From: Mycobacteriales bacterium
GTDB lineage: Bacteria; Actinomycetota; Actinomycetes; Mycobacteriales; QHCD01
Length of the DNA: 45,964 bases
Assembly (NCBI GenBank): GCA_036497565.1
Contig: DASXJE010000106.1
Coordinates: forward strand, 1 to 45,964
Reading direction: 5' to 3'
Below, piece by piece: positions 1-45,964 of the stretch (positions are counted from its first letter, which is position 1; each line of letters begins with the position of its first letter). Below the pieces are notes generated by a model. It ran no database searches. It was not told the origin of the DNA and saw nothing but the letters and a program-made list of their open reading frames with translations. The position numbers and the translations under genes are program-made.

Positions 1-558
1 TGGCGGCTGCAGGTAGTCGTCGAGCTCCGGCACGATCGCGACGAGCGGCTTGCCCGAGGTCGCCCACTGCGCGAGGTCGTCGGCCGTCGAGTAGCGCAGC
101 GGTGGCGAGATGAGCACGGCACCGACAACGCTCGGGTCACAGCCATATCGCAGCGCGAGGTCGGTGCCGAAGGACCAGCCGACCAGCCACGGCGACGGCA
201 GGTCGCGCGACTCGACGACGTCCAGCGCCGCCGCCACATCGAGCCGCTCGGTCTCGCCGTTGCCGAACTCGCCCTCGCTGGTGCCGGCCTCGCTCGTCGT
301 ACCGCGGGTGTTGAACCGAAGCACCGCAAGCCCTGCCAGGGCCGGCAGCCGGTACGCCGCCTTGCGGAACAGGTGGCTGTCCATCATCCCGCCCTGCGTC
401 GGCAGCGGGTGCAGACATACGACGGTGGCGACCGGCGGACGACCTTCAGGCAGGGCCAGCTCGCCGACCAGCTCCAGGCCGTCGGAAGTGTGCAGGGTGA
501 CCGCACGACGATCGGCGGGCAGCACCGTGTTGCCGCGGATGTCCGGCATCGTCGTCAC
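1..558 (-). CDS. alpha/beta hydrolase, C-terminus beyond window edge
   Basis: Translating the minus strand from this start gives an open frame that runs off the left edge. It shows a strand with a CLHPLPTQGG-like oxyanion region, then LRFNTRG, and then a nucleophile elbow GWSFG (GxSxG, Ser nucleophile). This is the layout of dienelactone-hydrolase/YcjY-type alpha/beta hydrolases; the substrate cannot be told. The His of the triad lies outside the window. The GTG start at 558 overlaps the TGA of the upstream zinc-site gene (GTGA), which suggests translational coupling. An ATG at 549 is the alternative start. No strong ribosome-binding site is visible for either. Confidence 0.8.
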   Translation of the reverse strand, partial: MTTMPDIRGNTVLPADRRAVTLHTSDGLELVGELALPEGRPPVATVVCLHPLPTQGGMMDSHLFRKAAYRLPALAGLAVLRFNTRGTTSEAGTSEGEFGNGETERLDVAAALDVVESRDLPSPWLVGWSFGTDLALRYGCDPSVVGAVLISPPLRYSTADDLAQWATSGKPLVAIVPELDDYLQPP

Positions 559-836
559 GCACGCCGGCGGACCGGAGCGATACGTTCCCGCGCCCGCCAA
601 CAAGCGGTGTGCCAGTGCCTTCGGTGATCGGCGTCGATGTCGGCGACCGCCCAGACCACCACGTGGGGGGTCGCGGGGCGGATCTCGTGGTCACAACCCG
701 GGCACCGGTAGAGCCGGGTGCTCGCGCTCCCGGTCAGCGGGCGGACGACGTAGTCCTCGTCGCTCCAGGTCTCCTGCCGATCGGAACCGAACACCGGCCG
801 GTGCCTGTCGGGGCGGGGCGGTCGGCGTCGGCTCAC
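555..836 (-). CDS. small conserved actinobacterial zinc-site protein
   Basis: A 93-residue protein. Its core has CPGCDHEI (C-x2-C), then a hydrophobic strand, then HWHTACW, a C-C-H-C-like set that probably binds zinc. It resembles small actinobacterial proteins often labelled ATP/GTP-binding protein without a nucleotide-binding motif; that resemblance is from memory, not a search. The frame stays open to 935, but the extra N-terminus looks low-complexity, so the GTG at 836 that opens the Arg/Pro-rich N-terminal stretch was chosen. The stop overlaps the start of the downstream hydrolase. The role is unknown. Confidence 0.65.
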   Translation of the reverse strand: MSRRRPPRPDRHRPVFGSDRQETWSDEDYVVRPLTGSASTRLYRCPGCDHEIRPATPHVVVWAVADIDADHRRHWHTACWRARERIAPVRRRA

Positions 837-962
837 CCCGTCACTGTAGTCAGCGGCACCGATTCCCGGCTCCGGGCCGAGGACGGAAGCGGCCCATCGG
901 CTGAAATCGTGGCATCGCGACCCGCAACCGTTCATGATGAAGGTCGGTCCGAGGAGCCGCTG

Positions 963-2018
963 ATGGATCCAGACACACCGGTGGGGGCTTCACGCCGATC
1001 GGTTGTCGATGTCGGCGGCCTCGTGCTCGGCGCCGCCTCCCTGACGGTCGGCCTCCTCCGGCAGGCCCGCCCGGGCGACCCGGCGGACACCGGCGGATCC
1101 GTCCAGCCGGCACCGCGGATCGTCGACGCGGCGATCGGTCTCGGTATCGAGACGACGGAACTCGCCTGGCGCGGCGTCGGTGCCATGGGCCGGGCGGCCC
1201 GGCCACTCGTCTCGCACATGCCACACCCGACCCTGCCCGCGGCCGCGGGGCTCCCCCTGGCCGGGCTGAGCCGGGCGGCGGACCGGGGCCGGCGGGCCCG
1301 GATCGCGGCCGAGCAGAACACCGCCCGGCTGGCCGGGGCGCTCATCCCCCGGGTCGTGACGGCGGTGCTCGACCAGCTCGACCTGACCGGGATCGTGCTC
1401 GACCACGTCGACCTCGACGGCGTGGTCGAGGAGGTCGACATCGATGCCGCCGTGGCCAGGGTCGACATCGATCGCATCGTGCGTCGGGTGGACATCGACG
1501 CCATCGCCGCGTCGATCGACGTCGATCGCATCGTGCGTCGGGTGGACATCGACGCGATCATCGACCGGGTCGACATCGACGCGATCGTCAGCCGGGTCGA
1601 CATCGACGCCGTGGCGGCCCGGATCAGCATCGATGCGATCGTCGACCGGGTGGATATCGACGCGATCGTCGATCGGGTGGACGTCGACGCCGTGGCGGCC
1701 AAGCTCGACATGGACGCGGTCATCGACCGGATCGACATCGTCGGCATCGCCCGTTACGTCGTCGACGCCCTCGATCTCCCGGAGATCATCCGGCAGTCCA
1801 CCGGCGTCATGACCTCCGATGCGGTGCGTGAGGTGCGGCTGCAGGGCATCCAGGCCGACGAGATGGTGGGCCGCGCCGTCGACCGGCTGCTGCTGCGGCG
1901 GCGGGCCCGGCGTACCGATGTCGCGGGCTTCACGATCGAGGACCAGAACGGCGACGGCGCGCACCCGCCCGAGGATCTGCTGGCGACGAGGGTGGATGAC
2001 CCCGATGACGACCGGTAG
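963..2018 (+). CDS. VDID nonapeptide-repeat protein of unknown function
   Basis: A 351-residue protein. The ATG follows a good ribosome-binding site (GAGGAG, 6 nt upstream); the open frame upstream of it has no family character. Residues 1-140 are Ala/Arg/Pro-rich with a short hydrophobic stretch (about 17-32). Residues 145-261 are 13 uninterrupted nine-residue units of the form h-h-x-x-h-D-h-D-x (consensus IVDRVDIDA). After this come an LPEIIRQSTG segment, amphipathic helices and an Arg-rich stretch, then an acidic tail. The stop overlaps the following RDD membrane-protein gene, so the two are probably one operon. The exact repeat period suggests a solenoid or a long regular helix; this is inference. 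I recall this pairing from other actinobacteria but know no function. Confidence 0.8.
   Translation: MDPDTPVGASRRSVVDVGGLVLGAASLTVGLLRQARPGDPADTGGSVQPAPRIVDAAIGLGIETTELAWRGVGAMGRAARPLVSHMPHPTLPAAAGLPLAGLSRAADRGRRARIAAEQNTARLAGALIPRVVTAVLDQLDLTGIVLDHVDLDGVVEEVDIDAAVARVDIDRIVRRVDIDAIAASIDVDRIVRRVDIDAIIDRVDIDAIVSRVDIDAVAARISIDAIVDRVDIDAIVDRVDVDAVAAKLDMDAVIDRIDIVGIARYVVDALDLPEIIRQSTGVMTSDAVREVRLQGIQADEMVGRAVDRLLLRRRARRTDVAGFTIEDQNGDGAHPPEDLLATRVDDPDDDR
1395..1745 (+). repeat. 13 x 27-bp in-frame tandem repeat (VDID units)
   Basis: Thirteen tandem 27-bp units encode the nonapeptide repeat without any indel. Some units are nearly identical at DNA level: a segment of over 30 bp around GATCGCATCGTGCGTCGGG occurs at about 1467 and again at about 1521. 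Most others differ mainly at third positions. This mixture suggests both recent unit duplication and older divergence under protein-level selection. Confidence 0.85.
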
Positions 2019-2517
2019 CGCGCGGCGGCGGGTCCCTAAGCAGGTGTCGGTGCTGCCCTCGGCGGCGGTGCCCTACCAGGGCCTGCGGGCCGGTGTGGTC
2101 AGCCGGGTCCTGGCCAACACCGTCGACTTCCTCGTTCTGCTCGCCGCGCTGGGCATCATCTATCTCGCCGCCTGCGCTGTCTTCCTGCTGTTCAACCCGA
2201 CGTCGTTCCACTTCCCCACCGTGTCCTGGGGTGTGGTGGTCGTCATCTCCGGTGGACTGTCGATCGGTTATCTGACCGTGTGCTGGGCGACCGCCGAGCG
2301 CACCTACGGCGACCACGTCCTCGGGTTACGGGTCGTGAGCTTCCGCGGGCACCGGATGCGGTGGGCCGGCGCGGCGTTGCGGGCGCTCCTGTGCGTCGTC
2401 TTCCCGATCGGCGTGCTGTGGTGCGCGGTCAACTCCAGGAACCGGTCGGTGCAGGACATCATCGTGCGCAGCTCGGTCGTCTACGACTGGGGATCCGGCG
2501 GCGGTCACCGACCGTAG
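1996..2517 (+). CDS. RDD family membrane protein
   Basis: About 173 residues. The N-terminal region has YQGLRAGVVSRVLANTVDFLVLL, an RDD-type first helix with the Arg and Asp set, followed by a second helix (VSWGVVVVISGGLSIGYLTV) and a third (ALRALLCVVFPIGVLWCAV), with GDHVLGLRVV between. RDD proteins are small inner-membrane proteins of poorly defined transport or housekeeping role. The start overlaps the end of the VDID-repeat gene. ATG 1996 and ATG 2005 are both possible, with GAGGGTGG just upstream. The 3' end overlaps the convergent aldehyde dehydrogenase by 13 bp. Confidence 0.85.
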   Translation: MTPMTTGSARRRVPKQVSVLPSAAVPYQGLRAGVVSRVLANTVDFLVLLAALGIIYLAACAVFLLFNPTSFHFPTVSWGVVVVISGGLSIGYLTVCWATAERTYGDHVLGLRVVSFRGHRMRWAGAALRALLCVVFPIGVLWCAVNSRNRSVQDIIVRSSVVYDWGSGGGHRP

Positions 2518-3995
2518 ATCCGCTGCACCGTGTTCACCAGCCGCGACACCGCCCGCTCGCTCCGGCGGAAGGTCATCACCGCGAGCGGCGACGGGAACCG
2601 CGCGCGGGATACCGACCGGACCCGGCTGAACTCCCGCAGGCCGTCGGCACCGTGGATCCGGCCGAACCCCGAACTCCCGACCCCGCCGAAGGGCAGCGCG
2701 GGGACGGCCGCGAACGTCACGACCGAGTTGACCGAGACCATTCCGGTGCGCAGCCGGTGGGCCAGTTCCTCCCCGCGCTCGCGGGAGTAGACGGTCGCGC
2801 CGAGGCCGTAACCGGTGCCGTTGGCGCGGGTCACCGCGGCGTCGAGGCTGCCCACCCGGCTCACGGTCAGCACCGGCCCGAACGTCTCCTCCTGCTCCGC
2901 AGCGGCATCGGGCGGTACGTCGACCAGGATCACCGGGTCCACGTAGGGCGGGCGCACCGACTCCGGGCCGCCGACGACCGCGCGGGCACCGCGGGCGAGC
3001 GCGTCGTCGATGTGCCGGCGGATCACGTCGACCTGGTCGGGGACGGTGATCGGCCCGTAGCTCGCCCACCGGTCCGAGCCCGGGCGGAGCGCCTGCGCAC
3101 GACTCGCCAGCCGCGCGACGAAGTCGTCGTAGACCGGGTCGACGGCGTAGACCCGCTCGACTCCGACGCAGGTCTGCCCGCCGTTGGTGAAGCCGCCCCA
3201 CAGCGCCCCGTCCACGGCGGCGTCCAGGTCGGCGTCCTCGGCCACGATCAGCGGGTCCTTCCCGCCACACTCGATGACGACCGGCGTCAGCGACTCGGCC
3301 GCCGCCGCCATCACCTGCTTGGCCGTCCGGGTCGAGCCGGTGAAGGCGATCTTGTCGACCCGGGCGGCGCTCAACGCGGCGCCGGTGTCGCGCAGTCCGG
3401 TGACGACCTGGAACACCGGCCGCTCCGGGACCACCTCGGCGAACGCCTCCGCGAGCCACCGGCCGACCATCGGGGTGTGCTCGCTGGGCTTGAACACCAC
3501 GGCGTTGCCGGCGGCGAGGGCGTATCCGATCGAGCCCATCGGGGTGAAGACGGGGTAGTTCCAGGGCCCGATCACGCCGACCACGCCATAAGGCAGGTAT
3601 TCGACCGACGCGGCGACGTTGGGCATGAGCAGACCCGGCGGCACCTGCCGTCGGCGCAGCACCCGTTCGGCGTGCCCGGCCGCCCACCGCAGATGGTCGA
3701 CCGTGAGGACCAGTTCGAGCAGGGCGTCGTCGACCGGCTTGCCGCCCTCCCGGTGGATCAGCTCCGCCAGCTCGCGCATCCGCCGGGCGAGGACGGCGGC
3801 GTAGGCGCGCAGCCGCTCACCCCGCCCCGAGAAGCCGATGCCGGCCCACCACGCCGCGGCGTCCCGGGCCCGGTCGACGGCGGCGTCGACCGCGGCCCGG
3901 TCATAGACCGGGAATGATCCGACGACGTCGCCGGTGGCCGGGTCGGACGAGGTGAAGGTGCCTGCGGGAGCAGCGCCGCCGGCGCAGTCGGTCAT
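2505..3995 (-). CDS. aldehyde dehydrogenase family protein
   Basis: 496 residues, the usual length of NAD(P)-dependent aldehyde dehydrogenases. Visible motifs: PWNYPVFTP and FKPSEHTP (cofactor binding), FTGSTRTAK, VIECGGKDP with the general-base Glu, and GGQTCVGVERVY with the catalytic Cys, plus a C-terminal LPFGGVGSSGFGR. The C-terminus (SRLVNTVQRIYG) suggests an amphipathic tail, as in membrane-associated class 3-like enzymes. The substrate cannot be assigned. It lies 24 bp downstream of the solute-binding protein gene on the same strand, with no clear ribosome-binding site, so co-transcription is possible. Confidence 0.9.
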   Translation of the reverse strand: MTDCAGGAAPAGTFTSSDPATGDVVGSFPVYDRAAVDAAVDRARDAAAWWAGIGFSGRGERLRAYAAVLARRMRELAELIHREGGKPVDDALLELVLTVDHLRWAAGHAERVLRRRQVPPGLLMPNVAASVEYLPYGVVGVIGPWNYPVFTPMGSIGYALAAGNAVVFKPSEHTPMVGRWLAEAFAEVVPERPVFQVVTGLRDTGAALSAARVDKIAFTGSTRTAKQVMAAAAESLTPVVIECGGKDPLIVAEDADLDAAVDGALWGGFTNGGQTCVGVERVYAVDPVYDDFVARLASRAQALRPGSDRWASYGPITVPDQVDVIRRHIDDALARGARAVVGGPESVRPPYVDPVILVDVPPDAAAEQEETFGPVLTVSRVGSLDAAVTRANGTGYGLGATVYSRERGEELAHRLRTGMVSVNSVVTFAAVPALPFGGVGSSGFGRIHGADGLREFSRVRSVSRARFPSPLAVMTFRRSERAVSRLVNTVQRIYGR

Positions 3996-4019
3996 GGCGC
4001 CAACGGTACTGATCGAGGG

Positions 4020-6164
4020 TCAGGTGCTGTGCTGGTCCGGGCTGTCCCAGTAGAAGCTCTCGGGGTCGTAGATCGCCGGGCACGGGACCTGCCACGGGTT
4101 GGTGATGCCCCCGGTGGCGAGGTTTTCGTGAGTGGGGACGTTGCGCAGAGCCGTCTTCGTGATCACGACGTTGGGGAAGTCGGCGACACACCCCATGAAG
4201 AACGGGCCGTCCTTGACGTGGATCTTCATCATTTCCCACACCAGCTGGGTGCGCTTCATGACGTCCGGCTCGCGCTTCGTCTTCGCGTAGAGCTTCCACA
4301 GCGCGGCGATCGGACCGCCGGCCTCGGGCTCCAACCGCGGAGGATGGCGCTTCCACGGGTTGACGTTCTTCTCGGTGTGCTCCTCCGGCGTACCGATCAC
4401 CGAGTAGTAGGAGCCCTCCAGCGGGGCCCACCGCGAGCTCTCGATCGGCACCAGCCACATCGGCGAGATCAGACAGGTCGCGCCGTTGCTCACCTCCCAG
4501 TTGGTGTGGGACATGAGCTGTCCGGCCGACCACTGGTCGCTGTAGGACTCCGGCGGGATCGGGCGTCGGACCATCTTGACGCCGATCTCCTTGGCGTTCT
4601 GCACCAGCTGGTCGTCCTTCGCCCCTTCGTTCTGGGCGATGTCGGCCGAGTAGTCGATGTCGATGCTCAGCTTGCTGCCGTCGGGAAACTCGACGTAACC
4701 GTCGTTGTCGGTGTCCTTGAGGCCGAGCTCGGCGAGCAGCGCCTTCGCCTTGCTCACGTCGTGCTTGATGTAGGAGTTCGCCCAGGTCTTGAAGGCCTGC
4801 TGACCGTCCGCGCCCTGGAATTCGAGCGACTTCACGCCGAGCGTGCCGGTCGTCTTCTGGCCCTGCTGGAAGTAGAGGGTCTTGCGGGCCCAGTCCCGGT
4901 CGAAGGCGTAGGAGAGCGCCCGCCGGAAACGCGCGTCGCGGAATAGCTTTCGCAGCTTCGCGTCGGGATAGTCATAGTTGAGGAAGAACATCGAACCGGT
5001 GCCGGATCCGCTGTCCCACAGGTTGATCTCGATGCCGGCCTTCTCCTTCGCCTGGCTCAAAGCAGACACGTCGGAGAGGTCGATCTGGTTGAACGGGCCG
5101 TGGCAGTAGTCGATCTTGCCCTGCTGCACCTGCAGTTTGCCCACCTGGGCGTCCTGCACGTTGTTGATGACGATCTCGTCAATGTAGGGCAGCTGGTCGC
5201 CGTCCTTGCTGACGACATAGTAGTAAGGGTTGCGCTCGAGTACGACGCCCTTGTTGTTGTCGAACGACTTGCACTTGTAGCCGATCATCGTGGGGCACTC
5301 GGGGTTGCGCATCCAGTCGGTCTTCTGCTCCCAGAGGCCACCGACGGAGTCCCAGTTCTTCGGGACACTCTTGTTGTACTTGGGGTGGAACTGCTTCGCG
5401 TAGTGCTTGGGCAGCACCCAGATCGCCCCGTTGAGGCCGATGGCGCCCTTCGCGTAGGACGCGAGGTGGCCGTCGACGATCGGCTGGGGTGCGTCGTAGC
5501 TCAGCTTCAGGGTCAGGTTGTCGACCTTCGACATCTTGCACAGCGTGCCGTTGGCCGACCGGCATGCGTCCGGGGGTGTCTGCGCGTAGTGGCCGGGGAT
5601 GATGATGTCCTCCCACCAGAACAGCACATCGTCGACGCTGAAGAGCGTGCCGTCCGACCACTTCAGGCCCTTACGGAAGTGCAGGGTCCACTCGGAGGCG
5701 TCGGCGTTGGACGACCAGGACTGCACGAGTCCCGGCGCGACATCGAGGCCGTCGTTGAGCCATCTCAGCGGGGAATGGCCGTAGAAGAACTCGCGGTTGG
5801 AGTCGGCCTTCGCGGTGCCCTGGCTCGAGAACACCATCATGTTGAGCGTGCCGCCGTACTTGCCCTGCTGGACCCAGTTGTGCGGGACGACAAGCGGAGT
5901 CTCCGGTAGCCGCTTCGCGACGGCCGGCATCTTGCCGGCCTTCGTCTGGCTGGCGAGCGTGGGTGCCTCATTGAAGCTCTTCGGAACGGAGAGCGGCTTC
6001 TTCGCCGAGCCTTTGGCGGTGCTCTCGGCGGAGTTGCTTCCCCCGCTCGAACTCGGGCTGGAGCTGCTGGTGCACGCGGTCAACATGGCGGAACCCGCCA
6101 CCGCCGCCGATCCATACAAGAACCTTCGCCGGGAAAGGCCTGCACCGATACTCACTGAATTCAT
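4020..6164 (-). CDS. Tat-exported lipoprotein, ABC transporter solute-binding protein family 5
   Basis: About 714 residues. The N-terminus has SRRRFLYG (twin-arginine signal) leading to a hydrophobic stretch and lipobox LTAC, then a Ser/Gly linker, so the product is expected to be a Tat-exported, membrane-anchored lipoprotein. The mature part has family 5 (oligopeptide/nickel) features such as [22 protein letters not shown] and [13 protein letters not shown]. It is longer than most members (500-600). No permease or ATPase gene is nearby, so partner and ligand are unknown. ATG 6164 lies right after AGAAGGG; GTG 6155 has better spacing to that site and would only trim three residues. Confidence 0.88.
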
Positions 6165-6359
6165 CCCTTCTCTGCCTACCTCTGGCACGACGGCATTAGC
6201 CGCGGCCGCTACATACCCGCTGGAGGTGGCGGGAAAACGCTTGCCGACGACCCTCGCACCGCGGGCCGGGCATGTCAAGGCGGCAGATCCGGGCCTGCAG
6301 GGCCTGCTTAAAGGTGGCGTTCGGGCCCGTTATCTCGACGAATCTCATCTTCAGGTCAA

Positions 6360-7019
6360 TCAGAACAATCGTTGAGTTGGGTCGTCGACGCCGCGCAGCG
6401 CGTCGTAGTCGAGCGTCAGACATCCGATGGCTCGGTCGGCGGCGAGGACCCGCGCCTGCGGCTTGATCTCCTGTGCCGCGAACACCCCGCGCACCGGAGC
6501 CAGAAGCGGGTCGCGGTTGAGCAGATCCAGATAACGGGTGAGCTGCTCGACCCCGTCGATCTCGCCGCGCCGCTTGATCTCGATTGCGACCGCGCCACCG
6601 TCCGGATCGCGGGCGAGAATGTCGACCGGGCCGATCGCGGTGGGGTACTCCCGTCGTACCAGCCGGTAGCCGGCGCCGAGCGTCTCGATGTGCTCGGCCA
6701 GCAATTCCTGCAGATGCGCCTCGACGCCGTCCTTGACCAGTCCCGGGTCGACGCCGAGCTCGTGGCTCGAGTCGTGCAGCACCTCGTCGACCGTGATCAC
6801 CAGCTGGTCGCCGGTGCGGTTGGCCACCGTCCAGACGCCATCGGCCTCGTGCAGCGTGCAGGGCGGACTCATCCAGTTCAACGGCTTGTAGGCCCGATCG
6901 TCGGCATGGATGGCGACCGAACCGTCCGCCTTGACCAGGATCAGCCGCGCCGCCATGGGCAGATGAGCGGTCAGTCGCCCGACGTAGTCGACCGAACACC
7001 GCGCAATGACGAGCCGCAC
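6360..7019 (-). CDS. nucS: endonuclease NucS (EndoMS), non-canonical mismatch repair
   Basis: 219 residues starting [16 protein letters not shown], the typical N-terminus of actinobacterial NucS. The N-terminal domain (to about 110) is the dimerisation/DNA-binding part. The C-terminal RecB-like nuclease domain shows GPVDILARD, then [19 protein letters not shown] with the catalytic Asp, E-x-K and Gln-Tyr residues. NucS cuts both strands at G-T, G-G and T-T mismatches and replaces MutS/MutL in actinobacteria. The GTG at 7019 was chosen. The frame runs further upstream only through palindromic repeats, which give repeated QNPLVVGFG peptides and cannot be protein. Confidence 0.95.
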
Positions 7020-7101
7020 ACCGGCGGAGGCTACTGGATCCGCAGCAGCCCGCCAGCCGAGCACCCCACCCGGCTCCGCCCGTGGCACCGGTCGCCCCTG
7101 C

Positions 7102-7179
7102 CCAAAACCCACTACTAGTGGGTTTTGGACATCCGGTACGGCGTGTCGTGGACCAAAACCCACTACTAGTGGGTTTTGT
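7102..7179. repeat. palindrome module I (two 27-bp palindromes, 24-bp linker)
   Basis: Two palindromes, 7102-7128 and 7153-7179, have 11-nt arms CCAAAACCCAC / GTGGGTTTTGG around the 5-nt centre TACTA; the second ends GTTTTGT. They are separated by 24 nt containing GTACGGCGTGTCG. The second palindrome is extended outward by GTGGA / TCCAC. The module lies just upstream of nucS. It is too symmetric and too structured to be ordinary spacer and has no T-tract, so a simple terminator is unlikely. Confidence 0.9.
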
Positions 7180-7225
7180 CCACCCGGCAGCGGTTCGTGT
7201 CGCCGTACCGCGCGCCGGCCCCTGC

Positions 7226-7303
7226 CCAAAACGCACTCCTAGTGCGTTTTGGTCTGCGACACGCCGTACGGCGCCCCCATAACGCACTAGGAGTGCGTTT
7301 TGG
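7226..7303. repeat. palindrome module II, inverted copy of module I
   Basis: Two palindromes, 7226-7252 and 7277-7303, have arms CCAAAACGCAC / GTGCGTTTTGG and centres TCCTA and TAGGA; the last has one arm change (CCATAAC). The 24-nt linker contains CGACACGCCGTAC, the reverse complement of the module I linker core at the same offset. Module II is therefore an inverted copy of module I. Relative to module I, the C-G pair at arm position 8 is replaced by G-C in both arms of both palindromes. The sequence CCTGCCC or its complement lies outside palindromes 1, 3 and 4. Confidence 0.9.
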
Positions 7304-7347
7304 GCAGAGGGCATAGCGCAGGGGGCGTTTTCGGGGCGCGGGGGCGG

Positions 7348-8121
7348 TCAGGCGGGCCAGGTGGGGGGACGTTTGGCCAGGAAGGCGGCCATGCCCTCCC
7401 GGGCCTCCGGTGTCTGGCTCGCGGCGGCCATGACCTCGACGGCGTAGGTGTAGGCATCCCGCTCGGGCCGGTCCAGCTGGGCGTAGAGCGCATGCTTGCC
7501 CAGACCCTTCGACCGGGCGCTCCCCCGGGTCGCCCGGTCGAGCAGGTCGAGGGTCGCCTTCTCCAGCTCGGCGTCGGCCACGACGCGGTTGACCAGGCCC
7601 CAGTCGTACGCCGTCCGCGCGTCGATGACATCTCCGGTGAGCGCCATCTCGAATGCTCTTTTTCGTCCGACGTTTCGCGCGATCGGCACCATCGGGGTAT
7701 GGCAGAACCAGCCACCCTTGCCCCCGGGCGCGGCGAACCCTGCGGACTCCCCGGCGACGGCGAGGTCGCACGAGGCGACCAGCTGGCAACCCGCGGCGGT
7801 GGCCAGCGCGTGCACCCGGGCCACGACGACCTGCGGGATGGTCTGAATGGTCTGCATCAGATCGGTGCACACGGCCAGCAGCCGCCGTACGTCGGCCAGG
7901 TCGGCCTCGGCGACGTCGGCGAAGTCGTGCCCGGCCGAGAAGACCCGACCGGAACCGGCGAGGACCACGCCCCTCGCATCGCTCTCCCCGACCGCGGCGA
8001 AGGCGGACTGCAGCTCGCGCAGGTGCTCCAGCGACAGCGCGTTGCGCCGCTCGGGACGGTTCATGGTTACGGTGACGAACTCGCCCTCACGCTCCACCAG
8101 CACATGCCGGAAAGTCACCAT
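7348..8121 (-). CDS. crotonase/enoyl-CoA hydratase-like protein (ECHDC3-like)
   Basis: 257 residues with the crotonase fold: RRNALSLEHL, the first oxyanion segment FSAGHDFADV, the second AAGCQLVASCDLAVA, and GLVNRVV. The two Glu residues needed for hydration in canonical enoyl-CoA hydratase are replaced: Gln113 in GCQL and Gly133 in FAAPGGKGG. The FAAPG...GWFCHTPMVPIARNVGRK stretch resembles ECHDC3-type proteins. CoA-thioester binding is likely but the reaction is probably not classical hydration. It stands alone, divergent from the SDR gene; the palindrome array follows its stop. Confidence 0.9.
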   Translation of the reverse strand: MVTFRHVLVEREGEFVTVTMNRPERRNALSLEHLRELQSAFAAVGESDARGVVLAGSGRVFSAGHDFADVAEADLADVRRLLAVCTDLMQTIQTIPQVVVARVHALATAAGCQLVASCDLAVAGESAGFAAPGGKGGWFCHTPMVPIARNVGRKRAFEMALTGDVIDARTAYDWGLVNRVVADAELEKATLDLLDRATRGSARSKGLGKHALYAQLDRPERDAYTYAVEVMAAASQTPEAREGMAAFLAKRPPTWPA

Positions 8122-8163
8122 GCCCGCACGCTACGCCGAACCCCGACCTGAGGGAGACATGTG

Positions 8164-8814
8164 ATGACCGGAGCGCTGATCATCGGCGCCGGCCCCGGGC
8201 TCGGCGGGGCGATCGCCCACCGGTTCGCCCGCGCGGGCCTGCCGATCACCCTCATCGCCCGCAGCCGCACCACGGTGGAGGCCGTCGCCCGCACGCTCGA
8301 ACCGCTCGACGTGCGGGTGCTGGCGCTCACTGCGGACACCGCCGACGAGGCTGGACTGCGGTCGGCGCTCGACACCGCCCGGAGCGAGTACGGCGCCCCC
8401 GACGCACTCATCTACAACGCCGGCCTGATCCGACGGGACGCTCCCGGCGAGCTCTCCACGCCGGATCACCTGCACGCATGGAGCGTGAACGTTCTCGGTG
8501 CCCTGACCGCCGCCACGCATCTCGCGCCGGCGATGGCCGAGAGCGGCGGCGGAAGCATCCTCATCACCGGCGGAATGCCCGCGCCCGACGCGCGCTACAC
8601 CAGCCTCTCCCTCGGCAAGGCCGGCGTCCGCGCACTCACCGAAATCCTTCACCAGCAATACGAACCGAGCGGCGTCCACGCGGCGACCGTGACGGTGTAC
8701 GGCGACATCGCGCCGGGCACCGCCTTCGATCCGGATGAGATCGCCGAGCATTATTGGCGGCTGCACGCGCAACCGCGCGACGAGTGGCAGGTCGAGGTCG
8801 CCTACCGGGGCTGA
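8164..8814 (+). CDS. SDR family oxidoreductase-like protein, degenerate active site
   Basis: 216 residues with a Rossmann N-terminus (IIGAGPGLGGAIAHRFA), IARSRTTVE for cofactor discrimination and YNAG for the NNAG motif. In classical SDRs a Tyr lies four residues before Lys. Here the segment is YTSLSLGKAG, so the position four before Lys is Leu. The product may bind NAD(P) without normal SDR chemistry, or may use the shifted Tyr. ATG 8164 is preceded by GAGGGAGA at suitable distance; the GTG at 8161 is the alternative. It converges on the marR gene with a 4-bp gap. Confidence 0.85.
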   Translation: MTGALIIGAGPGLGGAIAHRFARAGLPITLIARSRTTVEAVARTLEPLDVRVLALTADTADEAGLRSALDTARSEYGAPDALIYNAGLIRRDAPGELSTPDHLHAWSVNVLGALTAATHLAPAMAESGGGSILITGGMPAPDARYTSLSLGKAGVRALTEILHQQYEPSGVHAATVTVYGDIAPGTAFDPDEIAEHYWRLHAQPRDEWQVEVAYRG

Positions 8815-8818
8815 GCCG

Positions 8819-9283
8819 CTACGGGCTGGTCTCGTCCGCCGCGAGCGCCTCGAGGATGGGAAGAGCGGTCACCAGTTGGGCGCGCTCGCTCTCGGTCAAC
8901 GTCGCGACCCGGTTGGCGAGGTAGGCGGTCCGGTCGCGGCGCAGGGTCTCGAGCAGATCCCGTCCGGCGGCACTGATGCCGACCTGCGAGGACCGGCGGT
9001 CGTCGGGATCCGCCTTGCGCTCGAGGTAACCGAGTTGGTCGAGCGCCGCGACGACGCGAGTCATCGTCGGCGCGGCAACGCCCTCGCGGTAGGCGAGATC
9101 ACCGATGCGGAGCGGACCGTACTTTTCGACCGTGGCGAGCGCGGACACCTGACTGGAGGTCGGTCCCACTCCCCCGTGCACCCGCATCCGGCGGCCGATC
9201 CGGCTGATCGCCAGTCTCAGCCGGGCGATCGTCTCGAGATCGAGACCTTGCTCATACGAGGAACGGACCGTCGAACTCGGCAC
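8819..9283 (-). CDS. MarR family transcriptional regulator
   Basis: 154 residues. A winged helix-turn-helix is seen at about 45-105: LTSSQVSALATV-like helix, LRIGDLAYREGVAAPTMTRVVAALDQLGYLERK, then the wing DPDDRRSSQVGISAAG. Flanking helices would form the dimer. The GTG at 9283 is supported by AGGAGG nine bases upstream; the longer frame needs a TTG start and lacks that site. The effector and targets are unknown. A short inverted repeat GTGTC-6-GACAC (9306-9321) upstream could be its own operator; this is inference. Confidence 0.9.
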   Translation of the reverse strand: MPSSTVRSSYEQGLDLETIARLRLAISRIGRRMRVHGGVGPTSSQVSALATVEKYGPLRIGDLAYREGVAAPTMTRVVAALDQLGYLERKADPDDRRSSQVGISAAGRDLLETLRRDRTAYLANRVATLTESERAQLVTALPILEALAADETSP

Positions 9284-9397
9284 GGGTCTGTCCTCCTGCT
9301 GGCTGGTGTCTACGGCGACACGGTGATCAAACGATAGCAAGCAGACTAGTGTCGGCGAGCCTCAATGGAGTCGTCGTCACCCAAGCCGCACCTACGG

Positions 9398-9715
9398 TCA
9401 CCGAGCGGAGACTGCGGTGCGCTCGAGCACGAGAATCCGGTCGAGCCGGGTGAGCATCAGAATCCGCGCCACGCGGGCCGGCGGATCGCGCAGCACCAGT
9501 CGGCGGCCGATCAGCCCGGCCCGTCTGTGGCTGCCGACGAGCACACCGAGTCCGGTCGCATCGATGAGCTCGAGATCGCGCAGGTCGATGACCAGTTCGT
9601 CCTCGCCGTCGGCCAGAGCACGATGCAGCGCATCGCGGGCGGTCGCGGCTCCGGTCCCATCCAGCCGACCGGCCAACTCGACCAGTCGACCCGGACGTAC
9701 GGTCGTGGCTCGCAT
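9398..9715 (-). CDS. STAS-domain anti-sigma factor antagonist-like protein
   Basis: 105 residues forming one STAS domain: GRLVELAGRLDGTGA (first strands), DELVIDLRDLELIDATGLGVLVGSHRRA and a C-terminal LVLRDPPARVARILMLTRLDRIL helix. Thr54 in DATG is at the usual phosphorylation site of SpoIIAA/RsbV-type antagonists. ATG 9715 is preceded by GGGAG at five bases. No anti-sigma kinase, phosphatase or sigma factor gene is near, so it is an orphan and its partner is unknown. It is divergent from a membrane-protein gene. Confidence 0.9.
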   Translation of the reverse strand: MRATTVRPGRLVELAGRLDGTGAATARDALHRALADGEDELVIDLRDLELIDATGLGVLVGSHRRAGLIGRRLVLRDPPARVARILMLTRLDRILVLERTAVSAR

Positions 9716-9766
9716 TCGGACTCCCACCTCATCCGTCCCGCAGTGCGCTCCTTCTTCTCGGAGAGA

Positions 9767-9788
9767 CGTATGAGACGCCTGATACGTT
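9767..9788. promoter_or_regulatory. inverted repeat between divergent STAS and DUF2007-like genes
   Basis: ACGTAT and ATACGT, perfect 6-bp arms separated by 10 nt, sit in the middle of the 113-bp divergent intergenic region. The position suits an operator or overlapping promoters for both genes. No clear -35/-10 pair was assigned, so the role is a guess. Confidence 0.3.
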
Positions 9789-9828
9789 GCGTCGTGCGCA
9801 AAATAGGGCGCAGTGCGACACTCCCCCT

Positions 9829-10149
9829 GTGCTGATTGCGGTGACCGGCAGCCCGGCTGCGCTCGATCCGGTCATTGCGCTCGTGGCGGTGGGACTACTC
9901 GCGATCCTGCTCCGGTGGACCTTCCGGCCCCGGCGGACCAGCTGGGTCGGCCGGGCGCGCGGTGACACCGGGTTGCTCCGGCCGGTGGCAGTGGTGGACA
10001 CGAGGGCGGACGCGAACGCGCTCCGCGCCCTGCTCTCCGACGCGAACGTCCGGTCGACGATCGACGCCGGGCCGGACGGCCGGATCCGGCTGCTCGTCTT
10101 CGCCGAGGACACCGAGCGGGCTCAGGCGGTCGTCCCGCCCACGACCTGA
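9829..10149 (+). CDS. small membrane protein with DUF2007-like (putative signal transducing) C-terminus
   Basis: About 106 residues. One transmembrane helix (DPVIALVAVGLLAILLRW) is followed by a basic stretch and a ferredoxin-like alpha/beta segment: PVAVVDTRADANALRALLSDANVRSTIDAGPDG, ending IRLLVFAEDTERAQAVV. This matches the pattern of DUF2007 proteins, a family named as putative signal transducers with no fixed function. GTG 9829 or GTG 9841 could be the start; neither has a clear ribosome-binding site. It is convergent with murA, 13 bp apart. Confidence 0.7.
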   Translation: MLIAVTGSPAALDPVIALVAVGLLAILLRWTFRPRRTSWVGRARGDTGLLRPVAVVDTRADANALRALLSDANVRSTIDAGPDGRIRLLVFAEDTERAQAVVPPTT

Positions 10150-10162
10150 TCCGCGAGCCGCA

Positions 10163-11440
10163 TCAGAGTTGGTCGTCGCGCAGGTCGATCCGCTCGACGT
10201 CGGCGCCGAGCGCACACAGGTGGCCGGCGAAGCCGGCGTAACCGCGGTCGATGTGCTTGGCCTCGGCCACGGTGGTCACGCCGTCGGCGACCAGACCGGC
10301 CAGCACCAGCGCGGCGCCGGCCCGGATGTCGGTGGCCCGTACCGGCGCGCCGGAAAGCCGCGGACGACCGCGGATCACGGCATGGTGCCCGTCGGTGCGC
10401 ACGTCCGCCCCGAGCCGGGAGAGTTCGTCGACGAACATGAACCGACCCTCGAAGATGTTCTCGGTGACCATCGCCGCGCCCTCCGACACCGCTGCCAGGG
10501 CGATGATGGCCGGCTGCAGGTCGGTGGGGAAACCCGGGTAGGGCAGCGTGACGACGTCGATCGCCGTCGGCCGACGGTCCATGCGGACGCGGAATCCGTC
10601 CGGGACGACGTCGATGGACGCGCCCGCCGTCGTCAGCTTGTCCAGCGTGATCTCGAGGTGCTCGGCCACGGCCCGGCGGACGAGCACGTCGCCCTGGGTC
10701 ATGACGGCCGCGATCGCCCAGGTTCCGGCGACGATGCGGTCCGGCACGGTGTGATGCACCACCGGACTGAGCGAGTCGACCCCGTCGATGACCAGGGTCG
10801 ACGTACCCGCGCCGGAGATCTGCGCGCCCATCGCCTGCAGCATGATCGCGATGTCGACGATCTCGGGTTCCCGGGCGGCGTTGTCGATCACCGTCGTGCC
10901 CTTGGCCAGTACGGCGGCCATCAGCAGGTTTTCGGTGGCGCCGACGCTCGGGAAGTCCAGCCAGATGGTGGCGCCGGTGAGCTGGCCCGCCGACGCAACC
11001 AGGAAGCCGTGCTCGTTGGTGACGACCGCGCCGAGCCGTTCCAGGCCGGCGATGTGCATGTCGAGCCCGCGGGAACCGATGTTGTCACCGCCGGGCAGTG
11101 CCACCTTCGCCTCGCCGCAACGGGCGACCAGCGGACCGAGCACGCAGATCGAGGCCCGCAGCCGGCGCACCAGGTCGTAGTCGGCCTCGCTGTTCGGCCG
11201 GGCCGGCACGGTGATCGCGAGCTGGTCGGTCTTCGGCTCGATGTCGGTGATGTCGCATCCGAGCCGCCGCAGCACCTGCTTCATGATCGCGACGTCGACG
11301 ATGTCCGGTACGGCGGTCAGGGTGGTGGTGCCCTCGGCGAGCAGCGCGGCAGCCATCAGCTTCAGCACGCTGTTCTTCGCGCCGGTCACCGGCACCTCGC
11401 CGGCCAGCCGCGCTCCACCGGACACTCGGAACTGGGGCAC
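10163..11440 (-). CDS. murA: UDP-N-acetylglucosamine 1-carboxyvinyltransferase MurA, Asp-type
   Basis: 425 residues, full length. MurA transfers enolpyruvate from PEP to UDP-GlcNAc in the cytoplasm, the first committed step of peptidoglycan synthesis. The N-terminus [17 protein letters not shown] holds the UDP-GlcNAc/PEP-binding Lys-Asn. The active-site loop reads [15 protein letters not shown], with Asp119 where E. coli has Cys115. This Cys-to-Asp change is the one known in M. tuberculosis MurA, where it prevents covalent modification by fosfomycin. Other conserved parts: [14 protein letters not shown] and FPTDLQP. It is divergent from the cobalamin adenosyltransferase gene. Confidence 0.97.
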
Positions 11441-11520
11441 CGAGACATCGTACGGACCGGCCGGGCCGGGCTCGGCACGGCCACGCCGCGGACGGCCCGA
11501 TCGGGCCGTAGGGTGGCGCC

Positions 11521-12093
11521 ATGGCCGTCCATCTGACCCGTATCTACACCAAGACCGGCGACGACGGCACCACGGCGCTGGGCGACTTCAGCCGGGTCGC
11601 CAAGACCGACCCCCGCCTGGTCGCCTACGCCGACGTCGACGAGGCCAACGCCGCGCTGGGTGTGGCCATCGCGCTCGGCGACCTGACCCACGAGGTCGCG
11701 ACCGTGCTGCAGCGGGTCCAGAACGACCTCTTCGACGTCGGGGCCGACCTGTGCGCCCCGCTCGACCCGGAGTCGACGCAGGCCCGATTGCGGATCACGT
11801 CGGGCTACGTCGAGCGCCTGGAGGCGGCCTGCGACGACTTCAACGCCCGGTTGGAGCCGCTGAACAGCTTCATCCTGCCCGGCGGCACCCCCGGCGCGGC
11901 CCTCCTGCACGTGGCCAGGACCGTCGCCCGGCGGGCCGAGCGCAGCGCGTGGGCGTTGGTGGAGGCCGACCCGGAGCACACCAACCCGCTGACCGCCCGC
12001 TACCTCAACCGGCTGTCGGACCTGCTGTTCGTGCTGGGCCGGGTCGCCAACCCCGACGGCGACGTGCTCTGGGCGCCGGGCGGCGACCACTGA
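11521..12093 (+). CDS. ATP:cob(I)alamin adenosyltransferase, PduO type
   Basis: 190 residues. It makes adenosylcobalamin from cob(I)alamin and ATP. The family signatures are present: the N-terminal ATP-binding [28 protein letters not shown], the [10 protein letters not shown] segment with the ATP-contacting Arg, and [14 protein letters not shown] near the C-terminus. PduO-type enzymes are homotrimeric helical bundles. The gene commonly lies between murA and the ATP synthase operon in actinobacteria; here it is divergent from murA and convergent with DUF2550. Confidence 0.95.
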
Positions 12094-12125
12094 CCGTCGG
12101 GCCGCCGGAGCGTCAGCCCCGTTGA

Positions 12126-12566
12126 TCAGCGCAGCGCGAACCCGGGCAGCGTGAAGCCCGGCGGAGAGGACTCCAGCCAGGACAGAAACCCCGTCACGGC
12201 CTCCTCGCTCATCGCGAGCTGGACCGGGTCGGGGCCGGTATGGCACTCGATGATCACCGCCCCGGACTGCACCGCCCACGACTCGGCTCCGGCCGGGATC
12301 CGCTGCCGGGAAACCTGCAGGGCCGAGCGGGAGAGCACCCGCGCGGGGCGTGGCGAGAAGGTGAAGACCCGGAACCATTGCAGCTCGTCGCCGGCGTAGC
12401 GGCCCACGCCCAGCGCCCAGCCGCGACCGACCGTTCCGGTGCGCAGGCGCAGGCTCATGTCGACCGCGCCGCCACCCCGCAGCAGGAATCTGCGGCGCAG
12501 CACGATGCCGGCGAGCGTGCAGGCGGCGAGGGCGAGCACGAGGGCGACGATCTCGATCAGCTCCAC
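12126..12566 (-). CDS. DUF2550 membrane protein
   Basis: 146 residues. One N-terminal transmembrane helix (IEIVALVLALAACTLAGIVL) precedes a soluble domain with SLRLRTGTVGRGWALGVGRYAGDELQWFRVF and later ESWAVQSGAVIIECHTGP, typical of the actinobacterial DUF2550 family next to atpC. GTG start. It lies 39 bp downstream of atpC on the same strand and may be the distal gene of the ATP synthase operon. The function is unknown. Confidence 0.9.
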   Translation of the reverse strand: MELIEIVALVLALAACTLAGIVLRRRFLLRGGGAVDMSLRLRTGTVGRGWALGVGRYAGDELQWFRVFTFSPRPARVLSRSALQVSRQRIPAGAESWAVQSGAVIIECHTGPDPVQLAMSEEAVTGFLSWLESSPPGFTLPGFALR

Positions 12567-12605
12567 GCCGCTCTCGCCCCTCCGTTCCTCGCTGGGGAGT
12601 GCGTC

Positions 12606-13004
12606 TTAGACGTCTTGTCCCGCAGCGCGCAGGCGGGAGAGCGCGCGCTCCTCGGCGTCCTTCGCGTCCCTGTCGTCCTCGGAGTGGTCTCCGGACCGGG
12701 CACGCTCCAGCGCCGCCTCGGCCCGCGATACGTCGATCTCGTCGGCGAGCTCGGCCATCTCGGCGAGGATCGACACCCCGTCGGCGGTCACGGAGAGGAA
12801 CCCGCCGTGCGCGGCGACGACCAGCTCCTGGTCGTCCTCCTGCCGGATCCGCACCACGCCTCCGGCGGCCAGCTCGCCGAGCAGCGGGATGTGGCCGGGC
12901 AGTACTCCGAGTTCACCCTCGGTGGTGCGGGCCAGCACCATCGTGGCCTCGCCCGACCAGACCGGCCGTTCGACGGCGACAAGCTCGACGTGCAGTGTGG
13001 CCAC
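12606..13004 (-). CDS. atpC: F-type ATP synthase epsilon subunit
   Basis: 132 residues. The N-terminal beta-barrel has the expected [24 protein letters not shown] and [20 protein letters not shown], followed by a short helical C-terminal part rich in Glu/Asp/Arg ([19 protein letters not shown]). Epsilon sits in the central stalk with gamma. GTG at 13004 is preceded by GAAGGAG; the frame extends seven residues further without better signals. It is separated from atpD by the GH3 hydrolase gene and a tiny membrane protein, which is unusual because atpD and atpC are normally adjacent. Confidence 0.93.
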
Positions 13005-13089
13005 CAACGCTCCTTCGACATGCAAGTGGTTTCCGCAGTGTATCCATCCGGCGGCGTGCTACTGATCCGGCCTCGCCGGGGCTGCCGGG

Positions 13090-13209
13090 CTACCCGTGGT
13101 GGGCGGCCCAGATCGCCAGTACGACGATCGCGGCGACCGTACCGACGAAGCCGACCACGACCAGCCAGCCCTGCCCGCTCTGCCCCGGGCGCTGCGGATC
13201 GATCGGCAC
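13090..13209 (-). CDS. 39-residue single-pass membrane protein
   Basis: A short frame: a polar N-terminus (PIDPQRPGQSGQGW) and one transmembrane helix VVVGFVGTVAAIVVLAIW, ending AAHHG. GTG start. It fills the space between the GH3 gene and atpC, and its hydrophobic pattern is cleaner than expected from chance. It resembles unnamed small actinobacterial membrane proteins; no function is known. Part of an unrelated longer frame overlaps it. Confidence 0.55.
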   Translation of the reverse strand: MPIDPQRPGQSGQGWLVVVGFVGTVAAIVVLAIWAAHHG

Positions 13210-13239
13210 CCACCGAGCGTACGTCGGGCCCCGCGCCGC

Positions 13240-14919
13240 TCAGCGCCCGCGGTAGCCGATCCCGAAGCCGCGCGGGAAGAGCGTGCCGGAGCCGTCCGCG
13301 CGCGGCACCGTGACCGGGAGCCGACCGGTCGGGCCGACCCCCACCAGGGTGTCGACCAGCGCGGTCAGCGACGGCGGCTGGTAGTCGTAGGCGGCGAGGG
13401 AGGTCGACACACCCGGGAGATAGGCGACGTCGTACGGGCCCCCGAGTGCGGCGACCACGACCGGCGTACCGGAGCCGAGCAGCGCGGCGACAAGACGTTG
13501 CTGGCCGACGTCACCCCAGGCGTTGTCGGTGGTCACCACCACGACGTCGTTCTGCTTCGCGGCCGCCACCGCCGCGTCGATGGCCGCCTGACTGGGGTTC
13601 GCACCGAGGTACGCCGAGTTGTAGTAGGCCTGGGCGGTCAACCCCTTCGCGGTCAGGTCGGCGGCGACGGTTTGGGTCGACGTCGCCCCCCAACCGGTGA
13701 CGAGCACGTGCTTGCCCGACGCCGGAGCGATCGGGACGACCCGGTCGGCGTTGTCGAGCAGGGTGACCGAGCGCCGGGCGATCCCGGCCATCGTCTTCAG
13801 GTGGGCCGGCGTTCCGACGGTGGAGTCGACCGCCGCCGACGTCGTGTAGGGGTTGTCGAAGAGACCGAGCTGGAACTTCATCCGCAGGATCCGGTGCACC
13901 GACCGGTCGATCCGGGCGGTGCTGATCGTGCCGTCCCGCACGGCGCCGATGACCGCCTGCACCGCGCTGGGCAACTTCGGCGGCATGAGCAGTTCGTCGT
14001 CGCCGGCGTTGACCGCGTCGAGGGCGACCTCCTCCGGCGGGATGTCCGCGAGCGCGCCGGCGCCGAGCGAGTCGGTCACCACCACGCCGTCGTAGCCGAG
14101 GGTGTTGCGGAGCAGGCCGGTGACGATCGGCTCGGACAGGCTGGCGGGCATGCCGGACGGGTCGAGCGTCGGGGCCACGATGTGCGCGGCCATGATCGAC
14201 TTCACGCCGGCCTTGATCGCCGCGCGGAACGGCGGGATGTCGGTCGCCATGATCTGCGCCCGGGTCTCGTTGGTGATCGCGACGCCGTTGTCGGTGTTGA
14301 CGGTGGTGTCACCGAGACCGGGGAAGTGCTTGGCCTGCGCCGCCACTCCCGCGTGCTGATATCCGTCGACCGCGGCGGCGGCGAAGCGGGACACCGTTGC
14401 AGGGTCGTCGCCGAAGGAGCGCGGCCCGTCGGCGGCGTTCTGCGGGTTGGTGTTGACGTCGACGACCGGGGCGTCGTCGACGGAGATGCCCTGCGCCCGC
14501 AACTCGGCGCCGGTGACCGACGCCGCAGCCCGGGCGTTGTCCGGGTCGAACGTCGCCCCGATCGCCATGTTTCCGGGCGACACCGCGCCGGGCGAGCCGA
14601 TGCGCGTGACGATGCCGCCTTCCTGGTCGGTGCTGATCTGCAGCGGGATCGCCGGCGACCCCGACGTTGCGGCGCTCTGCAGACCGTTGGACAGTGCAGC
14701 GGTCTGCTGCGGGCTCTTCAGGCTGTCGGTCCAGGCGAAGTAGATGACGCCGCCGAGGTGGTACTTGGCGATCAGGTCGGCGCCGTTGTCGACGTCGTCG
14801 CCGTAGAGCGCGTGATTGGCCGCGACGTAGGACGGCGCCTCGGTCGTCGCGGTGTCGCCGTAGACGTTGGAGACGAACATCTGGCCGACCTTCTCGGCCA
14901 GCGTCATCCGGCTCATCAC
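13240..14919 (-). CDS. glycoside hydrolase family 3 protein, signal peptide lost by frameshift
   Basis: 559 residues in this frame. The GH3 N-terminal barrel starts MTLAEKVGQMFVSNVYGD and includes STDQEGGIVTRI, KHFPGLGDTTVNTDNG and VVVTDSLGAGAL with the nucleophile Asp; a C-terminal alpha/beta domain follows (HVLVTGWG to DVVVVTTDNAWGD). The His of the NagZ acid/base Asp-His dyad is Asn here (TDNG), so a NagZ-type beta-N-acetylhexosaminidase role is doubtful. Sequence upstream of the GTG 14919 stays in frame only to a TGA at 14992-14994, while a good secretion signal lies in another frame. One extra base in the C5 run at 14987-14991 explains this. It lies inside the atpD-atpC interval. Confidence 0.88.
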   Translation of the reverse strand: MMSRMTLAEKVGQMFVSNVYGDTATTEAPSYVAANHALYGDDVDNGADLIAKYHLGGVIYFAWTDSLKSPQQTAALSNGLQSAATSGSPAIPLQISTDQEGGIVTRIGSPGAVSPGNMAIGATFDPDNARAAASVTGAELRAQGISVDDAPVVDVNTNPQNAADGPRSFGDDPATVSRFAAAAVDGYQHAGVAAQAKHFPGLGDTTVNTDNGVAITNETRAQIMATDIPPFRAAIKAGVKSIMAAHIVAPTLDPSGMPASLSEPIVTGLLRNTLGYDGVVVTDSLGAGALADIPPEEVALDAVNAGDDELLMPPKLPSAVQAVIGAVRDGTISTARIDRSVHRILRMKFQLGLFDNPYTTSAAVDSTVGTPAHLKTMAGIARRSVTLLDNADRVVPIAPASGKHVLVTGWGATSTQTVAADLTAKGLTAQAYYNSAYLGANPSQAAIDAAVAAAKQNDVVVVTTDNAWGDVGQQRLVAALLGSGTPVVVAALGGPYDVAYLPGVSTSLAAYDYQPPSLTALVDTLVGVGPTGRLPVTVPRADGSGTLFPRGFGIGYRGR

Positions 14920-14987
14920 CGCCTGGATCTTCGCCTCGATGCCTGCCGGTCCGGCCGAGCCGCCCGCCGCCGGCGCGGCACCGGCCG

Positions 14988-15067
14988 GGGGTCATTCCCG
15001 CGACGGCGCAGGCCGTCGCGGCGGCGGTGACGAGCAGAGCGGACCGGGACGGACGACGAGCGGGCAC
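14988..15067 (-). other. out-of-frame signal peptide segment of the GH3 gene
   Basis: From a GTG at 15067 (GGGAG a few bases upstream) this frame reads PARRPSRSALLVTAAATA then CAVAGMTP, a basic N-region and a hydrophobic core. Deleting one C in the C5 run (14987-14991) joins it to the catalytic frame as AGAAPAAGGSAGPAGIEAKI, which gives a plausible signal-peptidase site and linker. Either the assembly has a homopolymer error or the gene is a recent frameshift mutant. Confidence 0.7.
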
Positions 15068-15124
15068 GGGCACTCCCAGCGCTGGTGTGGGTAAGTAACC
15101 GATCCGAGCCGAAGATCGGAAAGG

Positions 15125-15153
15125 ATTCCACCCCAGCGCCGGCGTCCTGTCAA
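15125..15153 (-). promoter_or_regulatory. candidate housekeeping-type promoter for GH3 gene
   Basis: On the minus strand TTGACA (15148-15153) and TGGAAT (15125-15130) are separated by exactly 17 bp. The -35 is a perfect consensus match and the -10 matches four of six. It sits about 55 bp upstream of the GH3 start at 15067 and directly downstream of the atpD stop, which fits a gene with its own promoter inserted in the ATP synthase operon. Confidence 0.55.
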
Positions 15154-15169
15154 CGCCCGAGCTGCCCGC

Positions 15170-16657
<1,488 letters not shown>

Positions 16658-17584
16658 TCAGCCGGATGCGGCGAGCGCGTCGGCGCCGCCCACGATCTCG
16701 CTGATCTCTTGGGTGATCTGGGACTGGCGGGCCTGGTTGGCCTCACGGGTCAGGTTTTCGACCAGCTCGTCGGCGTTGTCGCTGGCCGACTTCATCGCCC
16801 GCTGCCGGGCGGCCGACTCCGACGCCGCGGACTCGAGCAGGGCCGAGTAGAGCCGGGTGGTGATGTACTTCGGCAGCATCGCGTCGAGCAGCGCCTCGGG
16901 CTCCGGCTCGAACTCGTACTGCGGCAGTGCCCCTTCCGGCGGCGGCTCGTCGGATTCCTCGACCACCATCGGCGCGATCCGCTTGGCCACCGGCTCCTGG
17001 GTCACCATGGAACGGAACTCGGTGTAGACGATGTGGACCTCGTCGACGCCCTCGATCTGGTCGTCGCCGGGGCCTTCGGCAGTGTCGTCCCCGCCGGCCT
17101 CGAAGGCCCGGATCAGGGTCTGGCCGGCCTCACGCGCGTCGGAATAGCCCGGCTGCTCGGAGAACCCGGTCCAGTCCGCCACGATCGGACGGTCGCGGAA
17201 CCGGTAGTAGCCGACGCCCTTGCGGCCGATCACGTAGAGGCGGGGCTCCTTGCCCTCCTCCCTGAGCAGGGCCTGCAACTCCTCCGCCCGCCGGATCGCG
17301 TTGGCGCTGTAGCCACCGGCCAGACCGCGGTCGCTGGTGACCAGCAGCACCGCCGCGCGCTTGGGCTCGGGCCGCTCCGCGAGCAGCGGATGATCCACCG
17401 ACGCGTTGCTGGCCAGCGCGGTGAGCGCGCGGGTGATCTCGTCGGCGTAGGGCCGGCTGTCCTCGACGCGCGCACGTGCCTTGGCGATCCGCGACGCGGC
17501 GATGAGCTCCATCGCCTTGGTGATCTTCTTGGTCGACTCGATCGACCGGATCTGCTGGCGGTAGACGCGAAGGCTGGTCGCCAT
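16658..17584 (-). CDS. atpG: F-type ATP synthase gamma subunit
   Basis: 308 residues. Central rotor shaft: N-terminal helix [27 protein letters not shown] and C-terminal helix [36 protein letters not shown]. The Rossmann-like domain holds [17 protein letters not shown]. Residues about 163-182 form an acidic insertion ([19 protein letters not shown]), at the place of the extra loop described in mycobacterial gamma. A second acidic/Pro-rich stretch ([10 protein letters not shown]) follows. It lies 3 bp after atpA. Confidence 0.97.
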
Positions 17585-17587
17585 CGG

Positions 17588-19240
17588 TCAGTCCTTCTTC
17601 TCAGGCTTCGGCGGGCTGTAGCGGGTGACCTTCTCCTGGCCCACCTCGCTCTCGTCGAGCGCGTCGGCCTCGGCCTCTTTCCCAAGGGTCGAGCCGTCCG
17701 AGGTCTCGAAGCCGTCCCGGAAACTGGAGATCGCCTCCTTGAGGAGGGCCTCGTTCTCGTCGTCGAGCGAGCCGGTGTCCTTGATCGAGCGGTAGACGTC
17801 CTCGTGCTGGCGACCGACGTAGTCCAGGAAGTCGGCCTCGAACTTGCGGACGTCGGCGACCGGTACGTCGTCGAGCTGGCCGGTGGTCCCGGCCCAGATC
17901 GCGACGACCTGCCGCTCGACCGGCATCGGAGAGAACTGCGGCTGCTTGAGCAGCTCGTAGATCCGCTCGCCGCGGGCCAGCTGGGCCTTGGATGCGGCGT
18001 CGAGGTCCGAGCCGAAGGACGCGAAGGCCTCCAGGTCGCCGTACTGCGCGAGGTCGATCCGCATCGTTCCGGAGATGCTCTTCATCGCCCGGATCTGCGC
18101 GCTTCCGCCGACCCGGGAGACCGAGTTGCCGACGTCGATCGCCGGTCGCTGCCCGGAGTTGAAGAGATCGGGGTCGAAGTAGATCTGACCGTCGGTGATC
18201 GAGATGACGTTGGTCGGGATGTAGGCCGAGATGTCATTGGCCTTGGTCTCGATGATCGGCAACCCGGTCAGCGACCCGCCGCCCAGCTCGTCGGACAGCT
18301 TCGCGCAGCGCTCGAGCAGCCGGGAGTGCAGGTAGAAAACGTCACCGGGGTAGGCCTCGCGGCCGGGCGGACGGCGCAGCAGCAGGGACACCGCGCGGTA
18401 GGCCTCGGCCTGCTTGGTCAGGTCGTCGAAGATCACCAGGGCGTGCTGCCCCTGGTACATCCAGTGCTGGCCGAGCGCCGAGCCGGTGTAGGGGGCCATG
18501 TACTTGAAACCCGGCGGGTCGGAGGCGGGCGCCGCGACGATGGTCGTGTATTCCATCGCGCCGTGCTCCTCCAGCGCGGACCGGACCGTGGCGATGGTCG
18601 ACGCCTTCTGCCCGATGGCGACGTAGATGCACTTGACCTGACGCTTGGGGTCGCCGGACTCCCAGTTCTCGCGCTGGTTGATGATCGTGTCGACCGCGAT
18701 CGCCGTCTTGCCGGTCTGCCGGTCGCCGATGATCAGCTGCCGCTGGCCGCGCCCGATGGGGGTCATCGCGTCGATGGCCTTGAGGCCGGTCTGCATCGGC
18801 TCCTTCACCGGCTGCCGCTCGACGACGGAGGGTGCCTGCGTCTCCAGCGGCCGCCGTTCGGTGGTCTTGACCTCACCCTGGCCGTCCAGCGGATGACCGA
18901 GCGGGTCGACGACCCGGCCGAGGTAGGCGTCGCCGACCGGCACCGAGAGCACCTCGCCGGTCCGCTTGACCGGCTGTCCCTCCTCGATCTTGCTGCCGTC
19001 ACCCAGGAGGATCACGCCGATGTCGCGGACGTCGAGGTTGAGCGCGAGGCCGAGGACGCCGCCCTCGAACTCCAGCAGCTCGTTGGCCATCGCCGAGGGC
19101 AGGCCTTCGACGTGGGCGATCCCGTCGCCGGTGTCGGTCACCGTCCCGACCTCTTCGCGGGAGATCTCCGGCGAATAGGAGGACACGTAGTTCTCGATCG
19201 CGCTCCGAATCTCTTCGGAGGAGATCGTCAGCTCCGCCAT
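17588..19240 (-). CDS. atpA: F-type ATP synthase alpha subunit
   Basis: 550 residues. Regulatory nucleotide-binding subunit of F1 with Walker [12 protein letters not shown] and [18 protein letters not shown] (Walker B). The core ends near residue 513; a C-terminal tail of about 36 residues rich in Glu, Asp, Lys and Pro follows. The length and position match the tail of mycobacterial alpha, which is known to lower ATP hydrolysis. Coupled tightly to atpG downstream; 85 bp from atpH upstream. Confidence 0.98.
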
Positions 19241-19325
19241 GGGGGTCTCGTCTCTGCTCTCGTGGTGGGTGCGGTGGTCGTCATCGGGCCCTGGGTCTCA
19301 GTACTGGGGTCGGGGCGATCGCGGG

Positions 19326-20144
19326 TCAGCCGGTGAGATCACGGCGCACCTCGTCGATCCGGTGCAGGATGGTCCCGTCGATCACGTCGTCGCCGACCCG
19401 CACGAGCAGCCCGCCGAGCACCGACGGGTCGACATCGATCTGCAGGACCACATCTCGACGGTAGATCCGCGCGAGGGCCGCGATGAGCCTTTCCTGCTCG
19501 TCGTCGCTGAGCGGTACGGCGGAGCGCACCCGGGCGACCGAGCGGTCCCGGCGGGCCGCGGCCTGGTCACAGAGGTCTTCGATGGTCCGCTCGAGGCTGC
19601 GTCCCCGCGGTGCGCCGACGGCCCGGTCGAGCAGCCGTCTGGTGGCCGGCCGCACCCGGTCGGCGACCAGCGTGTCGAGCAGCTCCTGCCGGCGTTCGGC
19701 CGACGCCGACCGGTCGCCCAGGACGGTCTGCAACTCGGGCTCGGAGTCCAGGATCCGGCCGAAGCGGAACAGCTCGTCCTCGACCTCGTCGAGCGCGCCA
19801 TCGCGATCCGCGCCGGTGAAGGTCGCCTGCCGGGCGAGGATCTCGATCGCGTCGACAAGGTCGGCCGGCTGGGACCAGTGCGCGCGGACTGCACCTCGCA
19901 GGACCTCGAGGGTGCCCTCCCCGACGCGGTCGCCGAACAGGGATTCCAGCAGGCCGACCCGGGACGCCTCGGGCGTCGACGCATCGGCCAGCATCCGGCG
20001 CAGCACCGGCTCGTCGTCGAGCACACTCAGGACGGCGTAGAGCTCGTCGCCGACCTGCAGCGCGCCGGCGCCGTCGACATCGCGCAGCTGCTCGTCCAGC
20101 GTCTGGTCGACGCTGGACAACGACTCCCTACTGACGCCGTGCAT
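19326..20144 (-). CDS. atpH: F-type ATP synthase delta subunit
   Basis: 272 residues, long for delta but usual in actinobacteria. Peripheral-stalk protein linking F1 to b. The C-terminal part shows the OSCP/delta hallmark ARVRSAVPLSDDEQERLIAAL and DPSVLGGLLVRVGDDVIDGTI. The start ATG overlaps the atpF stop as TGATG, so the two are coupled. The N-terminal half is weakly conserved and helical. Confidence 0.95.
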   Translation of the reverse strand: MHGVSRESLSSVDQTLDEQLRDVDGAGALQVGDELYAVLSVLDDEPVLRRMLADASTPEASRVGLLESLFGDRVGEGTLEVLRGAVRAHWSQPADLVDAIEILARQATFTGADRDGALDEVEDELFRFGRILDSEPELQTVLGDRSASAERRQELLDTLVADRVRPATRRLLDRAVGAPRGRSLERTIEDLCDQAAARRDRSVARVRSAVPLSDDEQERLIAALARIYRRDVVLQIDVDPSVLGGLLVRVGDDVIDGTILHRIDEVRRDLTG

Positions 20145-20692
20145 CAGCGCGGCACCGTGACGTCCGGGCTGTCACCGCCGGCGGACAGCTCGTCGAGCTC
20201 CCCGATGAAGCGGTCGACGGTGCCGTGCCGGCGTGCGTCGTCGTCGAGCGACTCACCGACGATGCGGCTCGCGAGCTGCACCGACATCTGCCCGATCTCG
20301 GTCCGCAGCTCCGCTATGACCTGGCGCCGCTGCGCCGCGAGCTGTTCCTCGCCGCGGACCCTGATCCGGTCGGCCTCGGTCTGAGCCTGGGTGCGCATCT
20401 CCTCGACGATGGCCTGCGCCTCGGCCCGCGCGTTCTCCCGGATCTCCGCCGCCTTGGCACGTGCCTCGTGCAGCGACTCCTCGTACTCCGAGCGGGCGGA
20501 CTCGAGCTTCTCCTTCGCCTCCCGACTCTCCTCGAGCTGGGTCCTGATCAGCTCCTGCCGCTCGCGCATTGCCTTCTGGATGGGCGGCACGACCCAGCGC
20601 CACAACACCGCGAGGATGACCAGAAACGCGACCAGCTCAGCGATGAAGGTCGCATTCGGGATCAGGAAGATGCTCGCTGCTTCGGTATGCAT
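20144..20692 (-). CDS. atpF: F-type ATP synthase b subunit
   Basis: 182 residues. One N-terminal membrane helix (IAELVAFLVILAVLWRWVVPPI) followed by a long charged coiled coil (about 40-150) rich in Glu, Arg and Ala, the dimeric peripheral stalk. The C-terminus ends SPDVTVPR. It lies 11 bp after atpE and overlaps atpH by one base. Confidence 0.97.
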   Translation of the reverse strand: MHTEAASIFLIPNATFIAELVAFLVILAVLWRWVVPPIQKAMRERQELIRTQLEESREAKEKLESARSEYEESLHEARAKAAEIRENARAEAQAIVEEMRTQAQTEADRIRVRGEEQLAAQRRQVIAELRTEIGQMSVQLASRIVGESLDDDARRHGTVDRFIGELDELSAGGDSPDVTVPR

Positions 20693-20703
20693 GAGAACCT
20701 CGG

Positions 20704-20958
20704 TTACTTCGCCAACACGAAGACGAACAGAGCCATGAACGCCAGGTTGATGAAGTACATGGCCTCAACGAGGCCGACGGTCAGGAAGAAGATCGAGAAC
20801 AGTCGACCCTGGGCCTCGGGCTGGCGGGCCACGCCGGCGATCGTCTGGCTACCCGCGAGTCCGTCACCGACCGCCGCCCCGATGGCACCGCCACCGAGTG
20901 CCAAGCCGCCGCCGACGAACGCACCCGCCAGCTGCACCGCGTGATTGGAAACAGCCAT
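20704..20958 (-). CDS. atpE: F-type ATP synthase c subunit
   Basis: 84 residues, two transmembrane helices. Helix 1 is the Gly-rich [21 protein letters not shown]; the loop has ARQPEAQG; helix 2 [20 protein letters not shown] carries the proton-carrying Glu. The residues near Glu (VGLVEAMYF) look proton-type rather than sodium-type. It forms the rotor ring and is the bedaquiline-binding subunit in mycobacteria. Confidence 0.98.
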
Positions 20959-21048
20959 GTCTCTCCTTTGTCGTTCCTACTGTCACTTGCCGCGCAGGAA
21001 GCTGCCTGCGCTATCAGGGGAGGTAGATCCGGGAAGAATACGGTGGCG

Positions 21049-21759
21049 TCAGTGATCCTCCTGATTGGAGGCTGCGGCGAAGCTGAAGTAGAGGATGGTC
21101 AGCAGCGCGAAGATGAACGCCTGAATGACGCCGATCGCCATGTCGAACAACTTGTAGACGGCATTCGGCAGCCACAGCAGGAACGCCGGGAACAGCGCGA
21201 TCAACGACAACATGATCGCCGAGGAGAAGATGTTGCCGAAGAGCCGCAGCGCGAGGGTGATCGGCTTGGCGATCTCCTCGATGATGTTGATCGGAGCGAG
21301 GTACCACGGCTTGAAGAAGTGACCGAAGTATTCCTTCGCCCCGCGGCGCTTCACCCCGAACCAGTGCACCCACACGATGACGACGAGGGCCAAGGCGAAC
21401 GTCAGGTTGACGTCTGCCGTAGGTGACGGCAGGGCTCCGTGCGTCGGGATGATCTCCAGCCAGTTGCACACCAGGACGAAGACGAAGATCGTCACGGCGA
21501 TCGGCACGGCGAACGGCGCGACCCGCATGCCGATCGACTGTTCGACCTGCTCCTGAACCTGCGCGACGACCGATTCCCAGAAGAGCTGCAGGCCGGACGG
21601 CACGCCGGGCGTCGCCCGGCGGGCCACCAACAGACCCAGGATGATCACGACGGCGCCGGCGACGAGCGTCGCCCACACCGTGTCGACGTTGATGCCCCCG
21701 AAGACGACGTGGTTGTTGATCTCGATCTCGATGGCCTGCACCGAGTGCGTGCTGCTCAT
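21049..21759 (-). CDS. atpB: F-type ATP synthase a subunit
   Basis: 236 residues with five or six membrane helices. The essential Arg lies in ITLALRLFGNIFSSA; PNAVYKLFDMAIGVIQAFIFALLTILYF is the C-terminal hairpin facing the c ring. It forms the proton half-channels. First large gene of the operon after the atpI-like gene; 90 bp separates it from atpE. Confidence 0.97.
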   Translation of the reverse strand: MSSTHSVQAIEIEINNHVVFGGINVDTVWATLVAGAVVIILGLLVARRATPGVPSGLQLFWESVVAQVQEQVEQSIGMRVAPFAVPIAVTIFVFVLVCNWLEIIPTHGALPSPTADVNLTFALALVVIVWVHWFGVKRRGAKEYFGHFFKPWYLAPINIIEEIAKPITLALRLFGNIFSSAIMLSLIALFPAFLLWLPNAVYKLFDMAIGVIQAFIFALLTILYFSFAAASNQEDH

Positions 21760-21796
21760 GGTGTCAACTCCGGCCCCGGTGGCGTCGTCGTTGTCC

Positions 21797-22213
21797 TCAT
21801 GCCTTGCGCAGCTCCTTGATCAGGGGCATTGACGCGTTGCCCACCATCAGCAATTGGAAGATCGCGAGCCCCCCCAGTACCCCGAGCCCGTCGGGTCGGA
21901 CGGTCAACACCAGAGCGAGGGCGACCAACGTGATCGCGCCGAGCCGGACGAAGACCCCGCCGACGAACCGCTGCTTGCGATGGGTCGCACTGCTGCCGGC
22001 GTAACCGACGACCGAGCGCTGGACCAGAGCACTGTTGACCGCGCCCAGACCGAGTCCGACGATGACGAAGAGGCCGGCGAGCGGATGGCCGAACAACCAG
22101 AGGATGACCACCGCAAGGACGGCGACCGGAAGTGCCAGCAGCATCGACTTCCGGAGGTTCGCGGCTGCGTGCACGGGTACGGCCGGCAGCGCCGGTCCTT
22201 CGTTCACCACCAC
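21797..22213 (-). CDS. AtpI-like ATP synthase accessory membrane protein
   Basis: 138 residues, four predicted helices: LLALPVAVLAVVILWLFG, LAGLFVIVGLGLGAVNSALV, VRLGAITLVALALVLTV and LGGLAIFQLLMVGNASM. It occupies the position of the AtpI-like gene (Rv1303-type) before atpB in actinobacteria. AtpI proteins help c-ring assembly and may conduct Mg2+, though this divergent group is little studied. GTG start after GAGAGGA. Confidence 0.8.
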   Translation of the reverse strand: MVVNEGPALPAVPVHAAANLRKSMLLALPVAVLAVVILWLFGHPLAGLFVIVGLGLGAVNSALVQRSVVGYAGSSATHRKQRFVGGVFVRLGAITLVALALVLTVRPDGLGVLGGLAIFQLLMVGNASMPLIKELRKA

Positions 22214-22223
22214 CGTCGTCCTC

Positions 22224-22430
22224 TCAACTCTTGAGGTATTTGCGAACTCGAACGTATGTGATCAGTGCGGCGGCCACGATGCCCACCCCCAAGCCGACCA
22301 GGGTGTAGACGGGGACGGTGTGCAGGTGCTGGTCCACCAGCAGGCCCACGACGAGCCCACCCACCAGGCAGGCGACCGTTGTCGTGCCCAGGGTGACCAG
22401 ATCCCACACCGTCGGCTGGCGCTGGGGCAC
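22224..22430 (-). CDS. AtpZ/AtpI family small membrane protein
   Basis: 68 residues, two membrane helices (LGTTTVACLVGGLVVGLLVD and PVYTLVGLGVGIVAAALITYVR) with a short basic end. This fits the AtpZ/AtpI family that opens many ATP synthase operons. GTG start. It is 10 bp before the AtpI-like gene, so it is taken as the first gene of the operon. Confidence 0.8.
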   Translation of the reverse strand: MPQRQPTVWDLVTLGTTTVACLVGGLVVGLLVDQHLHTVPVYTLVGLGVGIVAAALITYVRVRKYLKS

Positions 22431-22680
22431 AATCGGTCACCGCTATGACCGCGGCAGAGGCTTTCGCATGTCGGGCTCCCTCACGGACGGCTGCGGAGTG
22501 GGATCAGGCAGCATCTGCCTAAGGACTACATCGACCGGTCGGCCGCACACGCGCGAGGCCAAAACCGGTCGATCCCCACACTTCGGTCGGGACGTCGCGA
22601 CGTTATCACATGGTCATGAGGCCTTTACCTGTCGGGGTATCGGGCGACGGACGGGCTCTGGAACCGCCAGAACGTAGGGC
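22431..22680 (-). other. ATP synthase operon leader with inverted repeats
   Basis: This 250-bp gap between wecA and the operon's first gene holds a perfect 10-bp inverted repeat, ATCGACCGGT / ACCGGTCGAT (22530-22573), with an inner GGCC pair, and a small hairpin AGGCAG-CAT-CTGCCT (22506-22520). Both would lie in the 5' leader or at the operon promoter. I could not assign a convincing -35/-10 pair. Regulator sites and RNA structures both remain possible. Confidence 0.5.
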
Positions 22681-23793
22681 TCAGCGGGTGGGTCGGCGGA
22701 GCGCGCGAAGCCGCGGAATGCTCGACAGAACCAGGGCGACGACGGCGAGCGCGCCGACCATCGAGAGCACCAGCGCGGGGCTGGACGTGATCGATATCGA
22801 CACCCCGCCGAAGGCCAGCAACGCCGCCCAGAAGTAGATCAGGAGCACCGCGCGACGTTGGGAGTGACCGATCTCGAGCAGCCGGTGATGCAGGTGGAGT
22901 TTGTCGGCGGTGAACGGCGATCGCCCCGCTTTGACCCGGCGGACTACGGCGAGGACCAGGTCGACGAACGGCACGGCCAGCACGATGAGTGGGATCAGCA
23001 GTGGAAGCAGCAGCGGCAGGGCGCCGGCGAGGCTGCCGAAGGACTGCGGGTCGGCGGTGGTCGCCGTGGTGGCCGCGGAGGCGAGCAGCAGGCCGATCAG
23101 CATCGCCCCCGAATCCCCCATGAACGTGCGGGCCGGTTGGAAGTTGTGCGGCAGGAACCCGATGCACGACCCGGCCAGCACGGCGCTGATCAGCGTCGGC
23201 GTATAGGCGACGTCGCCGTAACCGACCTTTCCGAGGTGGTAGGCGTAGAGGAAGAACGCCAGACCGGCGATCGCCGCCACCCCGGCGGCGAGCCCGTCGA
23301 GCCCGTCGATGAAGTTCAACGCGTTGACGACGAGTACGCAGAGCAGGACCGTCAGCGGCACCGCTTCGTCCCGGCCGAGCAGCACGGTCCCGACCCCGAA
23401 CGGCAGGTAGAACAGCAGCAGCTGCACACCGAGCAGCACCATGACGCCGGCCGCGACGATCTGACCGGCGAGTTTGGTGAGCGCGTCCAGTCCCCAGCGG
23501 TCGTCGATCACGCCGACCGCGCAGATCAGGCCGCCGGCGATGAGGATCGCCGAGGTCTCGGAGGAGTTGGCGAACGTCCGCTGCAACGTGGGCATCCGGT
23601 GGGCGACCAGCAGCGCCGCGGCCACCCCGCCGTACATCGCGACACCGCCGAGCTTCGGTGTCGGGATGGTGTGCACGTCACGGTCGCGCGGTTGTTGCAT
23701 CGCCCCCCACTTGACCGCCACCAGCCGGACTATCGGGGTCAGCAGAAACGTGACCGCCGCGGCGACGCAGAGGACGAGGGCATATTCGCGCAT
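22681..23793 (-). CDS. wecA: MraY/WecA-type undecaprenyl/decaprenyl-phosphate GlcNAc-1-phosphate transferase
   Basis: 370 residues, about ten to eleven membrane helices. Family motifs: KLGGVAMYGG, the DDRWGLDALTKLAGQ catalytic aspartates, NALNFIDGLDGLAAG and FLPHNFQPARTFMGDSG. The enzyme joins UDP-GlcNAc to a polyprenyl phosphate in the inner membrane; in mycobacteria WecA starts arabinogalactan linker synthesis. The place between glyA/sua5/prmC and the atp operon matches that WecA gene. MraY itself is normally in the dcw cluster. Confidence 0.93.
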   Translation of the reverse strand: MREYALVLCVAAAVTFLLTPIVRLVAVKWGAMQQPRDRDVHTIPTPKLGGVAMYGGVAAALLVAHRMPTLQRTFANSSETSAILIAGGLICAVGVIDDRWGLDALTKLAGQIVAAGVMVLLGVQLLLFYLPFGVGTVLLGRDEAVPLTVLLCVLVVNALNFIDGLDGLAAGVAAIAGLAFFLYAYHLGKVGYGDVAYTPTLISAVLAGSCIGFLPHNFQPARTFMGDSGAMLIGLLLASAATTATTADPQSFGSLAGALPLLLPLLIPLIVLAVPFVDLVLAVVRRVKAGRSPFTADKLHLHHRLLEIGHSQRRAVLLIYFWAALLAFGGVSISITSSPALVLSMVGALAVVALVLSSIPRLRALRRPTR

Positions 23794-23802
23794 CGGCCCG
23801 GG

Positions 23803-25107
23803 TCAGCCCCCGGCCGTCGCCGCGATCTCCGGGCGCGGGTACGCCGGATATCGGCTGACCAGCGCCTCGACGGTCGCCGAGACGTCGGCAAGCGTCGCCC
23901 GGCCGGCGTCGGTCTCCGGGTCGGCCCGGACCGCGCGGCCGATGAGGGAGGCGATCTCCTTCATGTCGCTCTCCCCCATGCCCTGGGTGGTGACCGACGG
24001 GGTCCCGACCCGGATCCCGGACGCGATCATCGGTTTGGCCGGGTCGTAGGGGATGGCGTTCTTGTTCAGCGTGATCCGGGCGGCGTCGCAGCGCGCCTCC
24101 GCCGCGCGCCCGGTGACGCCGAGCTGCTGGAGGTCGATCAACGCCAGATGGGTGTCGGTGCCGCCGGAGACCGGGCGCATCCCGTCGGCGGCCAGTCCCT
24201 CGGCCAGCGCCTGGGCATTGGAGATCACCTGACGGGCGTAGTCCTGGAAGGACGGCTGGAGCGCCTCCTTCAGCGCGACCGCCTTGGCCGCGACCGCGTG
24301 CATGAGCGGCCCGCCCTGCGAGAACGGGAAGACGGCCTTGTCGATTCGCTTGGCCATGTCCTCGGTGCACACGATCATCCCGCCGCGCGGACCGCGCAGA
24401 ACCTTGTGCGTGGTGAAGGTGACCACGTCGGCGAAGGGCACCGGGCTCGGGATCGCCTTACCGGCGACCAGTCCGATGAAGTGGGCGGCGTCGACCATGA
24501 GGGCGGCGCCGACCTCGTCGGCGATGGCGCGGAAGGCGGCGAAGTCGATCAACCGCGGGTACGCCGTGGCCCCGCAGATGATCATCTTCGGCCGGTGCTC
24601 ACGGGCCAGGTCGCGCACCTCGTCGTAGTCGATGAGCTCGGTGTCGCGTTTCACCGAATAGCCGATGGTGTGGAACCACTTGCCGGAGAAGTTGACCGGA
24701 CTGCCGTGGGTCAGGTGTCCGCCGTGCGGCAGCGACATGGCCAGCACCGTGTCACCGGGCTGCAGGAGCGCGGCATAGGCGGCGAGGTTGGCGCTCGCCC
24801 CCGAATGCGGCTGCAGGTTGGCGTGCTCGGCGCCGAAGAGCTCCTTGGCGCGGGCGATGCCGATCTCCTCGGCCTTGTCGACCTCTGAGCAGCCGCCGTA
24901 GTAGCGGCGGCCGGGGTAGCCCTCGGCGTACTTGTTGGACAGTGTGCTGCCGAGCGCGGCCAGGACCGCCGGGCTGGTGAGGTTTTCGCTGGCGATCAAC
25001 TGCAACCCGCCGCGCAGGCGCTCCAGCTCGCCGAGCACCACCCCCGCGATCTCCGGATCCTCGGCAGCCAGTGCATCGAAATCCGGGCCCCAGAACGGTG
25101 TGCTCAT
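23803..25107 (-). CDS. glyA: serine hydroxymethyltransferase
   Basis: 434 residues, full length. Converts serine and tetrahydrofolate to glycine and 5,10-methylene-THF, PLP dependent. Motifs: [45 protein letters not shown] and the PLP Lys in [18 protein letters not shown] at 25107 is preceded by GAGGAG at eight bases; a longer frame upstream is ignored. It stands 9 bp before wecA, so the two may be co-transcribed. Confidence 0.97.
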
Positions 25108-25179
25108 CGTGATGCTCCTCGACCGTGGGTGCGTATCAACTCTACGGCGGTCACCGCGCCACATATGCGGGTTGTGACG

Positions 25180-25842
25180 CTAGCGCCCCGGGGTGTCGTC
25201 CGGTACGACGAGGTCGGAAACGACTTCGCGCAGGGCTTCCGCGCTGATCGCCCCGACCCGGCGCAGGACCGGGTCGGAACCGGTCAGATCGACGATGCTG
25301 GACGGCACCGGGTCGCTGCACGGGCCGCCGTCGAGGTAGACGGTGACCGATTCGCCCAGCTGATCCCGCGCCTCCTCCATGGTCGTGGCCGCCGGCGAGC
25401 CGGTGCGGTTGGCGCTGGAAACGGCCATGGGGCCGGTCCGGGTCAGCAGATCGAGCGCGACCGGGTGGGCGGGCATCCGTACGGCGACCGTCCCCCGGGT
25501 GTCCCCTAGGTCCCAGGCCAGCGACGACGCGTGTTCGACGATGATCGTCAGGCCGCCCGGCCAGAAGGCCTCGATGAGATCCCGGGCGTCGGGGTGCACG
25601 GCGACGACGAGGCCGTCCAGGCCGGACCAGGAGCCGACCAGCACCGGGGGCGGCATGTCGCGGCCGCGGCCCTTGGCCGTGAGGAGAGCATCGACGGCGC
25701 CGGGGCTGAACGCCTCCGCGCCCAGGCCGTAGACGGTGTCGGTCGGGAGCACGATGAGCTCGTCCCGTTTCACCGCGGCCTCGGCCGCCGTGAGGCCGTC
25801 CGCCCGGTCCTGCGGGTCGGAGCAGTCGTAGAGGAGGCTCAC
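25180..25842 (-). CDS. L-threonylcarbamoyladenylate synthase (Sua5/YciO/YrdC)
   Basis: 220 residues. It makes threonylcarbamoyl-AMP from Thr, bicarbonate and ATP for tRNA t6A37. Motifs: LIVLPTDTVYGLGAEAFS, KGRGRDMPPPVLVG, WPGGLTIIVEHA and VSSANRTGSPAA. The GTG start overlaps the prmC stop (GTGA), with AGGAAGGA nine bases upstream. Downstream of prmC as in M. tuberculosis. Confidence 0.95.
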   Translation of the reverse strand: MSLLYDCSDPQDRADGLTAAEAAVKRDELIVLPTDTVYGLGAEAFSPGAVDALLTAKGRGRDMPPPVLVGSWSGLDGLVVAVHPDARDLIEAFWPGGLTIIVEHASSLAWDLGDTRGTVAVRMPAHPVALDLLTRTGPMAVSSANRTGSPAATTMEEARDQLGESVTVYLDGGPCSDPVPSSIVDLTGSDPVLRRVGAISAEALREVVSDLVVPDDTPGR

Positions 25843-26756
25843 CGGGCACCGTTCCTTCCTGCGTCGCGGCCACGGACATCGGGTGCCCGCACGGCCGCGG
25901 CGAACCTCGGCCTGCCGGCGAGGTCCCGGTGGTCGGTCACCTGCTCCCAGCTTCCCATTTCTTTCAGGAGGGCCGGTACGCGCTCCCCCTGCCGGTCGGC
26001 GTGCTCGACCCCGAACCATCCGCCGGGCCGCAGCAGCCGGGCCGCGGTGGCCACGACGATCCGGACGACCGCGAGCCCGTCCGGCCCGCCCCACAGGGCG
26101 GCCGCGGGATCGTGGTGAGCCACCTCGGGCTCGACGGACGCCCCGTCCGGGATGTACGGCGGGTTGGCGAGCACGAGGTCGACCTGTCCGGAGAGCTCCG
26201 GGAGCGCGCCGTCGACGTCGGCCTCGTGCACCTCGATCCGGCCGTCGGCGTTGTTGCGCTCGGCCCAGGCCACGGCGAATCGCTCCCGCTCGACCGCGTG
26301 TACCCGGGCCTGCGGTGCCTCGTCGGCGACGCTGAGCGCGATCGCGCCGCTGCCGGCGCACAGGTCGACCACCAGCGGCGCGGGGAGTCCGCGGATCCGG
26401 TCGAGGCCCCAGTCGACGAGCACCTCGGTCTCCGGGCGGGGCACGAATACCCCGGGACCCACGGCGAGGTCGAGCCGGCGGAAGCCCGCGATCCCGGTCA
26501 GGTGCTGCAGCGGGACCCGCTCGGCACGCTGCTCGATCAGCGCGAGGTAGGTGGTGCAGGCCTCGGCCGGAACGGGGTCGACGACGGCCAGCTGCCCGGC
26601 GCGGATGCCGAGGGTATGGGCAAGCAGCGCCCGCGCGTCGTACTCAGGACTGGCGACGCCGGCCTCCCGCAGCCGCGCATCGCCCTGGCGCACCAGCTCC
26701 GCCACTGCCGTACTTCCGCCCGGGCAGTCATCGGGGCCGGGCGGTCGGGCTGTCAT
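25839..26756 (-). CDS. prmC: peptide chain release factor N5-glutamine methyltransferase
   Basis: 305 residues. It methylates the Gln of the GGQ motif of RF1/RF2 using SAM. The N-terminal helical domain is followed by the Rossmann fold: FVPRPETEVLVDWGL, VVDLCAGSGAIALSVA (SAM site) and VLANPPYIP (NPPY substrate motif). It lies 28 bp downstream of prfA, its substrate gene. Confidence 0.97.
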   Translation of the reverse strand: MTARPPGPDDCPGGSTAVAELVRQGDARLREAGVASPEYDARALLAHTLGIRAGQLAVVDPVPAEACTTYLALIEQRAERVPLQHLTGIAGFRRLDLAVGPGVFVPRPETEVLVDWGLDRIRGLPAPLVVDLCAGSGAIALSVADEAPQARVHAVERERFAVAWAERNNADGRIEVHEADVDGALPELSGQVDLVLANPPYIPDGASVEPEVAHHDPAAALWGGPDGLAVVRIVVATAARLLRPGGWFGVEHADRQGERVPALLKEMGSWEQVTDHRDLAGRPRFAAAVRAPDVRGRDAGRNGAR

Positions 26757-26784
26757 GGTCGTGCCGTCATGGTCGGGCGCGCGA

Positions 26785-27873
26785 TCAGCGGGAGGGTGGT
26801 GCGGCGTCGGTGTCGGCGAGCATCGCCTCGGCGTCGGCGCGGGTCAGCGCGTCGATGACGGCGTCGAGGTCACCGTCGAGCACCTGGTCGAGGTTGTAGG
26901 CCTTGTAGCCGACGCGGTGGTCGGAGATGCGGCTCTCCGGGTAGTTGTAGGTACGGATCCGCTCACTCCGGTCGACGGTGCGCACCTGGCTGTGGCGGGC
27001 GTCGGCGGCTTCCTGGTCGGCCCGCTCCTGCGCGATCGCGAGCAGCCTGGCGCGCATCACCCGCAGCGCCGCCTCCCGATTCTGCAGCTGGCTCTTCTCG
27101 TTCTGCATGGACACGACGGTGCCGGTCGGGACATGGGTGAGCCGCACGGCCGAGTCGGTGGTGTTGACGCTCTGCCCGCCCGGCCCGGACGAGCGGAACA
27201 CGTCGACCCGCAGGTCGTTCGGGTCGAGTGCGACCTCGACGTCCTCGGCCTCCGGCAGCACCAGTACGCCGGCCGCCGAGGTGTGGATGCGGCCCTGCGA
27301 CTCGGTGACCGGGACGCGCTGCACGCGGTGTACGCCGCCTTCGTACTTCAGCCGACTCCACACCCCGCCTCGGCCGCGTGCCTTCACACCGACGCTGACG
27401 TCGCGGTAGCCGCCGAGCTCGGTCGGTTCCGCGTCGAGCACCTCGGTCTGCCAGCCCCGCCGCTCGGCGTACCGCAGGTACATCCGCAGCAGGTCGCCGG
27501 CGAAGAGGGCCGACTCCTCGCCGCCCTCGCCGGCCTTGACCTGCAGGATCACGTCCTTGGCGTCGTTCGGGTCCTTGGGCAGCAGCTGTTCGCGCAGCTT
27601 CGCGTGGAGTTCGTCGATCCGTACGTCGAGCTCTGCCGCCTCGCGGGCGAACGACGGGTCCTCGTGGGCGAGCTCGCGGGCGGCGTCCCGATCGTTGCGG
27701 GCCGCCTCGAGCTGGCGGGCGGTCTCCACGACCGGACCCAGCTCGGCGTAACGGCGGCTCAGGGTGCGGGCCCGGGCCTGGTCAGCGTGGACCGCCGGGT
27801 CGGCGAGGGTGCGCTCGAGCTCGGCGTGCTCCGCGAGCAGCCCGGGCAGCGCCTCGGGTGTCACGTCGCTCAT
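26785..27873 (-). CDS. prfA: peptide chain release factor 1
   Basis: 362 residues. The stop-codon tripeptide PVT is seen in [18 protein letters not shown], and the GGQ loop in [18 protein letters not shown], so this is RF1 (UAA/UAG). N-terminal coiled coil (about 10-100). Encoded with prmC, which methylates it. A strong hairpin separates it from the upstream rpmE. Confidence 0.98.
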
Positions 27874-27931
27874 CGCTGCCTCCCTCTCGAGCGGACCGTC
27901 CGGTTCGTCGGCGTACCCGGTCCGGACAGCG

Positions 27932-27966
27932 CACGACGCCCGACCCAGATCGGGTCGGGCGTCGTG
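27932..27966 (-). terminator. perfect 15-bp stem hairpin after rpmE
   Basis: CACGACGCCCGACCC and its reverse complement flank a 5-nt loop (27947-27951). It begins 6 nt after the rpmE stop and lies 58 bp before the prfA start. There is no T-tract, as is common in actinobacteria. It may terminate rpmE or act as a stabilising or attenuating hairpin upstream of prfA. Confidence 0.75.
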
Positions 27967-27972
27967 TCGGTG

Positions 27973-28197
27973 CTATTTGGCGTCGTTGCGGGCGCGCTTG
28001 CCGAACCGCTTCTCGAAGCGAGCCACCCGGCCACCGGTGTCGAGGATCTTCTGCTTGCCGGTGTAGAAGGGGTGGCAGGCCGAGCACATCTCGGCGTGCA
28101 TGGTCCCGGACTTCGCGGTGCTCCGGGTGGTGAAGGTGTTACCACAGGAACAGGTGACCTGGGTGGTCACGTACTCCGGGTGAATGCCTGTCTTCAA
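27973..28197 (-). CDS. rpmE: 50S ribosomal protein L31, zinc-binding type
   Basis: 74 residues. The zinc-binding cysteines are present: CSCG near residue 16 and [13 protein letters not shown] further on (C+ type), with the usual start [10 protein letters not shown] and a basic C-terminus. C+ L31 is often replaced by a zinc-free paralogue under zinc starvation; no paralogue is in this window. It lies between rho and prfA. Confidence 0.98.
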
Positions 28198-28269
28198 CGG
28201 ATGTCCTTTCGTCGTGGTCGCCGGGTCGCCCGAATCGTGCTGGACGTGAACCGGAACCGATCTCCGTCA

Positions 28270-28314
28270 CCAGTGTGCCAGACGGGTCCATTTGGGCGGA
28301 CCCGCCGGCACTGG
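28270..28314 (-). terminator. candidate rho-gene terminator hairpin
   Basis: An imperfect long hairpin with inner arms GGGTCC / GGACCC (28284-28289 and 28298-28303) and outer arms CCAGT..GCC / GGC ACTGG. It lies about 37 nt past the rho stop and upstream of rpmE. No T-tract follows. Confidence 0.5.
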
Positions 28315-28350
28315 CAGGTGAACGCCGGAGCGTCCCCGATTAGTCCTGCG

Positions 28351-30336
28351 CTAGTCCTGGGGCGACATCGTCGTCGTCTTCTGCACCTGCATGAGGAATT
28401 CGACGTTGGTCGCCGTCTTCCGCAGCCGGTCCAGGACCAGTTCCAGCGCCTGCTGGGACTCCAGGGCGTGGAGCACCCGGCGGAGCTTGATCACGATCGC
28501 CAGCTCGTCCGGCGGGAGGAGGATCTCCTCCTTCCGGGTGCCGGACGGATCGATGTCGATCGCCGGGAACACCCGCTTGTCGGCCAGCCTGCGGTCGAGG
28601 TAGAGCTCGGCGTTGCCGGTGCCCTTGTACTCCTCGTAGATCACCGTGTCGCCGGTGGAGCCGGTCTGCACCAGCGCCGTGGCGAGGATGGTCAGGGACC
28701 CGCCGTTCTCGATGTTGCGGGCCGCGCCGAGGAAACGCTTCGGCGGGTAGAGGGCGGTCGAGTCGATACCACCGGAGAGGATCCGGCCGCTGGCCGGCGA
28801 CGCGTTGTTGTAGGCGCGCCCGAGCCGCGTGATCGAGTCGAGCAGGACGACCACGTCGTGGCCACTCTCGACCAGTCGCTTGGCCCGCTCGATCGCCAGC
28901 TCCGAGACCGTGGTGTGGTCCGACGGCGGCCGGTCGAAGGTCGAGGCGATGACCTCACCCTTCACCGACCGCTGCATGTCGGTGACTTCCTCAGGACGCT
29001 CGTCCACCAGGACGACCATGAGGTGGCACTCGGGGTTGTTGGTGGTGATGGCGTTGGCGATCGCCTGCAGCACCATCGTCTTGCCGGCCTTCGGCGGGCT
29101 GACGATGAGGGCACGCTGACCCTTGCCGATCGGCATCACCAGGTCGATCACCCGGGTGGTGAGCAGGTGAGGCTCGGTCTCGAGGCGCAACCGCTCCTGC
29201 GGGTAGAGCGGAGTCAGCTTGTGGAACTCCGGGCGCTTGCGCGCCTCGTCCGGCTCCAGCCCGTTGACCGTGTCGAGGCGGACGAGGGCGTTGTACTTGT
29301 CCCGCCGCTCCCCTTCGCGGGGCTGGCGGACCGCGCCGGTGATCGCGTCGCCGCGGCGCAGACCGTTTTTGCGGACCTGCGACAGCGAGACGTAGACGTC
29401 GTTCGGGCCGGTCAGGTAGCCCTGGGTCCGGACGAACGCGTAGTTGTCGAGGATGTCGAGGATCCCGGCGACCGGGAGCAGGACGTCGTCCTCGGCGATG
29501 ACGGGCTCGGGCTCGCCGCCGAAGCGGTCCCGTTGGCCACCACCGCCACCACCGCTGCGCCGCTGCCGATCGCGGAACCGGCCACGCCGCCGGCGACCGC
29601 CGCCACCGCCGTCGAAGTCGTCGTCGCGCTGCTGGTTGTCCGAACGCTGGTTATCGCGCTGGTTGTCCGAGCGCTGGTTGTCCGAGCGCTGGTTGTCCGA
29701 ACGCTGGTTGTCCGAACGCTGGTTGTCCGAGCGCTGGTTGTCGCGCTGCTGGTTGTCCCGCTGGCGGTTGTCCGACCGGCGCTGGTTGTCCGAGCGCTGG
29801 TTGTCCCGCTGCTGGTTGTCCGAGCGCTGGCTCTCGCCGCCGGCGCCCTCGCCTTGCGCGGCCGGCCGGTCGCCGGAGCTCGCGGCAGCGGGCTCGGGAC
29901 GGTCGGCGGCCTCCGGGCTGTCGGTCCGGTTGGACTGGTCGGCGGTCTCGGCGGGCGCGTCCGCTGCCGGTGACCCGGCCGGACGACGCGCGCTGCGGCG
30001 GCTCCGGCTGGGTGCCTCCCCAGCGGTCGCCGGCTGCGCCGAGGCGGCCGGAGCATCGGAGGATCCGCCCTGCTTGGCCTTGATGGCCGCGATCAGGTCG
30101 CTCTTTCGCATGCGACCGGTGTCCGCAATCCCGATGCTGCGTGCGAGCTCCTGGAGCTCGGCTAGCACCATTCCGGACAATCCGGCGCGGCGGCGGGGGC
30201 GGGACGCCCCGTCTACGGGGGCGGATTCCTCCCGTGCCGCAGAAGTTGATCGACCGGCGGAGCCGGTCGGTTGTGAAACGCCGCCCTGTGCCGCGGAGTC
30301 GGGCACATCGGTACGGACGTCGGTGATGTCGCTCAA
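28351..30336 (-). CDS. rho: transcription termination factor Rho with large disordered insert
   Basis: 661 residues against about 420 in E. coli. Rho N-domain helices are at 50-90 (LSGMVLAELQELARSIGIADTGRMRKSDLIAAIKA). A 180-residue low-complexity insert follows: Ala/Pro/Ser/Arg part, RSDNQ repeats (about 171-240), then Gly/Arg-rich (to 275). The RNA-binding cold-shock domain has GILDILDNYAFVRTQGYL. The ATPase core has Walker A PPKAGKT, VVLLVDERPEEV, and DSITRLGRAYN. TTG is the start, eight bases after AAGGA. Inserts of this sort are known in actinobacterial Rho (for example M. luteus) and affect RNA binding and termination. Confidence 0.97.
   Translation of the reverse strand: MSDITDVRTDVPDSAAQGGVSQPTGSAGRSTSAAREESAPVDGASRPRRRAGLSGMVLAELQELARSIGIADTGRMRKSDLIAAIKAKQGGSSDAPAASAQPATAGEAPSRSRRSARRPAGSPAADAPAETADQSNRTDSPEAADRPEPAAASSGDRPAAQGEGAGGESQRSDNQQRDNQRSDNQRRSDNRQRDNQQRDNQRSDNQRSDNQRSDNQRSDNQRSDNQRDNQRSDNQQRDDDFDGGGGGRRRRGRFRDRQRRSGGGGGGQRDRFGGEPEPVIAEDDVLLPVAGILDILDNYAFVRTQGYLTGPNDVYVSLSQVRKNGLRRGDAITGAVRQPREGERRDKYNALVRLDTVNGLEPDEARKRPEFHKLTPLYPQERLRLETEPHLLTTRVIDLVMPIGKGQRALIVSPPKAGKTMVLQAIANAITTNNPECHLMVVLVDERPEEVTDMQRSVKGEVIASTFDRPPSDHTTVSELAIERAKRLVESGHDVVVLLDSITRLGRAYNNASPASGRILSGGIDSTALYPPKRFLGAARNIENGGSLTILATALVQTGSTGDTVIYEEYKGTGNAELYLDRRLADKRVFPAIDIDPSGTRKEEILLPPDELAIVIKLRRVLHALESQQALELVLDRLRKTATNVEFLMQVQKTTTMSPQD
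29617..29826 (-). repeat. in-frame 15-bp repeat (RSDNQ) inside rho
   Basis: About fourteen units of CAACGCTCGGACAAC-type 15-bp sequence encode RSDNQ or the shorter RDNQ/QRDNQ variants. Five neighbouring units are identical at protein level. The reading frame is kept, and the other strand only mimics coding. Tandem structure suggests length variation between strains. Confidence 0.85.
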
Positions 30337-30659
30337 GTGAGGGGTCCTTCCCTACGACGGTCCCATCGGAATGCGGGGCCGGTGCGGAGCGACCGGCGAA
30401 TGCCGGGTGGGTCACCCACCGTGTAGTGGACGACGATCAGGGCAGCCGGGGCGCGTCCGGTCTCGGTCATGATGCGCTGCAGGATCCCTGAACCATCTGA
30501 CCGAAATCACGGAGAATGCGGATTGTCGACGTACGCCGGAAACAACGACTTCGGCAATTCCGCCTCGAGCACGCCCACTGGCGGCTGATGCAGCAACACT
30601 AGACGGTCCGCTCACCCTGGGCAACACTGACCCGCGAACCCGCATTCCCGGAGGCCCGG
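30337..30659 (-). other. 323-bp intergenic region upstream of rho
   Basis: No gene is seen here. It holds the candidate rho promoter and a leader of about 255 nt before the TTG start. No riboswitch class was recognised. Long leaders that allow Rho to autoregulate are known in several bacteria; applying that here is inference. Confidence 0.6.
30596..30624 (-). promoter_or_regulatory. candidate promoter for rho
   Basis: On the minus strand TTGCCC (30619-30624) and TAGTGT (30596-30601) are 17 bp apart. It lies in the gap between thrB and rho, about 260 bp upstream of the rho start. The -35 matches consensus at four positions (TTG and third C); the -10 is weak. Confidence 0.4.
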
Positions 30660-31580
30660 TCAGGTACCCTGCGTCGCCCGGGCGCCGGCATGGTCGATCG
30701 CCGGTCGGGCGACCGTCCAGCGCGGCGGGGCCCAATCCTCGATCCGGTCGCCGGCGGCTTCCCCGGCTGGCAGGAAGACCAGCACGCTCGGTCCCGCCCC
30801 GGAGATCACCGCCGGCAGTCCGGCCTCGCGCAGCCGGGTCACCAGCTTCGCCGACTCCGGCATCGCGGGTGCCCGGTAGGGCTGGTGGAGCCGGTCGTCG
30901 GTCGCCGCCATCAGCAGGGCGGGCGCCGTGGTGAGCGCATGGACCAGCAGGGCGGCCCGGCCGGCCGTGTGGGCGGCATCTGCGTGCGGCACCGTGGCCG
31001 GGAGCAGCCCACGGGTCTGCGCGGTCGACGACGTGTAGGGCGGCACGAAGACAACCGGGGCGACCCCGGCGTTGGGCTCGAGCCGGACCGCGTGATCGTG
31101 CCCGTCGGCCCGCCACGCCAGGGTCAATCCTCCCCACAGACACGCGGCGACGTTGTCGGGATGGCCGTCGAGGCGGGCGGCCAGGGCGAGGGTCGCGTCG
31201 TCGTCCAGCAGCCGTACGCCGTCCTCGATCAGCCCCCGCGCGGCCAGCACGCCGGCGACGATGGCCGCCGCCGAGGAACCGAGCCCCCGGGCCTGCGGAA
31301 TCCGATTCGTGCACCGCAGCCGGAGCCCCGGCAGCCGCGCATTCATCGCCTCGGTCGCCGCCCGGGCGGCGACCGCCACGAGATGCCGCCCGTCGCGGGG
31401 CAGGTCGGCGGCTCCCTCCCCCTCCACGGTGACCTCGACGCCGTCAGCGGCGACCTCCGCCTCGACCTCGTCGTAGAGCCCCAGCGCCAGACCGAAGGCG
31501 TCGAAGCCGGGGCCGAGGTTGGCGCTGGTCGCCGGGACCCGCACCCGCACCCGCACCCGCCCGGGCGTGCTGGAACTCAC
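30660..31580 (-). CDS. thrB: homoserine kinase
   Basis: 306 residues, GHMP kinase family. N-terminal [21 protein letters not shown] and the ATP-binding [20 protein letters not shown] are diagnostic; [13 protein letters not shown] is the C-terminal GHMP motif. It phosphorylates homoserine for ThrC. The GTG start overlaps the thrC stop (GTGA). Confidence 0.97.
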
Positions 31581-32629
31581 ACCAATCCGAGCGCCGCGGC
31601 CGCGGCCGCGGCGTCGATCGGCACGGTCACCGGCGTCGGCGCCCCGGAGATCGCCCAGTCGGGATCCTTCAGCCCGTTGCCGGTCACTGTGCAGACCACC
31701 CGACTCCCCGTCGGCAGCCGGCCGTCGGCGGCGGTGGCGAGCAGGCCGGCGACGCTGGCGGCCGACGCGGGTTCGACGAACACTCCCTCGCTGCGGGCCA
31801 GGAGCCGGTAGGCCTCGAGGATCTGCCGGTCGGTCACCGCGTCGATCAGGCCCTTCGACTCGTCCCGCGCCGTGATCGCCGACCCCCACGAGGCCGGGTT
31901 GCCGATCCGGATCGCGGTGGCGATGGTGATCGGCCGCTCGACGGGGGCGCCGGTGACGATCGGCGCCGCTCCGGAGGCCTGGAAACCGAACATCCGCGGC
32001 CGCTCCGGGACGATTCCGTCGCGATGGTATTCGCCGTAGCCCCGCCAGTACGCCGTGATGTTGCCGGCATTGCCGACCGGCAGGCAGTGCACGTCCGGGG
32101 CGCCGCCGAGGGCGTCGCAGATCTCGAACGCGGCCGTCTTCTGGCCCTCGATCCGGTCCGGGTTGACCGAGTTGACCAGCGTCACCGGATAGTGGTCGGC
32201 GAGGTCGCGGGCCAGCGTCAGGCAGTCGTCGAACGACCCGTCGACCTGCAGCAGCCGCGCGCCGTGCACCAGGGCCTGCGCGAGCTTGCCCAGGGCGATC
32301 TTGCCCTGCGGGACCAGGACGGCACAGGTCAGGCCGGCGCGCACGGCGTAGGCCGACGCACTCGCGCTGGTGTTGCCGGTGCTCGCGCAGATCACCGCCT
32401 GACTCCCGGCGGCCACGGCCTTGGTGATCGCCACCGTCATGCCCCGGTCCTTGAAGGAACCGGTCGGGTTGGCTCCCTCGACCTTCAGCAGCACCTCGCA
32501 GTCGGTACGCCGGGACAGCTCCGGCGCGGCGAGCAGCGGCGTCCCACCCTCGTAGAGGGTGACCACCCGGTCGTCCCGGGAGACGGGAAGCCGGTCGGCG
32601 TATTCCGCAATGACCCCGTGCCACGTCAT
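31577..32629 (-). CDS. thrC: threonine synthase
   Basis: 350 residues, PLP enzyme converting phosphohomoserine to threonine. The PLP Lys is in [30 protein letters not shown] and [11 protein letters not shown] bind substrate and cofactor. The short form lacks the N-terminal extension of plant/yeast type. It overlaps hom by ATGA and thrB by GTGA, so hom-thrC-thrB is one translational unit. Confidence 0.97.
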
Positions 32630-33924
32630 GTGACCGCCTCCCCCTCCACCCGCATCACGCTGGTGACCTCGCGGACCACGTCGAGCCCACGCAGATCCTG
32701 CACCGTCTGCGACAACGCCGCATCGGGGGCGACATGGCTGACCAGCACGAGGGTCGCGTCGTCCCCGCGGCCCTCCTGCCGCACCGTCGAGATGCTCACG
32801 TCGTGTTCGGCGAAGGCCTGCGCGACGGCGGCCAGCACACCGGCGCGGTCCCGGACGTCGAGGCTGACGTGGTAGCGGGTCAACGTCTCGCCGATCGGGC
32901 GCACCGGCAGGTCGGCGTAGGCAGACTCCCCCGCCCCGCGCCGGCCGGCCACCCGGTTGCGGGCGACGGCCACCAGGTCTCCGAGCACGGCGCTCGCGGT
33001 GGGTGGGCCGCCCGCGCCCCGGCCGTAGAACATCAGCTGTCCGGCGGCGTCGCCCTCGACGAAGACGGCGTTGAAGGCGTCACCCACACCGGCCAACGGG
33101 TGCGTGCGCGGGATCATCGCCGGGTGCACCCGCACGGCCACCGATTCCCCGCCCGGATCGGTGAGCCGCTCGCAGATCGCCAGCGCCTTGATCGTGCACC
33201 CCATGCTCTGCGCGCTCACGACGTCCGCCGAGGTGACGCCGGAGATGCCCTCGCGGTGTACGTCGCCCGCGGTCACCCGGGTGTGGAAGGCGAGCTCGGC
33301 GAGGATCGCGGCCTTCGCCGCCGCATCGAAGCCGTCGATGTCGGAGGTGGGATCGGCCTCGGCGTAGCCGAGCGCCGTCGCCTCCTCCAGCGCTTCCCCG
33401 AAGCCGGTCCCCGTCTCGTCCATCCGGGACAGCACGAAGTTGGTGGTGCCGTTGACGATGCCCATCACGCGGGTGATCCGGTCGCCGGCGAGCGACTCGC
33501 GCAACGGGCGTAGCAACGGGATCGCGCCGCCGACCGACGCCTCGAAGTAGAGGTCGACGTCACTCGCGCGGGCCGCGGCGTGCAGTGCCGCGCCGTCCTC
33601 GGCGAGCAGCGCCTTGTTGGCGGTCACCACCGACTTGCCCGCCTTCATGGCGGTGAGCAGCAGCGACCGGGCCGGCTCGATACCGCCGATCACCTCCACG
33701 ACGACGTCGACGTCGGACCGGGTCACCAACTCCTGGGCGTCGGCGGTGAGCAGCCCGTCCGGCACGTCATGGTGTCGCTGCGGGCGGCGTACGGCGATCC
33801 CGGCCAGCTGCACCGACGCGCCGACCCGGGCGGCAAGATCGTCCGCCTGTTCTTCGATCAGCCGGACGACCTGGCTGCCGACGACGCCGCAGCCGAGGAG
33901 AGCGACCCGGATCGGCGCGGTCAT
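32626..33924 (-). CDS. hom: homoserine dehydrogenase
   Basis: 432 residues. NAD(P)-binding [19 protein letters not shown], catalytic region [14 protein letters not shown] and [19 protein letters not shown], then a C-terminal ACT domain ([26 protein letters not shown]) for threonine feedback. ATG 33924 overlaps the lysA stop (ATGA). Not fused to an aspartokinase. Confidence 0.97.
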
Positions 33925-35321
33925 CGCGCCTCCTGGGTCACGACGTCGAGGCGGAGCAGGTCGTCCTCGGTCTCGCGCCGGACGATCAGCCGGGCGACCC
34001 CGTCGCGCACCGCCACCACCGGCGGTCGCGGCACGTGGTTGTAGTTGCTCGCCATGCTCCGGCAATAGGCCCCGGTCGCGGCGACGGCGAGTAGGTCGCC
34101 GGGGACCACGTCGGCCGGCAGCCAGGCATCGCGCACGACGATATCCCCGCTCTCACAGTGCTTTCCGGCCACGCGAGCCAGCATCGGCGGCGCCGACGAG
34201 ACGCGGGAGGCGAGCGTGCAGGTGTAGGTGGCGTCGTAGAGCGCGGTCCGGATGTTGTCGCTCATTCCCCCGTCGACCGCGACGTAGGTACGCAGGTCGT
34301 CGACGTTCTTGACGGTGCCGACCTCGTAGAGGGTGACGGTGCCCGGGCCGGCGATCGCCCGGCCGGGTTCGACGGCGAGCTTGGGCAACGGGTAACCGAT
34401 CGCCGCGCATTCCCGCCGGACTATTCCGACGAGCTGCGCGGCGACGTTCTCCACCGAGATCGGGTCGTCGGCGGCGGTGTAGGCGATGCCGAGCCCGCCA
34501 CCGAGGTCGAGCAGCGGCACCGTCACCCCGAGTTGGTCGCGCATCTGCGCGAGCAGCTCCACAGCGCGGTGCGCGGAGACCTCGAAGGCCGCGGTGTCGA
34601 AGATCTGCGAGCCGATGTGGCTGTGGATCCCGACGAGGTCGAGGGAACGGTGACCCTCGACCCGGCGTACCGCCTCCAACGCCGCACCGGAGGCGAGTGA
34701 GAAGCCGAACTTCTGGTCTTCGTGTGCGGTCGCGATGAACTCGTGGGTGTGCGCCTCGACCCCGACGGTCGCGCGGACCAGGACCGGCTGCCGGATGCCG
34801 CGCCGGTCGGCGATCGCCGCCAGCCGCGCGATCTCGACGAAGGAGTCGACCACGATCCGCCCGACGCCGGCATCGACGGCACGTTCGAGCTCGGAGACCG
34901 ATTTGTTGTTGCCGTGTACGGCGATCCGCTCGACGGGGAACCCGGCGCGCAAGGCGGCCGTGAGTTCACCGCCGGTGCAGACGTCGAGTCCCAGGCCCTC
35001 CTGATCGACCCAGCGGAGCACCTCGAGGCAGCAGAACGCCTTCGTCGCGTAGTGCACGTCGGCGCCGTCGAACGCGGCGAGGAAGTCGGCGCACCGGTGC
35101 CGGAAGTCGGCCTCGTCGACGACGTAGGCCGGTGTCCCGAACTCCGCGGCCAGATCGCGGACGTCGACGCCGGCGGCGAGCAGCGCGCCGTCGGCGCCGC
35201 GGTGCAGCCCCTTCGGCCACACCGTCGGAGCGAGCTCGGAGAGGTCGTCGGCCGGCCGCGGTAGGCCGGCCGGTGCCTGGGTCACGTCGGCGTGCAGCGC
35301 TCCGGCTTCATGCGTTCTCAC
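33921..35321 (-). CDS. lysA: diaminopimelate decarboxylase
   Basis: 466 residues, fold III PLP enzyme making lysine from meso-DAP. PLP Lys in [20 protein letters not shown]; phosphate loop [12 protein letters not shown]-terminal barrel with [16 protein letters not shown] carrying the conserved Cys from the partner subunit site. N-terminal extension of about 40 residues as in actinobacteria. It begins 8 bp after argS and overlaps hom. Confidence 0.97.
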
Positions 35322-35328
35322 GGCCGGT

Positions 35329-36972
35329 TCACATCCGCTCGGGCGCGCTCACACCCAGCAGACCGAGACCGTTGGCGAGCACCACCCGCGTCGCCTCGCA
35401 GAGCCACAGCCGGGCACCGGTCAGAGGGGTCGCCTCGTCGTCGCCCTGCGGCAGGACCCGGCAGGCGTCGTAGAAGCGGTGATAGGTGCCGGCGAGCGAC
35501 TCGAGGTAGCGGGCGACCCGGTGCGGCTCGCGCAACTCCGCGGCCGAGGCGACCACCCGCGGATATTCGCCGAGTGCGGCGAGCAGGTCGGTCTCCTGCG
35601 GGTGGCCGAGCAGTGCCGGGTCGAAATCATCACCCCGCTCGATCCCGAGCTCGGCCGCATTGCGCTGCAACGAGGCGAGCCGGGCGTGCGCGTATTGCAC
35701 GTAGAACACGGGGTTGTCGCTGGTGGCGCTCGCCCACAGATCGAGGTCGAGGTCGATCGTCGAGTCCATCGACCAGCGCACCAGTGCATAACGCGCGGCG
35801 TCGACCCCGATCGCGGCGACCAGGTCGTCGAGGGTCAGCAGGTTGCCGGCCCGCTTGGACATCTTGCCGCCGTGCAGCGTGACCATCTGGCCGATCAGGA
35901 TCTCCAGCGTCCGGTCGGGGTCCTCGCCGAGGCCGGCGACCAGCGCACGCATCCGCCCGACGTAGCCGTGGTGGTCGGCGCCGAGAATGATCACTGCCCG
36001 GTCGAAGCCGCGTTCGCGCTTGTCGACGTAGTAGGCCAGGTCGGCGTTGAAGTAGGTCGGACGGCCGTTGCTGCGCACGATGACGCGGTCCTTGTCATCG
36101 CCGAAGTCGGTCGTACGCAGCCACACCGCGCCATCAGCCTCGTAGACGTGGCCGGAGTCGCGCAGTCGCTGCACCGTGTCGTCGATCGCCCCGGAGGTGT
36201 GCAACTCGTTCTCGTTGAAGTAGACGTCGAAGACGACGCCGAAGCTGGCGAGCGACTGCTTGATCTCGGTGAACATCATCTGGACGCCGTCGCGGCGGAA
36301 CACCTCGACGGCCTTGTCCTCCGGCGCATCGAGCACCCCGGGGTTGGCCGCGACCACGCGGTCGGCGATCTCGGCGATGTAGTCGCCCCGGTAGCCGTTC
36401 TCCGGAATCGGCCGCCCGGTCGCGGCGGCGTAGAGCGACGCGGCGAATCGGTCGATCTGGCCACCGGCGTCGTTGAAGTAGTACTCCCGGGTGACCTCAG
36501 CACCTCCGGCGGCGAGCAGCCGGGCGACGGCGTCGCCCACGGCCGCCCAGCGCACCGCCCCGATGTGCACCGGCCCCACCGGGTTGGCCGAGACGAACTC
36601 GAGGTTGATCTTCTGGCCGGCGAGCTCGTCGGTCCGCCCGTACGCCTGGCCGGCCGTGACGACGGTGCGGGCCAGCTCGCCGAGCGCCGCCTGGGCGAGG
36701 GTGATGTTGAGGAATCCGGGTCCGGCGACTTCGACCTCGGTGATCCCGTCATGGGTGAGGAGACGACTGGCGAGCATTTCGGCGACCTCGCGCGGTGGCC
36801 GGCCGGCGGGCTTCGCCAGCCGCATCGCGACGTTGGTGGCGTAGTCCCCGTGGTCCCGGTTACGGGGCCGCTCCACGACCACCTCATCGGGCACCGGAAC
36901 GTGCAACGCGCCATCGTCGACGGCCTTCTGGAGCGCGTCGCGGATGGCCTCGGCAAGGTCGGCGGGAGTCAC
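35329..36972 (-). CDS. argS: arginyl-tRNA synthetase
   Basis: 547 residues, class I. N-terminal Add1 domain for tRNA, HIGH-type signature [20 protein letters not shown]-type signature [14 protein letters not shown] anticodon-binding domain at the end. GTG 36972 fits the family N-terminus ([17 protein letters not shown]); the longer frame reads through the tRNA gene region and is rejected. Confidence 0.97.
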
Positions 36973-37092
36973 TCCTGCAAGGCTACCGGGGAGAGGGCAC
37001 CAGGCTGCACTGCGTTCCAGCCGGCCGGGCGCGACCGGCGCACCGCCGCGGCGGGACACGCCCTCCAGGCTGATAGCCTCTCGACGTCCCTG

Positions 37093-37164
37093 GCCCCCGT
37101 AGCTCAGGGGATAGAGCACCGCCCTCCGGAGGCGGGTGCGCAGGTTCGAATCCTGCCGGGGGCA
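37093..37164 (+). tRNA. tRNA-Arg (anticodon CCG)
   Basis: Full cloverleaf: acceptor GCCCCCG / CGGGGGC, D stem GCTC / GAGC, anticodon stem CCGCC / GGCGG with loop CTCCGGA (anticodon CCG at 37126-37128), T stem GCAGG / CCTGC with loop TTCGAAT, discriminator A. CCA is not encoded. It is divergent from argS, whose product charges it; 120 bp apart. Confidence 0.97.
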
Positions 37165-37180
37165 CCCTCAGTCGCTGCCG

Positions 37181-37990
37181 TCAACCGGCCCGCTCGTGCG
37201 GGATCTTGTCGCCCGCCTCGACGGCGACCGGCAGCCGGTTCTCGGCCGGCGGAAGCGGGCACGTCGCGAGATCGGTGTATGCGCAGGGCAGATTAGCGGC
37301 CCGGTTGAAGTCCAGCGTCACCAGTCCGTCGTCGTCGGGCGCGTCGATCTGCAGGGACCGATTGGCGGCGTACGTCGTCACACCGGACGTGGCGTCGGTG
37401 AAGAGCACCGACAGGGTGCCGGGCTTCTTTCCGTTGAAAGCCGTGAGGGTCAGGTCCGCACCCTCCAGCGTGAACTCGATCCGGCCGGGCGAGTCGTAGA
37501 CGTGCTGCAGACCCTCGACCACGGCGCCGACCGTGACCGGGCGCGGCGAGTCGAACGGCCGGAAGCGACCCGTGACCACCCAGCGCGGGTCCGGTGCGTA
37601 AGCCGGCGTCCCGGCGAAGGCGACCCGCAGCGGGTTGTCCGGATGGCGGGGTCGCACGATGTCATTGCCCCCGCGCTTGGCGACCTCGATCACCGCGTCG
37701 CCGAAGACCACATTGATGCCGCCACGTTCCGGGATGACGCCGAAGTGGTGGGTGCCGTGCACGGGCACGTCGTCGACGACCAGCTCCTCGCCGTCGTCCA
37801 AGGCCACCGTCACACCGTCGACGCCGGTGCTCCAGACACCGGGCGCGTCCGCGAGCCTGGTCGGCTCGCCGGAGAGGTAGTGCAGCTGGGTGATGGCGAG
37901 AAACCCGTGTGGGTCGCCGAGCGCTGCGTCGTGCTCGCCGTGCCAGCCCTCCCAGGTGGCTACGAAGGTGTCGATGTCCTGAACGGTCAT
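37181..37990 (-). CDS. DUF1684 domain protein
   Basis: 269 residues. C-terminal motif GTLSVLFTDATSGVTTYAANRSL, then LDFNRAANLPCAYTDLATCPLPPAENRLP, which is the family signature with conserved Cys/Pro. The function is unknown; the fold is thought to bind a small molecule. ATG 37990 has AGGGAG four bases upstream. It converges on the tRNA gene. Confidence 0.93.
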   Translation of the reverse strand: MTVQDIDTFVATWEGWHGEHDAALGDPHGFLAITQLHYLSGEPTRLADAPGVWSTGVDGVTVALDDGEELVVDDVPVHGTHHFGVIPERGGINVVFGDAVIEVAKRGGNDIVRPRHPDNPLRVAFAGTPAYAPDPRWVVTGRFRPFDSPRPVTVGAVVEGLQHVYDSPGRIEFTLEGADLTLTAFNGKKPGTLSVLFTDATSGVTTYAANRSLQIDAPDDDGLVTLDFNRAANLPCAYTDLATCPLPPAENRLPVAVEAGDKIPHERAG

Positions 37991-38053
37991 GTCGCTCCCT
38001 GTCGTCGCAGTTAGGGGGTCAACCGCCATCCTCCACCCGGCATTCCCGGCCTT

Positions 38054-38072
38054 ATCGGTAGGGATTACCGAT
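38054..38072. promoter_or_regulatory. inverted repeat ATCGGTA-5-TACCGAT
   Basis: Perfect 7-bp arms with loop GGGAT, in the 147-bp gap upstream of the DUF1684 gene and downstream of the coiled-coil gene, both on the minus strand. It could end the coiled-coil transcript or be an operator for DUF1684. No T-tract. Confidence 0.35.
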
Positions 38073-38137
38073 CCCGGCGAGCCGCATTCAGAAGCGCCGC
38101 GTGGTCCTGCGCATCGAGTTTTCGTGCTGGGCGTGAC

Positions 38138-38686
38138 CTACGCGCGGTGGGTTCCGGCGTCGTCCCGCGGGCGCTCGACGGCGTCGCGGTCATCGTTCAC
38201 GTCGCGTCGTTCGGCCACCGTGCGGCGATCCTCGGGCTCGCTGTCATCGACCGCGGGCGGGTTCTCGACGGAGTGGCGACCCGCGCCCACGGTCTGGTCG
38301 TCGTCGACACGTGCGTCACGACCCTCGGCCGGGACGTCCGGGTCGACCTCGTCGGCGGCGCGCAGCCGCTCCTGCTGATCGGCCTGGCGGCGCGAGGCGT
38401 GCTCGCCACGCTCCTCGGCCTGCACCTGAAGCTTCTCCGCGGTGGCGGCCTGGCGGTCGGACTCTGCGCGGGCCTGCTGCGCGAGCGCTTCCTTCTCGGC
38501 CGCCTCGGCCTCGTGCCTGCGTGCCGCCCTTTCGTCGGAGACTGCGCGAGTCCGGATCTCCTCCGCTTGCTCTCGGTTCCGGTTGTCTCGCTTGGTCTGC
38601 GTGCTCTTCCTGGCGGCCACAAGCACCACAGCCAGCACGATCAGGACCACGAGAACGACGATCAGCACAACGGTGCCACTACTCAC
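38138..38686 (-). CDS. membrane-anchored coiled-coil protein
   Basis: 182 residues. N-terminal transmembrane helix VVLIVVLVVLIVLAVVLVAA, then a charged region (25-110) rich in Arg, Glu and Ala with heptad-like spacing, then an acidic, disordered tail. AGGAGG lies five bases before the GTG start, strong support. Domain unassigned; similar small membrane proteins are common in actinobacteria. Confidence 0.8.
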   Translation of the reverse strand: MSSGTVVLIVVLVVLIVLAVVLVAARKSTQTKRDNRNREQAEEIRTRAVSDERAARRHEAEAAEKEALAQQARAESDRQAATAEKLQVQAEERGEHASRRQADQQERLRAADEVDPDVPAEGRDARVDDDQTVGAGRHSVENPPAVDDSEPEDRRTVAERRDVNDDRDAVERPRDDAGTHRA

Positions 38687-38813
38687 GACTTCCTCCTGGA
38701 TGGGACGTCTCGAACGTGGGCAACAGATGCCGGACCCCAGCCGGCGTGCACCGTCACCTACCCGCTGAACCAGCCCGTAATCACCGCGGCCGCCCTGCGC
38801 CCCCAGCTCGCCG

Positions 38814-39329
38814 TTACCGGCCGCGGACCATCCGTAACTCCCAGAGGCCGGTGTCGGCGTCCACATCCCGCTCGCCATCGGGCGCGAAACCGTGCTTGCG
38901 GTAGAACTGGTGTGCCCTCGGGTTGTCCTCGAAGACCCAGAGGTGCGCGGCCTTGGTCCCGACGGCGCGGTCGAGGAGGTCTGCGGCGATCCCTGAGCCG
39001 CGGTACGCCGCCGCGACGTACAGGCTCTTCAGCTCGAGCGGTGGCGCCGACCCGGCGTCGCGGCTCCGCGCCCAGCTGACGACGCCCACGATCTGTCCGC
39101 CCACCTCGGCGACGACGGCCCGGCGGCCGCCGTTGACCAGCCGGTCGCGCCACCGGACCGCCCGGTCGTCGACGTCGACACGGTCCAGGTAGTCCTGCGG
39201 AACCAGCCCCCGGTAGGCCTCCCGCCAGCACCGGGTGTGGAACTGCGCGATCGACCGGCTGTCCGACACCTGCGCGGCCCGAAGGGTCGCGCGCACGTCC
39301 TCGTCGTCCGCCCGTTGCTCAGTCGTCAC
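38814..39329 (-). CDS. GNAT family N-acetyltransferase
   Basis: 171 residues. GNAT core: GGQIVGVVSWARSRD, LYVAAAYRGSGIAADLLDRAV (acetyl-CoA binding motif A with R-G-S-G-I-A), and LWVFEDNPRAHQFYRKHGF (motif B). The substrate is unknown. GTG 39329 was chosen; extension upstream translates only the repeat element, giving NVTFKRN-like spurious peptide. Confidence 0.9.
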   Translation of the reverse strand: MTTEQRADDEDVRATLRAAQVSDSRSIAQFHTRCWREAYRGLVPQDYLDRVDVDDRAVRWRDRLVNGGRRAVVAEVGGQIVGVVSWARSRDAGSAPPLELKSLYVAAAYRGSGIAADLLDRAVGTKAAHLWVFEDNPRAHQFYRKHGFAPDGERDVDADTGLWELRMVRGR

Positions 39330-39361
39330 GCCGGTCAGTTTCGCACCTGTCGCCGACCATC

Positions 39362-39424
39362 CATTCCGCTTGAACGTCACGTTCAAGCGGTCTAGCCGCA
39401 TCAACGTCACGTTGGCGCGGAATA
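39362..39424. repeat. 63-bp composite palindromic repeat, left copy
   Basis: Outer arms ATTCCGC / GCGGAAT enclose a hairpin CGCTTGAACGT-C-ACGTTCAAGCG and a second AACGTCACGTT core. It lies 33 bp upstream of the GNAT start and 145 bp before the amine oxidase start. The right copy (41212-41274) is in the same orientation; 54 of 63 positions match. Confidence 0.9.
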
Positions 39425-39569
39425 GGAGATGGCCGACGTCGGCGTACACGCGGGTGCGACGAGTCGCATCGTTAACAGTGGGGCAATTGTCGGACACGTC
39501 CCTGCAATACCGAAAGACCACCATGGGCCGCTCAGTCGGGGTACGGCGCACAACCCACGGAGGACCCAC

Positions 39570-41192
39570 ATGCCGCAGCCATCAGCACCTGGGCTCAGTC
39601 GACGAAAGTTCCTGCAGGCCGTCGGAGTCACCGGCGGCGCCGGGACGATGCTGTCGGCCATGGGGACGCTGGGACTCGCCCCGACGGCCGCCGACGCGGC
39701 GACGCCCGCGTTCACCCCTCCGCAGGCCTCGGACTTCCATCTCTCCGGGCGCAACGCCGGCAGCGTCATCATCCTCGGCGGCGGAGTCGCTGGGCTCGTC
39801 TCGGCGTACGAGCTGGGCAAGGCGGGCTACCGGTGCTCGATCCTCGAACCGCGCAGCCGGACCGGAGGGCGCAACTTCACCGCGCGGGCGGGTACCGAGC
39901 AGACCGACCTCTTCGGGCAGCGTCAGGTGGCGAAGTTCAGTGCGGGCCAGTACGTGAACTGCGGCCCCGCGCGACTGGCCCAATGGATGGTCACCCTCGA
40001 CTACTGCCGCGAACTCGGGGTGCCGATCGAGGTCTTCACCAACTCCAACGCCGACGCTTACATCTACAACGAGAACTCCGGGATGACGCCGGGCAACCCC
40101 ATGCGCTACCGCACCGCCAAGGCCGACGTCTACGGATACGTCGCCGAGCTTCTCGCCAAGGCGAGCTCGCAGGGTGCCCTGGACCAGGAGCTCACCGCGG
40201 TGGACCAGGAACGCCTGCTGTCCTTCCTCGAGGGATGGGGAGACATCGGCGCCAAGTCGGACGGTTACGCCTACACCGGGAGCACCCGCCGGGGCTACGA
40301 CCCGTATCCGGGCGCCGCCGGAGCACCCGGCTCACCGCTGTCCCCGACACCCGACGTCTCCGCCGTCTTCGCTTCGGCGGTCGGCCGGTACTTCGCGTTC
40401 GAATTCGAGTTCGACCAGGCGATGCTGATGTTCCAGCCGGTCGGCGGAATGGACCAGATTCCCCAGGCGCTGACCCGCGCGATCGGGCCGGAGAAGGTCA
40501 AGCTGGGTGCTCAGGCGACGGGGATCACCCAGGCCGACGACGGGGTACGGGTCACCTACCGGGACGACGGCGGGCGCGAGCACGAAATCCGCGCGGACTA
40601 CTGCATATCCGCAATGCCGCCGCATCTTCTCGCTCGGCTCCCGCACAACCTCGGCGACGACGTGCAGACGGCTCTGACCTCGATCACGCCGTCGTCGTCG
40701 AGCAAGATCGGTCTGGAGTACAAGAGCCGCTGGTGGGAAACCGACCACCGGATCTACGGCGGCATCACCGAGACCGACATGGATCTGGCCCACGTCTGGC
40801 ACCCGTCGTACGGCTACCACGGTGAGCGCGGCGTCATCGTCGGCTACTACAACACCGGCTCGGACGCCGACACCTACGGAAAGATGACGCCCAAGCAGCG
40901 TGCGGACCGGGCGGTGATGCTCGGCGAGCGGATCTACGGACCGAAGTACCGCACCGAGTTGGCGTCATCCTTCTCCCAGTCCTGGCGCTACATCCCGCAC
41001 CTGGAAGGCGCCTGGCACAGCCTGCCGGACAACACGCCGGATGCGCCGGTCCTCAAGCCGTTGGCAAAGCCGGCTGGACGGGTTCTCTTCGCCGGCGACT
41101 GGCTCTCCTACATGGACGCCTGGCAGCACGGCGCGATCCTGTCCGCACGAGAGGCCGTGACGGCGCTGCACGCACGCGCGCTCACGCACTGA
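39570..41192 (+). CDS. Tat-exported flavin amine oxidase
   Basis: 540 residues. N-terminal twin-arginine signal LSRRKFLQAVGVTGGAG, ending near ADAATP. FAD-binding dinucleotide site VIILGGGVAGLVSAYELGKAGYRC with the GGRN motif, substrate region FEFEFDQAMLMFQPVGGMDQIPQAL, and C-terminal FAGDWLSYMDAWQHGAILSA (FAD contact). It matches the monoamine oxidase / L-amino acid oxidase family; substrate unknown. ATG 39570 has GGAGG 7 bases upstream. Flanked by direct composite repeats, alone on its strand. Confidence 0.93.
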   Translation: MPQPSAPGLSRRKFLQAVGVTGGAGTMLSAMGTLGLAPTAADAATPAFTPPQASDFHLSGRNAGSVIILGGGVAGLVSAYELGKAGYRCSILEPRSRTGGRNFTARAGTEQTDLFGQRQVAKFSAGQYVNCGPARLAQWMVTLDYCRELGVPIEVFTNSNADAYIYNENSGMTPGNPMRYRTAKADVYGYVAELLAKASSQGALDQELTAVDQERLLSFLEGWGDIGAKSDGYAYTGSTRRGYDPYPGAAGAPGSPLSPTPDVSAVFASAVGRYFAFEFEFDQAMLMFQPVGGMDQIPQALTRAIGPEKVKLGAQATGITQADDGVRVTYRDDGGREHEIRADYCISAMPPHLLARLPHNLGDDVQTALTSITPSSSSKIGLEYKSRWWETDHRIYGGITETDMDLAHVWHPSYGYHGERGVIVGYYNTGSDADTYGKMTPKQRADRAVMLGERIYGPKYRTELASSFSQSWRYIPHLEGAWHSLPDNTPDAPVLKPLAKPAGRVLFAGDWLSYMDAWQHGAILSAREAVTALHARALTH

Positions 41193-41211
41193 CGGCTGGC
41201 CGCCGCCCCTT

Positions 41212-41274
41212 CATTCGGCTTGAACGTCACGTTCAAGGCATCTAGCGGCATCAACGTCACGTTGATGCCGAATG
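41212..41274. repeat. 63-bp composite palindromic repeat, right copy
   Basis: Outer arms CATTCGGC / GCCGAATG, inner hairpins CTTGAACGT-C-ACGTTCAAG and GGCATCAACGT-C-ACGTTGATGCC. The outer arm differs from the left copy by C to G paired with G to C on the other side. It begins 20 bp after the oxidase stop and ends 24 bp before the convergent kinase stop. Confidence 0.9.
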
Positions 41275-41298
41275 GGAGCGGCGGAATGGGGGGCGGCG

Positions 41299-42240
41299 TC
41301 AGAGCAGCTGCTCGGCGGTGGTCAGATGCGGCCGGCCGAGTTCTTCGCCACCGACCTGCAGCGCGTACAGCCCGGTCGACACCCGTTCCAGGAAGCCCCA
41401 CTCCCAGATCGCCGTCTCGTCCATTCCGGTACGGGTCGCCATCAGCCGGCTGTAGCGGCGGGCCAGGATCTGTGGCTCGGCCGCCGCCTGCAACTCCGGG
41501 CACCAGTCGCGCAGCGCCACGCCGAGGTCATACGTCGGGTCGCCGACGAACCCGTCCGGGTCGACGAAGACGAAGCCGGACTCCGCACCCGGGCGGGGCA
41601 GGTTCGTGCGCAGCGCGTTGGCCGGCGCCGCATCCCCGTGTACGACGACGCACCGACCGGCGTCGAAGGCGGCCGCACGGCGCGCCGCGAACTCCAGTGC
41701 CCGCGAGACCACCTGTTCAGGACAGGGCCGGTCGAGCTCCTCCCACAGCCCGGCGACCGACGAGGCGAGTGCACTCGCCTTGTCCATTGCCGGATCGGCC
41801 GACGGGTCGGTGTCCCGCGGGACCTCCCATGCCCGGCGCAGCAGGTCGCAGAGGATCTCGATCTGAGACTCGGGTGAGAGGCCGCTCCGATTCAGCGTCG
41901 GTCCGAGCGCCTCGAGCAGCATGGCCCGGCGGTCCGGGTCGTGGGCGTAGAGCTCGACGTAGCCGCGCCCGCGGGCCGCCGCGATCGTGCGCACCTCGCG
42001 GGCGAAGAGCGGGTCGGGGAGACACACCTTGACGACCGCGTCCGTCCCGTCGGGCTTACGGGCCATCGCGACGTAGCCGGTGAACCCTCCCCCGAGCGGC
42101 TCCCCGACCTGGATCGACCACGCCTTCTCGAGCTCGGCGATCAGGTCGGTCAACCCGGCGAGCCAGTCCTCGCCAGCCGCGCCGAGGTGCAGCGCCTTCT
42201 GCCGGACGACCGGCGACACGGTCCGCTCCCGATCGGTCAT
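41299..42240 (-). CDS. aminoglycoside/hydroxyurea phosphotransferase family protein (APH(6)-like)
   Basis: 313 residues. Kinase motifs: VVVHGDAAPANAL (HGDxxxxN catalytic loop) and FVFVDPDGFVGDPTYDLGVAL (DPDGFVGDP metal motif). The end fits APH_6_hur, the streptomycin 6-kinase-like family. Whether it modifies streptomycin or a metabolite is unknown. ATG 42240 is preceded by GGAGG at eight bases. It converges on the amine oxidase. Confidence 0.88.
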   Translation of the reverse strand: MTDRERTVSPVVRQKALHLGAAGEDWLAGLTDLIAELEKAWSIQVGEPLGGGFTGYVAMARKPDGTDAVVKVCLPDPLFAREVRTIAAARGRGYVELYAHDPDRRAMLLEALGPTLNRSGLSPESQIEILCDLLRRAWEVPRDTDPSADPAMDKASALASSVAGLWEELDRPCPEQVVSRALEFAARRAAAFDAGRCVVVHGDAAPANALRTNLPRPGAESGFVFVDPDGFVGDPTYDLGVALRDWCPELQAAAEPQILARRYSRLMATRTGMDETAIWEWGFLERVSTGLYALQVGGEELGRPHLTTAEQLL

Positions 42241-42284
42241 CGCACGATCCTCCCCCACTGCGGTGGCGGCCGGTCGGGTACGTC

Positions 42285-42827
42285 GTGGATCATGCGGGCG
42301 TGCTGATCGTCGTCTGTGGCCTGCCCGGAACCGGAAAGAGCACCGTCGCCGACGCCGTCGGCGAGACGTTGGGGGTACCCGTCTTCTCGGTCGATCCGAT
42401 CGAGGCGGCGATCTGGCGTGCGGGTGTACCGGCGAGCCACGAGACCGGAGTGGCGGCCTATGAGGTGGCCGCGACGTTGGCAGCGCATCAGCTCGCCCTG
42501 GGGCTCACCGCGATCGTCGATGCTGTGAGCGAGATCGAGATCGCGCGGAACATGTGGCGCGAGGCGGCCCGCCGTACCGGCACGCAGATGCGGGTCATCG
42601 AGGTCGTCTGCACCGATGAGGATCTGCACCGCCGCCGGCTCGAGGGCCGGCGCCGGGACATCGAAGGCTTCTACGAACCGACCTGGGAGTCGGTGCAGGA
42701 GCGCCGGAAGGAATACGAGCAGTGGCAGGACGAACGGCTCGTGCTGGACTCCACGGAAGATCGGCGGGACAACCTCGACCGGGCGCTCGACTATTTGCAG
42801 ACCGGGGTCACGGCGCCGCGGACATGA
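42285..42827 (+). CDS. P-loop kinase (AAA ATP-binding protein)
   Basis: 180 residues. Walker A CGLPGTGKSTVAD, then a kinase-like lid with RRRLEGRRRDIEGF. It resembles small phosphotransferases of the zeta toxin/gluconate kinase P-loop group; the substrate is unknown. GTG start (an internal GTG at 42300 is an alternative). Divergent from the APH-like gene with 44 bp between, so they share a promoter region; tail overlaps the next gene by 20 bp. Confidence 0.82.
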   Translation: MDHAGVLIVVCGLPGTGKSTVADAVGETLGVPVFSVDPIEAAIWRAGVPASHETGVAAYEVAATLAAHQLALGLTAIVDAVSEIEIARNMWREAARRTGTQMRVIEVVCTDEDLHRRRLEGRRRDIEGFYEPTWESVQERRKEYEQWQDERLVLDSTEDRRDNLDRALDYLQTGVTAPRT

Positions 42828-43335
42828 ATATCTCGTGAGAGGTCTGCACGCGAAGGTCCTCCAGCGTCTCGATCTGGTCGTGCGCCCGCTCGAGCAGGAG
42901 GTCGAGCCGTTGGGCGTCGAACCGGCCGTCGCGCTCCGCCAAGGAACGCAGCGAGCGCCAGCACGCGGCCTTGCCCTCGACACCCAACCGCAGCGTCTCC
43001 AGTTCGATGAGGGAGCTCAGCGGTGACCGGCCCAACAGCTCGCCGTTGAGCTTGAGGCGGGTGACCTTCTCGGCGGCCCAGGCCGACCAGACCTTGTAGT
43101 GCCGGACCGGTACGCCGAGCTTGGTCATGATGTCGAGCAGGGCGCCACGATCCTCGGTGATGTCATCGACGAACGGCGCCAGCGTGCCGCCCATAGGCGT
43201 CCCGCGGTGGGCCGCGGCCACCCGGCGGGCCAGTTCGAGGCCGCTGGTCGATCCGGCCAGATGATCGTTGAGGTAGATGCCGAGCAGGTCGGACCCGGAT
43301 CGGCCGGACTCCGGGTGTCGACGGACCCTCGCCAT
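42808..43335 (-). CDS. conserved helical protein of unknown function
   Basis: 175 residues, almost all helical: LLGIYLNDHLAGSTSGLELARRV, VDDITEDRGALLDIMTKLGVPVRHYK, AWAAEKVTRLKLNGELLGRSPLSSLIELETLRLGV. It resembles a ferritin-like four-helix bundle pattern but lacks clear metal ligands. Found across actinobacteria by my recollection. ATG 43335, AGGAGG upstream. Its 3' end overlaps the P-loop kinase. Confidence 0.75.
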   Translation of the reverse strand: MARVRRHPESGRSGSDLLGIYLNDHLAGSTSGLELARRVAAAHRGTPMGGTLAPFVDDITEDRGALLDIMTKLGVPVRHYKVWSAWAAEKVTRLKLNGELLGRSPLSSLIELETLRLGVEGKAACWRSLRSLAERDGRFDAQRLDLLLERAHDQIETLEDLRVQTSHEIFMSAAP

Positions 43336-43493
43336 GACGCCTCCTGCCTCTGCGGCCTCTGCGTATGGGCCTCGGTGGATGGGCCTCGGTGTGTGGCTGG
43401 TCGGGCCCATGCTGCCTCGCCAAGACCATACCGGGGCGGCCTCGGGTGCCTCGGCCGCCGACCGTCCTGGGCCGAGCGGCTACATTTCCGAGG

Positions 43494-44522
43494 ATGAGCA
43501 CAGCAGCGACCTGGGCCGTCGTCGGACTCGACAACGGCGGGACCAACAACAACGCGACCGCACTCGACTCGACCGGCCGGTTCCTCGTGGACCATCTGGT
43601 CGAGACACCCAGCTTCGTCCAGGAAGGGCCGGAGATCGCGGTCGAGGCCCTCGTGCAGGCCCTGGAGAACGTCCTCAAGGTGACCGGGATGGCCAGGTCA
43701 TCGGTGCGGGCGGTCGGCCTGGACACCCCGGGGCCGGCCAGCGCCGACGGCGTGATCTCGTCGAAGGGCGCCACGAACTTCTCCCAACTCGCGTGGCGCG
43801 GATTCGACTTCCGCGGCGCCCTGCAGGAGCGGATCGGACTGCCGGTCATCTACAACAACGACGGGAACGCCGCGGCACTTTACGCACATCACTCGCATTT
43901 CGGTGCCCAGTCGGCGGCCCGGTCGTCCATCTCGGCGATCGTGGGAACCGGCCTCGGGGGCGGGGTGATCGAATCCGGGCAGGTCGTCCGGGGCGCCGCG
44001 GGGATGGCCGGCGAACTGGGCCACGTCCACATTCCGATGCACGGTCTGCTCGAAGAGGGCCAGCCGATTCCGGCCTGCAACTGTGGCTCGGTCGGGGATG
44101 TGGAGAGCATCGCGTCGCTGTGCGGCATCGAGAACAACCTGCTCCCCTACTGGCTGACGCGCTTCGAGGGCCACGAGCTCGGCGCGGTCGAATCCACGGC
44201 CAAGGCGGCGCGGAATGTCCGGGGGTTGGGGGAAAGCGGCGACGCGCTGGCCCGCAAGATCTTCGAGCAGCAGGCCATGGCTCTCGGCCGGCTGTTCAGC
44301 ATCGCCGCCAACTACAGCGACCCGCATGCCTACTTCCTGGGCGGCGGAGTCGTGGAGACCGCCCCGGCGTTCCGGGAGTGGTTCCTCGCCAAGGTGCGGG
44401 AGCACACCGCACTGCGGGAGGAGCAGGAACGGGTCGCCACCTTCGCGCTGGTCCCGGATCTGGACATGGCCGGCGCCCGGGGTTCCGCCGTCGCCGCCTA
44501 CGAGTCCCTGGCCGACCGCTGA
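43494..44522 (+). CDS. ROK family sugar kinase/regulator-like protein
   Basis: 342 residues. ATP-binding VVGLDNGGTNNNATALD, AVGLDTPGPASADG, sugar/catalytic NNDGNAAALYAH with the catalytic Asp, and SAIVGTGLGGGVIESG. The zinc motif is PACNCGSVGDVES: Cys-x-Cys-G-x-x-G is kept but the third Cys is Asp. No DNA-binding domain, so it is a kinase type. Glucose-type substrate likely but not shown. Confidence 0.92.
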   Translation: MSTAATWAVVGLDNGGTNNNATALDSTGRFLVDHLVETPSFVQEGPEIAVEALVQALENVLKVTGMARSSVRAVGLDTPGPASADGVISSKGATNFSQLAWRGFDFRGALQERIGLPVIYNNDGNAAALYAHHSHFGAQSAARSSISAIVGTGLGGGVIESGQVVRGAAGMAGELGHVHIPMHGLLEEGQPIPACNCGSVGDVESIASLCGIENNLLPYWLTRFEGHELGAVESTAKAARNVRGLGESGDALARKIFEQQAMALGRLFSIAANYSDPHAYFLGGGVVETAPAFREWFLAKVREHTALREEQERVATFALVPDLDMAGARGSAVAAYESLADR

Positions 44523-44566
44523 GATACCAACCCTGGGAGGGCAGTGCGCTGCGTAGTGTCGGGGGT

Positions 44567-45925
44567 ATGACAGGCGTCGCAGAGAAGGGCTACCTCAGCG
44601 TCGAGGTACCCGCCGAGAAAGTGCGTGATGTGCTCGGTGAGCACCTATTGGTCGAGGCGTTCCGGCTGGTCCTGGACACCAAACGCAGCCGCGGAGCATG
44701 GCTGGTGGACGCGATCACCGGAGACCGGTATCTGGACTTCTACACCTTTTTCGCCTCGGCTCCGCTGGGCGTCAACCCGCCCGGCATCGTCGACGATCCG
44801 GAGTTCATGGCGACCCTCGCCGAGATCGCCGCGAACAAGCCGGCGAACTCCGACATCTACTCGAGCCACCTCGCCGAGTTCAGCGAGACGTTCTACCGGG
44901 TGCTCGGTGACCCGGCGCTGCCGCACCTCTTCTTCGTCGAAGGCGGTGCGCTGGCCGTCGAGAACGCGCTCAAGACGGCGTTCGACTGGAAGAGCCGCCG
45001 CAACGAGGCGGCCGGCCGGTCGCGCGATCTGGGCACCCAGGTCATGCACCTCACCAAGGCCTTCCACGGGCGCAGCGGCTACACCTTGTCGCTGACCAAC
45101 ACCGACCCGGTCAAGGTCGACCGTTACCCCCGCTTCAGCTGGCCACGCATCGACGTACCAGTGATCACCTTCCCGCTCGAACGCCACCTCGCCGAGGTAG
45201 CGGCCGCCGAGCAGCACGCCCTCGCGCAGGCCCGGGCGGCGTTCGAGGCCAACCCGCACGACATCGCCTGCTTCCTCGCCGAACCGATCCAGGGCGAGGG
45301 CGGCGACAACCACATGCGGCCGGAGTTCCTGCTGGCGATGCAACAGCTGTGCCACGAGTACGACGCCCTGTTCGTCCTCGACGAGGTGCAGACCGGTGTC
45401 GGGGTGACCGGCACCACCTGGGCCTACCAGCAACTGGGACTCGAGCCGGACGTCGTGGCGTTCGCCAAGAAGGTCCAGGTCGGCGGTGTGATGGCCGGCC
45501 GCCGGGTCGACGAGGTTCCTGACAACGTCTTCCGGGTCCAGAGCCGCATCGGGTCGACCTGGGGTGGCGGGCTGGTCGACATGGTCCGGTCCCGGCGGAT
45601 CCTGGAGATCATCGAGCGCGACGGTCTCTTCGAGCACGCCGCCCGGACCGGGAAGTGGTTCCTCACCCAGCTGCAGAACCTCGGCGACCGGCATCCCGCG
45701 ACGGTGTCCAACGTGCGCGGGCGCGGGCTGATGTGCGCCTTCGACCTGCCGGACTCGGCCTCCCGCGACGCCGCGATCGCCCGGTTGCACGAGGAGCACG
45801 TCCTCGTCCTCCCATGCGGCGGGCGGTCGATCCGCTTCCGCCCACCGCTGCAGATCACCGAAGATGAGCTCGAGGTCGGGCTCAAAGCCCTCGACCGAGT
45901 CCTGGCCACACCGTCCGAAAGGTGA
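44567..45925 (+). CDS. lat: L-lysine 6-aminotransferase
   Basis: 452 residues, class III PLP aminotransferase. It moves the epsilon amino group of lysine to 2-oxoglutarate, giving aminoadipate semialdehyde. DEVQTGVGVTGTTWAY and AFAKKVQVGGVMAG hold the PLP-contact Asp and the PLP Lys; NPPGIVDDPEF and YSSHLAEFSETF are typical of the Lat group (Rv3290c type). The stop overlaps a possible following start. Lat feeds lysine catabolism and, in some actinomycetes, beta-lactam precursor supply. Confidence 0.93.
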   Translation: MTGVAEKGYLSVEVPAEKVRDVLGEHLLVEAFRLVLDTKRSRGAWLVDAITGDRYLDFYTFFASAPLGVNPPGIVDDPEFMATLAEIAANKPANSDIYSSHLAEFSETFYRVLGDPALPHLFFVEGGALAVENALKTAFDWKSRRNEAAGRSRDLGTQVMHLTKAFHGRSGYTLSLTNTDPVKVDRYPRFSWPRIDVPVITFPLERHLAEVAAAEQHALAQARAAFEANPHDIACFLAEPIQGEGGDNHMRPEFLLAMQQLCHEYDALFVLDEVQTGVGVTGTTWAYQQLGLEPDVVAFAKKVQVGGVMAGRRVDEVPDNVFRVQSRIGSTWGGGLVDMVRSRRILEIIERDGLFEHAARTGKWFLTQLQNLGDRHPATVSNVRGRGLMCAFDLPDSASRDAAIARLHEEHVLVLPCGGRSIRFRPPLQITEDELEVGLKALDRVLATPSER

Positions 45926-45964
45926 TCCCGTTGGCTCGCCACATCTCTTCCGTGGTCTCCGGCC
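45922..45964 (+). CDS. possible start of a further gene, cut by window edge
   Basis: A GTG overlapping the lat stop (GTGA) opens a frame reading IPLARHISSVVSG to the edge. Only 14 codons are visible, so no family can be named. In lat operons an aldehyde dehydrogenase often follows, but nothing here shows that. Confidence 0.3.
   Translation, partial: MIPLARHISSVVSG

Follow-up and report, generated by a model that had tools for sequence, protein, structure and literature searches.

What do two nearly alike 63-bp nested palindromes on either side of a flavin amine oxidase gene stand for: a pair that moves the gene between them, or two members of a repeat family that have come to lie one gene apart? 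Both possibilities had been raised in an earlier note on the window (the whole 45,964-nucleotide stretch of DNA that was analysed), with regulator sites or MITEs as the kinds of repeat that such a family might be. The pair itself is real, alignment giving 54 of 63 positions identical in the same orientation and confirming, in each copy, two cores within hairpins plus an outer inverted arm. Exact AACGTCACGTT cores occur twice per copy at a start to start distance of 30 bp, the 32-33 bp first given being slightly off, and the window has nine core matches with at most one mismatch against 0.58 expected in shuffles. Folding of both copies, as DNA or as RNA, gives z values of about -5 to -6 relative to shuffles. 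The oxidase, whose start reads SRRKFLQ and is Tat-like by its sequence, is indeed the sole gene between the copies (Table 1). Copy 1 lies in the gap from which the GNAT gene and the oxidase gene diverge, an exceptional position for its family, and copy 2, where the oxidase gene and the APH-like gene converge with their 3' ends, is a typical convergent member. On the minus strand the GNAT frame stays open upstream across copy 1 (38814-39569; FRANVTLMRLDRLNVTFKRNG), and an alternative upstream GNAT start would read in frame through the repeat; at 63 bp the repeat is a multiple of three and so in-frame insertion is possible, as in Rickettsia palindromic elements.

Table 1. Coordinates of repeats, repeat parts and neighbouring genes in the window
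Feature	Position	Strand	Remarks
Family 2a, two AAAACCCACTACTAGTGGGTTTT hairpins 51 bp apart	7095..7185	+	
Family 2b variant, AACGCACTCCTAGTGCGTT hairpins, adjoining 2a	7215..7312	-	
GNAT acetyltransferase gene	38814..39329	-	start 33 bp from copy 1
Family-1 repeat, copy 1	39362..39424	+	covariance model 94.3 bits, E 4e-23
Outer left arm of copy 1, ATTCCGC	39363..39369	+	pairs with GCGGAAT at 39417-39423
Hairpin A of copy 1 (TTGAACGTCACGTTCAA)	39370..39386	+	
Hairpin B of copy 1 (TCAACGTCACGTTGG)	39401..39415	+	
Outer right arm of copy 1, GCGGAAT	39417..39423	+	
Flavin amine oxidase gene	39570..41192	+	PF01593, 2e-38; ATG at 39570
Family-1 repeat, copy 2, type-2 variant ATTCGGC/GCCGAAT	41212..41274	+	covariance model 85.9 bits, E 1e-20
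Hairpin A of copy 2	41220..41236	+	
Hairpin B of copy 2 (ATCAACGTCACGTTGAT)	41250..41266	+	
APH-like kinase gene	41299..42240	-	3' end about 25 bp from copy 2

The two copies belong to an independent family (family 1) dispersed over the window's own genome (4.8 Mb, 316 contigs, 97.8% complete), as the earlier note had allowed. A search of that genome for paired cores found the exact two-core pattern at 26 places, with none in 40 relatives, and a covariance model built from these 26 places (full copies scoring above 60 bits, better strand) returned 44 full copies in both orientations, the next matches reaching 26 bits at most; with several copies situated at contig ends, 44 is a minimum. AACGTSACGTT occurs 86 times genome-wide against once for the reversed control, and 79 of the 86 motifs fall within full copies, singles being rare. 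Mean pairwise identity is 89%, two pairs are identical, and conservation extends over the full 63 bp. The covariance model found no true members in 199 other sampled genomes of the order, none of them of the same genus, and a match of 31.7 bits in genome G193 was excluded as a member by its sequence. An exact two-core scan of 84,980 species, a set from which own-genome records were possibly left out, gave no members either, the 19 places found being tandem or other repeats; phage, plasmid and viral-contig collections held no family-1 members, and Rfam gave no match at gathering score or at E<=1. AACGTCACGTT is also found in unrelated repeats of rumen Firmicutes (for example GGATGGAACGTCACGTTCCCGCGG), the carriers being Ruminococcus MAGs (L035, L039, L042-L045) and Clostridiales MAGs (L032-L034, L037, L040), and there it is probably convergent. 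Elsewhere in the window tandem 15-bp repeats (29614-29852) lie within a minus-strand gene (28351-30171) beside which an L31-Actinobacteria leader is located (28216-28260), and a 27-bp periodic repeat (1372-1795) lies within a called plus-strand gene (1023-2018). It is by this leader and by the overall character of the genes that the host is assigned to the actinobacteria.

The family-1 consensus reads CATTCCGC-TTGAACGTCACGTTCAA-GCGCTCTAGCCGC-ATCAACGTCACGTTGAC-GCGGAATG; two palindromic units of 32 bp form an inverted doublet around TCTAG, in other words a palindrome of palindromes, and this doublet is the unit of the family. Its most conserved part is the two 11-bp cores, with a centre that is nearly always C or G. 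Joint and hairpin features were read from an alignment of 42 copies, and the share of paired cells is 90% when the element is drawn as two hairpins in tandem, 93% as a clover made of the outer arms plus a short arm in the middle, and 81% as one long hairpin. Paired changes are found at columns 9-61, 9-31, 39-61, 31-39, 44-56 and 12-28, and doubly changed cells outnumber those in each of 500 shuffles and in every slid control. The paired C-G to G-C change noticed earlier in the outer arm is real and recurs in the family, with 32 copies C-G, 6 changed on both sides and 4 unpaired. Columns 9, 31, 39 and 61 tend to covary as type 1 (CCGC/GCGG) or type 2 (CGGC/GCCG), and because they change together they support the nested and the tandem folds alike. 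The compensatory outer arm therefore holds true, yet the three-way junction suggested for each copy is one possible fold of three, which the covariation neither cleanly separates nor proves. Hybrid type-1/type-2 copies exist, for example at C208 and C307, and suggest recombination between copies.

Placement relative to genes is strongly biased. With genes called by a simple, home-made codon-usage caller and gap expectations derived from intergenic bases in 386 kb sampled without bias from this genome, the 31 occupied gaps comprise 15 convergent, 14 tandem and 2 divergent against 3.4, 16.6 and 11.0 expected (convergent excess p 2e-7, divergent depletion p 2e-4), copy 1 having been assigned manually to the divergent gaps, since the caller ran GNAT on across it. 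A gene 3' end lies within 50 bp of 28 of the 44 copies, the copy in single-copy tandem gaps is mostly closer to the end of the upstream gene, and orientation relative to the adjoining gene is mixed. The genes with 3' ends by copies are diverse (phosphofructokinase, PheRS beta chain, ABC ATPases, glyoxalase-like proteins, a glycosidase), and no common function was found among the genes flanking the copies. Some gaps hold two to three copies (C18 twice, C287, C37, C133, C17, C231 and C311), and neighbouring copies can share rare changes, such as AACGGCACGTT at C18:32855 and 33113. In element orientation the roughly 20 bp to the left are C-rich (46% C, 30% G) and those to the right G-rich (47% G, 28% C). 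Insertion into pre-existing hairpins was considered for these flanks, which seem complementary on inspection, and rejected, own-pair flank complementarity being 11.09 against 11.08 in shuffled pairs (z 0.03), and such equality leaves a composition bias alone. In one further locus (L086:4752-5955, that is G000:C150) inverted family-1 copies enclose an open reading frame of some 325 aa that has no Pfam match, and the flanks of the copy at 4752 (CCGTCCCC/GGGGGACGG) lengthen its palindrome.

Taken together the repeats are probably dispersed, non-coding REP-doublet elements with a BIME- or REPIN-like layout, copied by way of their structure and kept behind genes, and we hold this reading with reasonable confidence. 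An identity of 89% across unrelated loci requires a copy-and-spread process. Family 1 would then be mobile, spreading by a DNA-structure-based copying that could use a folded single strand or a cruciform, and local tandem duplication or conversion may provide a second route, because rare variants recur in neighbouring copies. Insertions into genes or promoters would mostly be lost, and an element behind a gene would be harmless or perhaps useful as a two-way 3'-end structure, for transcription stop or for mRNA end protection. Insertion preference, loss of harmful copies and use at 3' ends can each give the placement seen, and the data do not separate them. A search with PF01797 for a Y1/RAYT transposase gave no matches in the 316 contigs of the own genome, where a gene could have been missed, and the controls of that search, E. 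coli among them, gave matches.

Bacterial MITEs, Correia elements for instance, are small and non-coding, with inverted ends and many copies, and a classical MITE, as non-autonomous kin of a DDE-type insertion sequence moved via its terminal inverted repeats, would account for the inverted ends CATTCCGC/GCGGAATG, for the lack of coding capacity and for some 44 dispersed copies. Here, however, the short target duplications sought beside the copies are lacking in a scan of family-1 boundaries, none standing above permutations for any boundary around both ends or any length (2-10, maximum at >=4), and no matching partner transposon was recognised. Solitary half-units or ends are also few, and no larger element was recognised among the part of them inspected, in a draft assembly from which a multi-copy IS may be missing. 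Palindromes built as a whole-unit doublet and a bias to 3' ends are moreover typical of REPs, and the MITE identity proposed in the earlier note seems to us rather unlikely.

The conservation of the 11-bp cores and of their C or G centre is what dispersed operators would show, were a regulator to bind paired AACGTSACGTT and so define a regulon. Divergent promoter gaps are avoided (2 of 31), however, and convergent ones favoured, with copies at 3' ends; the flanking genes are without a common function, and it is the whole 63-bp unit, well beyond the cores, that is about 89% identical, all of which makes regulator sites improbable. Still less probable is that these are ordinary transcription terminators grown alike through selection alone, without copying. 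Their 3'-end placement, strong hairpins and occurrence in both orientations suit that view, but identity at 89% over 63 bp including unpaired positions, the identical pairs and a sequence confined to the lineage require copying, and the majority of 3' ends in the genome sample have no repeat. No T-run follows the hairpins and neither window copy has a terminator-like site, which sets the copies apart from textbook intrinsic terminators. Selection alone is thus already contradicted by the sequence identity, although a terminator role taken on after copying may exist. That a direct-repeat cassette mobilises the oxidase is scarcely credible: the gene does stand alone between same-orientation copies, is rare (3 of 61 sampled genomes, its own included) and has a counterpart in the C150 gene bracketed by inverted copies, but the repeats occur genome-wide with no tie to one cargo gene, the other 42 full copies flanking unrelated genes, mostly alone and bracketing nothing, several sharing one gap and none with a target duplication, a relative of the oxidase (49-51% identity) lies between other genes in G045, which has no family-1 members, and a pair one gene apart is expected from about 44 clustered copies behind genes, so that the family of 44 accounts for two neighbouring copies and no cassette is needed. 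The pair in the window is best read as two insertions of the dispersed REP-like family one gene apart, the oxidase being a neighbour and not a cargo, and for annotation the oxidase-flanking repeats are explained as dispersed repeats rather than as a cassette.

Family 1 is mostly of a known kind, and what is less ordinary is that no Y1 transposase is detectable and that a second, similarly built family exists in the same genome. The family-2 unit has two AAAACSCACTNSNAGTGSGTTTT hairpins, which lie 51 bp apart in the orientation where the conserved spacer, CGGCGTGTCG, reads forward. Its outer arms are TGGAC/GTCCA in 2a and CTGACC/GGTCA in 2b, the hairpins carry CCCACT/AGTGGG and CGCACT/AGTGCG respectively, and 2a often lies beside 2b; examples are found at 7095-7312 of the window and in stretches L115-L134. 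The own genome has about 103 family-2 hairpins, the 199 others from the order none, and like family 1 these hairpins lie largely behind genes. The two families are unrelated in sequence and have a common layout of outer arms, two equal hairpins and a spacer arm; a third high-copy hairpin family was not found in about 770 kb. In 22 oriented family-2 elements, loop triplets come in reverse-complementary forms (ACT/AGT, CCT/AGG, CCG/CGG), loop orientation being independent at the two hairpins of an element, and inversion of a whole hairpin explains such multi-base pairs more easily than point changes do. Family-1 hairpin loops, with their C or G centre, also occur in both orientations. It is as if single hairpins flip through extruded cruciforms, and the family-2 loops would suggest that DNA adopts hairpin or cruciform structures inside the cell; if true, such flips would have left a natural trace of cruciforms being extruded in vivo. 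It is a tentative proposal, and to us possible rather than probable, that the lineage carries a RAYT-independent double-hairpin mobile DNA in which one hairpin-processing activity spreads both families. Two lineage-restricted double-hairpin families without a detectable Y1 transposase raise the question of what else could copy such hairpins.

How then does family 1 compare with known repeat systems? Mitochondrial double-hairpin elements of fungi and algae also combine a pair of hairpins in a single small unit that looks mobile, but their hosts are organelles and their sequence is unrelated. We know of no sequence relation between family 1 and REPINs. The 3'-end placement, dimer form and clover or hairpin folds of family 1 are alike in published REPs (PMC3733652, PMC3116915), and family 1 agrees with REPs in the broad sense in having palindromic units (32 bp, within the usual 20-40 bp) in many dispersed copies (about 44 doublets) that are intergenic behind genes, in convergent and tandem gaps (15 and 14) against 2 divergent ones. 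In REPINs (Bertels and Rainey 2011, PMC3116915), too, what is dispersed is an inverted palindromic doublet that shows compensatory changes, can fold as a long hairpin or as a clover, and occurs outside genes and in tandem clusters, and as expected of a REPIN the doublet is the conserved unit of family 1, with singles rare or decayed (79 of 86 motifs lie in full copies). REPINs are, however, linked to a RAYT Y1 transposase gene that the repeats flank, and family 1 occurs in an actinobacterium in whose 316-contig draft PF01797 detected no RAYT. GTAG-REPs and BIMEs (PMC3733652) are likewise short 3'-end palindromes, commonly dimeric, in gaps whose flanking genes converge or run in the same direction, but GTAG-REPs have an unpaired GTAG (GTRG) at the hairpin foot, where the joint of family 1 is CTAG or CTAT (42 copies), with no RAYT. 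CGTC-REPs (PMC3733652) resemble family 1 in being mainly head-to-head dimers without a dedicated transposase and in their 3'-end placement; they have an unpaired terminal CGTC tag, a stem of 8-9 bp and a loop of 4-5 bases and are reported from other phyla, whereas in family 1 CGTC lies inside the hairpin stem or loop, loops are of 3 bases and the possible stems are longer. REP-like doublets are usually tied to a RAYT, or are CGTC families mainly of alpha-Proteobacteria, and the survey describing them does not mention Actinobacteria (PMC3733652); no description of actinobacterial REPs was found among the open papers searched, though an earlier report elsewhere is possible. With a REP-like layout but neither the GTAG or CGTC tags nor a RAYT, family 1 is thus a REP in the broad sense, and not a REPIN, a GTAG-REP or a CGTC-REP.
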